Below, one piece after another: positions 1 through 64,000 of a stretch of DNA of 64,000 nt. Source of the stretch: Paucibacter sp. DJ2R-2. Lineage in GTDB: Bacteria; Pseudomonadota; Gammaproteobacteria; Burkholderiales; Burkholderiaceae_C. A program made the translations under genes and the position numbers. The stretch covers positions 186,001 to 250,000 of the forward strand of contig NZ_JAJIRT010000003.1 of NCBI RefSeq assembly GCF_025717675.1, written 5' to 3'. Position 1 is the first letter of the stretch. Each line of letters opens with the position of its first letter. Below the pieces are notes generated by a model. It was not told the DNA's origin. It saw nothing but the letters and a program-made list of their open reading frames with translations, and ran no database searches.

Positions 1-435
1 AAGAAAGACGAAATTGTGTTTGTCGTGCATCCGTCCAACCCTGTGGGCAAACTTACTTGGGAACAGATTCGTGACATCCATACCGGCAAGATCACCAATT
101 GGAAGGGTGTCGGCGGCAAGGACCTGCCAATTGTTGTCTACAGCGACGCCATTACCGGTGGCACGCGTGCGATGGTGAAGAAGATCGTGATGGGAGGTGT
201 TGAGTACGGATCGACCGTGAAGGCGCAGACCAGTGTCAAGCGCGCAGCTGAAATGGTCGGTGCCGATGAGGCCGGCATCACCGGCGTAGGCAAAGGTTTT
301 GTCGATTTGTCCAAGAACAAGACGCTCGATACGAAGAAGCTTGAACGCCCGCTCGCTTTGGCAACGATGGGTGCGCCCAAGCCTCCTGCCAAGGCTGTGA
401 TTGATGCTTTCATCAAGGAAGCCAAGTCGCAATGA
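1..435 (+). CDS. Phosphate-type periplasmic binding protein, C-terminal part (5' truncated by window)
   Basis: The reading frame is open from the first base and ends with TGA at 433-435, so the start lies outside the window. The visible 144 residues match the second lobe of PstS-like (PBP) substrate-binding proteins: the stretch VVHPSNPVGKLTWEQIRDIHTGKITNW is the typical 'anion site plus G.ItnW' block, followed by a Ser/Thr-Gly-rich segment (YSDAITGGTRAM) that in the family contacts phosphate. No lipobox or signal can be seen because the N-terminus is missing. A chemotaxis receptor begins 55 bases downstream, so this protein may serve as a ligand-binding partner or simply be a neighbour. The family is clear; the ligand is inferred. 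Confidence 0.8.
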   Translation, partial: KKDEIVFVVHPSNPVGKLTWEQIRDIHTGKITNWKGVGGKDLPIVVYSDAITGGTRAMVKKIVMGGVEYGSTVKAQTSVKRAAEMVGADEAGITGVGKGFVDLSKNKTLDTKKLERPLALATMGAPKPPAKAVIDAFIKEAKSQ

Positions 436-490
436 TGCGGCGCAATGTCTTCAGTCGTCGCACTACTCACAACAAAAGTAGCCTTTTCCT

Positions 491-2050
491 ATGAATCAAC
501 TCGGCCTACGTAATGCTGGCATCGGTGTGCGGCTTGGTGGCGCGTTCGGCGCTCTGACACTGTTGTTGTTGGGCAGCGTGATCTTTGGTGTCACGCGCCT
601 GGCCGCACTCAATCTCACAGTGGCATCACTTACTCGGCAGGCGCAAGTGGAACAGCTATCTGCGACGATGATCTCAATGGCGCACGAGACTTCGAGTGCA
701 CTTGGCCGCGCCGTGATGGCTGATGAAATGGATTTGATCCAGTCCAGTCTCAAGGAAGTCGACAAACTACACGGCGAAATCGACAGGAAACAGGAGTTTC
801 TGACTCGGGTCGTAAGCAGCGACGATACCCGTTTGCTGTTGAAGGCTGCGGAGGAAGCCGAGGCGGCATATCGAAGCAACCTGGACAAGGTGGCTGCTGC
901 AATCAAGGGGGGGGACACCGACGCCGCGCGAATAGCGCTCAATGAAAAGTCGCTTCGCAGCGCACAGTCGAGCTATTTGGCTGCACTGTCAGAGCTCGTA
1001 GAGAGGGAAGGTAGGGCTATGGACGCCGCCAAGACTCAAGCGGATTACGCTTATGCAGAGAGTCGAAGCCTTCTGCTTTTCGCTGCTTTGTTTGCTGGCG
1101 TTTTGGCTGTTGTTCTAGCCATCTGGATCACTCGCGGACTGACTCGTCCCGCGGCGGAAGCTGTTGCAGTGGCAGCCCGCATTGCTGGTGGTGACTTGAC
1201 CCAGGATGCGAGCTCGGACAGAAACGATGAAATGGGCAAGATTCTCAATGCGATGCAAGTGATGCAAGAGTCATTGCGCGCCTTGGTAGGGGGTGTTCGC
1301 AGTACCAGTCACAGTATCGCGACGGCCAGTGCTGAAATCGCAGACGGAAACCTGGACTTGAGCCAGCGTACCGAGCAACAGGCATCGGCCCTAGAGGAAA
1401 CCGCTGCATCGATGGAGCAGCTGGGCGCAACAGTCAAGCAAAACGCTGACAACGCTCAGCACGCCAACAAATTGGCGCAAGGCGCCTCGGAAGTAGCCAT
1501 GAAAGGTGGCGCAGTTGTACGAGAGGTCGTTGAGATGATGCGGGGTATCAACGACAGCAGCAAGAAGATCGTCGACATCATCAGTGTCATTGATGGCATC
1601 GCATTCCAGACCAACATCCTTGCATTGAATGCTGCCGTTGAAGCGGCCCGCGCCGGCGAACAAGGCCGAGGCTTCGCAGTCGTGGCCAGCGAGGTGCGCA
1701 GCCTTGCGCAACGCTCGGCTGCTGCGGCCAAGGAGATCAAGACTCTTATCGGAGCCAGTGTCGAGAGCGTCGAGCAAGGGGCATCGTTGGCGGATCAGGC
1801 TGGTGCGACGATGGTGGAGATTGTGACTTCAACCAAGCGCGTGTCAGACATTGTCGGAGAGATCAGCAGAGCGAGTATGGAGCAAAGCGCTGGCGTGGTG
1901 CAGGTGGGAGAGGCGGTCAGCCAGATGGACCAGGCCACGCAGCAGAATGCCGCCCTGGTGGAAGAGAGTTCCGCCGCAACTGAAAGCCTAAAGGTTCAGG
2001 CTCAATCTCTCGTGAAAGCTGTTGAGGTTTTCAAGCTGAGTGCGATGTAG
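491..2050 (+). CDS. Methyl-accepting chemotaxis protein (519 aa)
   Basis: Membrane chemoreceptor that would pass ligand signals to CheA/CheW. Layout: a first membrane helix at about residues 13-35, a helical periplasmic four-helix-bundle-type sensor to about 190, a second membrane helix at about 193-213, a HAMP linker to about 265 ([12 protein letters not shown]...GGDLTQ) and the cytoplasmic signalling domain. The highly conserved hairpin tip is present ([20 protein letters not shown], then [18 protein letters not shown]). No C-terminal NWETF-like pentapeptide for CheR docking is seen; the protein ends VEVFKLSAM. The start ATG at 491 follows a short AT-rich gap and gives the expected N-in membrane helix. 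It lies directly downstream of a periplasmic binding protein gene. Confidence 0.95.
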
Positions 2051-2167
2051 GCTTTGTTGGGCGGCGGGTTGCTGCCGGTCTCATGGACACCTTGTTAAGG
2101 TGTGAAGTGAAATCGGAGGTGGGTTCTGGGAGCAGGAAGGAAATTCAGCTGGGAGTTCAAAGTTGAG

Positions 2168-3003
2168 GTGGTGAAGCTGGTCCAGGAGCGTGTCGTGTTG
2201 ATCAAGCAGGCGGCGCTGGCCTTGGATATCCACCACGGGATGCTGAGGACTTGGATGCGAGAGATTGCGGTCGATCTGCGGCAGGCATTTCCCGGCAAAG
2301 GCGTGATGAAGCCCGAGCAGGCCAAAAATGTGCAGTTGAAGCAGGTAGTGGGCAGGCTGAAGATTAAGCGAGACATCTTAAGTAGGGCCACGGCATGCTT
2401 TGCCAAGGACTCATTGTGAAGTTCGAGTTCGTGGCGAAGCGCCGAGGGTTTTGGCCGGCGTTGGTGATTTGTGGGGCGCTCGGTGTCTCGCGCAGCGGCT
2501 TCTATGCCTGGCTGATTAGGCTGAGAATCGCGGGCAGCTTGACCCATGAGGGCATAGGCAAGCAGGTCAAACAAGATTCCTGGACAGTGACCGCACCTAC
2601 GGCGCCCGCCGGGTCTGGCGCGACGTGCTGGCCAGTGGCGTGGACTTGTGGGCTGCACCTGATCGAGAAGCTCATGCAGCAGCAAGCGCTGCGTGCAAGG
2701 CCCAGGCGGCGCGGCCTACCCAAGGATGACAGCCAACGAGGCGTGGCCGCGAGCAATGTGCTGGATCGACAATTCAAGGCCAAGGGGCCGAATCAGAAGT
2801 GGGTGGCGGACTTCACCTACATCTGGACGGCCGAAGGCTGGCTGTACGTGGCGGTGGTGCTGGACCTGTTCTCACGCCGCGCAGTGGGCTGGTCGATACA
2901 GGCCAGCATGACATCGCAGCTGGTGGCGGATGCGCTGATGATGGCCGTTTGGCGTCGCGGCAAACCGCTGGCACTTTTGCATCATTCGGATCAGGGCGCC
3001 CAA
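2168..3003 (+). pseudogene. IS3-family transposase, orfA and orfB remnants
   Basis: The first 83 codons (2168-2419) are an IS3-type OrfA: a helix-turn-helix core with KQAALALDIHHGMLRTW and a C-terminal basic/leucine segment. An overlapping frame from about 2412 reads as OrfB: SRSGFYAWL, then a scrambled middle (TVTAPTAPAGSGATCW, a frame-shifted version of the usual RTYGARRVWRD), then the start of the DDE domain with VADFTYIWTAEGWLYVAVVLD and LHHSDQGA. The first two catalytic Asp are visible; the segment with the final Glu is missing because the sequence switches to IS30-like coding after about 3003. It cannot encode an active enzyme. Confidence 0.75.
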
Positions 3004-3010
3004 GGCGGAT

Positions 3011-3247
3011 TCAACCGGTCGTCGCAACACCTTCAACCAGGAGGTGTTTTTGGGGCGACCCATAGGATGGATGAAGCAGTTGACTGGCATAGACGCAATA
3101 CGATCTCCTGGGGCACCTCCGCTACGGCGAGAGGTCGAGCGTCAGTTCCGGGTTCAGGTTGCAACCGGCGTCACGAGCGAGAAGGCCGCAGACGCCGTTG
3201 GCGTTTCGCAGGCTGTGAGATCTTGATGGTTCCAGCACCGTGGCGGC
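3011..3247 (+). pseudogene. IS30-family transposase, N-terminal fragment
   Basis: In the frame of 3044 the translation reads NTFNQEVFLGRPIGWMKQLT, then IRSPGAPPLRREVERQF and ATGVTSEKAADAVGVSQAV. This is the N-terminal region of a group of IS30-type transposases in Burkholderiales, whose next residues are normally a Trp-Phe-Arg-His-Gly-Gly motif. Here a stop codon intervenes, then WFQHRGG continues in frame. The DDE core is absent. The identification rests on remembered family sequence and is moderately sure. Confidence 0.55.
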
Positions 3248-3289
3248 ATAGAGTTCGAAAAATCTCATCGAGATTAGTTCGGCGCCCGC

Positions 3290-3453
3290 GGAATCGGCAG
3301 CAGCCTAGCCCTTGCGTACTTGCTTTTCCAGCCGTACCAAGTTGCCGCGCAGATGCCGTGCTTGCGGCAGGTCTCTGTCACCGCGACCCCGGCTACCTCT
3401 TTCTTCAGGATCGCCAGGATCTGACTCTCGCTGAACTTGCTCTTCCTCGTTAC
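3290..3453 (-). pseudogene. IS3-family orfA, N-terminal fragment
   Basis: Read on the minus strand from about 3453 the frame gives RKSKFSESQILAILKKEVAG, then TCRKHGICAATWYGWKSKYA, which is the standard N-terminal helix-turn-helix of IS3-family OrfA. A purine-rich AAGGAGG precedes it. The original ATG seems altered and the frame ends soon after the helix-turn-helix, so this is a fragment. It resembles the outer element at 6.9-11.9 kb but is not identical. Confidence 0.6.
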
Positions 3454-3798
3454 TACCTCATCCTCCTTCGTTGGGCCCGCACTCTCCCGTTAGGCACGGT
3501 CTGTTTTCAGGGGAAGCTGACGTTTTTTGGGGGGGGCATGGTTTGGCACCAGTATCTCGGATGCTCTGTCCTTGGGAGCTACACCATGAATACCAATCTT
3601 GGAATCATGGTTGATTTGCGCACGCGAACATTCAATGTATTATTTATACATGTATTTGAAATGTGTTTTAATGATCATTTGGAGGCGATGATGGTCAGGT
3701 CATCGGAGCTTGCGCATTTCGCGCGGGCTTTTGAGGCTTTGCATTGAGCTGCGCATGGTGACCGGACAGTCGCATCTTAGGAACATCAAGGGCCAAAA

Positions 3799-5736
3799 AT
3801 GCTTCATTGGATCAACGATCAATCGATGGCGCGCAAGTTCGTGCTGATTGGCGCCCTGGCGTTTTGCATGACCGCAGTCCCGACTTGGATTGCCATCAAG
3901 TCTCATAGCGAAGATATCGCCATGGCAGACGCTGAAGCTCGAGGCTTGGCGCCGGCAGGAGACATGCTCAGGCTCGTGAGATTGACTCAGCAGCACCGCG
4001 GAATAACCGCGCTGGCGCTCAGTGGAAAGCCTGACGCTGCCAAAAATCGTTCCCTTAAGCAGGCAGAAGTTGAGCTGGCCTTAGCTAAGGCTATCAAGTC
4101 CAGCGGCTTGCTGAAAAGCCAAGCGCTCAACGCCGAATTGGCGCGGATCAACACGGGCTGGGACGAGATTGCGACAGCACTGGGCCGACGTGACCTTGTT
4201 GGACCAGCCAGCTTTCGTGCTCACACATCCCTGATCGAGCAGGAACTGGCGGCTCTAGAGAACGTTGTGTATGTGTCAAGCATGCACCTAGACCCGTCAG
4301 CTGCTAGCTACTACCTCATCAGTGCAGTCCTGATGCACGCCCCGCAGCTCAGCGAATCGTTGGGGCGGATGCGGGCAGTGGGAGTGAGTCTGCTTGCGAA
4401 GGGCCAAGCGTCACCAGAAGAGCGCATGCGATTACAGACCTTGGTCGAGACCGCGCGTGTCCAGCTTGATGCCACAGCGCGGGACTTTAAGCGCAGCGTG
4501 GAAGCAGATGCGTCGCTGGGCCCCGCGCTGACTGCACGACATGCGGCAGCCGCGTCGGCGGCTCAGGAGGCCATTGAGATGGTTGACCGAGGCATTCTGA
4601 AACCGACCGAGCTGACTATGCCAGCGGCAGACTACCTGGCCGCAACAACGCGCATCATTGATACGCAGTTCGCCTTTATCGAGCCGGCTTTTGAGAAGAT
4701 TGAGAAGTTGCTATCGACTCAAGTCGCGGACGCCAAGAGCACCGTGTTCGCGATTGCGGCCCTTGTACTGATGGCTACAACGCTTGGTTTCTGGTTGATG
4801 TGGACAGTGGCGCGCGCAACCTCACGTGCAATCGGCTCAGCGTTGGCGCTCGCCAAGGCTGTCGCCGCGGGCGACTTGACTAGCGACGTAGGCCAAGCAG
4901 GTCGCGACGAGCTCGGCCAGCTTCTTGGTGTGCTGCAGCTCATGAACGGAAGCCTTGTGAAGCTCGTGACCGAGATACGACTCAGTGCCGAGTCTGTGTC
5001 AACCGGCAGCACTGAAATTGCTGAGGGCAACTCAGATCTGTCGCAGCGCACCGAGACTCAAGCAAGCAGCCTGCAAGAGACGGCTGCTTCGATGGAAGAG
5101 TTGACGGCCACAGTTCGCGAGAACAGTGACAGCTCGCAGCAGGCGACCGAATTGGCAGAAAGCGCCAGCGAAGCGGCTAGGTCGGGTCAAGCTGTGGTTG
5201 CGCAAGTCATAGAGACCATGCATAGCATCTCGGCGGCGAGCGGGCGCATCGCTGAAATCACAAGCATCATTGATGCGCTCGCCTTTCAGACAAATATCTT
5301 GGCTCTAAACGCGGCAGTCGAAGCCGCGCGAGCGGGGGAGCATGGGCGAGGCTTCGCCGTCGTTGCCGCCGAGGTTCGCACGCTAGCTCAGAGGTCCGCC
5401 ACTTCAGCGAGGGAAATTAAAGAGCTAATCAGCTCGAGCAGCGAGCGCGTTGATGCCGGCACCAAATTGGCTGCCGAGTCGGGGCACGCGATGCACGAAA
5501 TTGTGGGGCGCATAGCCAAGGTATCCACCTTGGTGAGCCAGATTCGAGACTCCAGCAGTGAGCAGGCACAAGGCATCGCCCAGGTTGGAGAAGCGGTGTC
5601 GCACCTTGATACCGTGACCCAGCAAAACGCAGCACTGGTTGAAGAGAGTGCGGCAGCTGCTGAGAGCTTGCGACTGCAGGCTGAAGGGCTGACTGATCTG
5701 GTCAGTACTTTTCGCATTGGGTTGCAGCCTATTTGA
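3799..5736 (+). CDS. Methyl-accepting chemotaxis protein with large helical sensor (645 aa)
   Basis: Second chemoreceptor. It has a membrane helix at about residues 12-32, an all-helical periplasmic domain of roughly 280 residues (about twice that of a classical four-helix bundle), a second membrane helix at about 314-336, a HAMP linker (to about 390) and a complete signalling domain. The hairpin tip is canonical: [20 protein letters not shown] followed by [18 protein letters not shown]. The extended sensor recalls NIT-type or double helical-bundle sensors, so nitrate/nitrite or another small ligand is possible but not shown. No C-terminal tethering pentapeptide is seen. It lies between an IS mosaic upstream and a diguanylate cyclase 48 bases downstream. 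Confidence 0.95.
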
Positions 5737-5784
5737 TGCCCTAGTGCGCAGCTCTACGAGCTTCCTTACCCTTGCGCGCAGCCG

Positions 5785-6867
5785 ATGGCTCGTAGTGAAT
5801 CATGGGTCTTGGAGCAGCAGTCGATACCTAGTCGGGTGACTGTTTCTAGCCGCAAAGGTGCGTTGCGACTAGCCCTGGAATCAGGAGTGCAATTGGTCAT
5901 GGCGAACGACGCCGATTCTGATCGTTTTGGGATGATGGGGATAATTGCGGATGAGCTCGTTGACGCCATCATCACAATTAGACCGGATCAAACAATTGTA
6001 GTGGCCAACAAGGCTGCAACCCAGTTACTGGGTTATTCTCAGGACGAGCTACTTGGGCTGGATTTAACTTGGCTGATGCCAGAGCGATTCCGCGACGCGC
6101 ACCGTACAGGCATGGCGGCATACCTGAAGACTGGAGGCAAAGTTCGCAAGTTTAATGGCTACATTGATATTATTGGCCTCACTAAGGAAGGCCGAGAAAT
6201 TCCTCTATCGCTCAGCATGACTTGCACCGTCCACGGAGACCAAATGTTCTTGACCGGTGTATTGCGCGATATGTCTGCACTCGCTGCTGCGAAACAGACA
6301 ATTCACCGACAGTTGGATGAATTTCGGGCTGTCAATGATCATTGGCAGCGATTGGCGGATCAAGATCCACTCACGCAAACGCTGAACAGGCGAGCCCTAC
6401 AGCGGCTTTTACCTGAATTGTGGTATAGCTCAAAACCACCTTTGGCGCCGATGGCGATTCTGCTGTGCGATATAGATCACTTTAAACAGTATAACGATAC
6501 CTACGGTCATTTAGATGGCGATAGATGTCTGATTTCTATTGCGAAGGCATTGAGAGATACTTTGGGTGATGCGGCACCATTGGTGCGGTTTGGTGGCGAG
6601 GAATTCATTGCGCTATTGCCGTCCGGCTACCCAATTTCCGCTCTGGAAGCAGCCACAAAAATGCAGCGAGCCGTGTGGGATCTGAACATCGAACATACAG
6701 GGTCGTCAGTGAAATCTACGGTCACCTTGAGTATTGGTGGGGCTATTCATGGTGAGTTTGATGTCAAGCCTGAATCACTATTGCGGCATGCGGACGACGC
6801 GCTATATGTGGCTAAGCGCGTTCGCAATTACATAGTTTTTTGGAATTCGAGGCTGATGGGGGCGTAA
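5785..6867 (+). CDS. PAS-GGDEF diguanylate cyclase (360 aa)
   Basis: Predicted soluble enzyme making cyclic di-GMP from two GTP. Residues about 52-160 form a PAS domain (ADELVDAIITIRPDQTIVVAN, then GYSQDELLG), followed by a short coiled linker and a GGDEF domain (about 185-355). The active-site loop is GGEEF at 270-274, compatible with activity; the metal-binding Asp of the ILLCDIDHFKQYND block is present. The product-inhibition RxxD motif that normally sits a few residues before the GGEEF is absent, so feedback by c-di-GMP may be lost. The N-terminal 50 residues look unlike a domain and a later start (ATG near 5900) is possible. The gene ends about 20 bases before the IS nest. Confidence 0.9.
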   Translation: MARSESWVLEQQSIPSRVTVSSRKGALRLALESGVQLVMANDADSDRFGMMGIIADELVDAIITIRPDQTIVVANKAATQLLGYSQDELLGLDLTWLMPERFRDAHRTGMAAYLKTGGKVRKFNGYIDIIGLTKEGREIPLSLSMTCTVHGDQMFLTGVLRDMSALAAAKQTIHRQLDEFRAVNDHWQRLADQDPLTQTLNRRALQRLLPELWYSSKPPLAPMAILLCDIDHFKQYNDTYGHLDGDRCLISIAKALRDTLGDAAPLVRFGGEEFIALLPSGYPISALEAATKMQRAVWDLNIEHTGSSVKSTVTLSIGGAIHGEFDVKPESLLRHADDALYVAKRVRNYIVFWNSRLMGA

Positions 6868-6894
6868 TTGCCAATAATTCAATACTGTAAGCTT

Positions 6895-7175
6895 CCCAGT
6901 CAAGTAGACAGTCGATTGCTGGAATCTACGGCATTGGTTTTCCTGTACAAGATCTGATTGCGAGGCCGTCCGCCTAGGGCGTCGTGAGGACGCTGGTCGT
7001 TGTAGATGCGCGGCCATTCCTCGGTGATGTGCTCGACCTGTTCAATGCTCTTGAACACCTAGGCGTCCAAGACCTCGTGCCGGTCGGTTCGGTTGAATCC
7101 TTCGATGTACGCGTTTTGGGTGGGCTCGCCGGGTTCGGTGTGATTGAGCTTGATGCCCTTGGAGGCAGCCCAGTT
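6895..7175 (-). pseudogene. IS3 OrfB, C-terminal half of split gene
   Basis: Minus-strand translation gives NWAASKGIKLNHTEPGEPTQ, NAYIEGFNRTDRHEVLDA, a stop codon, then VFKSIEQVEHITEEWPRIYN and DQRPHDALGGRP. This is the DDE-domain end containing the catalytic Glu (NAYIE) and the C-terminal tail of IS3 transposases. The in-frame stop near 7060 and loss of the upstream half to the IS66 insertion make it nonfunctional. Confidence 0.75.
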
Positions 7176-7284
7176 GTATGCGTCCGGCCATCCCGTCTTG
7201 AATTGAGGCATCGCGGCTGCAAGGATCGTGTCCACGCAATCAATGAACTGACCCCAGAAAGCTGGACTCATACGAGACACCAAC

Positions 7285-7821
7285 TTGAACAAATACTCCG
7301 AGCAGCAAAAGCTGGATGCCGTCGAGAGCTACCGCTCTGGCGAACTGGGGCTCCGAGCTACGGCAGCGCTTCACAGCGTCGACGTCGCATCGCTTCGCAA
7401 ATGGGTTGCCGCATATGAGGCAATCGGTATCGCGGGAATCCAACGGAAGCGGCGTCAGGCGTACGACCTAAACTTCAAGCTGGAGGTCCTCCGGAAGCTC
7501 AAGTCGGAGGGACTGTCCTATCGACAGGCGGGAGCCCTGTTCAATGTCCGCCGCTTCGACTCCATCGCCTCATGGGAGCAGGCATATGACAGAGACGGTA
7601 TAGCCGGTCTGATGCCTCATAAACCTTCACATCGAGAACGCGCTGCGCAGAGTGGCGTGCCAAAGCCCGCGACCGATCCTGCCAACGCGGAGACACCGAG
7701 CCGCCAAGAATTGCTTGACGAGCTGGAAGCTCTTCGCACGGAGAACGCCTACCTAAAAAAATTGAAGGCCTTAGTTCAGGCTCAAGCGAAATCGGCGCCA
7801 GGCAGCGGGCGCAAATCGTGA
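7285..7821 (+). CDS. IS3-family (IS150-like) transposase OrfA
   Basis: A 178-residue DNA-binding subunit. It contains two helix-turn-helix units of the IS150 type: residues about 8-50 (YSEQQKLDAVESYRSGELGL ... SLRKWVAAYEAIG) and about 55-110 (FKLEVLRKLKSEGLSYRQAG). A leucine/charged C-terminal coil (ELLDELEALRTENAYLKKLK) that mediates dimerisation follows. It ends four bases inside orfB. Translation is expected to shift to the orfB frame at the A7 run at 7755-7761 to make the OrfAB transposase. Confidence 0.92.
   Translation: MNKYSEQQKLDAVESYRSGELGLRATAALHSVDVASLRKWVAAYEAIGIAGIQRKRRQAYDLNFKLEVLRKLKSEGLSYRQAGALFNVRRFDSIASWEQAYDRDGIAGLMPHKPSHRERAAQSGVPKPATDPANAETPSRQELLDELEALRTENAYLKKLKALVQAQAKSAPGSGRKS
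7755..7761 (+). other. Programmed -1 frameshift heptamer (A AAA AAA)
   Basis: Seven consecutive A residues lie in the codon phase A-AAA-AAA of orfA, the standard slippery site of IS3-family elements. The orfB frame is open from the slip site (reading Lys-Lys-Ile-Glu-Gly...) through the orfB start at 7818, so a -1 slip would give one OrfAB protein with no stop. Confidence 0.8.
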
Positions 7822-8654
7822 TTGAACTAAGGCCTCAATATCCTCTCGCGGCGCTCCTCCGCGCCGCAGGCCTAGCCCGAAGCACCTTTTACTATCAGCA
7901 GACCGCTCTGCAGGTCGTAGACAAGTACGCGGCCACCAAAGACCAGATCAAGGCGATTTACGACCGACACAAAGGCCGATACGGCTATCGGCGCATCACG
8001 GCGACGCTGCGCAGGCAAGGCAGCGTGATCAACCACAAGACAGTGCAGCGACTCATGGAAGAGCTGCAGCTGAAGTCGCTCGTCCGCTTGAAGAAGTACC
8101 GGTCGTACCGCGGGCAGGTGGGGCAAGTTGCTCCGAATCTCATCGACAGAGACTTTGAGGCAGCGCGTCCAAACGAGAAGTGGGTGACCGACGTTACCGA
8201 GTTCAAGGTCGACGGGCAGAAGCTTTACCTGTCCCCCGTGATGGACTTATTCAGCGGCGAGATACTTGCGTATACGACCGCGAGAAGGCCGCTTTTCAAC
8301 ATGATCGGCACGATGCTCAGCAGGGCGTTCTCTCGCCTCGGACCAGATGACCGCCCGATCCTGCATTCCGACCAAGGCTGGCAGTATCAGATGGACAAGT
8401 ACCGGCAACGCCTCCGTGAACGTTCCATCACGCAAAGCATGTCTCGAAAGGGAAATTGCCTGGACAATGCTGCGATGGAGAGCTTCTTCGGGACGTTGAA
8501 GTCGGAGTATTTCCATCTCAACAAGTTCGCCAGTGTGGAAGAACTGGAGGTCGGCCTGAGGGGCTATATCCGCTACTACAACCGGGACCGAATACGGCTG
8601 AAATTGAACGGACTGAGCCCCATCGAATATCGTCAACGCGTCGCCACGAACTAG
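7818..8654 (+). CDS. IS3-family (IS150-like) transposase OrfB, DDE integrase
   Basis: A 278-residue catalytic subunit with an N-terminal HTH_21 region (RAAGLARSTFYYQ ... KGRYGYRRITATLRR) and an rve integrase core. The DDE triad can be read: Asp in KWVTDVTEF, Asp in ILHSDQGWQY, and Glu in LDNAAMESFFGTLKSE. The C-terminus has the usual YYNRDRIRLKLNGLSPIEYR. GTG at 7818 overlaps the orfA stop, but the product is probably made mainly as a frameshift fusion. Confidence 0.93.
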   Translation: MIELRPQYPLAALLRAAGLARSTFYYQQTALQVVDKYAATKDQIKAIYDRHKGRYGYRRITATLRRQGSVINHKTVQRLMEELQLKSLVRLKKYRSYRGQVGQVAPNLIDRDFEAARPNEKWVTDVTEFKVDGQKLYLSPVMDLFSGEILAYTTARRPLFNMIGTMLSRAFSRLGPDDRPILHSDQGWQYQMDKYRQRLRERSITQSMSRKGNCLDNAAMESFFGTLKSEYFHLNKFASVEELEVGLRGYIRYYNRDRIRLKLNGLSPIEYRQRVATN

Positions 8655-8705
8655 CCCACCACCCGTCCAACTTCACGGGGTCAGTTCAATCAACAGGTGG
8701 ACACG

Positions 8706-9056
8706 ATGGCAAGCGAGAAACCCGCAAGACGACGGAACTACAGCAAAGCGTTGAAAGCTCAGGAGCTGGTCGAATGCGCAGCACCAGGCGCTTCGGTTGC
8801 GAAGGTTGCCCACGGCATCAATGCCAATGCCGTGCACCGCTGGCGGCAATTGCTGCGCGAGGGCAAGCCATCGGCTCCCGCGATCTCAAGTGGCTTTGTT
8901 TCGGTGTCGCTTGCCACGATGCCCTCGGCGTCGACGCCCATCGCCGGCGCCGACATCCAGGTTGAACTTCGCCGTGGCGCCATCGTCATGACGATCAACT
9001 GGCCGACATCGGCGGCGGCCGAGTTCGCCGCCTGGACACGCGAGCTGCTGCGTTGA
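8706..9056 (+). CDS. tnpA: IS66 accessory protein TnpA (OrfA-type)
   Basis: A 116-residue IS66 TnpA with its N-terminal helix-turn-helix (YSKALKAQELVECAAPGASV ... GINANAVHRWRQ), a variable linker and the conserved C-terminal block VELRRGAIVMTINWP ... FAAWTRELLR. ATG at 8706 gives MASEKPARRRNYSK; a GTG three codons earlier is also possible. The stop overlaps the tnpB TTG start as TTGA (9053-9056), the usual IS66 coupling. It is intact, but its partners tnpB and tnpC are broken. Confidence 0.85.
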   Translation: MASEKPARRRNYSKALKAQELVECAAPGASVAKVAHGINANAVHRWRQLLREGKPSAPAISSGFVSVSLATMPSASTPIAGADIQVELRRGAIVMTINWPTSAAAEFAAWTRELLR

Positions 9057-9384
9057 TCCGCATCGACTCTGTGTGGATGGCGGCCTTGCCGCTGGACATG
9101 CGGGCGGGCACCGAGTCAGCGTTGGCCCGCGTGGTCTAGGTCTTCGGCGCGGCTCATCCGCATACGGCTTACCTCTTCGCCAATCGTCGAGCCAACCGGA
9201 TGAAGGTGCTGGTGCACGACGGTGTTGGCATCTGGCTGGCCGCCCGGCGGCTGCATCGTGGCAAGTTCATCTGGCCCCATCACGTCAAAGTCACATTGAG
9301 TCTGAGTCGGGTGCAACTCGATGCACTGTACGGGGCTTGCCATGGCAGATGATGGGCGAGGCCGAAGTCATTCGCGTGCTGTAG
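9053..9384 (+). pseudogene. tnpB: IS66 TnpB (OrfB), broken
   Basis: Starts TTG within the tnpA stop and reads IRIDSVWMAALPLDMRAGTE, then a TAG at 9137-9139 where the family continues into VFGAAHPHTAYLFANRRANR. The reading frame also shifts near the end: VQLDALYG in one frame is followed by GLPWQMMGEAEVIRVL in another, the normal C-terminus. One nonsense codon and one frameshift inactivate it. Confidence 0.8.
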
Positions 9385-9429
9385 TGCAATTGCCGGAAGT
9401 GCCGATGCCTGCTGGTATCGAAGCGGGCA

Positions 9430-10945
9430 AGATGCATTCTCATAATCCACGAAGCCCAACTCGATGACCTGACGCCCGCGCAGCTGCGCGAGCTGAGCGA
9501 GCGACTGCTGAACGAGGTACGCCACAAGCAGGCCACCATCGACAAGCTCACGCACGAGAACGCGGTGCTCAAGCGGATGAAGTTCGCGGCCAGCAGCGAA
9601 GTGTTCCAAGGCGATCAGCGCAGCTTGCTCGAAGACTCGGTCGATGAAGACCTGGAGGCCGTGCAAAGCGAGTTGCAGCAACTCTCTACCAAGCCGGCCA
9701 GTCCAGAGCGCCAGACACCCAAGCGGCAAGCGCTACCCGCAGAGCTGCCACGCCGCGAGTTCCGCCACGAGCCCGACAACACCCAATGCGCCTGCGGCTG
9801 CCAGATGAAGCGCATCGGCGAAGACGTGGCCGAGAAGTTGGACTACGAGCCGGGCGTGTTTACCGTCGAGTGCCATATCCGTGGCAAGTGGGCTTGCGCC
9901 AAGTGCGAGCGCCTGATGCAAGCGCCGGTCGAGGCACACGTCATCGACAAGGGCATCCTATCGCTGGCCTGCTCGCGCAGGAGCTGGTCGCCAAGTACGC
10001 CGATCATCAGCCGCCGTATCGCCAGGAAGGCATTTATGCCCGCTCCGGCGTGACACTGCCGCGCTCGACATTGGCCGCCTGGGGCGGCGCATGTGGCGTG
10101 CAGTTACAGCCCTGGTGGACGCACTCAAGACAGAGATGCTCGGCCACCGCGTGCTTCATGCCGATGAGACGCCGGTAGCGATGCTTGACCCCGGCGCGGG
10201 CAAGACGCATCGGGCCTATCTATGGAGCTACTCCACCGGCCAGTTCGAGGACAGCCGCATCGTCGTCTACGACTTCGCCGAGAGTCGCGCCGGCAAGCAC
10301 GCGATGGAGTTCCTGGGCGACTGGCGTGGCGCGCTCGTCTGCGATGACTACTCCGGCTACAAGGCGCTGCTGGCAAAAGGCTAGCTGGAAGTCGGCTGCA
10401 TGGCGCATGCGCGGCGCAAGTTCTACAAACTCTGGGCAAACCATCGCAGCCAGATCGCCGAGCAGGCACTGAGCCACTTCGGCAAGCTGTACGAGGTCGA
10501 GCGCGAGGTGCAGGCATCTGCGCCGCAGCTACGTCTGCAGGCCCGACAGAGCCAGGCCAAGCCTGTGGCCGATGCATTGCATCTCTGGCTCACGCTGCAC
10601 CGGCAGAAGGTGCCAGACGGCTCCGCCACAGCCAAGGCCATCGACTACAGCCTCAAACGTTGGGTGGCGCTCACGCGCTACCTCACAGACGCCATGCTGC
10701 CCATCGACAACAACTGGGTTGAGAACCGTATCCGGCCGGTAGCGCTGGGCCGGAGCAATTGGATCTTCGCGGGCAGTCTGCGTGCGGGCAAACGGGCAGC
10801 GGCCGTCATGAGCTTGATCCAGTCAGCCAAGCTCAATGGGCTGGAGTCGTGGGCCTACCTGAAGGACGTGTTGACCAGGCTGCCGACACAGCCCGCCAGC
10901 CGTATCGCTGAGTTGCTGCCGCATCGCTGGGCGCAGCCGACATAG
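9430..10945 (+). pseudogene. tnpC: IS66 transposase TnpC, broken by frameshifts and a stop
   Basis: IS66 transposase pieces occur in order across three frames. They are the N-terminal coil (LTPAQLRELSERLLNEVRHK and LKRMKFAASSE), the zinc-binding block (CACGCQMKRIGED ... CHIRGKWACAKCE) and the helical part (LVAKYADHQPPYRQEGIYAR). Next come the catalytic core (LHADETPVAMLDPG ... DDYSGYKALLAKG) and the C-terminal half (AHARRKFYKLW ... DNNWVENRIRPVALGRSNWIFAGS). Frameshifts occur near 9960 and 10085 and a TAG lies at 10382-10384. It is inactive in cis, though possibly mobilisable by a related transposase. Confidence 0.85.
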
Positions 10946-10991
10946 CTTGAAGCTAGGTCAGCCAGTCAAGATGACTTGGCTGGACGCATAC

Positions 10992-11594
10992 GCCCAGTCG
11001 GTGAAATCCCTGGCTTGTCATCTCCGGGTCGTTGTCTATGCGGTTGCTGTCCGGGGCACCGTACCAGTCGATCAAACGCTTCAAGGCTCGGATCAGCCGA
11101 GGCGATGGAATCGAGATGCCGACCTCGATGTACCGCGCCTACCGGTTGGCTTCGTCGATCATATTGAGAGTTCGAAACTTGCGACCGTCGCAGAGCACGT
11201 CCTGCATGAAGTCCAAGGCTCAACCTCGATTGACCAGAGCGCTTGCTTGCAGCGGAACAGAATCGCGCATCTGGATGCGCTTCTTGGTTCGCTTGCGGAT
11301 GTTGAGCTCCCGTTGGCAATACGCGCGCCGCTCGCGCTTGTGATTCCAGCGGCGCCAATTCTGACGCAGCCGGTCGAAGCACTTCCAGATTTCCCAGCGC
11401 GGGCTGATTTCAACTATTGCGGTGAGCGCGTCGATCACTTCGGCTTCTCGTGTCACCGCCGACCCGGCAGGCTTGTTGTACGCCATCCTAGACAGACGCA
11501 AGTTCCCGCAGGCCTTGCTCACCGTCAGACCTCGGTCTTGGATCAGGTCTTCGGCCGCCAACCGTTTAGCTGACGGCTTCAGTACTTTTTGCAA
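10992..11594 (-). pseudogene. IS3 OrfB, N-terminal half of split gene
   Basis: From 11594 on the minus strand the frame reads KPSAKRLAAEDLIQDRGLTV, SKACGNLRLSRMAYNKP and SPRWEIWKCFDRLRQN, ending at a stop near 11220. The next part, LDFMQDVLCDGRKFRTLNMI and later RLIDWYGAPDSNRIDNDPEM, is in other frames up to the IS66 boundary at 10992. These are the N-terminal and early catalytic parts of IS3 OrfB, continuous with the 6895-7175 piece. Confidence 0.75.
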
Positions 11595-11844
11595 TGACTT
11601 CCTTCATCGCCGCCGCTTCCAACGCCAGGTCGGCATACATGCGCTTGAGCCGGGCGTTCTCCGCTTCAAGCTCGCGCATGCGTGTCAGCTCGGACATCAT
11701 GGCACTTGCGTACGTGCTCTTCCAGCCGTACTAGGTCGCCGTGCTGATGCCGTGCTTACGGCAGACCTCAGCCACTGGCACTCCTGCCACGCCTTCCTTC
11801 AAGATCGCCGCAATTTTGGCTCTCGTTGAACTTGCTCTTCCCAT
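11572..11844 (-). pseudogene. IS3 OrfA of the outer element, with internal stop
   Basis: Minus-strand frame from ATG at 11844: STRAKIAAILKEGVAGVPVA, EVCRKHGISTAT, a TAG codon, YGWKSTYASAMMSELTRMRE, then LEAENARLKRMYADLALEAA. This is a full-length IS3 OrfA with a helix-turn-helix and leucine-zipper coil, interrupted by a single nonsense codon in the recognition region. Confidence 0.75.
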
Positions 11845-11915
11845 CTACGCCCCTTCCTTTTCGGCGGACCGCAATCTTCAATTTTTAGCTGTCTGTTTCT
11901 GGGAGGGGGCTTACG

Positions 11916-12188
11916 CTATGACCGCGTCCAGCGGTACACGATGAAGGTAGGGAATCCAGAAATGATGAAAAGTGCAGCGGCAACGGCCGCGGAGTGACCA
12001 GCAAATTCGGCATTGGGCCATCTGTCATCCAACAGGAGTGATGTAGCGAGCCAAGAAAGAAACAGGATGCTGGGCGCAAGCAAGCGCAGCCAAACGGTCC
12101 TCGCAGAGAGAGCCCAGGCAGCGGAGACGTTCGCGAGAATGCCGCCGCAGATCAAGTACACGGCCAGAGTTGCGGTGCTTGGTGTCAT
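11916..12188 (-). CDS. Small membrane protein, last gene of the nirK-cus-ccs operon
   Basis: A 90-residue protein with three predicted membrane helices (about residues 7-27, 32-52 and 63-83). I do not recognise the family. Its ATG overlaps the ccsA stop as ATGA (12185-12188), so it is translationally coupled to the cytochrome c maturation genes and may be a small assembly or haem-handling subunit; this is inference from position only. The stop codon lies only about 10 bases from the end of the outer IS3 element, so the natural C-terminus, or further operon genes, may have been lost to the insertion. Confidence 0.65.
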   Translation of the reverse strand: MTPSTATLAVYLICGGILANVSAAWALSARTVWLRLLAPSILFLSWLATSLLLDDRWPNAEFAGHSAAVAAALFIISGFPTFIVYRWTRS

Positions 12189-13108
12189 AGGGCGCCGTAT
12201 GAATGGAGCCCCGAAAGATAGATGTTCACGCCGAGGAATGCAAAAAGAGTGATGAGTAGCCCAACAAGCGACCACCATGCCAACAGGCGATTACGACGAC
12301 CGCCACCGACTAGGCGTAGGTGGAGCCAAGCGGCGTAATTCAGCCACACCACCAGCGCCCAGGTTTCCTTCGGGTCCCAGCTCCAGTAGCCGCCCCATGC
12401 TTCGGCAGCCCATAGCGCGCCCAGCACTGTGGCAACGGTGAAAGCAACGAAGCCGACTGCGATGAGGCTGTAGCTTGCCTGTTCGAGGGCCTTCTTGGCT
12501 GGCAGGCGTACCTCGGCAAAGGGGAGATCGGCGGCCAGCCAGGCCAGGCTACACATGGCGGCTAGGCAGAACGCGCCGTAGCCGATGAAGTTCGCCGGCA
12601 CATGCAGCTTCATCCAGTAGGAGTCCAGCGCAGGAACGAGCGGCGCTTGCTCATGGCCGCCACGTGCCAGCGCGTACCAGAACAGGAATGCAACGGCAGC
12701 CGAACCAATTGGCGCCAGGAAGGCGCCCAGGTTCGCCAGGTCTCGGCGGGACTGAAGTCGCAGCTGCATGGCGCCAACTATCAGCACGAAGAGCACGAAC
12801 ACCTCGTACAAGTTGCTTATTGGCACATGCCCGATGCCGTCGGCGAGCCGATACGACTCCACCCAACGCAGCGCCAGTCCGCTTGCGCCCAGACCCAAGG
12901 CTGACTGTGTTAGGCGAGCGGGCCATGGGTTGGCGGATTGACGCCACCAAGCCACGGAATAAGCTGGCAAAGCCGCAATAGTGGCGAGGCCCATGCCGAA
13001 TATCTGAGCTTGGCTACTGCCCAGGGTGCGGGACAACGTGGCCACACCACACCAATGGACAAGTACGCTTACGAAAAATAGGGTTAGTGCGCCTACGATC
13101 CAGTTCAT
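12185..13108 (-). CDS. ccsA: System II cytochrome c maturation protein CcsA/ResC
   Basis: A 307-residue polytopic membrane protein that with ResB exports haem and attaches it to CxxCH motifs on the outside of the membrane. The tryptophan-rich WWD haem-binding signature is clear (WGGYWSWDPKETWAL, residues 238-252). Flanking His residues H169 (KLHVPANF) and H302 (SGLHSYG) sit where the external haem ligands are expected, and eight or so membrane helices are predicted. The start overlaps the resB stop by ATGA (13105-13108). Its clients probably include the c-type cytochromes encoded in the same operon and across the divergent block. Confidence 0.93.
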   Translation of the reverse strand: MNWIVGALTLFFVSVLVHWCGVATLSRTLGSSQAQIFGMGLATIAALPAYSVAWWRQSANPWPARLTQSALGLGASGLALRWVESYRLADGIGHVPISNLYEVFVLFVLIVGAMQLRLQSRRDLANLGAFLAPIGSAAVAFLFWYALARGGHEQAPLVPALDSYWMKLHVPANFIGYGAFCLAAMCSLAWLAADLPFAEVRLPAKKALEQASYSLIAVGFVAFTVATVLGALWAAEAWGGYWSWDPKETWALVVWLNYAAWLHLRLVGGGRRNRLLAWWSLVGLLITLFAFLGVNIYLSGLHSYGAL

Positions 13109-14961
13109 ACAGACTCCTTCCGCATGGGGTCAAGAAAGGCCAGAAGCTCTTCATTCAGGCCATCTAGTGGGCGGTGTGCTGCTAGCGCGAACATCACGCC
13201 GCCTGGGACTTCGCGCACCCACAGACGCCGCTCGGGACACAGCACCATCAGCGTGACGCCGAGGGCGAGTAGGGCCATACCTGCGTAAACAATGATTTCG
13301 CCGGGCGCTTCGCTAACCTGCAGCACGCTGGCTGCCACTGGCCGCACCTCGTCAACCTGCACCAGTGGCGGTTTGCCAGCTTCGGCCCAGTGGCTGTAGG
13401 CCAATAAGGCGTCGCTAACGAACGTCAGTGCATCGGCGGGCGTCTGCTCTGGGTGTTGCGCGATCCACGTCTGCATGGCGTACCGTGACAGCAACTCGAC
13501 CAGCACCCGCTGAGTGTTGGCGTCCCCAACCCGTGCAAAGCCACCGTTTAGGAATTGCTGGAGTGCCAAGGGCAATGCCTGTGCGACCACCTTGGGTGCA
13601 TCAGCCGTCAGTTGCGATGTAGTCGCTGGGTCTTGGAGTGCCCCCAGCAACTGGCGGTAGTCATGCAGCGTGCCGTCGGAGCCCACGGGAATTCTCAAGT
13701 AGCGCTGCTCGGATTGCCCGTCCATGACGCCGAACACCGAATATTGGCGCCCGTCAAAGGTCAATGGACGTAGAAATACGGTCTCGGTCTGAATCTGCCC
13801 CGAGCTGTCGCGCAAGCGCAGCTCGACGCTAGGGCCCAGGTCGACCCGTTTTGCCGCTTGGCTGCCCGAGAGGAAAGTCTCCCGCCAGCTTCGTGATGCC
13901 GATGCTTCCGGCGACACGAGATTGCGCGGCTTGTAGCCTGTGAACTCTGCCGTCTGGGGTTGGCCGTCGACAAGAATCGATTGTGGTTGCCCGACCTGGG
14001 CTTGCATTTTCCGGCTGTCCACGCCGCCGCGAAGCAGCCACGTGCCGCGAAGTACTGATCCGCCGTCATCAAAGCCAGACTGGTAAAAGCGTAGCCGTCC
14101 ATGGTGGGCCGGTGCGTTCATCGACACTCGCAGCGGCACAGGACCACTGCGAACTGCGGGGTCGTTAATCTCGATGTCGCTTACGAAGTCCCGTGGCTGG
14201 CCGCCTGGATGTGTCTCGATACGGAACCCGACGAGACGCACGGTCACAGGCAACTGCCGTAGCAGGTACCCATCAGATAGATTGAGGCTGACCCATTGGT
14301 CGGCTTGGCCTTCCACCAAACGCATCGCACCGCGAAACGCGCCGGCGTCCGGCCTTAGGCGGCTTGACGCGCTCAGCTCAGCTGGTGGGCGTCCCATCGG
14401 AGCTGGGTCCGCTCGGCCGGAAGCGAGCTTTACCTGCAAGCCGAGATTGGCATCCACGAGTCCGCCGACGCTGATGACGACGATGGCCAAGTGCGTTGCG
14501 ATATAGCCGAGTCGGCGAACCTGCCCCTTCTTGGCTGAAATCGTCAGACCCTCTCCGCGCCAGCGCCATCCGCCCGCCCGCAGTGCTACCAGCACCTGCG
14601 CCTGAAGGTCGGCATGGATGTTCAGCTGTGCCCGGACAGGCAAACGGGCCAGTTGGTCAGCATTCAGGTGGTGTTTGAACCCACGCGATTCACGCCACAT
14701 GCCCGGCGTGTGACGCCAGACACACAGGCCAGTAGACACAGTCAGGAAGCCGAGCAATGCTAGAAACCAAGGCGCGTGATAGATGTCGTGCAAGCCTATC
14801 AGGCGGTAGCTGCTGGCCCAAATCAGCCCGTATCGGCCCACATCCAAGGCGAAAGGCTGGTTCTGCTCGACCAACGAGCCGATGCTGGCCGCGACGGCCA
14901 CCACTGCCAGCACAGCGACCGCGAATGGCATGGAGCCCAGTAGGCGCAGTAGGCGGTTCAT
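13105..14961 (-). CDS. resB: System II cytochrome c maturation protein ResB (Ccs1)
   Basis: A 618-residue ResB-family protein, partner of CcsA in the haem ligation complex. N-terminal membrane helices lie at about residues 10-30 and 62-85 (LGSMPFAVAVLAVVAVAASI, then FLALLGFLTVSTGLCVW), a third at about 150-172, and a last near 560. A large periplasmic domain, typical of ResB, lies between the third and fourth. The opening motif SMPFAV...GSLVEQNQP matches the family. ATG at 14961 overlaps the stop of the upstream RND pump gene as ATGA, linking metal efflux and cytochrome maturation in one transcript. Confidence 0.92.
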   Translation of the reverse strand: MNRLLRLLGSMPFAVAVLAVVAVAASIGSLVEQNQPFALDVGRYGLIWASSYRLIGLHDIYHAPWFLALLGFLTVSTGLCVWRHTPGMWRESRGFKHHLNADQLARLPVRAQLNIHADLQAQVLVALRAGGWRWRGEGLTISAKKGQVRRLGYIATHLAIVVISVGGLVDANLGLQVKLASGRADPAPMGRPPAELSASSRLRPDAGAFRGAMRLVEGQADQWVSLNLSDGYLLRQLPVTVRLVGFRIETHPGGQPRDFVSDIEINDPAVRSGPVPLRVSMNAPAHHGRLRFYQSGFDDGGSVLRGTWLLRGGVDSRKMQAQVGQPQSILVDGQPQTAEFTGYKPRNLVSPEASASRSWRETFLSGSQAAKRVDLGPSVELRLRDSSGQIQTETVFLRPLTFDGRQYSVFGVMDGQSEQRYLRIPVGSDGTLHDYRQLLGALQDPATTSQLTADAPKVVAQALPLALQQFLNGGFARVGDANTQRVLVELLSRYAMQTWIAQHPEQTPADALTFVSDALLAYSHWAEAGKPPLVQVDEVRPVAASVLQVSEAPGEIIVYAGMALLALGVTLMVLCPERRLWVREVPGGVMFALAAHRPLDGLNEELLAFLDPMRKESV

Positions 14962-17900
14962 CGGCGCACCACCCAGGCATACATCGCTGGCACGACCAGC
15001 AGAACATACAGAGGTGCCGTTAGCATGCCGCCTACCAGCGGCGTCGCGATGCGACGCATTACGTCCACGCCGACGCCGTCAGACCACAGCAGCGGCAACA
15101 AACCGCCGAGGATGACAGCGACAGTCATCGCTTTCGGCCGCAGCCGCAGCAAGGCACCGCGTGTGACCGCTTCGGCCAGCGACAACTCGGGATGCCGGCT
15201 GCGTTCCTGATCCAGGTAGAGCAGCATTACTACGCAGAACTCGGCTGCAAGACCCGCCAGCGCGAGCAGCCCGACAGCGACGGCGAACGACCATTGCAGG
15301 CCGAGCAGCCAGCACAGCCAGAATGCGCCCGCTGCCGCAGCTGGTAGGCTGGTCAGCACAATGGCTACACACCGTGCACAGTGGAAGTGCAGCGCGAGGA
15401 TGCCGGCTACCAGCGCCAGCGTTGCCGCGCTGATGGCCGCCAGACGCCAGCGTCCTTCGGTCAGGCGCAGCTGCTGACCGACGAACGTCAGTTGCGAGCC
15501 ATCGTGGCGAGCCTCAAGCTCCTGCAGGGCCAAGCGTGCGTGGGCGAGCACTGCGCCTGTGTCGGCGCTGTCCAGGTCAAGTTGCACATCGGCCACGGGC
15601 TGGCCGTTCTCAGTCTTTAGTTCGCTCGGGCCTTCAGTCAGTCTCAGCTCGGCGACCTCGGCCAACGGCACGATGGCGCCGCTGCTGGAGAGCAACTGTA
15701 GGCGTCCGAGGGCTTGGATAGAGTCTCTGTCAGCGCGGGGCAACCGGACTACCACTGGGACGCGCTCTCGCCCGATGCTGAGCACATCGACCACCTCGCC
15801 GCCGCCAGCAGGCCCAGCCACCCACTGCGCGACGTCCGCTGCACGCAAGCCTGCTTGGGACAGGCGCGCTCGGTCCAGATGCAATTCGAGGAACCTCCCC
15901 TGAGCGCTTCGCTCGGCCACTGCGCGGCGCACGCCGGGCACATGCTGCAGCAATGCCTCCGCCTCGAGGGCGACGCGAGCCGCATGGGCGGCATCCGGAG
16001 CCGTCACGCGCAGCGCCAGAGGCGTCCTACTGCCGCTGGCCAGCATGTCTATGCGCGTCCGGATGGGATGCCCCCAGCTTGCTGCCAGCCCGGGGAGTCG
16101 CAGCTCTGCGTCCAGCCGGGTGATAAGCGCCGCCATCGGCAGTGACGGGTCTGGCCACTCTGCGCGCGGCTTGAGTCGCACGGTAGTTTCGAGCATGGAA
16201 ATTGGCGCTGGGTCGGTCGCGGAGTCGCTGCGACCGGCCTTGCCATGCACTGAGGCCACCTCCGGCTGCTGGCGAATTAGCGCGCTGGTGCGGCTCAGGA
16301 TGTCTGCGGCCTCATCGACGGCCACGCTGGGCAGCGTCGTCGGCATGTAGAGGAGGTCGCCTTCGTCCAGCGACGGCATAAATTCGCTGCCCAGGTGAGC
16401 TAGCGGCCACAGCATCGTCAAAGTTGCCAGCGCGCTGACTGCGATTGTGCGGCGAGGGTAAGCGAGAGCAACGCGCAGCAGTGGGCGGTAGCCCGCCTGC
16501 AAAATGCGGTTGATGGGATTTCCCAGTTCGGGCTGCACTGGCCCGCGCACGAACTGGGCCATCAACACCGGCACGAGTGTGACGGCAAGCGCCGCTGCTG
16601 CTGCCATCGCGTAGGTCTTTGTCAACGCCAATGGAGTAAAGAGACGACCCTCCGGCCCTTGCAACGAGAACACGGGAAGGAAGGACACGGTAATGACCAG
16701 CAGCGAGAAGAAAAGCGCTGGGCCTACTTCTTGTGCAGCTTCCAGCACCAATGCGCGGTGGCTCATGCCTGCTCCTGGCTGCTCGAGCTTGCGGTGCAGT
16801 GTCTCGACCATGACCACGGCCGCATCGATCATGGCGCCTACCGCGATGGCCAAGCCGCCCATAGACATGATGTTTGCGGTGATGCCCTGGCGTTCCAGCA
16901 CCGCGAGCGCGACCAATAGGCCGACCGGCAGGCTGAGCACCGCCACCAGCGCCGAGCGCAAACGACGTAGGAAAATCAGGCAGACGACACAGACAACGAC
17001 GCCTTCTTCGAGAAGACGAGATGCCAGCGATTTCACGGACGCGTGGATAAGCGTCGAGCGGTCATACGTAACTTCCAGCGCCACGTCCTTGGGCAGACTG
17101 GACTGCAGCTTGGCCACGCGCTCGTGGACGGCACGCAGAGTGCGCTCGGCGTTCTCGCCCTGGCGCATGACAACGATGCCACCTGCAGCATCACCGCGTC
17201 CGTCCAGGTCGGCGACGCCTTCGCGGGGGGCGGGGCCCCAACTCGCGCGCGCCACCTGGCCCAGCCGGACAGGCTGCCCGGCGGAGTCTTGACCCACGAC
17301 CGCGTTGGATATGTCCTGCGGGCCAGTGGTGCGGGCATCCATCGCGATGACGGTGCGCTGCCTTCCGACTTCCATTGCGCCACCGCCGCGCAGTTGGTTG
17401 GCATCCCGCAGCCCTTGGGATACCGACTCCGGTGTGATGCCAAGTGCTGTTGCGCGGATCGGGTCCAGTTCAATCTGCAGCTGCCGAGCGGAGCCTCCGA
17501 TGCTGGCGACTTCGGCAACTCCCGAAAGGCTTTGCAGCGCGGGCCGAACCACTGTGTCTTGCAGCGCGCGCAGGCGGTCCAGTGGCAGCGGGCCTGTCAA
17601 GACGTATTGGTAAATCCAACCAGTGCCCGCCGCATCTGGTCCGAGCGCCACCTTGCTGCCGGAGGGGAGGGCGGACTGCAGCTGCGACATGCGCTGCTGG
17701 ACAGCAGCGCGCGCCTCGGCTGGAGAAACGCCGTCATGGAATACAACGTAGATGAATGCCTCACCGAACATCGAGACAGCGCGGACCGTCGCGGCACCGG
17801 GTATGCCCGGCAGCGTTGATGTGATTGGGTAGACGGTTTGGTCTTCAACTTGGCGCGGTGGTTGGCCAGGGGCCTCAACCTTCAAGATGACTTGCGTATC

Positions 17901-18044
17901 TGACAGGTCGGGCAGAGCGTCGAGCTTGAGCTGCCAGGCCAGCGCAGTCGCGATTGCACCGAGCATCGCCACGGTCAGCACCACCCAGCGCCCGTGATTC
18001 AACGAGGCTCGGATGACCCGAGCAATGAGTCGGTCAGTGTTCAT
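14958..18044 (-). CDS. cusA: Heavy-metal efflux RND pump, CusA/CzcA type (1028 aa)
   Basis: Inner-membrane proton-driven metal pump. The start chosen, ATG at 18044, overlaps the adaptor gene and gives MNTDRLIARVIRASLNHGRW followed by the first membrane helix; the frame is open further upstream but without family similarity. The usual features are LPDLSDTQV after TM1, two large periplasmic halves and a TM4 motif NIMSMGGLAIAVGAMIDAAV with the proton-relay Asp of the monovalent-metal group. Twelve membrane helices are expected. By similarity Cu(I) (or Ag) is the likely substrate, fitting the copper enzymes encoded upstream. No outer-membrane CusC is encoded nearby. The pump stop overlaps resB. 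Confidence 0.88.
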   Translation of the reverse strand: MNTDRLIARVIRASLNHGRWVVLTVAMLGAIATALAWQLKLDALPDLSDTQVILKVEAPGQPPRQVEDQTVYPITSTLPGIPGAATVRAVSMFGEAFIYVVFHDGVSPAEARAAVQQRMSQLQSALPSGSKVALGPDAAGTGWIYQYVLTGPLPLDRLRALQDTVVRPALQSLSGVAEVASIGGSARQLQIELDPIRATALGITPESVSQGLRDANQLRGGGAMEVGRQRTVIAMDARTTGPQDISNAVVGQDSAGQPVRLGQVARASWGPAPREGVADLDGRGDAAGGIVVMRQGENAERTLRAVHERVAKLQSSLPKDVALEVTYDRSTLIHASVKSLASRLLEEGVVVCVVCLIFLRRLRSALVAVLSLPVGLLVALAVLERQGITANIMSMGGLAIAVGAMIDAAVVMVETLHRKLEQPGAGMSHRALVLEAAQEVGPALFFSLLVITVSFLPVFSLQGPEGRLFTPLALTKTYAMAAAAALAVTLVPVLMAQFVRGPVQPELGNPINRILQAGYRPLLRVALAYPRRTIAVSALATLTMLWPLAHLGSEFMPSLDEGDLLYMPTTLPSVAVDEAADILSRTSALIRQQPEVASVHGKAGRSDSATDPAPISMLETTVRLKPRAEWPDPSLPMAALITRLDAELRLPGLAASWGHPIRTRIDMLASGSRTPLALRVTAPDAAHAARVALEAEALLQHVPGVRRAVAERSAQGRFLELHLDRARLSQAGLRAADVAQWVAGPAGGGEVVDVLSIGRERVPVVVRLPRADRDSIQALGRLQLLSSSGAIVPLAEVAELRLTEGPSELKTENGQPVADVQLDLDSADTGAVLAHARLALQELEARHDGSQLTFVGQQLRLTEGRWRLAAISAATLALVAGILALHFHCARCVAIVLTSLPAAAAGAFWLCWLLGLQWSFAVAVGLLALAGLAAEFCVVMLLYLDQERSRHPELSLAEAVTRGALLRLRPKAMTVAVILGGLLPLLWSDGVGVDVMRRIATPLVGGMLTAPLYVLLVVPAMYAWVVRR

Positions 18045-19380
18045 GGTGATGTTCCGCAGTGACTGCTGGCACCGCGGTCGAAAGAGCAGTGCGGGTAGCC
18101 AAGCGGGCGCGGGCTGCTGTCCACGAGGCCTCCGTACCAATCAGGAATTGCCCATTGACTACGACACGCTGGCCGGCTTGGAGGCCGGAGAGCACCTCAA
18201 CACGGTCCGCATCCTCTCGACCCAGACTGACCTGCACCGGGCGAAAGCGGGTGTGCTCGTCCGCCACGATGACTTGGTCGGCTCCGGCGATACGCATTAC
18301 CGCATCGCGTGGAACGGTCAGCAACGCCGGCGTCGCGCTGGCCAACTGAACCCGTACTAGACTGCCCGGTGGAAATGCCGCTGTTTGGCTGCCCGGTTCC
18401 AGTGCCGCACGTAGTTTGGCCAAGCGGCTAACGGGGTCGACAAGTGCTTGCTGAGGCTGAATCGTCAGGGCGACGACTTGGCGGGGATCGACGCTGGACT
18501 GCACCCGGACCCGGACCCGGGCGCGGGCGCCAAGCGTGCCCAGCTGTTCCGGCGAGAAGCTCAACTCCACCGCGATGCGGCGTGTGTCGGCATAGCCTAA
18601 GACGGGCTGGGAAGGGCTGACAGCGCTGCCCTCGCGCATGCTCAGGCTAGTGACCACGCCGTCTCGCTCAGCTCGAATGGGGACCAGCTCTCTCACCCGC
18701 CGGCTGGTTTCAAGCTCCTGCAGGACATCTTCCGGAATGTCGGCAGCGAGCAAGCGCGTGCGAGCGCGAAAGCGCTCCTTGGCGATGCTGGCCAACATGA
18801 TTTCTGGCGCAGCATTGCCGATAGCACCCATGCCACCGGACCGGTTCAACAGGCCGTCACGTCTGGTGAGCAGGTCGAGATATTCACGCTGACGTTGCTG
18901 CAGCTCAGGCGAGTACAGCTCGTAAAGCAACTGACCTTTGCGCACTGGCTGGCCCACACCTCCTACGGCCAGGCTCCGCACCCAGCCCTCGGCCTTGGGC
19001 GCCAGCAACACGCTAGCGCCTTCGTCCTGAACCACCTGCCCACTGCCCAGGGCATGGCTCGCCAGGGGTGACGCACCCACCGCCTCAGTCACCAATCCGA
19101 TGGAGCGCTGCTGTGCAGCGCTCACCTGGACAACCACTTCGGTATTGGAGTTGCTGACTTCCGCCCTAATGAGCGCCATATTGCAGATGGGGCACGTGCC
19201 TGGGGCGTCGCGCAAAACATCCGGATGCATCGGGCAGGTCCATCCCTGAGGCACTACCTCATTGACGGCTTGTGCCACCGGCTTAAGGCTAATGCCGTGC
19301 GGTGCCAGTTGGCGCACTAGGGCGTAGCCGGTCGCGGCAATAGCCACGAAGGCCATGCCGATAGCGATGCGTTTGGACAT
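18034..19380 (-). CDS. cusB: RND efflux periplasmic adaptor, CusB type with heavy-metal-binding domain
   Basis: A 448-residue membrane-fusion protein linking the RND pump to an outer-membrane channel. After an N-terminal signal/anchor helix (residues 5-24) comes a compact metal-binding module WTCPMHPDVLRDAPGTCPIC (C49, H52, C63, C66), the HMBD/YHS-like domain of CusB-type adaptors. Barrel-sandwich, helical hairpin and beta-barrel domains follow (for example VLLAPKAEGWVRSLAVGGVG and ERDGVVTSLSMREGSAV). The last residues are His-rich (EHHHEH), a possible extra metal site. It begins 43 bases after nirK and overlaps cusA by about 11 bases. Confidence 0.9.
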   Translation of the reverse strand: MSKRIAIGMAFVAIAATGYALVRQLAPHGISLKPVAQAVNEVVPQGWTCPMHPDVLRDAPGTCPICNMALIRAEVSNSNTEVVVQVSAAQQRSIGLVTEAVGASPLASHALGSGQVVQDEGASVLLAPKAEGWVRSLAVGGVGQPVRKGQLLYELYSPELQQRQREYLDLLTRRDGLLNRSGGMGAIGNAAPEIMLASIAKERFRARTRLLAADIPEDVLQELETSRRVRELVPIRAERDGVVTSLSMREGSAVSPSQPVLGYADTRRIAVELSFSPEQLGTLGARARVRVRVQSSVDPRQVVALTIQPQQALVDPVSRLAKLRAALEPGSQTAAFPPGSLVRVQLASATPALLTVPRDAVMRIAGADQVIVADEHTRFRPVQVSLGREDADRVEVLSGLQAGQRVVVNGQFLIGTEASWTAARARLATRTALSTAVPAVTAEHHHEH

Positions 19381-19397
19381 AGGAAGTTCTCGTTGTC

Positions 19398-19418
19398 ACG
19401 CGGCTACCAGAGCCGCGT
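19398..19418 (-). promoter_or_regulatory. Intercistronic hairpin between nirK and cusB
   Basis: A perfect 8-bp stem, ACGCGGCT paired with AGCCGCGT, around a 5-base loop fills the 43-base gap between nirK and cusB. No T-run follows on the minus strand, so it is more likely an mRNA-stabilising or processing hairpin, or weak attenuator, than a full terminator. Such an element could let nirK and the cytochromes be expressed above the downstream pump genes. Confidence 0.5.
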
Positions 19419-19423
19419 AGTGC

Positions 19424-20341
19424 TTAACGCACGACGATGTTGTCGCCCTTGCCGGCCTTGGGATCAGCATCGTTGCTGAACTGCAAGATGGCGATGGCAC
19501 CCGTCAGGGCTTGCTTCATCACGTGACTGACCAGCGCATTGGCGCCTTCGACCGGCGAGATGATGTCGAACGCAGCACCGTCGCCAGGGCCAACAGTGAA
19601 GCTCTGCGCGCCGTAGATGACGTTCTTCGGATTGCCGCTGATGTAGACGCGATCCCAGATGCCCGCGATGGGGTGGAAGGACGAGAACTCATTGACGCCC
19701 GCGTTGACGAAGTGGATGCGAACGCGTTCACCCGGCTTGGCCTGCAGGATGCGGGTCGCGGCGGGATCATGCACGGGGTCGTACTTGAAGATGCCGCCAT
19801 TGAACATCGTGTTGGTCCACTTGCCGGCCATCATGTCGGCCTGGTTGTCAGGGTTGGGGTACAACTCGGACTGGACCAGCACGTACTCGCGGTCGGCCTT
19901 GGGCAGCGCGTTGGCGTCCTTCGGGTCAACGATGATGACGCCAAACATGCCGCGGGCGATGTGCTGGATCATCGGGTCCGAGCCGCAGTGGTAGAAGAAG
20001 GTGCCCGGGTAAGTGGCCGGGAAGGTGAACTTCTTGCTTTCACCCGGCTTGATGGACTCGAACTCCTTGACGACGTCGACGCGAGCGGCGTGGAAGTCGG
20101 TGGAGTGCGAGTTTTTGCTGGTCTTGTCGTTCACCAGGGTGAACTCGACGATGTCGCCTTCGGTGACGCGAACGACAGGCCCCGGAATTTGGCCGTCGTA
20201 GGTCCACGCGCGGTACATCGTGCCCTTGTTATCAATAGGCAGCTCCACTTCTTTGGCGGTTAGTGTGACCTGCACTGTCTTGGCGTGCGCGACGCCCACG
20301 AGTGCCAGGGCCATGGCCAGGGCTAGCGATGTCTTCTTCAT
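19424..20341 (-). CDS. nirK: Copper nitrite reductase NirK (nitrosomonad-type, two-domain)
   Basis: Periplasmic enzyme reducing nitrite to NO. From ATG 20341 a signal peptide MKKTSLALAMALALVGVAHA precedes about 285 mature residues in two cupredoxin domains. All copper ligands align: type 1 by H79, C119, H127 and M132; type 2 by H84, H118 and H273; catalytic D82 and H223. The block HSTDFHAA has exactly the HxxDxH spacing of NirK. The protein is shorter than classical NirK, like the Nitrosomonas form. A GTG at 20374 overlapping the ncgC stop, or ATG at 20347, are alternative starts. It follows three genes matching ncgABC. Confidence 0.9.
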   Translation of the reverse strand: MKKTSLALAMALALVGVAHAKTVQVTLTAKEVELPIDNKGTMYRAWTYDGQIPGPVVRVTEGDIVEFTLVNDKTSKNSHSTDFHAARVDVVKEFESIKPGESKKFTFPATYPGTFFYHCGSDPMIQHIARGMFGVIIVDPKDANALPKADREYVLVQSELYPNPDNQADMMAGKWTNTMFNGGIFKYDPVHDPAATRILQAKPGERVRIHFVNAGVNEFSSFHPIAGIWDRVYISGNPKNVIYGAQSFTVGPGDGAAFDIISPVEGANALVSHVMKQALTGAIAILQFSNDADPKAGKGDNIVVR

Positions 20342-20370
20342 GGTCATACTTTCAGTTGTCGTTTCTGGTT

Positions 20371-20727
20371 TCACTTGGCGGTGGTCTTGCTAACGAAGCG
20401 GAGATAGGCCACCAGTTCCCCTATCTCCTCGTCGGTCATAACGCCGTCCCACTTGGGCATGAGCACAGACTTGCCTACACCCAGGCCGCCGGCCTTGATG
20501 GCCTTGAAGAGCAGTTCGTCGGGTGTGTCGCCCATGCCTTTCGTGTCCGTGTGGTCACGCGGCTTGACGGCCATATCGCGGCTGTTGATGCCATTGCCGT
20601 CTCGATTGACGCCGTGGCACTGCACGCAATAGGCGTTGTAGTTGCGCACTGCGCGAGCGGGCGGTTCGGCCGCATGCGTGACGGCGGCAGCCAAGAAGGC
20701 AGCCGTAAACGTGATCCAGCGCTTCAT
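20371..20727 (-). CDS. ncgC: Monohaem c-type cytochrome NcgC
   Basis: A 118-residue exported cytochrome: signal peptide (residues 1-19, cleaved near THA-AEP), one CVQCH haem site (about residue 34) and a C-terminal axial Met candidate in VLMPKWDGVMTDEEIGELVA. It overlaps ncgB by ATGA (20724-20727) and its own stop sits in a GTGA with a potential nirK start. In Nitrosomonas europaea the equivalent small cytochrome lies between ncgB and nirK and is thought to help electron delivery to, or protection around, NirK; the role here is inferred from that synteny. Confidence 0.85.
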   Translation of the reverse strand: MKRWITFTAAFLAAAVTHAAEPPARAVRNYNAYCVQCHGVNRDGNGINSRDMAVKPRDHTDTKGMGDTPDELLFKAIKAGGLGVGKSVLMPKWDGVMTDEEIGELVAYLRFVSKTTAK

Positions 20728-21419
20728 TTCGCACCCCCTTGCTTAAGCGTGTTGATATAGCCGGTCAGCTTCTGCACGTCGGCATCAGTCAGATCCAGCT
20801 TCGGCATCCAAATGTGCGGCTCGAACTTCTGCGGGTTGCGGATGTACTCAACGACGTAGTCAGGCTGCAGTCGCTCACCGGCGCTGAGAAGTTCGACGCC
20901 TGAGCTGCCGCCCGAGCCCGGTTTCGCCGAATGGCAGGACGCGCAGCCGCGCAGCTTGTTGAAAAGTAAGGCTGCCATAGACGCATTGACTGGGTCGCCC
21001 TTGAACGCCCCTTTGGTGACAAGGTCGCTGGTAGTCAACGCCATCAACGCGTCTGCAGCCGCTGTGGCGTCGGCGGCGTTCAACTTTGGATGGGGAATGA
21101 GCTTCGCTGCGTCGATGACGTCAGGCGTTCCCGGATCGCTTGCCTTAACTGCGTTCGCAAACGTGGCGCCACCTGGACGCAGTACGGTAGGCTGTTGCAG
21201 CCATGCCGTGAGCCAGTCGCGGTTGAACTTGTTGCCAGCGTAGTAGAGGTCCGGACCTTTGCGTTGCAGGAGCCGTTCGAGACCGCCTTCAGCGGGCTTA
21301 GTGACGGCGTGGCAGGCAACGCACTGGCTTTTCAGCAGCTCGGCGCCGGTTGCGCCGTGGGAGGTCGTGGCTACACCGAGTGCGGTCACGGCCAGCATCG
21401 TGAAGGTGATTTTTTTCAT
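20724..21419 (-). CDS. ncgB: Dihaem c-type cytochrome NcgB
   Basis: A 231-residue periplasmic cytochrome with signal peptide MKKITFTMLAVTALGVATTS and two haem c sites, CVACH (about residue 35) and CASCH (about residue 160), each followed by a Met-containing loop (IWMPKLDLTDADVQKLTGYI for the second). ATG at 21419, ten bases after the ncgA stop, gives a clean signal peptide; longer upstream readings lack similarity. It is the second gene of an ncgA-B-C-nirK series. Probable role: electron transfer to NirK or the multicopper oxidase. Confidence 0.87.
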   Translation of the reverse strand: MKKITFTMLAVTALGVATTSHGATGAELLKSQCVACHAVTKPAEGGLERLLQRKGPDLYYAGNKFNRDWLTAWLQQPTVLRPGGATFANAVKASDPGTPDVIDAAKLIPHPKLNAADATAAADALMALTTSDLVTKGAFKGDPVNASMAALLFNKLRGCASCHSAKPGSGGSSGVELLSAGERLQPDYVVEYIRNPQKFEPHIWMPKLDLTDADVQKLTGYINTLKQGGAK

Positions 21420-21429
21420 GGCTGCGACC

Positions 21430-22482
21430 TCACTGGATGGCCTGACCCTTGAAGGTCTCGTTGGTGTAGATGCCCGGGCCCTTCTGCAGCGACTCCTGGT
21501 AGTAGAAGTTCGGCTTGGGCACGCGCTTGTTCCACGGATAGAAGGAGTCGTTGCTCTTAATTTCCGTGTACTCAATGACGGTCATCAGCCCGCCATGAGG
21601 GCGGTCACCGTTCATCGTGTGGCTGTCCACGTGGTCATGGACCATCCAGCGACCAGGGTTGTCGGCCTCGAAGATGAGGTCGTAGCGTTCGCCAGGGCCG
21701 ATGAGTACGGTGTCGGCAGTTATGGGAGACGCCAGCGGGAAACCGTCCTTGAAGGCGATCTGGAAGGCGTGGCCGTGGATGTGGATTGAGTGGACAGCAT
21801 CACCCGCGCCAATAAGGCGGATGCGAACGACGTCGCCCTTTGTAATACGCAGCGGTTCCGTCTCTGGGAAGGCTTTCCCGTTAATGGTGAAGTAGTCGAA
21901 TTTGTCGCCCGGCAGTCCGCCAAACCCGGGCTTGTTCGCCCACTTCGAATCCCAGTCGGACAACATCAGGATGAAGTCCTTCGTCACGCGCTTTTCCAGA
22001 GCTGTCGGCTTTTTGGGCTTGACGATGAATGGACCCCACATGCCGCGCAGCGCAACGTGTTCGTTCACGTTGACATGGCAGTGATACCACATCGTCCCCG
22101 AGGGCTCTGCCTTGAACTTGTAGGTGAAGCTGTCGCCGGGCTTGATGCCTTCCTGGGTTACGTCCGGAACTCCGTCCATCTTCCAGGTGCCGCGCTGCAG
22201 CATGCCGTGCCAATGGATCGTGTGGGGCAGGGCAGTCAGGTTGTTGACCTGAATTTCCATGTCGTCACCCTCGTCCACGTAGAACATTGGGCCGGGTACC
22301 TGGCCCGCAAACGCGAACGTGTGGAACTGCTGCTTTTCCACCAATGTGATTCGCGTGTCCTCGATATTCATTTCGAACTCGCGCTTAGCGGCCCAGGCTT
22401 GGCTTGAGAGGAGTGCTGTCAGTAGCGCGATAGTGGTGGCGGCTCCGCGCCATGTGAGACCAAGGGTGTGGCCTGGATTCAT
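21430..22482 (-). CDS. ncgA: Two-domain multicopper oxidase NcgA
   Basis: A 350-residue periplasmic multicopper oxidase of the two-domain laccase type. Copper motifs are complete: HTIHWHG (H87-H92), MWYHCHVN (H134-H136), HSIHIHGH (H231-H238) and MVHDHVDSHT (H282-H288). ATG at 22482 is chosen because GGAGG lies five bases upstream and a signal peptide follows; an in-frame ATG five codons earlier lacks a ribosome site. In Nitrosomonas europaea the ncgA product is a blue copper oxidase needed for nitrite tolerance with NirK. It is the first gene of a minus-strand operon of about 10.5 kb. Confidence 0.88.
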   Translation of the reverse strand: MNPGHTLGLTWRGAATTIALLTALLSSQAWAAKREFEMNIEDTRITLVEKQQFHTFAFAGQVPGPMFYVDEGDDMEIQVNNLTALPHTIHWHGMLQRGTWKMDGVPDVTQEGIKPGDSFTYKFKAEPSGTMWYHCHVNVNEHVALRGMWGPFIVKPKKPTALEKRVTKDFILMLSDWDSKWANKPGFGGLPGDKFDYFTINGKAFPETEPLRITKGDVVRIRLIGAGDAVHSIHIHGHAFQIAFKDGFPLASPITADTVLIGPGERYDLIFEADNPGRWMVHDHVDSHTMNGDRPHGGLMTVIEYTEIKSNDSFYPWNKRVPKPNFYYQESLQKGPGIYTNETFKGQAIQ

Positions 22483-22509
22483 GAGACCTCCAAACATTTG
22501 TGAGACTCA

Positions 22510-22537
22510 AAGATACATTGTTTATGATTGTTAATCA
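22510..22537. promoter_or_regulatory. Candidate NsrR-like box and palindrome in the ncgA promoter region
   Basis: AAGATACATTG at 22510-22520 resembles the half-site AAGATGYATTT bound by NsrR, and a perfect TGATT-GTT-AATCA palindrome lies at 22525-22537. A second copy of the motif, CAATGTATGTT (22636-22646), lies at the other side of the divergent gap. The first is about 30-40 bases upstream of the ncgA start, where an operator would block transcription. An nsrR gene is 3.6 kb away. The site is a motif match only. Confidence 0.4.
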
Positions 22538-22637
22538 AGTAGAGCCCCTGAATGTTTTGCGGCTAATACTATGTAAATACTTAATTGCTTGCGGGATTTA
22601 AAGGTTCATGTGAGTTGCATGTTAAATTGGACGTGCA

Positions 22638-22988
22638 ATGTATGTTTTCTGCTGCAAAGGTCGTGCGTGTTTGCTGAAGCGTCGCTGGGTGGCGACGTCG
22701 ATGCTCTTGCTGGCCGCCATCGCTCCTGACATCTCACGCGTCCTGCAACATGAGGTAGGGCGGGTGCTGGCTGAAGCATTCCGCGGCCATTGCGAACGCG
22801 GTGGCTTGCCAACTCTGGACTGCTGCGCGATGTGCGTTGTCCGGTCGCTGGGCAATGCTCCGCCCTTATCGATGGGTGATGCCGCCGATGCCCAGCCCTT
22901 CGAGTCTTCTGGTGCCTCAAGTGCAGCCCATGACACACCCTCGCCCGAGCCTCGGGTCTCCTGTTGTCGCGGGCCACCCCGCAACTGA
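22638..22988 (+). CDS. Small Cys-rich membrane-anchored protein, unknown
   Basis: A 116-residue protein of unrecognised family, divergent from the nirK operon and 82 bases before a TonB-dependent receptor. It begins Met-Tyr-Val-Phe-Cys-Cys, has one hydrophobic helix (about residues 17-30, VATSMLLLAAIAPDI), then a CCAMC cluster (about residue 62) and a late CC pair. The layout recalls small DUF2946-like proteins that accompany copper-responsive TonB receptors, but I cannot establish homology. A candidate regulator box overlaps its start codon. It could be a copper-handling peptide or not translated at all. Confidence 0.45.
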   Translation: MYVFCCKGRACLLKRRWVATSMLLLAAIAPDISRVLQHEVGRVLAEAFRGHCERGGLPTLDCCAMCVVRSLGNAPPLSMGDAADAQPFESSGASSAAHDTPSPEPRVSCCRGPPRN

Positions 22989-23070
22989 CCCGCCGCCGTT
23001 GCGGCAGCAGTTCGCGATGCGCGAATAGACCACCTCGACTTGCCAAGTCCATACGAATTTAAGGTTTCCC

Positions 23071-25431
23071 GTGAAAAATCGCTTCCCACTTCGCCTTCAT
23101 CCTCTGGCGCGCGCCATCGCTCTCTCTCTCACTGCAATGTCAGCCACGGCCGTCATGGCGTGCGACGACTGCAGCGACGATCGGCCTGTTCAGAAGCTGG
23201 CGCTCGTTCGTGTGCAAGGTGCTGCACCCAGTTCGTTGCCTACAAATATTCCCACGACCCGTGAGTCGGTTACCCGTCAAGACATTGAGCGGACCATCAA
23301 CGCGACCGATGCGGAAGACGCGCTCAAGTACCTGCCCAGCCTGTTGGTACGCAAGCGCTACATCGGCGACTACAACCACGCTATCTTGTCCAGCCGCGCT
23401 TCTGGCACAGGCAACAGTGCACGGTCGGCGGTCTATGCCGACGGCATCCTGCTGTCCAACTATCTCGGCAACGGTGTTGGCGGCCTGAGCTTCCCACCCC
23501 GATGGGGGTTGGTGACTCCAGAAGAGATTGAACGCGTGGACGTTATGTATGGACCGTTCTCGGCCGCCTATCCCGGCAACTCAGTTGGTGCGGTGGTGGA
23601 CTATGTGACACGCATGCCGACCAGGTTTGAGGCTCACGCCAAGCTGGGATACGTATCGCAACCGTTCGACCTTTACGGAACGAACTCAACCTACCGGGCC
23701 ACGCAGGCTAGCGCGTCGGTTGGCGACCGTTCGGGTGACCTGGCTTGGTGGGTCAACGTCAACCGCACTGACAGTGACGGCCAGCCGCTGACATTTGCGA
23801 ACCGCTTGGTAAGCACTGGGGTCGCTCCAACGAAAGGGACTCCCGTAGCTGGCGCTGTTCTGCTTCCCAACAGCAACGGACAGCCCTGGTACATGCTGGG
23901 CGCTGTGACCCGATACAGTACAACGCAAGACCACCTCAAAATCAAGCTTGCCTATGACCTAAGCCCGACGCTGCGGGCTAGCTACACCGGGGGCGCTTGG
24001 CGCAATGAGTCGGAAGGCAATTCTCAGAGCTACCTTTGGGACGCCAGCGGAGCGGCTGTCTATGCCGGCCCCATCGTCATCGACGGTAAGCAGTTCGCTC
24101 CGCTGACGGGTGCAGACTTTGTGGCCACCCGGGAACAACTGGTGCATGTGATGCAGGGCGTGTCCCTCAAGAGCCGCACGGGCGGCGCCTGGGACTGGGA
24201 AGCTGCAGCGAGTACGTACGACTACCGGCGGGACAAGAAGCGGCAGAACGCCGCCGGCAATCCCCTGCCTGGTGCTTTGACGGGCGGCGCAGGCACATTG
24301 GCGGACGGTGGCGACACTGGCTGGAGCACACTGGCGCTAAAGGGCATCTGGCGCCCCGCTGGAGGAATGCATGTTGTAGACATGGGCGTTCAGCAAGACA
24401 GCTACGAGCTCGCATACTTGACTTCGAGCATCACAGGCAACTACCTCGCAGATGCGCCGGGCGCGCTCGTAGCTAGCGTGCAGGGCAAGACGCGGACGCA
24501 GGTTTTCTATGTTCAGGACGCCTGGTTGCTTGCCGCAGAATGGAGGGCCGTGCTCGGCGCGCGTACCGAGCGCTGGCAGGCCTATGGCGGTCGAACAGAC
24601 TTCTCGGCAACCGGGACGCCGCCGCCCAGCATCTACGCTGCTCGCAGCGCGGGCTTTATTTCGCCAAAGGCAGCGCTCTCCTGGCAAGGGACGCCCGACA
24701 CAGTGCTGAAGGCTTCCATTGGTCGGGCAGTGCGCCTGCCGACTGTGTCGGAGCTGTATGGAGCCACGTCCACCACAAATTCCCGCTACATCAACGATCC
24801 GAGCCTGAAGCCAGAGAAGTCCTGGACGGGTGAACTGAGCGCAGAGACCAGTTGGGGCGAGATCCAAACTCGGTTGACGGCATTCGCGGAATCCACCCGC
24901 GATGCGTTGTATTCGCAGACGCTCTTTGATGCGGTGGCAAACAACAACATCACTCGCGTCCAGAACATTGACCGAATCGGCACACGTGGCCTGGAGGCCA
25001 CTCTCGCTGCGAACGACTGGTTGCTGAAGGGGCTGGATTTGTCCGCCAGTGCCACCTACGCGGACTCAAAGATAAAGGCGAATAAGGGCTTCGTTGCGGT
25101 GTCTGGCGACACGGTAGGCAAGTGGCAGCCCAACATCCCTCGTTGGCGCGCGACCGCCATGGTCGGGTATCGCTTCGATGAGCAGTGGAGTGGCAGCCTC
25201 GCGGTACGGCATAGCGGTCGCCAGTACCGTACGCTGAACAATACCGACGTGAATGGTTATGCGTACATGGGCGTTAGCAGGTACACGACGGCCGACCTGC
25301 GAGTCGTGTGGAAGATTGACCGCCAGTGGAGTGGCGCCTTCGGTGTGGACAACCTGAACAACGACAAGTACTGGAACTTCCATCCCTATCCTCAGCGCAG
25401 CTACTTAGCCGAGCTGAAGTTCGACCTGTGA
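23071..25431 (+). CDS. TonB-dependent outer-membrane receptor (786 aa), probable copper uptake
   Basis: Outer-membrane receptor with GTG start at 23071 after a weak purine stretch, a signal peptide ending near AVMA and a mature N-terminus with CDDCSDD. The plug domain (about 55-165) shows VTRQDIERTINATDAEDALK and GPFSAAYPGNSVGAVVDYVT, and the beta-barrel ends in YLAELKFDL with the terminal aromatic-type strand. There is no STN signalling domain, unlike the second receptor at 50.9 kb. Placement next to a YcnI-like copper protein and the copper nitrite reductase operon suggests copper as substrate; this is inference. Confidence 0.88.
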   Translation: MKNRFPLRLHPLARAIALSLTAMSATAVMACDDCSDDRPVQKLALVRVQGAAPSSLPTNIPTTRESVTRQDIERTINATDAEDALKYLPSLLVRKRYIGDYNHAILSSRASGTGNSARSAVYADGILLSNYLGNGVGGLSFPPRWGLVTPEEIERVDVMYGPFSAAYPGNSVGAVVDYVTRMPTRFEAHAKLGYVSQPFDLYGTNSTYRATQASASVGDRSGDLAWWVNVNRTDSDGQPLTFANRLVSTGVAPTKGTPVAGAVLLPNSNGQPWYMLGAVTRYSTTQDHLKIKLAYDLSPTLRASYTGGAWRNESEGNSQSYLWDASGAAVYAGPIVIDGKQFAPLTGADFVATREQLVHVMQGVSLKSRTGGAWDWEAAASTYDYRRDKKRQNAAGNPLPGALTGGAGTLADGGDTGWSTLALKGIWRPAGGMHVVDMGVQQDSYELAYLTSSITGNYLADAPGALVASVQGKTRTQVFYVQDAWLLAAEWRAVLGARTERWQAYGGRTDFSATGTPPPSIYAARSAGFISPKAALSWQGTPDTVLKASIGRAVRLPTVSELYGATSTTNSRYINDPSLKPEKSWTGELSAETSWGEIQTRLTAFAESTRDALYSQTLFDAVANNNITRVQNIDRIGTRGLEATLAANDWLLKGLDLSASATYADSKIKANKGFVAVSGDTVGKWQPNIPRWRATAMVGYRFDEQWSGSLAVRHSGRQYRTLNNTDVNGYAYMGVSRYTTADLRVVWKIDRQWSGAFGVDNLNNDKYWNFHPYPQRSYLAELKFDL

Positions 25432-25442
25432 GGAGCGCGACC

Positions 25443-25958
25443 ATGAAATATTTCATCGCCTCGCTGCTACTGCCGCTTTCGGTGATAGCGCAAGCTCATG
25501 TGACGCTCGAGCAGCCCGAGGCCGAGGCTGGAAAATCGTACAAGGCTGTACTGCGGGTCGGCCATGGTTGTGATGGCAAGGCCACGCGCCAGGTCATCGT
25601 CACGTTGCCGTCCGGGCTGCGAGGCGCGAAACCTATGCCAAAGCCGGGATGGGAACTGGCAACGCATCGTGCACTCCTTGAGCGCCCATATGAATCCCAC
25701 GGCAAGTCAATTGCCGACGAGGTAGTTGAGGTTCGATGGACTGCGTTAACTGAGGCCAATTTTCTGCAGGACGACTGGTACGACGAATTCACGCTGCGCG
25801 CAACGCTTCCTGCCGCCCCAGCAACCCTTTGGTTCAAGGTTCGCCAAGTCTGCATCAAGGGTGAACTGAACTGGAGCGAGGTGCCAAGCGCAGCGGTGCC
25901 TAGGCCAGGAGTGCCCGCCGTGCGGTTGGACGTGGTGAAGGGGGGGGGGGGGGGCTGA
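25443..25958 (+). CDS. YcnI-like (DUF1775) copper-binding protein ending in a poly-G tract
   Basis: A 171-residue secreted protein. The signal peptide MKYFIASLLLPLSVIAQA leaves a mature N-terminal His (AHVTLEQPEAEAGK), the mononuclear copper-binding pattern of YcnI-type proteins, with the family blocks GHGCDGKATRQVIVTLPSGL and MPKPGWELAT. ATG 25443 has GGAGCG upstream and lies 11 bases from the receptor stop, so the two form a unit. The frame runs into 15 consecutive G (25940-25954), giving a GGGGG tail and a TGA. The true C-terminus is uncertain because one base gained or lost there changes the end. Confidence 0.88.
   Translation: MKYFIASLLLPLSVIAQAHVTLEQPEAEAGKSYKAVLRVGHGCDGKATRQVIVTLPSGLRGAKPMPKPGWELATHRALLERPYESHGKSIADEVVEVRWTALTEANFLQDDWYDEFTLRATLPAAPATLWFKVRQVCIKGELNWSEVPSAAVPRPGVPAVRLDVVKGGGGG
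25940..25954 (+). repeat. G15 homopolymer at the end of the ycnI-like gene
   Basis: Fifteen G residues in a row inside the last codons of the YcnI-like gene. Such tracts slip during replication and are also common sites of sequencing or assembly error, so the C-terminal reading frame here is not reliable. Confidence 0.85.
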
Positions 25959-25980
25959 GGCCCGCTGAGGCGGCTGAGCT

Positions 25981-26015
25981 AGTGCATGGCCCGCCATCTT
26001 GACGGGCCGTGCACT
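25981..26015. terminator. Hairpin between convergent ycnI-like gene and nsrR
   Basis: AGTGCATGGCCCG pairs with CGGGCCGTGCACT around a 9-base loop, a 13-bp stem with one G-U type mismatch. It lies 23 bases after the plus-strand gene stop and 75 bases after the end of nsrR on the minus strand. Neither side has a strong T-run, so it is a plausible bidirectional terminator or mRNA 3' end of moderate strength. Confidence 0.55.
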
Positions 26016-26089
26016 GCAGCCTTGAGCAGCTTGACAAGCTGCGCCGCGCGCACCGCTTCCCGCAAGCGTGCAACGTGCTGCGAGTTGGG

Positions 26090-26587
26090 CTATTGCTGCA
26101 CCGTTGCTGCTTTGCGCTTGCGTGGAGTGATTGTTATTGGCTGCGGTGCAATGCCCAGTAATGAGGCGGCTACGGTGGGTGCTGCAATTGACTCGGCAAG
26201 CGTCATTGAGTCCAGCTCAGCCATGAATGCGTCAATCGCTCGCGACATGCGGCGCTTCAGATTGCAGGTTGGCTGAATGGCGCAATGATGAGGGGTCGCC
26301 TTGTCATGGCAGGCCACGATAGAGAAGTCCTTCTCCGCCATTCGAACAATGGAGCCGATTGAGATTTCACTCGGGTCCTTGGCTATTCGCATGCCGCCGG
26401 AGCGGCCGCGCACCGTAGTCACGAAGCCCGTTTGTGCTAGCTCATTGACGATCTTGGTGAGATGACTCCGCGAGATGTCATAAGCCTTCGCAATTTCGTC
26501 GATTGTAGACATGCCATCGTCGCGGTGGCGCACAGCCAGATACATCATCACGCGCAACGTGTAGTCGGTGTAGACGGTCAAGCGCAT
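26090..26587 (-). CDS. nsrR: Rrf2-family nitric oxide sensor-repressor NsrR
   Basis: A 165-residue Rrf2 regulator. The opening MRLTVYTDYTLRVMMYLAVR and the winged helix (ISRSHLTKIVNELAQTGFVT, then VRGRSGGMRI) are typical of NsrR. Three Cys for the iron-sulfur cluster are at 93, 102 and 108 (ACHDKATPHHCAIQPTC), matching the NsrR spacing. In the family, NO destroys the cluster and relieves repression. ATG 26587 is preferred over 26599 by alignment with NsrR proteins. It diverges from nnrS and lies among nirK, oxidase and haemoglobin genes, the usual NsrR targets. Confidence 0.9.
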   Translation of the reverse strand: MRLTVYTDYTLRVMMYLAVRHRDDGMSTIDEIAKAYDISRSHLTKIVNELAQTGFVTTVRGRSGGMRIAKDPSEISIGSIVRMAEKDFSIVACHDKATPHHCAIQPTCNLKRRMSRAIDAFMAELDSMTLAESIAAPTVAASLLGIAPQPITITPRKRKAATVQQ

Positions 26588-26699
26588 ACGGGCCCTCATA
26601 AATTCATGGAGAGTCTACCTTATAAGACATCGCGTCGCCTATTGCTTTTCTTGTTGGGTAGCCTTAAAATGCCATCAGTCATGTATGTTATGTGAGCGT

Positions 26700-27905
26700 A
26701 TGAAACCCACTCTGGTATCGCTGCCTCTGCTTGGACAAGGTCCAACTTATGCGCCGCATGGTTGGCCGCCTTTGCGGCTTGCGTTTCGGCCGTTCTACCT
26801 GTTGGCCGCGCTCAGTGCTGTGCTGCTCATGCCGCTTTGGTGGGCTGTCTTTACGGGGAGTGTCGTGCCTGCAACTGGTTTGGCGCCTTCGCTATGGCAC
26901 GGTCACGAAATGCTTTTTGGGTTCGTTTGTGCCGTCGTGGTTGGTTTTTTGCTGACGGCGGGAAAGAGTTGGACTGGACTCGCTACGCCGCGTGGCGCCC
27001 ATTTGGGGGCGCTGGTGCTGCTTTGGCTGACTGCTCGAGTGGCGGCTGTACTTGCGCCGTATTCTGTCTTTTTCGTGTTGGATGTGGCCTTTCTGCCTAT
27101 GGTCGCAATTTTGTTCGGCGATCTGTTGGTGCGCTCCAAGAATTTCCGCAATGCTGGCGTCGCTGTGGTGCTGATGGCGCTGGGTTTGGCAAACTTGGGG
27201 TTTCATCTTGGAGCGAGCGGTGTGTTTAGCTGGCCGGCCCAGCGTGCGCTGCATGCAGGAGTAGCGCTGCTTGTAGTGTTGGAAACGGTGATTGGCGGCC
27301 GAGTCATCCCGTTCTTTACGCGCAACGTGACGCCTGGACTCAGCAATACAGTGCCAGTGTGGCGGGAGTACTTGCTGATGGTCGCCACCCTGGTGAGTCT
27401 TTGGGCGTGGCTGCAGGAATGGCCTCGTGGCCTGGCTGCGACGGTGCTGACGCTAGCGGCGATGCTGCATGCGTGGCGACTGCTAACTTGGTCTCCGCAG
27501 GTTACGCTGCACAGGCCAATTCTGTGGTCGTTGCACTTGGCCTATGCCTGGATTCCTGTTGGGCTCGCGCTGTTGGCCTGGGCCGTATGGACGGAGTCTT
27601 CGGTCTCACCGGCCCTACATGCGTTTTCGGTTGGTGCGACCACTGGTCTCATCATTGCGATGCTCACCAGGACCGCTCGCGGCCACACGGGTCGACCTCT
27701 CCAGGTGGGCTGGGTTGAGACAGCGGCTTATGTGTTGGTTGCCGTCGCCGCTCTAACTCGGGTCGTGCTGCCCTTGACTTGGCCGCTTGCAACGCCTGCC
27801 GCATTGGTCATGGCAGGCGTTTGCTACGCGTGTGCTTTCGGGCTTTATCTCGCTGTATATGCCCCATGGCTGCTTCGTCCTCGCGTCGATGGGCAGGATG
27901 GCTGA
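26700..27905 (+). CDS. nnrS: NnrS family haem-copper membrane protein
   Basis: A 401-residue protein with about twelve membrane helices. Family marks include PLRLAFRPFYLLAALSAVLL near the N-terminus, SLWHGHEMLFGFVCAVVVGF with paired His, GGRVIPFFTRNV, and LHAFSVGATTGLIIAMLTRT followed by ARGHTGR. NnrS proteins counter nitrosative stress by limiting iron-nitrosyl complex formation. It diverges from nsrR with a gap of about 110 bases and starts a plus-strand series of nine genes. The ATG at 26700 lacks a strong ribosome site. Confidence 0.92.
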   Translation: MKPTLVSLPLLGQGPTYAPHGWPPLRLAFRPFYLLAALSAVLLMPLWWAVFTGSVVPATGLAPSLWHGHEMLFGFVCAVVVGFLLTAGKSWTGLATPRGAHLGALVLLWLTARVAAVLAPYSVFFVLDVAFLPMVAILFGDLLVRSKNFRNAGVAVVLMALGLANLGFHLGASGVFSWPAQRALHAGVALLVVLETVIGGRVIPFFTRNVTPGLSNTVPVWREYLLMVATLVSLWAWLQEWPRGLAATVLTLAAMLHAWRLLTWSPQVTLHRPILWSLHLAYAWIPVGLALLAWAVWTESSVSPALHAFSVGATTGLIIAMLTRTARGHTGRPLQVGWVETAAYVLVAVAALTRVVLPLTWPLATPAALVMAGVCYACAFGLYLAVYAPWLLRPRVDGQDG

Positions 27906-27906
27906 C

Positions 27907-28362
27907 ATGCGCCAATTATCTTCACCTCGCTGGACTGAGGCTGTTCCTTGGGTGGTGGTCGGCATGCTGCTCGGAATTTCCTTCTTCGCGCAGCCAATCA
28001 AATTCCTAACGCCCGGTCTCAGCAACGCCCAATTGGTGTCAGTCGGGGCCACCATCTTTGAAGCATCACATCTCATGCAGTGGACTGCGTTTGCTTTGCT
28101 GTTCGTGAGTGTGGTGCCCGGAAAAAGTCCTGCCTCCAAGGCGCGTCTATATCTTTTGGCCGCCGCTGGCACGTTGATTGGGCAGCAGGTCTTCGTGATG
28201 CCAACTCTGATTCAGCGACTTGTTTCGCTGAATGAGGGCAGAACCTCGCCCAATTCGCCGCACCACCTCGCGTATGTAGTGCTCGAATTGCTCAAGCTGA
28301 GCGCGCTTGTCTTACTCGCGCGGCTGCATGCTAGCCAATGCCACCTTGGAGAGGTTCAATGA
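27907..28362 (+). CDS. Four-helix membrane protein, DUF4149/TMEM205-like
   Basis: A 151-residue integral membrane protein with about four helices (WVVVGMLLGISFFAQPIKFL first). A TLIGQQVFVMPTLIQRL block is followed by SPHHLAYVVLELLKLSALVL. The paired His before the last helix and overall layout resemble DUF4149 proteins that occur near haem-copper oxidases, but the match is not certain. ATG 27907 has AGGATGG upstream; ATG 27898 within the nnrS end is an alternative. Its stop overlaps the oxidase start as ATGA, so it is probably coupled to oxidase synthesis. Confidence 0.75.
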   Translation: MRQLSSPRWTEAVPWVVVGMLLGISFFAQPIKFLTPGLSNAQLVSVGATIFEASHLMQWTAFALLFVSVVPGKSPASKARLYLLAAAGTLIGQQVFVMPTLIQRLVSLNEGRTSPNSPHHLAYVVLELLKLSALVLLARLHASQCHLGEVQ

Positions 28363-29933
28363 ACACCGCCGCCATCTTGTTATCGGCCTTTGTTTTGTCG
28401 GTCGTCGCCTTGTTGATTTTTATCTGGACACAGCGAAGCGACATGTTTGAGCGCGGGGCGAAGGGTGCTGAGGTCATCTTCGCTCCTGGCGAGATCGGTC
28501 TTGTCGAGGACCCTGCTGCGGGACGGACGCCGCCAATTGTCAACAATGAACTCCTATCCCGCGCACGTGCTGATGCGTCGACTGCACCGCTTGTTTTCTT
28601 TTTCATCTGCTGTGCCTTTGTATGGCTGCTTGTCGCTTCCGCCGCTGGCTTAACGGCGTCCATCAAGCTTCATGAGCCTGATTGGCTTGTGGGCCAGGCT
28701 TGGCTTACCTTTGGCCGAATTCGGACCATCCATTTGAATGCCGTCGCGTATGGCTGGGCGCCGATGGCCGGCCTGGGCATTGCCTTGTTCGTCATCCCCC
28801 GACTCTTGAAGACCGAACTCGTGGGAGCGAAGTATGCGTTTCTTGGCGCGGCTCTCTGGAACGCAGCCCTCATCGCCGGCCTAGGCGCCATTGCAGCAGG
28901 ATTCAGCGACGGCCTCGAATGGCTGGAGATTCCCTGGCAAATTGACATTTTGTTCGTGGTTGGCGGTGCCCTGGTTGGCGTGCCCCTCGTGCTGACGCTA
29001 CTCAACCGCAAGGTCGAACATTTGTATGTTTCGGTCTGGTACATGGGTTGCGCACTGTTTTGGTTTCCCGTGCTGTTCCTCGTTGGCAACGTGCCTGATC
29101 TGCACAAAGGCGTGCAGCAAGCGGCGACGAACTGGTGGTTCGGTCACAACGTGCTTGGGCTGTTTTACACGCCGTTGGCCCTAGCTTCGGTGTACTACTT
29201 TCTGCCCAAAATCGTCGGCCGGCCGGTCCAGAGCTACAACCTATCGCTCCTGGGCTTCTGGGGGCTGGCCTTCTTCTATGGGCAGGTGGGTGGTCACCAT
29301 CTCATCGGTGGCCCCGTTCCCGGATGGCTCGTTACGCTGTCCATCGTGCAAAGCATGATGATGATCGTGCCGGTCCTGGCCTTTACTGTGAATCAACACC
29401 AGACATTGAAGGGGCACCTCGACGCTTTTCGAACGTCGCCTACGCTGAGGTTCATTGGCTTTGGGGGCCTGATGTACACAGCCAGTTCCATTCAAGGCTC
29501 CTTTGAGGCTTTGCGCAGCGTGAACGTGGTTACCCATTTCACCCACTTCACCGTGGCACATGCGCATTTGGGTTTGTACGGCTTCGTGACAATGGTGTTC
29601 TTCGGCGCCCTTTACTTCGTCGTGCCTCGGGTTTCTGGCCGCGAGTGGCCGTCGCAAATTCTCATAGCTGCGCACTTCTGGCTTGCAGCGGTGGGCATCA
29701 CGGTCTACTTCGTCTCCCTGACCATCGGTGGCTGGCTGCAGGGGAGGGCCATGCTAAACGCGAGTCAGCCTTTCATCGAGTCAGTGGCGCTCACCATTCC
29801 CTATCTGAAAGCGCGCAGCATCGGAGGCGGGCTCATGGCTTTGGGTCATCTTGTGTTCGCCGTCCACTTCTTGATGCTACTGGCTGGCAAATCCGCTGGG
29901 CGCAGCCAGCCGACCTTGCTGAAGACACTGTGA
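28359..29933 (+). CDS. ccoN: cbb3-type oxidase catalytic subunit CcoN with CcoS-like N-terminus (524 aa)
   Basis: Haem-copper oxygen reductase subunit I. Haem and copper His motifs follow CcoN order: TIHLNAVAYGWAPMAG, WWFGHNVLGLFYTPLALASV, FFYGQVGGHHLIGG and VTHFTHFTVAHAHLGLYGF. The Tyr six residues before the paired His (FFYGQVGGHH) sits where C-type oxidases place their cross-linked Tyr, arguing against an NO reductase. The first 60 residues add a membrane helix and IWTQRSDMFERGA...IFAPGE...EDP, like the separate maturation protein CcoS; a fusion is inferred. It overlaps the preceding gene by ATGA. Confidence 0.88.
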   Translation: MNTAAILLSAFVLSVVALLIFIWTQRSDMFERGAKGAEVIFAPGEIGLVEDPAAGRTPPIVNNELLSRARADASTAPLVFFFICCAFVWLLVASAAGLTASIKLHEPDWLVGQAWLTFGRIRTIHLNAVAYGWAPMAGLGIALFVIPRLLKTELVGAKYAFLGAALWNAALIAGLGAIAAGFSDGLEWLEIPWQIDILFVVGGALVGVPLVLTLLNRKVEHLYVSVWYMGCALFWFPVLFLVGNVPDLHKGVQQAATNWWFGHNVLGLFYTPLALASVYYFLPKIVGRPVQSYNLSLLGFWGLAFFYGQVGGHHLIGGPVPGWLVTLSIVQSMMMIVPVLAFTVNQHQTLKGHLDAFRTSPTLRFIGFGGLMYTASSIQGSFEALRSVNVVTHFTHFTVAHAHLGLYGFVTMVFFGALYFVVPRVSGREWPSQILIAAHFWLAAVGITVYFVSLTIGGWLQGRAMLNASQPFIESVALTIPYLKARSIGGGLMALGHLVFAVHFLMLLAGKSAGRSQPTLLKTL

Positions 29934-29942
29934 GGGGCGAGC

Positions 29943-30557
29943 ATGCATAACGAAACCAAGTTGATCGCCGGCGGCATGACGATGTTGAGTATCGCAACGA
30001 GCGTTCTCGTTGTCGTGCCCTATATGACAGTTCGGGATGTGAAGCCACCTGAAGGTCTAAAGCCATATACGGGTATGGAACTGCGGGGTCGTCAGGTCTA
30101 CATCGCCAACGGCTGTGTGTACTGCCACTCCCAGCAGCCGCGCGCCAAGAACTTCGCTCCAGACTTCGCGCGTGGCTGGGGGCGTGCGAGCGTCGCCGCG
30201 GACTATGCCTACGACACACCACACCTCCTTGGAACGATGCGAACAGGGCCGGACTTGTTCAACATTGGAGCGCGCCAGCCTAGCGACCAGTGGCACCTGG
30301 GGCATCTTTACCAACCGCGGGCCTACGTACCGGGTAGCGTGATGCCGAGCTACCCCTACCTTTTCGACATCAAGACCAGCCTGGAAACGGGGGACACAGA
30401 GGTCAAGTTGCCTCCTGGCCATGCGCCGGCGGGGAAGCTGGTCGTGGCCAATCGGGACGCACTTGACCTTGTTGCCTACCTCAAGGCTTTGAGCCACAAC
30501 TATCCGGTGGTAGAGGCGCCTGCAATGGCTGCTTCTAGGCCGCCCGCCAGCCGCTGA
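29943..30557 (+). CDS. ccoO: cbb3-type oxidase subunit II, monohaem CcoO
   Basis: A 204-residue membrane-anchored cytochrome c. One N-terminal membrane helix (residues about 8-28) is followed by YTGMELRGRQVYIANGCVYC with a CVYCH haem site (about residue 57), then HLLGTMRTGPDLFNIGARQP and GSVMPSYPYLF with the axial Met. These are the hallmark blocks of CcoO/FixO. Its start is nine bases after ccoN. It would pass electrons from the next cytochrome to CcoN and needs the System II maturation genes for haem attachment. Confidence 0.93.
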   Translation: MHNETKLIAGGMTMLSIATSVLVVVPYMTVRDVKPPEGLKPYTGMELRGRQVYIANGCVYCHSQQPRAKNFAPDFARGWGRASVAADYAYDTPHLLGTMRTGPDLFNIGARQPSDQWHLGHLYQPRAYVPGSVMPSYPYLFDIKTSLETGDTEVKLPPGHAPAGKLVVANRDALDLVAYLKALSHNYPVVEAPAMAASRPPASR

Positions 30558-30577
30558 ACGCCAACTGTGGAGTAGCA

Positions 30578-31174
30578 ATGAAACAAGACCCTCACATCAC
30601 GGCTCAGCAGCAGCGCGAGAACCCGGACCCTCACGAGAAGACCAATCCGATTCCCTGGCCGCTGATCATTTTGGTAGCGCTGCTGTTTTCCTTCGGTATC
30701 GCTTACATCAGCACCGCCGATATCGCGAGCCCGTCTTCTTGGGGTGACGGTCGGGTAGCGGAAGAACTTAGTGGCAGCAAGAAGGAGGGCGCTGTCAAGG
30801 TGGACGGTGCCGCGCTGTACGCTTCTTTGTGTGTTGCCTGCCACCAAGCCAGTGGGCAGGGTCTTCCCGGGGTGTTTCCTCCTCTCGCGGGTAGCGAGTG
30901 GGTGAATGGCAAGGACACTACGGCGGTGGCCATCGTGCTGCATGGGATCACAGGCAAGCTCACCGTCAAAGGGAACGAGTACAACGGCGTGATGCCCGCG
31001 TTTGGTGGCCAATTGTCGAATGAGCAGATGGCAGCGTTGCTTACCCATATTCGCACCCAGTGGGGCAATAGCGCCCCGGCGGTTAGCGCAGAGTCGGTGG
31101 CTCAAGCACGTGACACATTCAAGGACCGCACGGCACCATTCGCCGGCGCAAAGGAACTTCCACCCCACGATTGA
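30578..31174 (+). CDS. Membrane-anchored monohaem cytochrome c, CcoP-like third subunit
   Basis: A 198-residue protein with a cytosolic charged N-terminus (HEKTNPIPWPL), one membrane helix (about 27-45) and a class I cytochrome c domain. It has CVACHQASGQGLPGVFPPLA (haem site about residue 85) and an axial Met in GVMPAFGGQLSNEQMAALLT. Standard CcoP has two haems; this has one, so it may be a reduced CcoP or a dedicated electron donor. It sits 20 bases after ccoO in the same series. Confidence 0.85.
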   Translation: MKQDPHITAQQQRENPDPHEKTNPIPWPLIILVALLFSFGIAYISTADIASPSSWGDGRVAEELSGSKKEGAVKVDGAALYASLCVACHQASGQGLPGVFPPLAGSEWVNGKDTTAVAIVLHGITGKLTVKGNEYNGVMPAFGGQLSNEQMAALLTHIRTQWGNSAPAVSAESVAQARDTFKDRTAPFAGAKELPPHD

Positions 31175-31209
31175 CTTGATTGCTCTGCAGTCAACTTGGA
31201 GACGAAGAA

Positions 31210-31368
31210 ATGTTGCATTGCAAATGTTTGTTTGATGGCGCAGTCCGTTGTGACGAGGAACTGGCTGCAGAAGAACGGACGCTAGGTCTAGAGCTAGGCC
31301 TCGGTGTCATTCTTGCCCTCATTCTTGCTTCCACCTTAGTTCAGGCGTTCGGAGTGTTGTATGGCTGA
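31210..31368 (+). CDS. Small Cys-containing single-helix membrane protein (52 aa)
   Basis: Begins MLHCKCLFDGAVRCDEELAA with three Cys, followed by one long hydrophobic helix (LGLGVILALILASTLVQAFG). GGAGACGAAGAA lies just upstream of ATG 31210, a good ribosome site, and the stop overlaps the next gene (ATGGCTGA). No family is recognised. The position in an oxidase/NO-defence series and the CxC motif suggest a small oxidase subunit or metal-handling peptide; this is inference. Confidence 0.6.
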   Translation: MLHCKCLFDGAVRCDEELAAEERTLGLELGLGVILALILASTLVQAFGVLYG

Positions 31369-31807
31369 TTTGCATTCAGCCCAAGGGGGCAGCGTTAACC
31401 GAACCACGTTGCGCCGGCTCGTCGACGCCTTCTATGTGGACGTACGAAGGGACGAATTGTTAGGGCCGGTATTCGAAGCGAGTATCCCTGCGGATGCTTG
31501 GGAGGTGCATTTGGAGCGAATGACCGATTTCTGGAGCACGGTCATGCTTGGCACGCGAAGCTTCAGAGGTAACGTGTTTAAGAAGCACGTGGCCCTGGCT
31601 GACATTGCCGACGTCCGGCCTGAGCACTTCTTGCGTTGGATAACGCTTTGGAATCACCATAGTTCGGCCCTGTTCCCGGCGGAAGTTGCGCAAGAACTGC
31701 AAGAGACCGCCAAAGGCATTGGGCGGAACTTGTTTTACGGCTTTTTCCAGCAGTTCGCGCGTTTCGTTGTGGTCGACGGCAAGGCGGTCGGGTACGAAGC
31801 GATCTAG
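31361..31807 (+). CDS. Group III truncated haemoglobin
   Basis: A 148-residue single-domain globin. The sequence LVDAFYVDVRRDELLGPVFE, the pattern HLERMTDFWSTVMLGTRSFR and GNVFKKHVAL followed by PEHFLRWITLW are characteristic of group III (trHbP-type). The His of FKKHVAL (about residue 76) is the probable proximal haem ligand and the Trp of FLRW is the usual G8 position. Members bind O2 and NO tightly and are often found near NO-related genes. It overlaps the preceding small gene by 8 bases and is followed by an SCO gene. Confidence 0.92.
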   Translation: MADLHSAQGGSVNRTTLRRLVDAFYVDVRRDELLGPVFEASIPADAWEVHLERMTDFWSTVMLGTRSFRGNVFKKHVALADIADVRPEHFLRWITLWNHHSSALFPAEVAQELQETAKGIGRNLFYGFFQQFARFVVVDGKAVGYEAI

Positions 31808-31819
31808 GAGCCGCTCGTC

Positions 31820-32437
31820 GTGAACCGTATTGGATCCACCTTGGCCGCGTGTGCACTTGTGCTGGCCGGTTTCTTTGTCGTCGTCGGTCCGATGACGGCT
31901 GGCTTTCAGTTCTGGACCTTTGAGTCTCTCCGTCGCGACTCGGCGGCGAGCGGGAATTTGCGCTTCCCAGTGTTGGAACTCCGCGAGGCGTCTGGAACAG
32001 CTCGCAGAGTGCCTTCAACAGGTCACGTCGGGATAGTGAACTTCATTTACACCCGATGCGAGTCAGTGTGCCAGTCATTGGGTGCTGAATTCTTCCAGGC
32101 TCAACAGGTGATCGTGGCGGCCGGGTCGTCGGTCCGCTTGCTGTCAATGTCCATCGACCCTGAATATGACACCGCGGGAGCTTTGATGGCGTATGCCCGT
32201 CGCTACAACGCCAACCCTGGCTTCTGGACGATTGCTGCGCCGCTTTCCCTTCAAGACGCGACGGCTGCAAGGAGGCAACTCGGCATCGTGGCGATCGAAG
32301 ACGGATTTGGTGGCTTCACCCACAACGGTACCTTGCATGTTGTGAATCGAGATGGGCGAGTTGCAGCAATCTTCGATACGCCTGACTGGCAACAGGCACT
32401 GGCCTTCGCCCGACGTCTGGATGGGGAGCTCCCTTGA
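31820..32437 (+). CDS. SCO1/SenC-type copper chaperone
   Basis: A 205-residue thioredoxin-fold protein with an N-terminal membrane anchor (residues 5-25). The copper site is C80-x3-C84 in NFIYTRCESVCQSLG plus a late His in GFTHNGTLHVV (H168 or H173). These proteins deliver copper to cytochrome oxidases or protect against peroxide; here the neighbouring haem-copper oxidase (CuB) is the likely client. The start is GTG at 31820, after AGGAGCC. The stop overlaps the next start as TTGA. Confidence 0.92.
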   Translation: MNRIGSTLAACALVLAGFFVVVGPMTAGFQFWTFESLRRDSAASGNLRFPVLELREASGTARRVPSTGHVGIVNFIYTRCESVCQSLGAEFFQAQQVIVAAGSSVRLLSMSIDPEYDTAGALMAYARRYNANPGFWTIAAPLSLQDATAARRQLGIVAIEDGFGGFTHNGTLHVVNRDGRVAAIFDTPDWQQALAFARRLDGELP

Positions 32438-32991
32438 AGAGACTTGTTGCATTGGCCTTGCTTTGCCTGCTGATGGTGCCGCAAATACGAGGCGTCTTCG
32501 AAGGCCGCATGAGCTTTCACATGGGGCTCGAGTTCCCCTTTCTGTTCGCGATTGGATGGCTGTTCGCCAACAATGCCGATGTACACCTGAAGTTTATTGC
32601 TCGCATTGACGGCGGCGGCCTCCTCGCGGCCACTTTCGCATCTTGCGTGCTTGCCGGTTGGATGATTCCAGTAGCGGTGGATCTGTCGTTGTTGGAGCCG
32701 AAGGTTGCGGCGCTCAAATACCTTACTTGGCTGCTGGCCGGTGCTCTTGTGCACGCGGCAAGAAGACGCCTCACGCCAGTCATTACTTCATTTTTCTTGG
32801 GGAACTCGGCATGGATGATGGCAACAGCCGGATTGCTTTACTTTGATGCTGAGCAGCAGCTGTGTGTCAACTATCTCGTCGATGACCAGCAGGCAACCGG
32901 CCTTGCGCTGCTGTTCTGGGGCGCGGCTTTCGCCTTGGCGACAATGAGCGTGTTGAAACCTGTTTTACGAGACCAAGAGGCGTCGGTTTAA
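32434..32991 (+). CDS. Membrane protein downstream of sco, unknown
   Basis: A 185-residue protein with about five membrane helices. TTG at 32434 within the SCO stop (TTGA) implies coupling. Residues include FHMGLEFPFLFAIGWLFAN and a repeated His in GALVHAARRR. I recognise no family; an unnamed membrane protein downstream of senC occurs in nitrosomonad NO-reductase clusters, and similarity of position is the only link. It may help oxidase assembly. Confidence 0.7.
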   Translation: MKRLVALALLCLLMVPQIRGVFEGRMSFHMGLEFPFLFAIGWLFANNADVHLKFIARIDGGGLLAATFASCVLAGWMIPVAVDLSLLEPKVAALKYLTWLLAGALVHAARRRLTPVITSFFLGNSAWMMATAGLLYFDAEQQLCVNYLVDDQQATGLALLFWGAAFALATMSVLKPVLRDQEASV

Positions 32992-33014
32992 AGAATTTCT
33001 AGAAAGGATGTGCA

Positions 33015-33491
33015 ATGGAGCAGAGGCAACATTGTTCCGACGTCGCTTCAAGTCATAAGCAATTGGGCGACGAATGGTTGCAAATTGTGGAGCGTGAATT
33101 GAGAGATTTACGCGAACCCCACGAAGTCTTCAAGTGCTTTTTCCATAACCTCTGGCTGTTGCTCGACAAGCCGATTTTTGTGGCGCAAGCTGAGCTCCTG
33201 TTGCTTGCGAGAACTGGTATGCATGCTGAAGCTTCCCTCGAGGGAGCGCGAACTTTTCTCGCGCGCGTTAGTTCTGAGCTTCCTAAGATCGCAGGGCGGA
33301 TCAGTCCAACTAGTGCTTGGGCGATTGAAATTGATTTGTATTTGTCCATCCTGCTAGTTCAGGGCATAGCACTGGACAACTCGATGAATTTTAGGCGCGC
33401 ACTGCACCGGAAGCTGTACGAAAATTGGATCGCAAGCCTGCACAAAAAGCACTTGCCGACAACCTATTTTGAAATCCCTCATCGCGACTAA
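33015..33491 (+). CDS. Helical protein resembling a TetR ligand domain without HTH, unknown
   Basis: A 158-residue, probably all-helical soluble protein. FFHNLWLLLDKPIFVAQAEL, LLLARTGMHAEASLEGARTF looks like the C-terminal ligand-binding/dimerisation part of TetR regulators, where a Trp-x-x-hydrophobic-x-x-x-P and a LEL..AAR-like block are typical. No helix-turn-helix is present. AGAAAGGATG precedes ATG 33015. It may be a degenerate regulator or a stand-alone dimerising antagonist; both are guesses. Confidence 0.55.
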   Translation: MEQRQHCSDVASSHKQLGDEWLQIVERELRDLREPHEVFKCFFHNLWLLLDKPIFVAQAELLLLARTGMHAEASLEGARTFLARVSSELPKIAGRISPTSAWAIEIDLYLSILLVQGIALDNSMNFRRALHRKLYENWIASLHKKHLPTTYFEIPHRD

Positions 33492-33885
33492 GTCGTCTTG
33501 GTTTTTGAACTGCCTCCGAAAAGTTTGACGCATGTTAACGAGAGCCTCAATGGCCTGCGTTGTTGCGGCAAAGACGCGCTGGCAAGGTTGCTGACGCTGC
33601 CAGGCAGCCGCATCCCGGAGTGAACTCCAAACTGATCGGTGTTCTCGCCGTGGCGCCGGCTCCGACCCGATAGCTATCCCGTCAACAGGACCAGGCCAGC
33701 GGTAGACCTCTGGTTCGAAGTTCTTTGGGCTGTACCCATCTCTAGGTTGGAAATTCAAGGCATCGCCTCGCCCCTCTGAGCGTAAGCGTCTGGCTAAGTC
33801 ATGTTGACTTGGCTGGCTGCCGGCGAGTAGCAGCCATGCCGACGAAGTGGCGCAGTCTCTTTGCCGGAGCTCGTGTCGTGCAGGT

Positions 33886-34161
33886 CTAGGTCGACGACTC
33901 ACCCGAATTCGCCGCTTGGCACCTCGCTGAGGTGCTCTGTGAGTTCCGCCCTTTTGGTCTCCGAGCTTGCGTTGACAGCCACGCACCGATGCCGTCATGC
34001 GCCAGCACCTTCATGAGCGTGGCGCGTCGGTTGGCGTAGAGGTCGGCATGGTGCGGCTTGGCGCTGCCAAAGACCTGAACGACACGGGCCAGTGCGGTCT
34101 TCGTGCCGGCCCGCATGTCCAGTTGCGTCGTCGCGAGCCACACAGTGTCGATGCGGATCAA
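33886..34161 (-). pseudogene. tnpB: IS66 TnpB, C-terminally truncated
   Basis: From TTG 34161, overlapping the tnpA stop as TTGA, the frame reads IRIDTVWLATTQLDMRAGTK, TALARVVQVFGSAKPHHADL and YANRRATLMKVLAHDGIGAW. It then departs from the family where the C-terminal third should be. Loss of the end probably occurred with the tnpC deletion. Confidence 0.75.
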
Positions 34162-34480
34162 CGCAGCAGTTCGCGCATCCAGGCAGCACATACATCGGCA
34201 GCGTTTGCCGGCCACGTCACCGCGATGATGGTCGAGTCGCGGCGGACCTCAATGCGGATGGGCTCAGCGCTGGGCGCAGGCGGCGCGGGTGTCACAGGCA
34301 TCGGCAGCTCGATGAAGCCAGCAGGCTTCTCGCTGACGATCACTGAGTCAATAGGCTGCTGAGCCCTCTCTTGGAACTAGCGCCGCAGCAGGTTTGCGCT
34401 AATGCTCTGAGCCATCGCTACTGTGGCCGTCGAGATCCCCGGCTGCAGGGGGGGGAGGGGCTTGCACGGTCTGAGCCTTG
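34158..34480 (-). pseudogene. tnpA: IS66 TnpA with internal stop
   Basis: The N-terminal part PLQPGISTATVAMAQSISAN followed by LLRR ends at a stop at 34377-34379. The frame continues with a linker (EKPAGFIELPMPVTPAPPAP) and the conserved IRIEVRRDSTIIAVTWPANA ... AAWMRELLR. This is IS66 TnpA disabled by a nonsense codon; its own start is no longer clear. Confidence 0.7.
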
Positions 34481-34617
34481 AACTCGGCGCTGTGAATTCG
34501 CCGCCGGCGGCCTGGCGCTGCTTGGTCCATGGTGCGTACGTATCCATCAAGTCGCTGATGGATGCGAGCATCCTAGGCACTGCTTTGCGGATCAACATGA
34601 CTTGCCAGGACGCTTAC

Positions 34618-34945
34618 TTCTGAGCAGCCGGCGATGACCTTTTGCTAATGCTCTGTTCCCTTTGACATGTGGGCGGATGGTCTTGCCGATTCTCTGTATG
34701 AGAAGGGTTTCAGTTTCGGCGGAGCACGTGACTTCAGCTTGGCTGGCCCAAAACTCGGCTACGTTGAGAGTTTTTACCAATAAATTAAATATTCATAAGT
34801 GATAAATTGGATGGCGGCAAAGTGAGCTATGGGGACAGGTGGTGCCTTGGCTTTTTGTCTGCTTGCAATCTGCCGCGCTTGTCAATCAAACGCGCGAGCG
34901 TGGTTTGCAATGCGACTGTTCCCACACACACTTCAAGGTTCCAAT
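34618..34945 (+). other. Intergenic stretch upstream of the GH9-like gene
   Basis: No convincing gene. An AT-rich block at 34780-34810 (AATAAATTAAATATTCATAA) stands out against the GC-rich surroundings and is a likely promoter region for the large secreted protein that starts at 34946. An in-frame ATG at 34829 would add 39 residues with no signal-peptide character and was not chosen. Confidence 0.45.
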
Positions 34946-37900
34946 ATGTCCACAAACAAGGAAGCTCTCCGGAGCACTCTGTCTTCGCAGCCAAGAGCGC
35001 AGCGCACGAAGTCCCATACGCACAAGCTGCATGCGGTGGCGGTTTCAGCAATTCTTGCAGCAGGCCTGTTCTCTCATTCCTTTGCTTCTGCAGCTTGCTT
35101 GAACGTCCATCTCGCAAATTGGCCGGTGGCAGGATGGAGCGCCAACATTGATGCGGCAGATTGCGTAACGGCCACAGCTGCTGCAGGCCTCGACATTGCG
35201 ACAACGGAGTTGGGTAGTGACATCCGATTCGAAGCCGATATCACATTGCTTGGTACGGGCGCTCAGGCATCACAAGGCGGCTTGGTGTTCCGCAGCAGCG
35301 GAAGCTTCACAAACGGCTACTTGCTGCTTTTGCATCGGCAAAGTACGGGCAGCACCATCGAGCTCTTCAAGAACGGTGCGCTTCTGTTGACTCAGCCAAT
35401 TTCAGCATTGACGTTTGGAACGGCCTATCACGTCAAGGTTGAGGCCATTGGGGGCAGTATCAAGGCCTACTTCAATGGGGCCACCACTGCCACGCTCACG
35501 TACACGGACTCGTCTTCGCCTTACTTGAGTGGACAACTGGGCATGTTCCATGCCGGCACAGCAGTACGTTTCAATAACATCAATTTGACCCAGTTGAGTG
35601 CGCCGCTTGCAACTGGCGCCACCGTGCATTCGTCGGAGCTGGGTTACCAAACCTATGGAGAGAAGCGTGCCATGGTTCGTGCGAGCCCGCAGACCAGCGC
35701 GAGCTTCAACGTGGCCGGTGCGACCTGGCGACTTCTGAATTCGGCGAACAGCGCCGCTGCTTCCGGGACGGTTGGCGCGAAAGTGAACAAGTGGGGTGTC
35801 GATTACTACCCCATCGATTTCAGCCAAGTGACCAGTGCTGGCACCTACACGATGGAGGTCACGATTGGGGGGTTCACCCAAACCTCCAAGCCGTTCAAGA
35901 TCGGTGATACGCCACTGATGGATTCGAGCATGTACACCATCGCCGTCCAACAGCTGGAAGATCGATTTGGTGGCCCAACCCCGCCTGTCATGGCTGCGCG
36001 CGGCATGCCGTATCTCGGCGGCTACTTGCCGGCGACAGGCAACACCCGAGCAGATGTCCGTCTGTCCAACAACCCGGACCCCTCTGGTACCAGTCTGATC
36101 GCCAGTGGCAGCACCGCCAATGCGGTTCCGCCCATCCCTCAGATCTGGATCGATTGCGCAAGCAATTACACAGAGATGGGATCCACGGCAATCACTACGC
36201 GCGCGCTGGTGGACCTGGATGCACTGCATCGGAGCCGGTTCTCGGCCGCCCAGAAGAGCGCCATTCTGACCAACATCAAGCGTGGCGCCGACTACATCGT
36301 CGGTCTTCAAGAGACCTCTTCGGACCCGCAGGTTGACGGGCGGTTCCGTCATTCGCTGTACATCAACCTGCTCAAGGAGTTCAACAACAGGAACGCATTC
36401 TGGGCCGGAAAGGTCTACGTTTGGAACAACTTGAATGTCGGTGCGGTCACCTTGGCAAAGGCCTATCAGGCGCTCAATGGCGTCGCGGGCGCCGGCGCAA
36501 ATGCTGCTGGCTATTTGACGGCCGCGAAGAAGGCTTGGAAGCTGGCCAAGAATCGCCCGTACTACTTGCCCGGCGAGGTTGACATCGTCAACTCGATCGA
36601 ATCGTCAGGCGGCCCGGACAACTGGCCGTGGTATCAATGGCAAGCCGAAGCTCGCGCCATGTACGCCATCACTGACCCGCGTTGGGACATGGGCACTGTG
36701 ACGCTCCAATCTACGGGATACAAGGGCCTGCGAACTCGCGAGCTGGTCGAGTATTTGTGGGCGTCGACCTTGCTGTATCAGGTCACCGACGAGACGGGTG
36801 CTGAGAAGGACAAGTACTTGACAGAAGCCAAGGCGGTTGCGCGCGAAATTGCTTCGCGGCAGTACCTGAACCACACGCAAAAGCTGGCTGGTGTCCATGG
36901 CATGTTCAAGGAGTTCAGCCAGTCGGATGCCAATACGGCGGATGACAACTCGTTCCTGATGGAGTCTGCTCAGACGGGCTGGATGCATCTCGGTCACTAC
37001 ATCTACACAAACTTGGATGGTTTTGTCGATCTGCTGAAATTGGCTCCCAACGATCCTGATTCCGCGAAGTGGCACCGTGTCTTGCAGACTTGGGCAGAGG
37101 GATATCAGAAGCCTGCAGCCAATGCGAACCCGTTCAAGATCGCGCCCAACACGGTCTACCGTGATCCGACTGGCACTGGCAACTCCGCCAATGCTTCGAT
37201 CTATTGGTTTGGCAATCACTTGCATGGTGGAAGTGAGGTTTGGGGGCAGGCAGCACGCACCCTCTTGAAGGTTGGCAACTATTTGAATGATGAAAGCTAC
37301 CAGGTCCTTGCCAACGCCAACGTTCAGATGTTTGCCGGCTTGAACAGCGGCTTCGCCGTGGCGGGCGGTGTGAAGCCAAGTTCGATGTTCAAAGGCATCC
37401 CCAATACTTCGTTGGCGAATCAGCTGATGGAGTCGTGGGCCGCTGATGGATCGGTCTTCGGTGGTTACACCACGACCCCTGGTAACGACTCTTTCTGGGT
37501 GAACTTTGACTCGACGCGCCAGCTGCCGGCTGATGCGATCAACAACGGTTCGGGCGAGAGTTGGATCGCCTACAGCCATGCCTACGTCATGGGGGCTGTG
37601 AATCTTGAAGGCGCTCACGCAGTGAACCTCGACTTCACCAATGGCGCGGCCGCAATTGGTGCAACGGTTTCTGCGAGCTTCCCGTCCAACCCTGGAATCG
37701 CAACTCGCAGCTACACCGTCCCCAACAGTGGCAAGCTGAGCATCACGGATTTGCCCCTGGGGCAGAAGGTTGTGCTCACAGCGCAAACCAGCGGGTTCAG
37801 CAACTTGAGCCTGCCCGTGAATACGGTTGGCGGCGGAAGCAGCAACTGGGTGGTCGACTTCTCGAGCAACCTGAGTGGAAGCCTGTCCGCGCTCCCACAG

Positions 37901-38164
37901 ACGCTGAGCAAGAACACGACTTACACCGTGACCTGGACAGCGATGAATCGTGGCACAACGGCAATAACTCCGGCTATCGCATTGTCTGCAGCTGGAGGTG
38001 TCTTGAACCAAGCCGCGGCAACAGCTTCCGTTGCGCCTGGCGGCGTTGGGACCGGCACCTTCACGTTCACGACGGGTGGCGCGGCTGAGCCCTATGTTAT
38101 TCGCGCCAATTTCACATCGGGCCGAAATGTTCGCAGCTCAAGCCTGACAGGTCTGATCCAGTAA
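34946..38164 (+). CDS. Large secreted GH9-like protein with LamG-like and Ig-like domains (1072 aa)
   Basis: Exported protein with a basic N-terminus and hydrophobic signal (LHAVAVSAILAAGLFSHSFA). A jelly-roll, LamG-type domain (about 75-215) is followed by a cellulase N-terminal Ig-like domain (LGYQTYGEKRAMVRA ... YPIDFSQVTSAGTYTMEV, about 225-320), an alpha/alpha barrel like glycoside hydrolase family 9 (about 330-810) and C-terminal Ig-like modules. A Glu in the C-terminal part (GSGESWIAYSHAYV) matches the GH9 catalytic acid. The Asp pair of the usual DAGD loop is missing: the matching region reads WIDCASNYTEMG. Activity on cellulose is therefore doubtful; another glycan or a binding role is possible. 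Confidence 0.75.
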   Translation: MSTNKEALRSTLSSQPRAQRTKSHTHKLHAVAVSAILAAGLFSHSFASAACLNVHLANWPVAGWSANIDAADCVTATAAAGLDIATTELGSDIRFEADITLLGTGAQASQGGLVFRSSGSFTNGYLLLLHRQSTGSTIELFKNGALLLTQPISALTFGTAYHVKVEAIGGSIKAYFNGATTATLTYTDSSSPYLSGQLGMFHAGTAVRFNNINLTQLSAPLATGATVHSSELGYQTYGEKRAMVRASPQTSASFNVAGATWRLLNSANSAAASGTVGAKVNKWGVDYYPIDFSQVTSAGTYTMEVTIGGFTQTSKPFKIGDTPLMDSSMYTIAVQQLEDRFGGPTPPVMAARGMPYLGGYLPATGNTRADVRLSNNPDPSGTSLIASGSTANAVPPIPQIWIDCASNYTEMGSTAITTRALVDLDALHRSRFSAAQKSAILTNIKRGADYIVGLQETSSDPQVDGRFRHSLYINLLKEFNNRNAFWAGKVYVWNNLNVGAVTLAKAYQALNGVAGAGANAAGYLTAAKKAWKLAKNRPYYLPGEVDIVNSIESSGGPDNWPWYQWQAEARAMYAITDPRWDMGTVTLQSTGYKGLRTRELVEYLWASTLLYQVTDETGAEKDKYLTEAKAVAREIASRQYLNHTQKLAGVHGMFKEFSQSDANTADDNSFLMESAQTGWMHLGHYIYTNLDGFVDLLKLAPNDPDSAKWHRVLQTWAEGYQKPAANANPFKIAPNTVYRDPTGTGNSANASIYWFGNHLHGGSEVWGQAARTLLKVGNYLNDESYQVLANANVQMFAGLNSGFAVAGGVKPSSMFKGIPNTSLANQLMESWAADGSVFGGYTTTPGNDSFWVNFDSTRQLPADAINNGSGESWIAYSHAYVMGAVNLEGAHAVNLDFTNGAAAIGATVSASFPSNPGIATRSYTVPNSGKLSITDLPLGQKVVLTAQTSGFSNLSLPVNTVGGGSSNWVVDFSSNLSGSLSALPQTLSKNTTYTVTWTAMNRGTTAITPAIALSAAGGVLNQAAATASVAPGGVGTGTFTFTTGGAAEPYVIRANFTSGRNVRSSSLTGLIQ

Positions 38165-38173
38165 GACTGCGTT

Positions 38174-38203
38174 GGCGGATCTCGCCTTCGGGCGAGATCC
38201 GCC
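38174..38203 (+). terminator. Hairpin terminator after the GH9-like gene
   Basis: GGCGGATCTCGCC pairs perfectly with GGCGAGATCCGCC around a TTCG tetraloop: a 13-bp stem beginning nine bases after the stop codon. The following sequence is only moderately T-rich (TCATACCTCTC), but the stem is very stable. Confidence 0.75.
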
Positions 38204-38238
38204 TCATACCTCTCACATGCCCTTGAGGCAAAAGCAAA

Positions 38239-38913
38239 ATGAAAAACTTCCTCGCTGCAACTGTCTGCGTCGGCCTGGTCCTGTTTGCGCAGGACTCGCA
38301 AAGTTCGCCTGTGCACTATGACGAGGCCGTCTCAGGAGACCTGGTTTCTGGGCCCGTGACGCAGTTCTCCCTCGGCCTCGGCATCAACACGATCAGCGGC
38401 ACCATGACCTTGAGCAGCACAACGGATGCACTCGGCGAGCCGCAAATGTTCATTGATCAGGACCCATTCGCTTTTTCTATCGTGCCTGGAGGCCATATCC
38501 GGCGAATGTCCGTGACTGGGCAATTTTTTGCAAATGGACAGAGTTCAAACACGACAGCCTTCTCTTGGACTTGGACCCTGGTTGATGCCTTGTCTCAAGC
38601 CCTGATTGGACAGGATTGCTTGAGCCTGGTTGGCAGCACTTGCCGCTCAATGGCGGCAGGTGGAAGCGACCTCTTCAGCGGGCTCTTGGGCCAGAGCACG
38701 TACATGGTTTACAGCGCTGGAGCTTTTCAATCCCTGGACTTCATGCAGCCCGCTGGGGGGAGCTTTCAGTACACGACGAGCATCGAGGTCACCGATGTTC
38801 CTGAGCCCAGCACCTTCGCATCCACCTCGGCGGCTTTGCTTGGCTTGGGTCTCGTAACTGCGCGCCGCCGGCGCCGTTCTGAGGCCATGTCCTGGTCTAC
38901 AAAACGAGCGTAA
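38239..38913 (+). CDS. PEP-CTERM sorting-signal protein (224 aa)
   Basis: Secreted protein with signal peptide MKNFLAATVCVGLVLFAQDS and a C-terminal PEP-CTERM tripartite signal: VPEPSTFASTSAALLGLGLV followed by TARRRRR. This motif is processed by exosortase in bacteria that make exopolysaccharide. The body is Ser/Thr/Gly-rich with two Cys (DCLSLVGSTC) and no recognised domain. It lies 75 bases after the GH9-like gene across a terminator; a shared cell-surface role is possible. Exosortase is not encoded in the window. Confidence 0.85.
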   Translation: MKNFLAATVCVGLVLFAQDSQSSPVHYDEAVSGDLVSGPVTQFSLGLGINTISGTMTLSSTTDALGEPQMFIDQDPFAFSIVPGGHIRRMSVTGQFFANGQSSNTTAFSWTWTLVDALSQALIGQDCLSLVGSTCRSMAAGGSDLFSGLLGQSTYMVYSAGAFQSLDFMQPAGGSFQYTTSIEVTDVPEPSTFASTSAALLGLGLVTARRRRRSEAMSWSTKRA

Positions 38914-39093
38914 TTTAGAAGGGACTTCCTGGGGGTAAGTCCGCCTTGCCCTTGTTCCCTCGTAGCGATGTGAACAATTCTCTGCAACATTTGAATGACG
39001 CCGTTCAGCACATCAGGTCCTCGCCTGACGCGGGCCCTTTGAGTTGTGCCGGTATCGTGGAACGCAAGTCCATCAACCAGAACTGTGATGGGC

Positions 39094-39360
39094 ATGAACA
39101 AGAGTCGATTCACTGAGGAACAAATCGTTGGATTCCTCAAGCAGGCCGAAGCCGGTCTGCCGATCGGGGAGCTGTGCCGTCTCGGCGGCTTCAGTGACAC
39201 CACCTTTTATAGATGGCGGGCAAAACGCGGCGGCGCGCATTCCATGGGTGACCAGCGATTGCAGTTGCTCGAAAATGAGAACGCCAAGCTAAGGCACATG
39301 CTGGCCGAGGCGCACTCGAATATCCGCGAACTCAGGGGCGCACTCTGCGTAAAGGCCTAA
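39094..39360 (+). CDS. Orphan IS3-family OrfA (88 aa)
   Basis: Complete IS3-type OrfA: KSRFTEEQIVGFLKQAEAGL, GELCRLGGFSDTTFYRWRAK, then a leucine-rich coil RLQLLENENAKLRHMLAEAH. Its length equals typical 88-residue OrfA proteins and no internal stop is present, but the matching orfB does not follow: downstream 450 bases contain no DDE domain. It is the stub of a deleted element and cannot transpose alone. Confidence 0.8.
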   Translation: MNKSRFTEEQIVGFLKQAEAGLPIGELCRLGGFSDTTFYRWRAKRGGAHSMGDQRLQLLENENAKLRHMLAEAHSNIRELRGALCVKA

Positions 39361-39805
39361 CCTCGCATATCAGGCTCGCAGAATTGAGTCTAGAGGCCAG
39401 CGCCCATCCTAAAGAGGGCGCAATGCCCATCAGAAGTTCTCAAATGGACAAGCGCGCCTGTACCGTTGTACCTGTGCGTCATGCCGCGTCCATGCCGGGA
39501 TATCCAACGCCAGCGATCAGCGCCGAGGGCTTGCACTCGCACGAACGGCAGTCAGACTTCTAGATCTGACCTTGGCGTGTGGGGATGGCTGGGTAGCTTT
39601 GTTAGCCTGTGGGTGCCGCCCAATTTGCCATCGCATCAATGGCGCCTGTTATGGGCATGCGAACTGCACACGCTGCGACCGAGCTGTCGACCCATAGATT
39701 CAGCTCAACGTCGCCATTCAAGAATCCGATTGGGCTTTCGGTTCAGTGATCACGATACTTCTAAGCCGGGGCCCCCGGAAGCTTTTTCACTGAATGGAGT
39801 ACGCG
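39361..39805. other. Non-coding stretch between IS3 stub and sodC
   Basis: No gene recognised. The first part is presumably the eroded end of the IS3 element. Near 39763-39787 a GC-rich palindrome (CCGGGGCCCCCGG) followed by AAGCTTTTT lies 20-40 bases before the sodC start and could be a terminator or a leader hairpin. Confidence 0.35.
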
Positions 39806-40336
39806 ATGAAAACTAGGTCTATGGCACTCGCACTTTTTGGACTTGCGGTCTTCGCAGGTGCCGGTGCGGCGCACGCAGTAACTGTTCCAATGAGCCTGAT
39901 AGACCAAGACGGCCGGGAAGTTCCGGTCGGGAGTATTGAAGTCCAGGCCACAACATATGGCGTCAAGCTAATTCCAAATCTGTATGGACTCCCTCCGGGT
40001 CTGCATGGCTTTCATGTTCATGAAAAGCCCAGCTGTGGGCCCAGTCAAGTGAATGGGAAAGCTGTGGTCGGCGGTGCAGCTGGCGGGCATTTTGATCCTG
40101 CACAAACCGCTCAACACTTGGGTCCTTGGGGTGATGGTCACTTGGGGGACCTGCCCTCACTTTACGTTGATGCGAAGGGCCAGGCGACCAATGCCGTCGT
40201 GGCCCCGCGCCTGCGTTCCAGCGATCTCAAAGGGCGTTCGCTCATGATTCATGCAGGAGGTGACAACCATGCTGATCATCCAGTTGCACTCGGCGGTGGC
40301 GGCGCCCGTATTGCCTGTGGTGTTCTGGATTCTTGA
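39806..40336 (+). CDS. sodC: Periplasmic Cu/Zn superoxide dismutase
   Basis: A 176-residue enzyme dismutating superoxide in the periplasm. Signal peptide MKTRSMALALFGLAVFAGAG to about AHA24. Metal ligands are in place: Cu by H70 and H72 (GFHVHE), H95 and H149; Zn by H95, H104, H112 and D115. The structural disulfide pairs C77 with C171 (ARIACGV). ATG 39806 follows a purine-rich GGAGTACGCG. The next gene, for a DUF3455 protein, starts 15 bases downstream. Confidence 0.95.
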   Translation: MKTRSMALALFGLAVFAGAGAAHAVTVPMSLIDQDGREVPVGSIEVQATTYGVKLIPNLYGLPPGLHGFHVHEKPSCGPSQVNGKAVVGGAAGGHFDPAQTAQHLGPWGDGHLGDLPSLYVDAKGQATNAVVAPRLRSSDLKGRSLMIHAGGDNHADHPVALGGGGARIACGVLDS

Positions 40337-40350
40337 TCGCGGGAGAAACA

Positions 40351-40905
40351 ATGATGAGTTTAAAATTTGCCAATGAAGTTTTCGGTTGGACCCGTGCGCT
40401 CGCTCTAGTGACTGGGTTGGCATTCGCGGGTTTGAGTTCAGCCGCGGAAGTTCCGGTTCCAGAGAGTCTTGTTGCCCCCGGGGCAGTCGCCGAAAGTGCC
40501 GTAATCTTCGCCCGTGGTTCGCAGATCTATCGTTGTGAGCCAGATCCTGTGGCACCTGGATCTGGCAAGTGGGTCTTTCAAGCGCCGGAGGCTGACTTGT
40601 TTCAAGATGCGGCCTTCACCAAGCTCATGGGTCGTCACTACGATGGCCCAACATGGGAGGCATTTGACGGCAGCAAGGTAGCAGGCAAGTCTCGAGCCTC
40701 GGTACCTTCAGCAAGCCCGAAAGCGATCCCTCAATTGCTGCTGGATGCTCTGCCAACGCCGTCGTCTGGAGTCTTTCAAGGCGTGAGTTTCATTCAGCGC
40801 TTGGACACCAAGGGGGGCGTCGCTCAGGATGTAGCTTGCGGAAAGGGGCTTTTGGGTACGCAGCTCCGTGTGCCGTACACGGCTGCTTACGTCTTCTACA
40901 AATAG
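40351..40905 (+). CDS. DUF3455 domain protein
   Basis: A 184-residue secreted protein. A signal peptide (about residues 1-30, ALALVTGLAFAGLSSAA) precedes a DUF3455 domain with RGSQIYRCEPDP, KWVFQAPEADLFQDA, GRHYDGPTWEAFDGSKVAGK and SFIQRLDTKGG. GGGAG lies nine bases before ATG 40351. Molecular function is unknown for the family; its pairing here with sodC suggests an oxidative or envelope-stress role. Confidence 0.85.
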   Translation: MMSLKFANEVFGWTRALALVTGLAFAGLSSAAEVPVPESLVAPGAVAESAVIFARGSQIYRCEPDPVAPGSGKWVFQAPEADLFQDAAFTKLMGRHYDGPTWEAFDGSKVAGKSRASVPSASPKAIPQLLLDALPTPSSGVFQGVSFIQRLDTKGGVAQDVACGKGLLGTQLRVPYTAAYVFYK

Positions 40906-40960
40906 GGCTTAAAGGGCGGCTCGCCTGTTCTGACGGTGCCTATCGCTTGCACGCTACGAT

Positions 40961-41605
40961 GTGTGCTGCCCCAGGTGGGGGCAGCATGATTGGGAAGCTG
41001 AAGTGGTAGAGAATTCTGTAGGCGATGGCCGGGAAATCAGTGCTGAGGACTTGCAGCGCTTGCGAGAGACCCTGCTCGATATGTTTGGGGGTCTGCGTTA
41101 TGACGAAGTCACCATTCGTGAGGTCTGCAAGCGGGCCTGTGTGAGCCCAAAGACGATCTACAAGTACTTCGGCACCAAGGATCAACTGATCTACTCTTGT
41201 ATCCAGCCGGATATGGACGAACTCAATCAGCAGTTGGCAAAAATCGGTCGCAAGACTTCGCTTGATGCGTCGAAGAAGGTTGTGGCCATCGCCAAGGCTT
41301 GGTGTGACTTCTATATGGCCCGCCATCGCCTTGCGACGGTCGTGTTCCTGCGCATACCCTCAGCCTATTGGCTGTCGAACCCTCATTTCATCCAAACCGC
41401 CGTGATTCAAGCCAATGTCCAGGTGCTGAAAGAGGGCCAGAAGTCGGGCCTTGTGAACAAGGATGTTCCAGCTGATGTGCTTTTGGACATGATGACGGGG
41501 GCGTCTCATCGGATGATGGCACGTTGGCTCCTGCTTGAACCAGATAACGGCTCGGCCATCAAGCGCATGCTTATTCGTGGCTTGACTAGCATGGCTGCGC
41601 CGTAG
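40961..41605 (+). CDS. TetR-family transcriptional regulator
   Basis: A 214-residue regulator. The helix-turn-helix is at about residues 45-75 (YDEVTIREVCKRACVSPKTI, then YKYFGTKDQLI), followed by a helical ligand-binding domain. The N-terminus is uncertain: ATG 40961 gives an extra 14 residues with Cys and Trp before EVVENSVGDGREISAEDL, and GTG 41003 is an alternative. It follows sodC and the DUF3455 gene on the same strand but with a gap, and converges on an anti-sigma gene six bases later. Confidence 0.85.
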   Translation: MCCPRWGQHDWEAEVVENSVGDGREISAEDLQRLRETLLDMFGGLRYDEVTIREVCKRACVSPKTIYKYFGTKDQLIYSCIQPDMDELNQQLAKIGRKTSLDASKKVVAIAKAWCDFYMARHRLATVVFLRIPSAYWLSNPHFIQTAVIQANVQVLKEGQKSGLVNKDVPADVLLDMMTGASHRMMARWLLLEPDNGSAIKRMLIRGLTSMAAP

Positions 41606-41610
41606 ATCCC

Positions 41611-41829
41611 TCATTGGCTACTGGTGGGGAAGTTGAATCCAATTGACTCCTTACGCCACCGCTCGGTCGCTTGCTTCATCAGGGTCAGATTGCCTTTGAA
41701 GCATCGGCAGGCGCTGCAAATCACCAGATGCCGATTGAGCCGCCATTGAGCGAATAGCGAGTTGGGTTCGTCTGCATCTTGCATCAGCAACAATGAGCTT
41801 TGCCGACAGGTGATGTCTAAGGACTTCAT
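41611..41829 (-). CDS. Small zinc-finger anti-sigma factor (72 aa)
   Basis: Short protein with a zf-HC2-type HxxxCxxC motif (H34, C38, C41 in HLVICSAC), the anti-sigma domain that senses redox state or zinc. ATG 41829 overlaps the sigma gene stop as ATGA, the usual coupling of a sigma with its antagonist. No membrane helix follows the finger, so it would be a soluble ZAS-type factor. Its target is surely the preceding ECF sigma factor. Confidence 0.75.
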   Translation of the reverse strand: MKSLDITCRQSSLLLMQDADEPNSLFAQWRLNRHLVICSACRCFKGNLTLMKQATERWRKESIGFNFPTSSQ

Positions 41830-42491
41830 TTGCCTCTCTGCGGCGAAAACCACTTTTGCTCGAGGCATTCGCGCAGGCGTAGACGCGCTCGGTGCAGCAA
41901 CACTCCGCAATTTCCAGGGCTTACGCCCAGTGTCTTCGTGATTTCTTCGACGTCCATGTCCATCCATTCACGCAGCATGAAGGCTCGTCCTTGCTTCTCC
42001 GGAAGATGATCGATGCAAGCTTCCAGAACTGTGAAGAACTCGGCCTGCTGAAGTGATCGTTCTGGATCTCCCCAATCTGAAGGGGGATTGGACCAGTGCC
42101 CATCGGACAAAAACAGTGTGTCCATCAGGCCGGGATCTTCGTCCAGGGAAACTTCCCGCGGTTGCTTTCTGAGCTGATCAATCAGCTTGTGCTTGAGGAT
42201 GCCGAACACCCAAGTTTTGAACTGGCTCTTTCCTTGGAATGAAGGCGCGCGCATGAGCGCAGCAAGCATGGTCTCCGAGACTGCGTCTTCTGCACCGGCG
42301 CTGTTTCGCAGCTGAAACCTCGCGAACTTCAACAATTGCGGCCGAAGGCTGGCCAGTTCCGCCGCCACCTTTGGATCCGGGTCACTCACTTGATCTTCGT
42401 TCTCGGGCTCAAGGTCGACTGGATGCATTGATGCGACTTCCATCGCACAGACGCTGTTGATCACGCGGTCGTCGCGGTCGGGTTGCGACAT
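41826..42491 (-). CDS. ECF RNA polymerase sigma factor (221 aa)
   Basis: Sigma-70 family ECF factor. Region 2 at about residues 50-115 (LLKFARFQLRNSAGAEDAVS, then FKTWVFGILKHKLIDQLRK) and region 4 at about 160-215 (LPEKQGRAFMLREWMDMDVE, EITKTLGVSPGNCGVLLHRA) are both complete. The N-terminal 40 residues are acidic and non-conserved, so a later start (MEVASM or MHPVDL) is possible. It is coupled to a zinc-finger anti-sigma and faces the sodC/DUF3455/TetR block, which may be part of its regulon. Confidence 0.9.
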   Translation of the reverse strand: MSQPDRDDRVINSVCAMEVASMHPVDLEPENEDQVSDPDPKVAAELASLRPQLLKFARFQLRNSAGAEDAVSETMLAALMRAPSFQGKSQFKTWVFGILKHKLIDQLRKQPREVSLDEDPGLMDTLFLSDGHWSNPPSDWGDPERSLQQAEFFTVLEACIDHLPEKQGRAFMLREWMDMDVEEITKTLGVSPGNCGVLLHRARLRLRECLEQKWFSPQRGK

Positions 42492-42698
42492 GTCAAGAAG
42501 CCATCTTCGGAAAATCTCGACTGGTAAAAGTAAGGAATCGACGTTATCCTATCTTCTTTTTTGCTTTGGTGTGCGTGATTTCAATCCGACGCAATCTGAG
42601 GCTGCCGTGTCGACATCACGGCCTTGATTCGCGTCTACCGAGGCGACTTGAGGTGGCTTTGGCGTTGAGGCACACGGCGCAATTCACGTAGTAATTTC

Positions 42699-42950
42699 AT
42701 GCCCGACATTTCAACCATCAAGGCTGCACTCAGCAGCATCGAGACTGCCGCCGACATTGCCAAGGTGCTTCAAGACTCCAACTCATCATTGGAGAAGTTT
42801 GAACATAAGTCGCAGCTTGCTAATCTGGTTGAAGCTTTGGCGAATGCCCAAATGGACTTGGTCAATTTGCAAGGAAAGCTCTCCGAAAAGGGAAATAGGG
42901 TCGCTCAACTGGCGCTGGTGCTTGAGTCTGACCTGAGCTATTTCTTCTGA
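42699..42950 (+). CDS. Small helical hypothetical protein (83 aa)
   Basis: An 83-residue protein, predicted fully helical with a coiled-coil stretch (LEKFEHKSQLANLVEALANA followed by QMDLVNLQGKLSEKG). No family is recognised; similar small helical proteins occur in phage and mobile DNA. The gene is isolated between the divergent sigma gene and an IS remnant. Its even codon use makes it more likely real than random. Confidence 0.55.
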   Translation: MPDISTIKAALSSIETAADIAKVLQDSNSSLEKFEHKSQLANLVEALANAQMDLVNLQGKLSEKGNRVAQLALVLESDLSYFF

Positions 42951-43009
42951 CTATTTGTTGGACGAGTTTGTGGGCTGCCGCTGTGCTTTAAGGTAGCTGT
43001 TAGCAGGCT

Positions 43010-43480
43010 ACGCCTTCATGTGCCGCTTCGAGCTGTATGGGGCTGGTCTGGCTGACGCTTGAATGACGCCGTGTCAGGCTGTAGCTGCGGTCTGTAGTCG
43101 AGAGTCTCAGGCCATGCCGCGTTGAGCGTTCTGTAGACTTTGCGTGCAAGCCATTGGTTATTGATCGAACTGGAGCGCCCCTGTACGGTCGATTTGCGCC
43201 GCAGCTCGCTGCACGGTTCATGCTTCCCCTGAGGTCCTTGTGCAGCAGCAACAGCCCAAAGGGTTCTCTTGTGTGTTGACTGCCACGTTCTGTATCGGCG
43301 CAGAAGCGGCAGCAACTTGCCTCGATGCCAAACGGCCATGAGCAGCGCCGCTTCTCGATGAGTTGCAGTCCGAAATCCCCGCCGCTGGCCAGCACATCGC
43401 GCCAGAACTGACGGGTGCCGTAGGTGCGGTCACTGTCCCGGCGGCCATTTTTTTGACCAGCATGCTGATGGTCTCCTGGA
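43010..43480 (-). pseudogene. IS3-family orfB remnant
   Basis: On the minus strand near 43450-43340 the frame reads DSDRTYGTRQFWRDVLASGG followed by DFGLQLIEKRRC, the middle of IS3 OrfB (compare the damaged copy at 2.6 kb). The rest toward 43010 cannot be matched to the catalytic domain. No inverted repeats were found. The adjacent minus-strand reading at 43016-43339 is open but unrecognised. From 43481 to 43790 nothing is seen. Confidence 0.55.
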
Positions 43481-43790
43481 TCAGGAAGCGGCTTGCGGAC
43501 TGGGCGTCACTGCTTCATCGAATCCCTTATGGGTCTTAGGTCTTCCAAGTGCAGATCAAGTGGGTGCGATCGGTGCGATGCGTGTGCCACTTTTGGTGTT
43601 GCGCTTGGTACCGCGTTTAGCAGGCTTGTTGGCCATGGCTGGTTCCTTGAGTGGCATGTAGATGTGGAGTTAGTAGCTTGAGATCGACGGGCTAGACGGA
43701 TGAGTCGAGGCTGGATGCGAAAGAAGCCCGCTGCAAACGGGGATAAGTCCGCCTACAGATAATGGTTTCAGTGTTTTTGGAGTTTTAACC

Positions 43791-44927
43791 ATGCAGTCTC
43801 TCGACAACCCCGCGCAGGACCGCGAAATCGGCCGCCGCAGCGATGCTGGCGATGCCAGCACGCAGGACAGCACCCGCACCGACGACACCCGCATCGGCGC
43901 CGTCCGCCCCTTGATTTCGCCGGCCCTGCTGCTGGATGAGTTGCCGCCGCCGGACAGCTCGCTGCAGCTGGTCGAGCAGGCGCGCCGCGACATCAGCGAT
44001 GTGCTGCACGGCCGTGATGACCGCCTGCTGGTGGTGGTGGGCCCATGCTCCATCCATGACCACGACCAGGCCATGGACTACGCCCGCTTGCTCAAGGACC
44101 TGCGCGCCGAGTTGCACAAGGACCTGCTGATCGTCATGCGCGTGTACTTCGAGAAGCCGCGCACCACGGTCGGCTGGAAGGGCTACATCAACGACCCGCG
44201 TCTGGACGGCAGCTTCCACATGAACGAAGGCCTGCGCCTGGCGCGCAAGCTGCTGCTCGATGTGACGGCGCTGGGCTTGCCGGCCGGCACCGAGTTCCTG
44301 GACCTGCTGTCACCGCAGTACATCAGCGATCTCGTGTCCTGGGGCGCCATCGGCGCGCGCACGACCGAGAGCCAGAGCCACCGCCAGCTGGCTTCCGGCC
44401 TGTCCTGCCCGGTCGGCTTCAAGAACGGCACCGACGGTGGCATCAAGGTCGCCAGCGATGCGGTGCTGGCCGCCAGCGCCAGCCATGCCTTCATGGGCAT
44501 GACCAAGATGGGCGCGGCTGCGATTTTCGAAACCCGCGGCAACGACGACTGCCACATCATTCTGCGCGGTGGCAAGGCGCCCAATTACGACGCGGCGTCT
44601 GTTGCCGCCGCGTGCGAGGCCATGCGCAGCGCCGGCCTGCGCGAGCAGGTGATGGTGGACTTCTCGCATGCCAACTCGAGCAAGAAGTTCGAGCGCCAGA
44701 TCGATGTCGGCCGCGACGTGGCCGCACAGATCGCCGGCGGCGACGCACGCATCACCGGTGTGATGATCGAGTCGCATCTGCAGCCGGGCCGGCAGGATCT
44801 GGCCGAGGGCCAGACCAAGCAGGATCTGCTGCCCGGTGTGTCCATCACCGACGCCTGCCTGGGCTGGTCGCAGACCGAGCCACTGCTGCGCGAACTGGCG
44901 GCAGCCGTGCGTGCACGGCGCGGCTGA
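43791..44927 (+). CDS. aroG: 3-deoxy-7-phosphoheptulonate (DAHP) synthase, class I
   Basis: First enzyme of the shikimate pathway, condensing phosphoenolpyruvate and erythrose 4-phosphate. The 378-residue sequence shows LLVVVGPCSIHDHDQAMDYA, MRVYFEKPRTTVGWKGYIND, the PEP/E4P block IGARTTESQSHRQLASGLSC and the metal-site region VMVDFSHANSSKKFERQ. It belongs to the AroFGH group, probably feedback-regulated. The first 35 residues are charged and variable. A terminator follows the stop. It is a housekeeping gene in otherwise accessory surroundings. Confidence 0.95.
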   Translation: MQSLDNPAQDREIGRRSDAGDASTQDSTRTDDTRIGAVRPLISPALLLDELPPPDSSLQLVEQARRDISDVLHGRDDRLLVVVGPCSIHDHDQAMDYARLLKDLRAELHKDLLIVMRVYFEKPRTTVGWKGYINDPRLDGSFHMNEGLRLARKLLLDVTALGLPAGTEFLDLLSPQYISDLVSWGAIGARTTESQSHRQLASGLSCPVGFKNGTDGGIKVASDAVLAASASHAFMGMTKMGAAAIFETRGNDDCHIILRGGKAPNYDAASVAAACEAMRSAGLREQVMVDFSHANSSKKFERQIDVGRDVAAQIAGGDARITGVMIESHLQPGRQDLAEGQTKQDLLPGVSITDACLGWSQTEPLLRELAAAVRARRG

Positions 44928-44952
44928 GCCTGAGCGGCAGCAGATCGGGGGA

Positions 44953-44976
44953 GACCGCGTACGGTCGCTCTTTTTT
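44953..44976 (+). terminator. Rho-independent-type terminator after aroG
   Basis: GACCG and CGGTC pair around a CGTA loop, then GCTC and six T residues follow, ending about 50 bases after the stop codon. The stem is short but the T-run is the best in the window. Confidence 0.6.
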
Positions 44977-45464
44977 CTGGTTGAGGGCAGGTCTGCAGGA
45001 ATCCAAGCACAGTGGGCGTGCAGCCGGGTCGTGACGGCTGGGCGACGCGCTGAGGGGATGAATACGATCCAGTGGCTTGCTTCCAATGTAGCGCCGGCAG
45101 CCCTGCCATGCGGCCGTCCGATTCTGTGGTCCTCGCGGCTCGACCTTCTTGTAGGTCATTGGTGCCAAGGCCAGAGCGCGCTCACCCGTTCGATGGCTCT
45201 CGTGACCAATGTTGCGTGAACGTGTGAGTCTTTCTATTCCAGATAGCTAAGTGGAGTTGATGGACCCCAGGACGTGCGCAAGCCCTTCACAAGATGCTGA
45301 ATCGGTGGGACAGCAGCTGGCGTGCGCTTGCATTCACACTGTCCTTCTTCGAGCTTTCCTGGTGGGTGTTCTTGAGTCTCGTCATCAACTCTGACGATAC
45401 CTGCGATGCTTGGTCACACCTGCGAAACCTAGGATGGTCCGCTTATCGAACAAGGAGGCAGGAA
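44977..45464 (+). other. Non-coding stretch upstream of the SGNH-type gene
   Basis: No gene recognised. A reading frame open from 45294 into the next gene has no similarity in its first 57 codons and lacks a ribosome site at its start, so the stretch is taken as leader or promoter DNA. Confidence 0.4.
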
Positions 45465-46325
45465 ATGCATTCAATCGTCATCAAGCCCGTTGACTTCAAT
45501 CGGGTGTTCGTGGATCAGGGCTTGGCGGTATCGGACTTCAAATACATCATCCTGGCCGAGGGGGACTCGTGGATGGAGCGCAGCGCCGTTCTGCAAGGGT
45601 CACTTCCGGATTTCTACAGCTTTTTGTCAGACTCCAAAGACGAGCCCACACTGATCATCAACTTGGCTACTTTTGGTGACGAACTCCGTCGAATCGGCAC
45701 GGTGCAACGCAAGGAATTCAAGTATTGGCTGAGGCAATTCGAGTACGACGCTATTTTCTTCAGTGCAGCAGGCAATGACTACATCGATGCGGCGCGTGAC
45801 CCCGATCCTGGACAAGGAATCCTGAAGCAGTTCAACCATGCAGGTGCGCCCTCCGCTGCGAACGACTGCATCGACTGGCTGGCAGTCAATGAGCTGCGAC
45901 AGACGTATTTGGGCCCTTGCTTCAAAGCTGTTTATGACATGGTTCAAGCGAGCCCACGAAACAAGGGCAAGCCCATTCTGGTCAATAGCTATGACGTGCC
46001 TGTCGCCCGCAACGCTCCAGCAGTCAGGAAGGCTTGGCTCTATGAAGCCTATGTCAAGAACAACATCCCGGAGGCGCTATGGCCAGCTGTGACGGCTGCT
46101 ATCTTCGCGTCTATTGGTGACGAACTGAGTTCATGGGCAGTAGGGCGCCCTTGCGTGGCTCTGGTTCCAACTCGCAACGTGCTCAGTCCAGCCGATCCGA
46201 CGAGTCAGGGCGAAAGTGGCGACTGGATCAATGAGATTCATCCGAATCGGCAGGGCTGGGAGAAGTTGGCGCCGATTTGGCGGGCGACGTTCCGAAAGGC
46301 AGTGGGATTGCCGGCGGAAGCCTGA
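45465..46325 (+). CDS. SGNH/GDSL-like hydrolase-fold protein (286 aa)
   Basis: ATG 45465 is preceded by AGGAGG at ideal spacing. The sequence has the SGNH landmarks: block I AEGDSWME with Ser35, block III AAGNDYID with G103-N104-D105, and block V NEIHPNRQGWEKLAP with His259. The usual Asp three residues before the catalytic His is Asn here. Members are esterases or lipases of many substrates. No signal peptide is seen, so it may be cytoplasmic or exported without a classical signal. The family is likely; activity is uncertain because of the Asp-to-Asn change. Confidence 0.7.
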   Translation: MHSIVIKPVDFNRVFVDQGLAVSDFKYIILAEGDSWMERSAVLQGSLPDFYSFLSDSKDEPTLIINLATFGDELRRIGTVQRKEFKYWLRQFEYDAIFFSAAGNDYIDAARDPDPGQGILKQFNHAGAPSAANDCIDWLAVNELRQTYLGPCFKAVYDMVQASPRNKGKPILVNSYDVPVARNAPAVRKAWLYEAYVKNNIPEALWPAVTAAIFASIGDELSSWAVGRPCVALVPTRNVLSPADPTSQGESGDWINEIHPNRQGWEKLAPIWRATFRKAVGLPAEA

Positions 46326-47554
46326 GGGCGAGGCAGTCTGAGCTTCGTTTTTGAGTGTTCGAAGTTCTTGGCGAGCTGCCCAGCTTCTCACCCACACCCA
46401 GGCGGTTCAGTGGGTTGCAGGGCCTTGCTCAGGTGTGGCTTGGATGGTGTCCAGCCATTCCTGCCAGGTTGATTCGCTCACGTCCAGACCTTCAATGGCT
46501 TGCGTGGTGTGCGGCGCGTGAGGCTGGCGCAGACCCTGAATGAGTCGGCCTACCCATTGACTGATTGGTGTGCTCAAGGTTTCAAGATGTGGCATGACAG
46601 GCTCCAGTTGCATAGAAGCTACTTTCGGCGGTCAGCTTCAAATCGTCTATCCGACTCCTGGGTGCCTACCTTTGGGGGGGGCTGTGCGCGACTAGGGTGT
46701 GTGGGATGTTGGGGGGCGCTCTCGTTCTCGCGGTCGAGGGGTCTGTTTTCGGAGTGTTGAGTTGCCGGAGCCACAGCCAGCGCCCTCGCGACTTCTCAGT
46801 GTTCTGGCGGGAATGCTTTGCCAGGTCTCACGCTGTTCAGTCCGGTGGTTGTCGTGCGGTCTGATCTATGGATTTGGAGTCCCTTGCCACTGTCGTGATG
46901 AATGATCAGGGTTGATGACAGTGCTTTGCACGATCACGAATGAGGTGTTGTTGGTCGAAGCGTTTTTGTGTGGATGGCACTCTTGGGCAGCGCGCCTCCT
47001 GGAGGGCAACTCGCCTAGGGCAGTCGGCTCATCCCGATTCCTTTGGATGAGGCCGTTTCGAGCCTGGCTGTGATCTCGCTGGTCGGGGTGCACGACGGCT
47101 CCCACATGGTGGAATGCAGCGAGGTGGTGACCTTCCCGCGGTGGCGGTGGGCCACTTGATTCCACTGTGTGCCATGGCCGGGCTGAAGCCGACTGAACGA
47201 CAAGCGTAGCGTGCTCAGGTTGACGGCAAAGATGTGCGAACGCCTCGTACTGAGTTCCTGTGCGCTTTCCAACGGATCACACCTGCGATGCGCATGCCGA
47301 TGGGCCGAAAATTGGTTTATGAGTTCGCGCGGTTCCTCGCGCGTTATTTCCGTTTTTGTTTTTTGAGCGTTTTTCTTGAACCTGGGGGCGCCGCAGTGGC
47401 CGGGTCGGTCGCACGCATTGCAAGCGCCAACCAGGTTGAACCGTTTATCTAAGGGCTTCAGGGAGACTCCTCCCGCATCGTTCGAAACCGATGAGCATGA
47501 ATGGACCCATCTGCAGTTTCACGCCTTCGCTGACACCTCCGCTGCTGAGGGCGC
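46326..47554. other. Long stretch with no recognised gene
   Basis: About 1.2 kb. The only coherent small frame is on the minus strand at 46407-46613 (68 codons, with PISQWVGRLIQGLRQPHAPH), with a weak ribosome site; it may be a small gene. Two runs of seven or more G occur near 46673-46680. Other open frames (46866-47165, 47015-47272 minus) are Arg/His/Pro-rich and look like shadows in GC-rich non-coding or eroded DNA. Confidence 0.4.
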
Positions 47555-48343
47555 CTAGCTGGATTCCAGCAGGCCGTGGGCCGCAGCTCTTTGGGCGGAT
47601 GCTCTTCGATTGCGGCAGTGCAGACGCGCATTGATACGCTGGAAGCGTGAGTTCACGGAGGTCGTTGTCAGGCCGGTGCGTTTTGCGATTTCCTTCGTGC
47701 CCAGGCCTTGCCACTCCATAGAAAGCAGGGTGACATCGTGGGTTTGCAGTCTTGCCGATTCGCGCAGGCGGTCTTGCAGATGTCGAGTCAACCATTCGTG
47801 CAGCTCGGCTGCGAGTGCGCGAGCCAGTGTGCGCACCAATTGCGCTTGCTTGCCTTCGAAGTCGTCCGGCGTCGCGCTGCCCAGGCACAGCATTTCGAGG
47901 CGATCTAGATTGGATCCTGCGGGCGTGGGCACGATGAGGCAAGATTTGAAACCATACTGATTGGCAAGTTCGATGGCTTGTGCATCGTTGGCGTCTTGCC
48001 GTGGCACTTGGTGGTCCGTACCGGCCACAGTGCGGCTTCGGGCGAAGCGAAACCATGGGTGTTCCAACATGGAGCCGACCGTGCACTGAGCCTGTGCGAA
48101 ACCAGGATGGCAAGCAAAGAGGCTGAAGCTGGAGGCCTCTAGGCCACCCTCAGGGATGCTGGCGGTGTAGATGCTGCCGCTGGCGCCGATGGCCATGGTG
48201 GCCCGAGCCAGGCGATCGAGCAGCTCAGGCGGGCTGTTCGCGAGCGGGATCTGGACGATGGCCTCCAGTGCATTCTCCGCATAGTGCTCTGTCTTCGCGA
48301 TCTCTAGGATGGAGCTGTGCGGTGCTTGTGTATTGGATGACAT
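47555..48343 (-). CDS. LuxR-family transcriptional regulator (262 aa)
   Basis: The N-terminal about 170 residues look like an autoinducer-binding or GAF-like sensor (LLDRLARATMAIGASGSIYT, then GFKSCLIVPTPAGSNLDRLE). The C-terminus is a LuxR-type helix-turn-helix (LLSMEWQGLGTKEIAKRTGL, TTTSVNSRFQRINARLHCRN). ATG 48343 (MSSNTQAPHSS) is preferred; an upstream in-frame reading adds low-complexity residues. No luxI is near. It is the closest regulator to the lasso peptide genes apart from their own sigma factor and could control them, but nothing in the sequence proves it. Confidence 0.8.
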   Translation of the reverse strand: MSSNTQAPHSSILEIAKTEHYAENALEAIVQIPLANSPPELLDRLARATMAIGASGSIYTASIPEGGLEASSFSLFACHPGFAQAQCTVGSMLEHPWFRFARSRTVAGTDHQVPRQDANDAQAIELANQYGFKSCLIVPTPAGSNLDRLEMLCLGSATPDDFEGKQAQLVRTLARALAAELHEWLTRHLQDRLRESARLQTHDVTLLSMEWQGLGTKEIAKRTGLTTTSVNSRFQRINARLHCRNRRASAQRAAAHGLLESS

Positions 48344-49294
48344 GGTCAAACTCCCGTTTGATTTGGGCGAGCAACAGCGGGGCTGTGAAGCGCAAGGGAT
48401 CGTTGTCCAGGCAGGCGTCGAACTGTTCGCGGTTGTCAAACAAGGTCCACCACTCGGTCCTTGCGTTGCCTCCGCCTGCGCAGGTCCGGCCGGCTGCTAC
48501 GCCGGAAGGTACGCTCAAGAGCTGAACCTTCCAGCCTGCGCTAGGGGCAGATGCTTTGAGTGGCGCAGGGGGCCGGGTGGATTTCGCGGTCCTCCTGCGA
48601 TGGGCGGGGTTTTCCAGCCTGGAGGGTATTGCCGGTCTGGCATTCCCTGCGTCTCTGACTTCGAGCATTCTGTTGTTCAACACGGCGGGCTCCGGGTGTG
48701 AATGGCCAGACGCGGGGCGGTGCGCTTGTGACCTTGGCTGTCACTGGTCGCGGCCCTCTATTGCCGAGCCAGCCGCAGCTGGGCCATGGGCAAGCTCGTC
48801 GAGAGGGGCGGGCGCCTGACGTGCCGGACCTGATGGCCAGGAAAGACTACCGGCGCCCAAACGATGGCGTGCGTTCGACGGTCGGGATCATGGCGGGCAC
48901 ATGCCGCGAGTTCAAGGGCTGAGTTCCCATGTGGGTGTGAGCGTTCGGTGGGCCCTTGTAGAGATTGCCCGTTCGCCTGCGTTGTCGCAGTCGATGCTGT
49001 TCCGCGATTGATGCTGTGCACGATGGGCGTTAGCCGTGCATCCGGCTCTGGGTGCTGCGTAGGTCCTTTCGCACCGTGCGCTGCCCAGGGGCAAGGGCGA
49101 AGGTTTCATGGTTCGATACGGAAGCGGGAGAGCAGGGCGGTCACTCGCGGGCAGTTAGCCTGGCCCTAATGGTGCTTTCGTTCGGTGTCCGTCAGAAAGA
49201 GGAGAGCGGCCGCGCTGGCTTTCTCGCCTTCTGCGGCTTCGCATCCTAAGATTCAAAGTTGTCGTCCAACTTCGATGCATGACGCCGCATTGCG
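48344..49294. other. Stretch with one doubtful gene upstream of the luxR-type gene
   Basis: A minus-strand frame 48225-48683 contains a protein-like segment (TEWWTLFDNREQFDACLDND followed by PLRFTAPLLLAQIKREFDHV) that runs 119 bases into the luxR-type gene. It may be a small coupled gene with a frameshift near its end. The remainder to 49294 shows no gene; it includes the promoter region of the sigma factor gene. Confidence 0.35.
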
Positions 49295-49774
49295 ATGGTG
49301 AAGAACTGGCAGTCCGTGCTCTCGCGTGTCAGGGCCGCCTTGATGCGCCGTGGCCGCACGCGCCATGATGCGGACGATTTGGTGCAGGAGGCCTGGATCC
49401 GTCTGGCCTGCCAGGAGCAGCAGCAGGTCATCACCAGTCCTGAAGCCTTTTTGATGCGGATTGCGCTGAATCTGTCGATCGATGAATTTCGCAATGCCAG
49501 AAACCATGGCGAGCAGGTTTTGATCGAGGACCTGGTGCTGGTCGATACCAGACCTTCTGCCGAGTCCACACTTTTGGCTCGAGAACGGTTGACGCGACTG
49601 AGTGAGTGCTTGGCGCAACTGGATACCCGTACTCGCAGGATATTCTTGGCCCACCGTGTCGATGGCATGAGCTATCTTGAAATTGCAAGGGAGCAGCGTT
49701 TGAGTATCAGCTCGGTGGAGAAGTACGTCGCCAAAGCCACCTTGGTGATCACCCGGTCAATGGAGGGCTGGTAG
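49295..49774 (+). CDS. FecI-type ECF sigma factor
   Basis: A 159-residue iron-starvation/cell-surface-signalling sigma factor. Region 2 includes RHDADDLVQEAWIRLACQ and FLMRIALNLSIDEFRN; region 4 includes LDTRTRRIFLAHRVDGMSYL and EIAREQRLSISSVEKYVAKA. It lies two bases ahead of a fecR gene and upstream of a TonB-dependent receptor with an STN domain, the full three-part signalling set. The signal sensed is presumably the lasso peptide, or a metal bound to it. Confidence 0.93.
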   Translation: MVKNWQSVLSRVRAALMRRGRTRHDADDLVQEAWIRLACQEQQQVITSPEAFLMRIALNLSIDEFRNARNHGEQVLIEDLVLVDTRPSAESTLLARERLTRLSECLAQLDTRTRRIFLAHRVDGMSYLEIAREQRLSISSVEKYVAKATLVITRSMEGW

Positions 49775-49776
49775 CC

Positions 49777-50859
49777 ATGGATGCTTCAGCAGACCCCGAT
49801 TCAAAGGATACCTCGGGTCCCCACGTGACGCCTGAAATCGCGGCCGAGGCCTCGGTCTGGATTGCCCGGCTGCACGGGCCGGATCGTGGGCCAGAGATGG
49901 AACGCGAGTGTTTGGCGTGGCAGGCCCGTTCGGCCGCCCATCGATTGGCGTTTGAGCGATGTACCGACGTGTGGGAGTCGGTGCCGGGCGTCCGCTTGGC
50001 GGATGCTTTTGCGAGCGCCTCGCGTCGTGCATCCGACGCAGGCGGCGGCGGTGAAGCAGGTCCGGGCTCCCAGAGGTCCGCCAGCCGCATCTGGATCCTG
50101 GCACCGGCCTTCATCGTCCTTCTTGCCGGGGGGAGTGGCTATTGGCACTTTGTGCGTGGCGGCGAATCCTTTGGTACCCAAGTGGGCGAACAACAGCAAC
50201 TGATGTTGGTGGATGGCACCCGCATGACCCTGAACACCGATACCCAGGTTCGCGTGGACATGGGGACGTCAAAGCGAACCGTCGAGTTGCAGCGTGGTGA
50301 AGCCTTGTTTGAAGTCAGCAAGGACCCGGAGCGGCCCTTTGTGGTGAAGGCTGGTGGCAACGAAGTGGAGGCTATCGGCACGGTGTTCTCGGTGCGCATG
50401 CCGGGTGGCAGTGGTCAGGGTTCTCAGGAGTCGGCAGTGACGCTGATCGAGGGCCAGGTGGCAGTGCGACCGCCTGTGGCTAGAGACGTCCGTGGATCTG
50501 AGGCCGACAAGGCAGTGTTGATGCAGCCAGGGGAGCGCTTGCGTTGGGTTCCACAGGAACTGGGCGCCAGTCGACCCGTGCGACCGCAGCTGGATCGGCC
50601 GAAGTTGGCGACTGTGCTGGCCTGGCGACGCAATGAAGTGGATTTCGAGGATGCGTCCTTGATGGAGGCCACATCAGAGATGAATCGGTACAGCCGCACA
50701 CCGATTGTCTTGTTGGGGAACGGCACGCTCGGGACGCTTCGAGTCAGTGGTCTGTACCGGACGGGAGATAGTGCGGGCTTTGCCCATGCAGTGGCTGCCT
50801 TGCACGGCTTGCGGCTGCGTGAGCAGGGCGGACGTCTGGAGTTGTCGCAGTCTCAGTAG
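49777..50859 (+). CDS. FecR-type anti-sigma regulator
   Basis: A 360-residue inner-membrane regulator. It has an N-terminal DUF4880 domain that binds sigma (about 15-60: AAEASVWIARLHGPDRGPEM, then WQARSAAHRLAFERC), one membrane helix (about 106-125: IWILAPAFIVLLAGGSGYWH) and a periplasmic FecR domain (GTRMTLNTDTQVRVDMG ... RTVELQRGEALFEVSKDPER). A C-terminal DUF4974 domain touches the receptor STN domain. It is two bases from the sigma gene and 78 bases before the receptor gene. Confidence 0.93.
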   Translation: MDASADPDSKDTSGPHVTPEIAAEASVWIARLHGPDRGPEMERECLAWQARSAAHRLAFERCTDVWESVPGVRLADAFASASRRASDAGGGGEAGPGSQRSASRIWILAPAFIVLLAGGSGYWHFVRGGESFGTQVGEQQQLMLVDGTRMTLNTDTQVRVDMGTSKRTVELQRGEALFEVSKDPERPFVVKAGGNEVEAIGTVFSVRMPGGSGQGSQESAVTLIEGQVAVRPPVARDVRGSEADKAVLMQPGERLRWVPQELGASRPVRPQLDRPKLATVLAWRRNEVDFEDASLMEATSEMNRYSRTPIVLLGNGTLGTLRVSGLYRTGDSAGFAHAVAALHGLRLREQGGRLELSQSQ

Positions 50860-50937
50860 GGCAAGCCCTGGCGGAAACGCACTCGACCAGCTCGTCATCT
50901 CGATGTCACCAACCTGGAACTTCGAGAGAGGCACGAG

Positions 50938-53900
50938 ATGTTAGGCAAAGTATTCAGAGGCAGTCGATGGGGCGGCAGCCATTTGTTGGACAGCGCCTTG
51001 CTTGCGCTGGCTTTGTGCTGTGGAGCGGCATGTGCCAGCGAAGCTGCTAGTGCTGCAAAGCATCGGATTGATCAGCCGGCGCAACCTTTGGGTGAGTCGC
51101 TGCGGGCGATCGCCCGACAGACCGGCGTCTCCATTGTTTTTGATCCTGGCAAGGTCAATGGCCGAACATCGCGCTCGGTATTCGGCCATTTGACGGCAGC
51201 AGAGGCTATTGCTCGTGCGCTGGAGGGGTCTGGCCTGACTCCCACTGTGATGAGTGACGGTTCGATCGTGGTTCGCCCCGCACCGACGCCGGGTACTTCA
51301 GGGCCGGCCAGTGGGCCGGGCGCTGCGACCGTTCCTACTCTGGAACTTGCGCCTCGCCCTTCGGGCATGGCCGTCGCTGTGGCTGATGCTTCAAGCAGCC
51401 GACCCATGATGGCCGTGACGGCCTCGCTCGTGAACTCCGATGCGGCCTCGACTGAAGAGGGCCATGGAACGGTGGCTTCACTCGGTCGGATTGAGGTCAC
51501 CGGATCTCGCCTCAAGCGCATTGAGGCGGACGGCCCCACGCCTGTCAATGTCTACACGCGCGGCGATATCGACCGCAGCGGTCAGCCCTCGTTGGAGCGC
51601 TTTCTCAGCACTTTGAACGAGGCCTCGGTGAGCCCCGGAGAAAGCAGCTTTGTCGCCACGACCGGTCAGGGATCCGTCCAGCTTCGGGGTTTGCCTTTAG
51701 GTTCAACCTTGGTGCTCATCAATGGTCGCCGTTTGCAGGCCGTGGGTTCCTCGTCGGCCAATTTCTTCAATCTCAACCTGATCCCCATGGCTGCGGTCGA
51801 TCGCATCGAAGTCGTTCCCGTAGGCTCATCTGCAGTCTATGGCGGAGATGCGCTGGCGGGTGTGGTCAACGTCATTCTCAAGAAATCCCTCGACGGCTTG
51901 GTGCTCGATGCACGCCTTGCCTCAGGGCAGGGCAGTGGGGATGGAAACATTTCCATGGGTGCTGGCACTCGCACGCAGTCCGGCTCCTACATCGTGCTTG
52001 GCGCCTACAACAAGGCCTCTCCGCTGACCATGGCCGAGCGGGGTTTCTTTGTGGATGCCGATTACCGGCGCTTCGGCGGTGTCGATGCGCGCACCCGTTC
52101 GTGCACCCCGGGCACGGTGAGCAGCAGCACAGGTGCGAATCTTCCAGGGCTGAATTCATCGTTCGCAGCCATCCCGACGATGGCGCCAGGCCAAGCCTTG
52201 ACCCAGGCCAGCTTCACCGCAAGCGCCGGGCAGGCCAATCTGTGCAATTCCATGGCCAATGGCAAGGGCAGGGCGCTGGTGCACGGCACGGAGAGCCTGT
52301 CTTTTCATGCCGCCGGGGACTACCGGCTTAGCGATGACTGGTCGGTGTTCGGTGAGTTGACCCTTGCAAAGGACAAGCTGTCGGCGGAAGAAGGCGGTCT
52401 GCTTTTGAGCAATGTTCTGGTTCCTGCCACCAATCCGCACAATCCCTTCAGTGTTCCTGTACGTGTGACCGCCCGCCTAGGTCCTGAGAACGGATTCGAG
52501 CGGTTGGCTCGTGACACCGATTTCACACGGGCTTTGGTGGGGATGCGCGGTGAGCTGCCGGCTGGATGGGAGCTGGAGGCTTCGTTTTCAAGCACGCGCG
52601 ACGATGGTCAGCGACGCCTGTCCAACACCACGCCCAATGTGGCAGCCCGCACCGCGGCCTTGGCCGCGTCCAGCGCCGCTGCTGCACTCAATCCCTTCAC
52701 GGCGGGCAAGGCGGCCAGCGATGAGGTCCTCCAGGCGATTTGGTCGGACTCGATTCGCGACAACCATGGCCGCAAGGACCAGGTCAGTGCTTTTCTGCGT
52801 GGCTCGGTGTTGGAGTTGCCCGCCGGGAGCGTGGATCTGATCGCGGGCGCGGAGGCGGCTCGCGATCGGTACCGGACGGTCACGCCGGGGAGCTTTGACA
52901 TCGCCGCGAGACGCTCTAACAGTGCGGCCTTTGGCGAAATGCATGTACCTCTCTGGCGATCCAGTCCCAGCGAGGGTCCTGCCCGCGAGATGGCGGCGCT
53001 CACCATCGCTGCGCGGCGTGACCACTACAGCGACTTCGGCAGCGCAAGCACATACCAAGCTGGCTTGGAGTTCCGTCCGAGTAAGACAACGCTCCTGAGG
53101 GCTTCAACCGCCACGTCCTTCAAGCCGCCTACTTTGCTCCAGACCAAGGTAGATGATCTGCGCTACAGCACGGAAGCCTTTGGACTGGTGGATCCGGCAC
53201 GAGCGAACGCACCCATTGTGGGCGGTGAGGTGTTGCGCACCACCAACCGGGACTTGAATCCCGAAACCGGCCGTGCCTTGGCATTTGGCGCTGTTTGGGA
53301 GCCTGAGTCCGCGCAAGGGACCCGTCTCGGTGTGACGGCTTGGCGCGTGAAGATCGATGGGCTGATCTCGCTTTTGTGGCCGCAGGTGGTCTTGGCCAAT
53401 GAGGCTCGCTTTCCTGGTTTTGTGACGCGTGCGCCAGCGGCTCCTGGTCAGGTAGGTGCTGTTACACAGGTGCTCTATGCCGAGGTCAATTACGGCGGTG
53501 TTGACACCTCGGGGCTGGACTTGGAAGCGGCCCATGCCTGGAAGACCGAGGGGAGCAAGTGGACCTTGTCCGCCAGTGCCACGCGTACTCGCGACTACGA
53601 GGTGACGCTGGCACCAGGAGCTCCGGCCGAGAACCGTCTGGGACGACGTGCCATCGACTTCTGGTCACCGGCGTGGAAGGGGCGTCTGTTTGCAGGCATG
53701 GATCGTGGCGCATGGAACATGGGACTGACCAGCCGCTACTTGGGGCGCTACCGAGATTCTTTGCCCAGCGAGCGCCGGCTCGGAGGCTATTGGCTTCACG
53801 ACATGGCGGCGACTTTCAAACTGGCACCGCTGGGTCTGAGCTTGGCTTCCGCCAAGGACGCCTCGCTCTCTTTGTCGGTGGCCAATATTGCCAATCGCAT

Positions 53901-53994
53901 GCCGGAGTTTGTCGAATCCTCGCCCTACTACGACTTCACCCAGGGTGATTGGCGCGGCCGCTACCTGAGCCTGCGTTTGTCCATGAGTTGGTAA
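50938..53994 (+). CDS. TonB-dependent receptor with STN signalling domain (1018 aa)
   Basis: Outer-membrane transducer. A signal peptide (about 1-34) is followed by an STN domain (about 45-115: QPLGESLRAIARQTGVSIVF, then GHLTAAEAIARALEGSGLTP) that contacts FecR and a long Ala/Pro linker. The plug (about 190-315) contains SVQLRGLPLGSTLVLINGRR and GSSAVYGGDALAGVVNVILK, and the beta-barrel ends GRYLSLRLSMSW with terminal Trp. In other lasso systems the receptor beside the isopeptidase takes the peptide back into the cell; that role is inferred here. It is followed by the isopeptidase gene. Confidence 0.92.
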   Translation: MLGKVFRGSRWGGSHLLDSALLALALCCGAACASEAASAAKHRIDQPAQPLGESLRAIARQTGVSIVFDPGKVNGRTSRSVFGHLTAAEAIARALEGSGLTPTVMSDGSIVVRPAPTPGTSGPASGPGAATVPTLELAPRPSGMAVAVADASSSRPMMAVTASLVNSDAASTEEGHGTVASLGRIEVTGSRLKRIEADGPTPVNVYTRGDIDRSGQPSLERFLSTLNEASVSPGESSFVATTGQGSVQLRGLPLGSTLVLINGRRLQAVGSSSANFFNLNLIPMAAVDRIEVVPVGSSAVYGGDALAGVVNVILKKSLDGLVLDARLASGQGSGDGNISMGAGTRTQSGSYIVLGAYNKASPLTMAERGFFVDADYRRFGGVDARTRSCTPGTVSSSTGANLPGLNSSFAAIPTMAPGQALTQASFTASAGQANLCNSMANGKGRALVHGTESLSFHAAGDYRLSDDWSVFGELTLAKDKLSAEEGGLLLSNVLVPATNPHNPFSVPVRVTARLGPENGFERLARDTDFTRALVGMRGELPAGWELEASFSSTRDDGQRRLSNTTPNVAARTAALAASSAAAALNPFTAGKAASDEVLQAIWSDSIRDNHGRKDQVSAFLRGSVLELPAGSVDLIAGAEAARDRYRTVTPGSFDIAARRSNSAAFGEMHVPLWRSSPSEGPAREMAALTIAARRDHYSDFGSASTYQAGLEFRPSKTTLLRASTATSFKPPTLLQTKVDDLRYSTEAFGLVDPARANAPIVGGEVLRTTNRDLNPETGRALAFGAVWEPESAQGTRLGVTAWRVKIDGLISLLWPQVVLANEARFPGFVTRAPAAPGQVGAVTQVLYAEVNYGGVDTSGLDLEAAHAWKTEGSKWTLSASATRTRDYEVTLAPGAPAENRLGRRAIDFWSPAWKGRLFAGMDRGAWNMGLTSRYLGRYRDSLPSERRLGGYWLHDMAATFKLAPLGLSLASAKDASLSLSVANIANRMPEFVESSPYYDFTQGDWRGRYLSLRLSMSW

Positions 53995-54294
53995 GCGCCG
54001 ACCAGGGGTCTGCCGAGTATGGGGGGACATGGGCCCTTGCGGCGATCCGGTCCGCGCCGTGTCCTCGCTGTCCTTTCGTTGCCTCAGCGGTTTCCGCACT
54101 TTTCCGCAAGCCCCTGAGCTTTCTTCCTGCGATGACCTAGGGCAGCGCACTTCGTGGCGTCGCCTGGCGCATCTCAGCGCCCGTGCTCAGTGGCTCCCTT
54201 GTTGACTGGGCTCGGCCTGGCCTCGTAGGCCGGACGTTGCTTGGCTCATTTCTATTCCTGTTTTTGAACCCGACCGATGAGTCCGGGGGATTCC

Positions 54295-56748
54295 ATGTTG
54301 CAAACACTTTTCTCCCATTTGATGCGCGAGGGCTGGACTGGCTTGGATGACGGGCTTTGGTTCTGCCTGTTGATCTTGTGTCTTGTGTTGCCACTTCCAG
54401 AGGCCCATGCGGCCATGGGGCCGACGGTGCGAGAGCTGATCGAGTTCACGCGCATCATTCAGCCGATTCAGCATGACGCTGAAACGCTGCAGAGCCAGGT
54501 GTCGCCGGATGGCTCACAAGCCTTTGTGGTCACCCGTACGGCTAAGGTGGCCAACGACGTGAATCGGTTCGAGATCTTGCTGCTGGACCTGAACGCCGGG
54601 CGCCTGGCCGCCTCGGCACCTGGTGCTGCTGTTCGCGTGTTCTCGGTGGAGTCGCGCAATGATGACGACGATGCGAACCCTTCGTTGCGCGAGGTCCGCT
54701 GGCATGACCATCGAAGTCTTGTGTTTCGGGCCCGCCTGCACGACGAGCCGTTCCAGGTCTATCAACTCGATGTGTTGACCCAGCGCTTGACGCAGTTGAC
54801 CTACGCGCCCCTGGGGGTCCTGTCCTTTGACGTGTCCGGTGATTCGAGGCGCGTGGTCTATGTGGCCCCGGTGCCCAACCCTGCGATGCCCCCTGGAGCG
54901 CGCAGCGTGGTGGTGGGAACTCACTCATTCTGGAGTGTCCATTTTGGGCAGGACAGCTTTCGGACCCAGCAGCGCCGCTATCAGTTCTTTGTGGCGGAAT
55001 CGGGCTCCCGCATGGCCGCACGGCCAGTCGGTGTGCCCTTCCCGGAGAGCGCCGGTGGCTTCCCATCGGTCAGCATGTCACCGGACGGACGGTGGTTGGT
55101 CTTGCCCAAGTACGAGCCGGGCCGGCAGCTCGCGTGGGCCGCGGACTACCCTCAGATTGCTGAGGCGACTGCGAAGTACGGACCATCGGTGACACTGGAT
55201 CCGCTGGCCTACTACTCGCGCCCCATGAGCTATGTCTCGCGACGTTTGGTGCTCTACCGCCTCTCCGACGGCCAGGAGCAGCCCATCCTCGACGCGCCAG
55301 ATGATGTCTTGCCGGGCAACCAGACGCGCACGGATCGGCTCTGGCAGGATGGTGGCGTTTCCTTGGTGATCGCTGGTACCTATCTGCCGCTGCAGGACGC
55401 TGTGAATGCGCCAATGCCTGCCAAGTCAGCTTCGGCCAGTCCGTCGTCTGGCACGCCTCACTCCAAGCCAAGCCCCGCGTCTCACATCATTGAGTTCTGG
55501 CCGGATACAGGGCGCTGGCAGATCATTGCCGCACTCGGGCAGCGTTTGAAGACGGCCTTTCCGATCGCCGGCAAGGCTGGCGCATTCATGGCGATTGATG
55601 GTGGGCAGCACCGCCGTTTTGAGCGTGGCGCGGATGGTGTTTGGCAGGAGTTAGAAGCCGCTGTAGGCCCGGACCCAAGTGCGCCAGGTTCAGGCCCGGC
55701 CTGGCGCCTGAAAGTCGCTCAATCCCTGAACCAACCGCCTGACATCGTCGCCCAGGGCCCTGATGGCGCCGAGGTGCGCCTGACTCAGCTGAATCCGCAA
55801 TATCGTGCTTCCCAGTGGGGCACGATGCGTGAATACGATTGGACGGACGTGGCGGGGCGCCAATGGCGTGGGGGCTTGATGGTGCCTGCGGACTTCAAGG
55901 CGGGTATGCGCTATCCCCTGGTGATTCAGCCCTATGGCTTCTCGCCCAACCGCTTCTATCGCGATGGCTCCAACGACTACGACGGATTCACCAGCGGCTT
56001 TGCCGGTCGAGCTTTTCTGCGTGAAGGCATTCTGGTGTTGGCCTTCCCCTGGCGAGCCAGCAGCGGTGCGCCGACTGACGAACCTGGAGCGCGCCAAGCT
56101 TTCCACGATGGGGTGAGGGCGGCCATCGATGCGCTGGTGAAGGACGGTTCGGTGGATCGGGAGCGCATCGGCATCTTGGGATGGAGTGCCACGGGCGAGC
56201 GGGTGCTGAACTTGCTGACCTTCACAGACACACCGATCCGAGCAGCCACCTTGTTGGATGGTGATGCCAACACCCTGTATTCCATGACGATCACCTATGC
56301 GGTGATGGATGGCATCCAGGCTCGCAAGGAACGAACCAACGGGGGCGGCCCTTTTGGAGAGTCACGCACGCGTTGGATTCGCAACGACCCCTCGCTGTAC
56401 ACCGACTGCATTCGAGCGGCGCTGCGCATCGAGACCTATGGGCCTGAGGTTCATAACAACTGGGACATCTATGCACTTTTGCGCAGGCAATATCGGCCCG
56501 TTGAGCTGCTCATGATTCCAGGTGGTGCACATGCACTGGCGCGGCCCAGCGAACGCATGATTTCGCTGCAAGGCAATGTCGACTGGTATCGCTTCTGGTT
56601 GAAGGGCGAGCAGCGCAACGAGCTGATCGTGCCTGGGGAAACGACTGCCAGCTTGAAGGAACAGTATCAGCGCTGGCAGCAGATGGGAACACTGAAGCAA
56701 GCCATGGACAGGCAGCCCGCATGTGTGCGTACGCTGGATCAAAACTGA
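54295..56748 (+). CDS. Lasso peptide isopeptidase, S9 prolyl-oligopeptidase type (817 aa)
   Basis: Serine hydrolase expected to cut the isopeptide bond of the imported lasso peptide. A signal/anchor segment (about 20-40: LWFCLLILCLVLPLPEAHA) is followed by a seven-bladed propeller (repeated SPDG-type turns such as QVSPDGSQAFVVTRTAKVAN and SMSPDGRWLVLPKYEPG) and an alpha/beta-hydrolase domain. The nucleophile is Ser631 in GILGWSATGER and the His is H746 in MIPGGAHAL; the acidic member is not obvious (Glu718 or Asp724). ATG 54295 has GGGGGA upstream; ATG 54277 is in frame. It converges with the ABC exporter gene. Confidence 0.85.
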   Translation: MLQTLFSHLMREGWTGLDDGLWFCLLILCLVLPLPEAHAAMGPTVRELIEFTRIIQPIQHDAETLQSQVSPDGSQAFVVTRTAKVANDVNRFEILLLDLNAGRLAASAPGAAVRVFSVESRNDDDDANPSLREVRWHDHRSLVFRARLHDEPFQVYQLDVLTQRLTQLTYAPLGVLSFDVSGDSRRVVYVAPVPNPAMPPGARSVVVGTHSFWSVHFGQDSFRTQQRRYQFFVAESGSRMAARPVGVPFPESAGGFPSVSMSPDGRWLVLPKYEPGRQLAWAADYPQIAEATAKYGPSVTLDPLAYYSRPMSYVSRRLVLYRLSDGQEQPILDAPDDVLPGNQTRTDRLWQDGGVSLVIAGTYLPLQDAVNAPMPAKSASASPSSGTPHSKPSPASHIIEFWPDTGRWQIIAALGQRLKTAFPIAGKAGAFMAIDGGQHRRFERGADGVWQELEAAVGPDPSAPGSGPAWRLKVAQSLNQPPDIVAQGPDGAEVRLTQLNPQYRASQWGTMREYDWTDVAGRQWRGGLMVPADFKAGMRYPLVIQPYGFSPNRFYRDGSNDYDGFTSGFAGRAFLREGILVLAFPWRASSGAPTDEPGARQAFHDGVRAAIDALVKDGSVDRERIGILGWSATGERVLNLLTFTDTPIRAATLLDGDANTLYSMTITYAVMDGIQARKERTNGGGPFGESRTRWIRNDPSLYTDCIRAALRIETYGPEVHNNWDIYALLRRQYRPVELLMIPGGAHALARPSERMISLQGNVDWYRFWLKGEQRNELIVPGETTASLKEQYQRWQQMGTLKQAMDRQPACVRTLDQN

Positions 56749-56817
56749 GTTGGACTACCTCAAGTAGGCGAGATGAATTACGACCTGCGACCGGAACTCG
56801 CAAGTATTGACGAGTGT

Positions 56818-58743
56818 TCATTGTCCGGCCCCGGTCTGCTGGGCCCACCACATCTTGGCGTAGATGCCTCCGCCTGCAAGCAGGTCCGCATGCTTACCTT
56901 GCTCAACGATTCGGCCGTCAGCCATGACGGCGATCAGGTCGAGGTCTTGAAGCACCGAGAGTCGGTGGGCGATGGTGATGGAGGTTCGACCCGCGGTGAC
57001 TCTGCGTTGTTCAATCAGGATCTGGCGCTCGGTGTTGGCATCGAGCATCGAGGTTGCTTCATCGAAGACAAAGATCTGCGGGCTCTTCAGGATGGCGCGG
57101 GCCATGGCGACTCGCTGGCGCTCACCGCCCGAGAGCCTTTGGCCACGCTCGCCAACCCGAGTCTCGAAGGCCTGTGGCATGGACGTGATGAGGCCATGCA
57201 TTCCTGCGAGGCATGCGGCTTCCTTGACGTCCTGGATCGTCGCACCTTCCCTGCCGATGGCGATGTTGTCAGCGATGGTGGCATCGAACAGAACGACATC
57301 TTGTGGCACCACGGCGATCATGCTTCGCAGCGTGCTCAGCGGCAGGGTGTGGATGGGAACATCGTCGAAGAAGACCTGGCCAGATTGGGGTATGTAGAGC
57401 CCCAGCAAGACTCGCACCAGTGAGGACTTGCCGCCTCCGCTTTCCCCGACGATGCCGATCGAGCTTCCTGCGGGGATGTCCAGATTCAATCCATCGAGCA
57501 CAAGGCGCTGCTCATCGAAAGCCATGTGAATGTCGGAGAAGCGGATGTGTGGCGCTTTGACAATGGGCTGGGATGTCCCCATGCTGCCGGCCCTGGGTCT
57601 GGGATCGCTTGCTTTGATCTCGGACTGCGTCCTCCGCTGGTCGGCTGATTCAGCCTCTCGTTCTTGCTGAAAGACTTCCATGATCGGCCGGATGAAAGCC
57701 AGGCTCTGCAGCGAGTCACGTAGGGCTGAGCTCATCATTTCTAGCAGGCGAATGAGTTGGACCATGTAGAGGTTTGCCAAGAAAAACCCGCCAATGCTCA
57801 GCTCACCCGAAATCAGTGCACGGGAGGCGAGTAGCAGCGATGCGGCAATCGCCAAGCCGAAGGCTGCTGTGGTCAGCAGGGCCTGGCTGAGTCGTCGCCC
57901 CTGCAGCCTCGACCAGGCGCGCTCAAGCTCCTGTGTGGCTCGGTTGAATTTTCCTTGCGCCCACGTCTCGGCACCAAAGCACTTGAGGGGTTCACAGTTG
58001 CTCAGGCTGTCGCTCATGAGTCCGTGCGCATGGAAGTTGGCGCGAGAGACGAACCCTGCCGCAACTTTGATCCGGGAGGACCAGATCAGGACCAGGCTCA
58101 GGTAGGCGAATGCAGTGGTGGCGAAGATGCCATTCAATGCGGGCTGGCCCAGGGTCAAGAGCACGGCGCTGGCAGTGAGAGCCTCCGCCAAGATCGGGAC
58201 TGCGCTGCCGGCCAGATTGAACAGAATGACTTGGTAGGCGGAGATGGCCTGCTGCAGGATCTGGACCTTGGCATCGCCTCGCGCATGCAAATGCGCGGAT
58301 AGGGGCAATGCCAAGACGTGCCGGAAGAAGCGCTGTCGTAGGTGCGCGTACAAGCCTTGCTCCGCGGAGCTGAGCATCCAGGGGCGCAGATCGGTGCACA
58401 GACGCGCCCCACACAGACACAGCAAGTAGGCCAGGCTGAACCCGAGCAATTGGTTGGCTGCAGGAGCCTGATCCGCCGGGACACTCTGGGCTGTGGCCCC
58501 ATCGATCATGCCTTTGAGCGCAAGCGGTGCCACGCCAGCTAGCAGACCGCCAGCGACGGCCAGAAGGTTGGCCGCCAACAAGTGGAAAATTTGCGACCGA
58601 CTGCAGCCCGTGAACAGGAGCTGGAGCGCTAGACAAAGCTCAGTCAGCGCATTCTTGAATGGCTGCATGCCGTCCTGGCGCGGCGCCTCTGTCCTTGCTC
58701 CACTGCCACCGTCGACTCCGTCGCTGGTCCTCCTGTTCCTCAT
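56818..58743 (-). CDS. Lasso peptide ABC exporter (D protein, 641 aa)
   Basis: Homodimeric exporter half-transporter giving export and immunity. The membrane domain (about 50-350, six helices) precedes a nucleotide-binding domain with Walker A GESGGGKSS (434-442), signature LSGGERQRVAMARA (from 537) and Walker B IFVFDEATSMLD (from 557). The last residues are plain. It follows the cyclase gene by 42 bases on the same strand, giving the gene order A-B-C-D of proteobacterial lasso clusters. Confidence 0.92.
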   Translation of the reverse strand: MRNRRTSDGVDGGSGARTEAPRQDGMQPFKNALTELCLALQLLFTGCSRSQIFHLLAANLLAVAGGLLAGVAPLALKGMIDGATAQSVPADQAPAANQLLGFSLAYLLCLCGARLCTDLRPWMLSSAEQGLYAHLRQRFFRHVLALPLSAHLHARGDAKVQILQQAISAYQVILFNLAGSAVPILAEALTASAVLLTLGQPALNGIFATTAFAYLSLVLIWSSRIKVAAGFVSRANFHAHGLMSDSLSNCEPLKCFGAETWAQGKFNRATQELERAWSRLQGRRLSQALLTTAAFGLAIAASLLLASRALISGELSIGGFFLANLYMVQLIRLLEMMSSALRDSLQSLAFIRPIMEVFQQEREAESADQRRTQSEIKASDPRPRAGSMGTSQPIVKAPHIRFSDIHMAFDEQRLVLDGLNLDIPAGSSIGIVGESGGGKSSLVRVLLGLYIPQSGQVFFDDVPIHTLPLSTLRSMIAVVPQDVVLFDATIADNIAIGREGATIQDVKEAACLAGMHGLITSMPQAFETRVGERGQRLSGGERQRVAMARAILKSPQIFVFDEATSMLDANTERQILIEQRRVTAGRTSITIAHRLSVLQDLDLIAVMADGRIVEQGKHADLLAGGGIYAKMWWAQQTGAGQ

Positions 58744-58785
58744 GAGGTGGTCCCTAGTTCTGCCGTGGACGCCTTTTATGGCCGA

Positions 58786-60588
58786 CTAGGGCTGCCAGCG
58801 GCTGAGCCAGGCCTCCACCGCAACCAAGGCATGGATCTGTGAGCTTGACGCGGATTGGGTGCTCGGACGGTCGAACAGTTGGGCCTGCAGACGACTCCGA
58901 TCGAGTAAGCCTCGGCGGCAGAGCTCTCCGTCGAGCAAGAGCTCACGCACCGTGTTGATATTGGCGTTCAGCACGGCTTTGACGTGTTCTTCCATTCCCC
59001 CCTTGGAACGACGTCTGATGATGGAGGCGGGGAGGTCGTTCTCAAACGCCCGTCTTGCCAATGCACGGCCCTGTCCTCCTCGTGTCAGCAGATGGCTGGG
59101 CAGGCGTAGGCATAGTTCCACCAAGGGCTGAGAGAGCAGTGGGTTGACGAGTTCCGGGGCTGCTTCTTGCTCGAAAGGGTCATAGTAGCCAATGGGCTGC
59201 ATGAGGGCCGTGGCTTGAGTGAACTTGCCAATCGGCAGACGCTGGGCCTCATCTTGGGCCGGATGGCTGAAGAGCTCCATGTCCACGCCTTGGGCCGAGG
59301 ACTCTGTGCTGAACGCCGTCGCCGGCCCCGATGTGGCTCTCAGGGCGGGGTCGGGTTTCAAGCGTTCCCTCAGCGCAAACCGTGCGGCCCGCCAGACCGA
59401 TGTGCGCCCGAGGCGTGCCGCGTCCAAGGCTGCGCTTGCAAAGCCTGAGTCCAGGCCTCGGGTGGCCAGGTAGTCGGCCGCCGGCCACCACGACGAAATT
59501 TCGAAGAACAGCGCATCGCCACCTGCGCCGGTGAAGAGGGCCGGCGCTGCGTGAGCCGCGGCCAGGTGCGCATCGGTGCGCGAGTTCATCCAGCCGAGGT
59601 AGTGCACTGGATCCGGCATGCGTGCCGTCTGCAGCACGCGCTCCAGCTGGAATCCAGGTTCACGCTCTCGTTCCAGCAGATCTCGGCCGGCACGCGATGC
59701 TGCCAGGCGCGCGTAGTGGCGTTCGTCACTGTTGGAGCCAGGCGAGTGGTAGTTGAGACAGATCACATCGGCGGGCGAGCTTCCCGCGGCCAGACAGCTG
59801 AGCATGATGGAGGAGTCGACACCGCCGGACAATCGCAGCAACAAGGTGTCATAGCTGCCTGCCCAGGCCTGGACACAGCTTCGCACGGTGTGTCTCAGCA
59901 AGCTCGCCGCGTCCTCGAATGGCAGATACAAGGGTGAACGAGCGAAATGGACCGCGTCCCAAAGCAGGGTCGGCCGACCCTGACTCAGGTCGAGCATCTC
60001 GCCTGGCAGGACCTGTTGCACACCATCCAGGGCGGTCCCCTTTCCAATCTGGGGGCCATGCAGCAGCTGCGCTCTGAGGGCATCCCAGTTCACGCGGGGC
60101 AGCTCTTGGGCGTCCAGCACTTGAAGCGCATCCTCCAGCCATGAGAAAACAACCGTCACTCCGTGCCGCTGCAGATGGAAGCAGGGCAAGGTGCCGCTTG
60201 GGTCGCGCAGCACGCAGTGGGCCCCACCCTTGTCGGTGAAGAAAGCGATGTAGCGTCCCCAGAACTGCTGCTGCAGCGCTCGTCCCCCGCTGTTCAGGAT
60301 TTCAGTGCTGGATTTCTGGTCGAAGTTGCCTTGCTTTGCTCGCGGATGGAATGCTTGTTCTAGGCTCTGCCGCTGAAACAGTTTGCCCAGGATGACGCCG
60401 CGGTGGTCGTGCAGCAGGAGGGAATCGTTGATTCCCGTTTTTTCCCCTCGCGTGTAGACCTGCATGCCGGGGCGGCTCAGCACCTGCCGCCAGACTTGGA
60501 TTTGTCGAGTCTGGGATCCCAGCTCATTGGCGGCAGCACTCGGGTCGGCCAGGTTGGAGTCCCAGACAAAAGCAAGATAGCGAAACAT
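58786..60588 (-). CDS. Lasso cyclase (C protein), asparagine synthetase-like (600 aa)
   Basis: ATP-dependent enzyme that adenylates the ring Asp/Glu side chain and closes the macrolactam with the core Gly1. The N-terminal glutaminase-like half begins MFRYLAFVW and lacks the Cys2 nucleophile of true AsnB, as in other lasso cyclases. The synthetase half has the PP-loop SGGVDSS (254-260) and later blocks (HYLGWMNSRTDAHLAAAHAA, then LFTGAGGDALFF). It starts 18 bases after the B gene stop. The missing amidotransferase Cys plus neighbours make the lasso assignment firm. Confidence 0.92.
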   Translation of the reverse strand: MFRYLAFVWDSNLADPSAAANELGSQTRQIQVWRQVLSRPGMQVYTRGEKTGINDSLLLHDHRGVILGKLFQRQSLEQAFHPRAKQGNFDQKSSTEILNSGGRALQQQFWGRYIAFFTDKGGAHCVLRDPSGTLPCFHLQRHGVTVVFSWLEDALQVLDAQELPRVNWDALRAQLLHGPQIGKGTALDGVQQVLPGEMLDLSQGRPTLLWDAVHFARSPLYLPFEDAASLLRHTVRSCVQAWAGSYDTLLLRLSGGVDSSIMLSCLAAGSSPADVICLNYHSPGSNSDERHYARLAASRAGRDLLEREREPGFQLERVLQTARMPDPVHYLGWMNSRTDAHLAAAHAAPALFTGAGGDALFFEISSWWPAADYLATRGLDSGFASAALDAARLGRTSVWRAARFALRERLKPDPALRATSGPATAFSTESSAQGVDMELFSHPAQDEAQRLPIGKFTQATALMQPIGYYDPFEQEAAPELVNPLLSQPLVELCLRLPSHLLTRGGQGRALARRAFENDLPASIIRRRSKGGMEEHVKAVLNANINTVRELLLDGELCRRGLLDRSRLQAQLFDRPSTQSASSSQIHALVAVEAWLSRWQP

Positions 60589-60606
60589 GGCGTCAGGTGC
60601 TCCGGC

Positions 60607-61338
60607 CTACACGACGAGGATGGGGCAAAACTGGCGAACGCGCTCATGCTGGTCGTTCAAGACCATGTCGCCACGCTGAACCCAGGAATGGGCGGCAAAG
60701 GGATTTGACTTGACACCAATCACCCATTGAGCTGAAAGGCCTTCAGTGGCTAGGAAGCCCAGGAGGGACAGGGAGTCATGAAGGCACTGCTGCTGCGTGC
60801 TGAAGAAGAAGGGGCGAAGCGCGGCATATGCGGCACATGCACTCTGGATGGCCTCTATCGACTCAGCGCCGGGGCCCCGTAGTCTGTGCTTGCGCGAAAT
60901 GCGCGCGCAGACGATGGCCCACAAGGACCGATGGCGAAGACACCAGCTCGCACTTGCTGAACTTGTTAAGAAAGCAAAGGAACGCCGGGCGCTGATCCGC
61001 GCAGTCGTCCCGTCATGATCCAGTTCCTGCAACGCAGTTGGCAGTGCTGTTTCAGGGGCTTGTTCCGGGGCCGCTTCAGAGGCAGGCCGTATCAGGAGCT
61101 CCAAGGCAACGAGTTGTTGCACCGTCTTGTGATTGGGTAGCGGGGTGTCCGTGTTGTGTGGCTGGGCGTCAAAGGCTGGCCAGCCCTTGATCAACTTGCT
61201 CAGCGGCAGAGCTTCCGGCTTGCTGATGGCCAAATAGCGGTTTCGGCGCAAGTCGAGCAAGACCACGCAGCTTTCGCAGGCGCAAGCCCTTACATGGTGG
61301 GCCAGTTCCAGTTGCGGCTTCGAGTGCGCATCTTGCAT
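60607..61338 (-). CDS. Lasso peptide B protein: fused RRE (B1) and leader peptidase (B2)
   Basis: A 243-residue protein. Residues 1-85 form a PqqD-like leader-recognition domain (VRACACESCVVLLDLRRNRY, LAISKPEALPLSKLI). Residues about 125-243 form the transglutaminase-like cysteine protease (B2) that cuts the leader. Its triad reads C185 (QQQCLHDSLSLLGFL), H217 (FAAHSWVQRGDMV) and D229 (VLND). The fused form is normal for proteobacteria. It lies 295 bases after the precursor, separated by a strong hairpin, and 18 bases before the cyclase. Confidence 0.9.
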   Translation of the reverse strand: MQDAHSKPQLELAHHVRACACESCVVLLDLRRNRYLAISKPEALPLSKLIKGWPAFDAQPHNTDTPLPNHKTVQQLVALELLIRPASEAAPEQAPETALPTALQELDHDGTTARISARRSFAFLTSSASASWCLRHRSLWAIVCARISRKHRLRGPGAESIEAIQSACAAYAALRPFFFSTQQQCLHDSLSLLGFLATEGLSAQWVIGVKSNPFAAHSWVQRGDMVLNDQHERVRQFCPILVV

Positions 61339-61549
61339 GGCGTTCTCCGAGTCCAGGTCCTTGGTTTGGCGTGAAAAGCATCCGGAGGTCGGCTCTTTGG
61401 TGGGTCTTGGCGGTCGCCTCCGTAGTGGACGATCGCCGTTTACTTAGACTTGGCGCGGCTGCGTTACGTCACGACACGCCGCCTCAGGGTTTTTGCATGG
61501 CAAGCTGAGTTTGGGATCTCACGCTGTGGGAGTGGATGCTTTTGGGGTC

Positions 61550-61584
61550 AGTCCTGGGCGCCGTTGTTTACGGAGCCCAGGACT
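61550..61584 (-). promoter_or_regulatory. Hairpin between lasso precursor and B gene
   Basis: AGTCCTGGGC and GCCCAGGACT form a perfect 10-bp stem, extended by three CCG/CGG pairs after a G-A mismatch, around a short loop. On the minus strand it begins 49 bases after the precursor stop and has no T-run. It probably acts as partial terminator or mRNA-stabilising end, giving more precursor than enzyme, as intergenic hairpins do in other lasso operons. Confidence 0.6.
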
Positions 61585-61633
61585 TTCTCTCAAGCTAGGC
61601 AGCGCGCTCCGTTGTGGCGCGTGCCAAGCTCAT

Positions 61634-61768
61634 TCAGGGCTCGCGGCGACCCGGGATCACCGGGTTTTCCTCGGCATATTCCAGGGCTGGGAAGCCCAGG
61701 GTCAGTTCCTTGGCATCACCCAGTTCGATGACCGGGGTTTGTTGCTCCAGTTGCGATTTCTCGTCCAT
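61634..61768 (-). CDS. Lasso peptide precursor (44 aa), rubrivinodin-like core
   Basis: Small gene with AAGGAG seven bases before ATG 61768. The 24-residue leader has the RRE-binding pattern TPVIELGDAKELTL, with Thr23 at the penultimate position as lasso peptidases require. The 20-residue core is GFPALEYAEENPVIPGRREP. Gly1 and Glu9 would form a nine-residue ring, leaving an 11-residue tail ENPVIPGRREP. From memory the Rubrivivax gelatinosus lasso peptide rubrivinodin is GAPSLINSEDNPAFPQRV, sharing G.P.L...E and the NP..P.R tail, so this is a close relative with a different ring face and extra C-terminal residues. It lies at the head of the B-C-D operon. Confidence 0.9.
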   Translation of the reverse strand: MDEKSQLEQQTPVIELGDAKELTLGFPALEYAEENPVIPGRREP

Positions 61769-61801
61769 GACAGACTCCTTCAAGTTGAGGTTGAGACCCA
61801 G

Positions 61802-61828
61802 TGCCTGAGGCCTTCTTGACCTCAGGCA
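61802..61828. promoter_or_regulatory. Hairpin in the lasso operon 5' leader
   Basis: TGCCTGAGG pairs with CCTCAGGCA (9 bp, 9-base loop), 34 bases upstream of the precursor start codon. It would lie in the 5' untranslated region if transcription starts farther upstream, or serve as an operator palindrome. No match to a known element is claimed. Confidence 0.45.
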
Positions 61829-62089
61829 ACTTGAAGTTAGCTCCGGCTGTCGGCTGTGTCGATGTCAAAGGGACGATGCCGGTCTGTGTTCGGCGGCCGT
61901 GATCGAGGCGAGCCCATGGCTACAGCTACTTGGAATTTGCATCTTGGGCGGTCGAGCAGCGATGCTCTACTTGTTCGGCAGTCAGGGTGATCAGTTGGGC
62001 GCAGGCCATTGCTTGCGGTATTCCGAACGTTTTTCACGTTACTTGAGGGGTTACATTGAGGGAAATGGCCTTGAAATCGTCATTGTTCA

Positions 62090-63160
62090 ATGGGGCCTGC
62101 CAATTCCCTCAGTCCTACTCCCGATCCAACGTCTCAAGTGTGGAGCTTGTGTTGGCAGGCGGCTGTTGGCCGTGACTTCCTGTCTAGCCCGTCGCTCGCT
62201 CGACGGATCCGAGCCAGGCTGCTTGATGCGCATCAGCGGTCTGGGCGGGTCCTGATCGACTACCTGATCCTGCCTTCCGAGATCCATGCCGTGTCTCAGA
62301 TCTCTGCCGATGATTCGGTGGGCAGTGTGGCCCGGGCGGTTGGCAACGTGGTGTCGCGATGGGTGCGTGAGGCGCAACCCGTGCGCAGCCCGGTTCTGGC
62401 TGGCCCCTACCGGGCCCAGCGCATCGATTCGATCTCGAAGTTGCGAGACGAGTTGCGCATGCTGGCATGGCGCTCGGTCGCGGTGGGGGCTTGCAAGACA
62501 CCGACCCACCACCCTTACGGGGGACTTCGGATCGCCTTGGGGCTGACGCCAGCCAAAGGTTTCGATGCCCGTCCCATGTTGCGGCACTTCGGCGATTCGG
62601 TTCCTGTATCTCGCGATTCTCTGCGCCGCTGGATCTCGAGGAGACCCACACAACAGGAGCGATGCGCTTGGGAGCTCACTCGTGGCTTGGTCCTGGCGAC
62701 AGGCACTGTCGGACCTAGGCCCGCGATGGCCCGGCTGGTGGATAGTGCTGCGGCCAGCCTTGTGGCTGCGGGCGGGGGGTACGGCATTGATGCCGCGCTC
62801 GAGGTCCTTGCGCTTTGGGTGAGCGTGCGTCTGAATGCCAACAATCCGCCTGATCTGTATGCGAGCTCCAGTCATTTGGCCGCAAGGGGCCGCGCCTTGG
62901 TGGCCTGCCTGGCTCGGGCTCATCGACTCTGTTCGGCAGCCTCCGTGGCGAGATATTTCCACCGCGCCAAAGCTACGCTGTGCGAGCAGATGGCGGCATG
63001 CCGTCGACATCCCCTCGATCGGTTGACGCTTGCGATCCCCCTGCGTCGCATCCTGGACGAGGCGGCCTTGTTGCGAGTATCCGGGGTGGGGTGCCTGCCC
63101 TTTTGCGGCAAGCGTGTGCACCACCCTGCGAAGCCTGACCCGACCGCTCATGACGCCTGA
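62090..63160 (+). CDS. RAYT-like (REP-associated tyrosine transposase domain) protein with lost active site
   Basis: A 356-residue protein. Residues about 53-160 follow the Y1/RAYT transposase fold (VLIDYLILPSEIHAVSQISA ... VLAGPYRAQRIDSISKLRDE ... TPTHHPYGGLRIALG). The metal-binding HUH pair, normally PNHVH, reads PSEIH here, and the catalytic Tyr region reads LAWRSVAVG, so nuclease activity is unlikely. The C-terminal part has a DnaA-like helix-turn-helix (SVARYFHRAKATLCEQM) found in some RAYT proteins. It may be a domesticated DNA-binding protein. Its end overlaps a convergent AlpA-type gene by 13 bases. The family call is moderate. Confidence 0.6.
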   Translation: MGPANSLSPTPDPTSQVWSLCWQAAVGRDFLSSPSLARRIRARLLDAHQRSGRVLIDYLILPSEIHAVSQISADDSVGSVARAVGNVVSRWVREAQPVRSPVLAGPYRAQRIDSISKLRDELRMLAWRSVAVGACKTPTHHPYGGLRIALGLTPAKGFDARPMLRHFGDSVPVSRDSLRRWISRRPTQQERCAWELTRGLVLATGTVGPRPAMARLVDSAAASLVAAGGGYGIDAALEVLALWVSVRLNANNPPDLYASSSHLAARGRALVACLARAHRLCSAASVARYFHRAKATLCEQMAACRRHPLDRLTLAIPLRRILDEAALLRVSGVGCLPFCGKRVHHPAKPDPTAHDA

Positions 63161-63528
63161 GCGCTCCGGCGCTTGATCGTCAAACGATGGCCCGTAGCGC
63201 GCTTGTCTTTGGCATCCGTTGCGGCGACTTTCATTGGACTGCCGGTCACAGCTCCGGGTGGGGCTTGATTCCGCGTGGATGCAAGGTGGTCTGCATGCCG
63301 GGCCTGCGACACAGCAGGCCTGGTAAGCGTCCATTGCTCAACCTCGGTTTGCCGCCATGCAACGGCACGCTTGCTGAGTTGAACTTGCCCCGGGAACTGA
63401 TGCTCGGCGATCAAGCTATAGATCGTGGATCTGCACAAGCCGGTCATCTGCATGACGGTGGGCAAACGAACCAGTTTCGGCTGTGCCGAAATGATCTCGG
63501 CTTGGGTGCTGAGCAATGTGGGCTGCAT
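63148..63528 (-). CDS. AlpA-family helix-turn-helix regulator
   Basis: A 126-residue protein with an AlpA/excisionase-type winged helix at about 25-75 (KLVRLPTVMQMTGLCRSTIY, then SLIAEHQFPGQVQLSKRAVA, WRQTEVEQWTLTRP). Such proteins activate or guide excision of genomic islands and satellite phages and usually lie beside integrase genes. ATG 63528 (MQPTLLSTQ) is preferred; an upstream frame adds 9 residues. The C-terminal tail is basic and low-complexity. No integrase is seen inside the window. Confidence 0.8.
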   Translation of the reverse strand: MQPTLLSTQAEIISAQPKLVRLPTVMQMTGLCRSTIYSLIAEHQFPGQVQLSKRAVAWRQTEVEQWTLTRPAVSQARHADHLASTRNQAPPGAVTGSPMKVAATDAKDKRATGHRLTIKRRSAQAS

Positions 63529-64000
63529 GGCATACCTCCTTGGGTGGTGTTCCATGGAATCTAGTGGCCTGCGCCGGCCTGACCTGCGGTGACTTTCCGG
63601 AAAAAATGAGCCCCTTTCAGCTTCGGTCTCGTGCCCTTTAGCTCACTTTGTGGTGTTTGTCAGGGCCAGGCGATATCCGGCCCCAATGCATGAGGCGGTT
63701 CCAGTAAAGGCGCGACCTACCCATGCCCAGGGATCGCAGGCCCGCTGCCTTCGCGCTGCGCGCTAACGAGCCCGCTTAGCGAACAGCCTGCGGCCCCGTC
63801 CGCCACGCTTCGCTTCTCGTCCATGGCCTTGGGCAGATCGCCACCCTATCCATTCGCCACGCCCGAAGCCGGCCGCGCCAAATGCCAAGGTGCTCGATGC
63901 GGCTCGAAGTCCGCGCCAGTCGCTGCGCTTGTTGGCACGTCCTTCGCAGGGGCGCCGCATCTCGAAACGCCGGTCGACTTCGCCAAACTACGCCGCCCGC
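63529..64000. other. Terminal stretch with no recognised gene
   Basis: The last 470 bases show no convincing coding sequence. A minus-strand frame (63763-63960) is Arg/Gly-rich and looks like a shadow. The AT-rich block after 63590 (GACTTTCCGGAAAAAATGAG) may hold the promoter of the AlpA-type gene. Confidence 0.4.

Follow-up and report, generated by a model that had tools for sequence, protein, structure and literature searches.

A rubrinodin-type lasso peptide cluster with an exporter and an isopeptidase-like gene in Paucibacter sp. DJ2R-2 and its relatives in the Burkholderiales

The DNA analyzed here (the window) is a stretch of 64,000 nucleotides from Paucibacter sp. DJ2R-2 (assembly GCF_025717675.1, contig NZ_JAJIRT010000003.1, positions 186,001 to 250,000 of the forward strand). 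Close to its right-hand end lies a short precursor gene (A), which is followed on the minus strand by genes for B, C and D proteins. A set of plus-strand genes, encoding an ECF sigma factor, FecR, a TonB receptor and an S9 protein (IsoP), converges on D and stops 69 bases from its end. The features are as follows, in window coordinates.

49295-49774, plus strand: ECF sigma factor, FecI-like (PF08281, PF04542; TIGR02937 above its cut-off)
49777-50859, plus strand: FecR-like anti-sigma regulator (PF04773, PF16220)
50938-53994, plus strand: TonB-dependent receptor with an STN signalling domain (PF00593, PF07715, PF07660)
54277-56748, plus strand: lasso isopeptidase-like S9 protein (IsoP), 823 residues (NF033523; AtxE2 by sequence, SpI-IsoP fold)
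56818-58743, minus strand: D protein, ABC exporter (PF00005, PF00664)
58786-60588, minus strand: C protein, asparagine-synthase-like macrolactam cyclase with an SGGVDS motif
60607-61338, minus strand: B protein, putative N-terminal leader-binding (RRE-like) domain and transglutaminase-like peptidase
61550-61584, minus strand: stem-loop between A and B, 15-nt arms, 93% complementary
61634-61768, minus strand: precursor gene A, 44 codons (ATG 61768-61766, stop 61636-61634)
61697-61768, 61637-61696 and 61634-61636, minus strand: leader, core and stop of gene A, from the sequence
61775-61780, minus strand: AAGGAG ribosome binding site of gene A, six bases before the ATG, with similar sites ahead of the relatives' genes
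61800-61831, minus strand: stem-loop upstream of gene A, 32 bases before the ATG, with similar hairpins ahead of the relatives' genes (model match 25.1 bits)

An earlier note on this DNA had placed B, C and D after the precursor on the same strand, and the coordinates together with the lasso B2, asparagine synthase and ABC exporter models confirm this. The convergent isopeptidase, TonB, FecR and sigma genes were left unmentioned there.

The product of gene A consists of the leader MDEKSQLEQQTPVIELGDAKELTL and the 20-residue core GFPALEYAEENPVIPGRREP, which has acidic residues at E6, E9 and E10. The traits of a lasso precursor are present: T23 at leader position -2, G25 as core Gly1 and Glu at core position 9. 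The coordinates, strand, length of 44 codons and ribosome site previously given for the gene are correct on the sequence, and the leader motif, the penultimate Thr, Gly1 and Glu9 are as had been claimed. The computed monoisotopic mass of the core minus water is 2222.112 Da ([M+2H]2+ = 1112.063); the corresponding C-terminally trimmed masses are 2125.059, 1996.017 and 1839.916. Pfam family PF19399 (DUF5974) matches residues 1-42 with 74.1 bits (gathering cut-off 38.5, E 8e-21). The name DUF5974 stands for "unknown function" and assigns none, and it was not found in the literature searched. The existence of a Pfam family makes it doubtful that the gene is too short for routine gene calls, as had been proposed. 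Three NCBIfam lasso precursor models all scored the product below cut-off (17.7, 15.9 and 15.9 bits); membership of the albusnodin (17.7 bits, cut-off 30) and benenodin (15.9 bits, cut-off 33) families was rejected. A search of the genome with the precursor alignment at E ≤ 0.01 returned one match only, and a single B2 gene was found at E ≤ 0.1; thus no other precursor that could fit B was found. The earlier note had named a better-fitting precursor elsewhere as grounds for refuting its reading, and the genome yielded none beyond gene A.

Among 399 genomes from the same family, 19 have a PF19399 match at E ≤ 0.01, which exceeds the cut-off in 10; the 14 control genomes gave none. Around Rubrivivax benzoatilyticus, 3 of 60 genomes gave matches, and a search of plasmids returned 21 records, every one below 60% identity. 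Twenty regions of relatives were fetched (loci are numbered with an L below). The window's genome apart, there were 22 PF19399 places, and 18 of these are represented; two regions came from another search. A lasso B gene follows the precursor in 18 of these 20. In L042 the contig ends directly after the precursor, and L053, which came from a weak match (E 0.0133), has no cluster. Within the fetched DNA, D adjoins C in 13 of the 18 loci with precursor and B (in L046 it adjoins B), and IsoP is present on the opposite strand in 15. Since the precursor stands before a lasso B gene in so many of the loci, DUF5974 is, judging by gene order, very likely a lasso precursor family.

Conservation within the precursors is consistent with this assignment. 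When 18 of 19 precursors were aligned (the near-duplicate L044 was omitted), L16, G17, D18, A19, K20, T23, G25 and the Glu aligned with core Glu9 proved invariant; the aligned Glu occupies core position 9 in 16 rows and position 8 in two. Further precursors were sought with the pattern LGD[A/V][K/N]..T.G or a near variant, which imposes the Thr and Gly by construction and does not demand an acid. Counted gap-free over 34 distinct precursors, window included, core position 9 is acidic in all 34 (31 Glu, 3 Asp), and positions 2-8 are acidic in 0 to 7. A nine-residue ring is not proved by this count, because position 10 (20/34) and position 8 (6/34) are also acidic. In six cores an acid at 9 comes directly after Glu at 8, and rings of eight residues may therefore occur in the family. 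The family models, synteny, the acid at core 9 and the conserved B and C motif residues support the two central proposals of the earlier note, namely that gene A encodes a lasso precursor whose ring may have nine residues and that there is a family of such peptides in the Burkholderiales. Its view that two extra C-terminal core residues are distinctive does not hold. Core lengths across the 34 precursors are 20 (14), 19 (9), 18 (9) and 17 (2), and the window's 20-residue core is therefore ordinary.

The nearest relative, L054 (Burkholderiales bacterium PBB3), encodes a core identical to that of the window, and the two C proteins are 77% identical. Between the two A genes, the core shows three synonymous changes and no others, and the leader shows six that are synonymous and two that alter an amino acid. 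From these small numbers, the codon changes point to purifying selection on the core, including its C-terminal residues. The same comparison bears on the proposal that gene A is a chance reading frame and that the real substrate of B is encoded elsewhere. The gene is only 44 codons long and its product falls short of the three NCBIfam precursor models, as such a frame might. A chance frame would however have to account for the DUF5974 match, for a precursor before B in 18 relatives' loci, for a core without amino acid change between two genomes and for a genome without any other precursor match, and we regard it as highly improbable. Two loci, L074 and L080, hold two different precursor genes per cluster; the additional gene in each is preceded by a different, strong hairpin.

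The B protein matches the lasso B2 model NF033537 with 62.1 bits (cut-off 33) and PF13471 with 61.6 bits. Residues Cys185, His217 and Asp229, which we take to be catalytic, are kept in 17/17 aligned rows (17 of 19 rows were used; the near-duplicate L044 and the L041 B, a fragment or split frame, were set aside). The predicted structure of B has a pLDDT of 83.0. Its top match among solved folds is TbiB1 with bound leader (Foldseek probability 0.99, E 0.039), and no solved structure matched the model at E ≤ 0.001. On the basis of this weak but top-ranked match, the N-terminal part of the modelled protein is probably a leader-binding RRE domain. The C protein matches PF00733 (Asn_synthase) with 89.1 bits and falls below the cut-offs of the lasso-specific NCBIfam models (101.5 versus 300 bits and 42.1 versus 525 bits). 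Its ATP motif SGGxDS (S254 G255 G256 D258 S259) is invariant in 16/16 rows, from an alignment of 16 of 18 without the near-duplicate L044 and the L034 C (a fragment or split frame).

The convergent genes would extend the system beyond biosynthesis and export. IsoP matches the Atxe2 isopeptidase model NF033523 with 138.6 bits (E 3e-40); as this is under the cut-off of 400, we call the protein isopeptidase-like. AtxE2 provides the nearest solved sequences in the PDB (E 2e-9). The predicted structure (pLDDT 75.6, poor at residues 637-639) is closest in fold to SpI-IsoP (E 4.5e-31) and then AtxE2 (9.7e-30), with other S9 peptidases close behind (1.6e-28). In all, 1146 chains match at E ≤ 0.001, many of them S9 peptidases, and the fold by itself does not therefore say isopeptidase. 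The protein is a distant relative of AtxE2 and SpI-IsoP. Ser637 and His752, the latter presumably the catalytic His, are invariant in 14/14 rows (14 of 16 rows were aligned, without the near-duplicate L044 and the L052 IsoP, a fragment or split frame). The catalytic acid of AtxE2 is Glu610. Glu724 of IsoP, the candidate acid that aligns with it, is kept in 7/14 rows, and Asp730 and Asp704 in 14/14. The nucleophile role of the AtxE2 Ser is taken from the title of structure 5txe (S527A). The N terminus of IsoP has a hydrophobic stretch ending in PEAHAA that resembles a signal peptide by eye. If IsoP is periplasmic, it is located where the TonB receptor would deliver the peptide.

The frequency of this gene combination was assessed by scanning named genomes with the C alignment. 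This gave 107 relatives, the best 80 of which became loci; hosts are Paucibacter, Pelomonas, Roseateles, Rubrivivax, Schlegelella, Piscinibacter, Aquabacterium and others. A quick C tree was built from 40 rows, comprising 39 of the 80 loci and the window; the Burkholderiales loci L076 (near-duplicate) and L087 (contig-cut) were omitted. A Burkholderiales clade takes up 34 of the 40 rows, and 33 of these, the window and 32 relatives, were typed for D (L078 was excluded). D is present in 27 of the 33, window included, and absent next to C in six (L055, L057, L060, L071, L083 and L131), a distribution that needs four changes on the C tree. IsoP was seen in 17 of the 26 D-plus relatives; six are contig-limited, and three have room for the gene but none was seen (L062, L081, L082). 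Relatives in the clade that can be judged thus number 26 (17 + 3 + 6), and 17 of them have both D and IsoP. The complete loop is therefore not required: three D-plus relatives show no IsoP, and six relatives have no D beside C.

The clusters without D next to C retain other parts of the system. In five of them C and an IsoP frame are 7 to 98 bases apart, and in L071 a TonB frame lies 72 bases from C, with no IsoP seen. No unlinked D orthologue was seen in the genomes of L055, L057, L060 (Paucibacter sp. KBW04) and L131, where the best D matches score 272-276 bits; the second-best D match in the window's own genome is similar, at 284 bits. The genomes of L083 and L071 hold a second cluster, with D at 335 bits and with a D-like piece at a contig end (215 bits), respectively. 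From the scattered pattern of these loci on the tree, we infer that D was lost rather than gained in the clade. Two loci are unusual in other respects. L046 (9538-12244) has precursor, B, D, IsoP, TonB, FecR and sigma genes and no C was found between B and D; a further cluster in that genome does contain C (L048), so that the predicted cyclase may act on the L046 peptide in trans. L065 is on a contig filed as Nostoc sp. CHAB 5836, and its C gene adjoins that of Paucibacter sp. PLA-PC-4 (L064) on the tree, with end branches of 0.035 and 0.022. The contig is probably a contaminant.

The hairpin upstream of gene A recurs in the clade. We picked hairpins by eye in 30 of 34 upstream regions, leaving out L041 and L075 as near-duplicates and also the second precursors of L074 and L080, which have different hairpins. 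Of 210 cells in the resulting set, 89.0% pair, and sliding the partner by one to three columns lowers pairing to 27-46%. Cells changed on both sides number 17, compared with 6.1 in shuffles (0/500 as high). Two further counts were not above chance in these hairpins: pairs with change on both sides (3; 278/500 shuffles as high) and further pair types (10; 157/500 as high). A covariance model was run over 31 loci (601 kb), the same loci from which it had been built (L142, L143, L145 and L146 are the same stretches as L069, L067, L068 and L087). The hairpin upstream of A accounts for 24 of its top 25 matches, the exception being upstream of a sigma gene in L054. The model misses L060 and ranks L073 and L146 among the background; in four outgroup loci it found no comparable match (best 18.3 bits, L090). 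The distance from hairpin end to precursor ATG is 24 to 34 bases in 22 of 23 loci measured and 49 in L073. The hairpin is often preceded by a CTA(A/C)CTT-like box.

No Rfam family matched at E ≤ 1 in window 60500-63200, alignment of the whole 5' region yielded only 5 pairs (-2.9 kcal/mol), and folding z-scores of the 34 upstream regions averaged -1.08, with 16/34 below -1. In the window itself, a perfect 10-nt inverted repeat (61778-61787 with 61827-61836) has one arm abutting the ribosome site of gene A; folding of this outer repeat, as read from the DNA, could therefore mask the site. Downstream of A, the 295 bases that separate it from B contain the strong A-B hairpin. Strong folding after A was noted by eye at other loci too, and the intergenic hairpin is a possible attenuator or stabilizer.

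Genes for an AlpA-type regulator, SSB and DUF932 lie just beyond the precursor (window 63148-63555 and L147 1288-2747), which suggests an integrated mobile element beside the cluster. A 356-codon frame adjoining the precursor (window 62090-63160, plus strand) has no Pfam match at E ≤ 0.01. A protein with a Tle1-like phospholipase domain (PF09994) is encoded near the cluster, at L147 5071-6681.

Several characterized systems offer comparisons. The rubrivinodin core has E9, an NP motif and a P.R tail. A possible likeness of the window core to it in these three features had been put forward previously. Rubrivinodin comes from Rubrivivax gelatinosus, a host in the Burkholderiales like that of the window, and the plasmid name rugeA_RBS_BC implies the same A, B, C order. 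Rubrinodin, reportedly described by Xiu et al. in 2022 in Biochemistry (61:595), is the better documented parallel, and by gene content the window cluster is of the rubrinodin type. A 2022 review states that all isopeptidase clusters are without a transporter except that of rubrinodin, which has both (PMC9266682), and adds that the rubrinodin cluster also has a TonB receptor and a FecI/FecR-like pair. By this description, the two clusters have the same gene content, namely an exporter, an isopeptidase or isopeptidase-like protein, a TonB receptor and a FecI/FecR-like pair. A second source notes that the rubrinodin cluster harbours toxin-antitoxin genes (PMC10926693). Clusters of the astexin/sphingopyxin type (AtxE2, SpI-IsoP) share isopeptidase homology and fold, the TonB receptor and sigma/anti-sigma genes with the window; they differ in being described without an ABC transporter (PMC9266682), whereas the window has D. 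Finally, the members of Pfam DUF5974 are placed here as lasso precursors.

Our main reading, to which we give a probability of about 0.88, is that the cluster is a rubrinodin-type lasso system whose peptide is made, exported, sensed, re-imported and linearized. The evidence consists of the set of genes present, their homology and synteny, the conserved motif residues and the acid at core 9, and all of it comes from sequence and models. B would bind the leader through its N-terminal domain and cut after Leu24; C would activate Glu9 and couple it to Gly1, closing a ring of nine residues through which the tail passes; and D would export the peptide. These steps follow established lasso biology and the conserved residues, and the threading, cut site and ring closure of the window peptide are predicted on that footing. 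The later steps come from gene content. The TonB receptor with its STN domain would bind extracellular peptide and signal through FecR to the ECF sigma factor, and would import the peptide into the periplasm, where the S9 isopeptidase would open the isopeptide bond. The receptor ligand would accordingly be the window peptide, on which IsoP would also act.

Clusters of the microcin J25/capistruin type are not known to carry isopeptidase, TonB receptor or sigma/anti-sigma genes. Such clusters have the A-B-C-D order on one strand that is seen in the window (as described for the microcin J25 genes). A classical antimicrobial lasso peptide of this kind, with D serving export and self-immunity and with the TonB receptor and isopeptidase only protecting the producer by destroying returning peptide, would be in keeping with the ABC exporter. 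Reviews associate antibacterial activity or self-immunity with clusters that have an exporter, and a general absence of activity with those that have an isopeptidase (PMC9266682). A mere waste route would however not need the STN domain of the receptor or the adjoining FecR and sigma genes, and all six of the 32 typed relatives that have no D beside C retain the TonB gene; IsoP was seen in five of these. We consider this account unlikely, and an antimicrobial-only role was rejected as the leading reading.

A siderophore-like or nutrient carrier has a slightly better claim, although we hold it to be doubtful. Here the exported lasso peptide would bind cargo and return through the TonB receptor, and IsoP would open it for release. 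The FecI/FecR/TonB layout resembles that of ferric citrate uptake, the core is acidic at E6, E9 and E10, and the idea has been voiced for isopeptidase clusters in the review (PMC9266682) and in a research paper. Against this, there is no known cargo, and Glu at core 6 occurs in just 4 of 34 cores. Returning to the system as we read it, its most likely biological role, to judge from the genes present, is less that of a classical antibiotic than that of a carrier or signal which the producer itself senses.

We also offer, tentatively, a broader scheme for the clade, which may well prove wrong. The clade would share a closed self-sensing lasso circuit (make, export, sense, retrieve, unlock), with the conserved RNA hairpin some 30 bases before the precursor gene as an extra control; D, IsoP and once C would have been lost piecewise, and rubrinodin would represent the ancestral layout of the Burkholderiales DUF5974 family.

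The purpose of isopeptidase-type lasso peptides was still called enigmatic in the 2022 review (PMC9266682). One cluster of the kind described here, that of rubrinodin, had been reported before, and the main point of the finding is how common such clusters are. The analysis assigns a likely function to DUF5974, a Pfam family that had none, and adds a lasso peptide with a predicted, testable mass. It also sets the one exporter plus isopeptidase cluster reported in that review, rubrinodin, in a broad clade in which D-plus and D-minus relatives can be compared.
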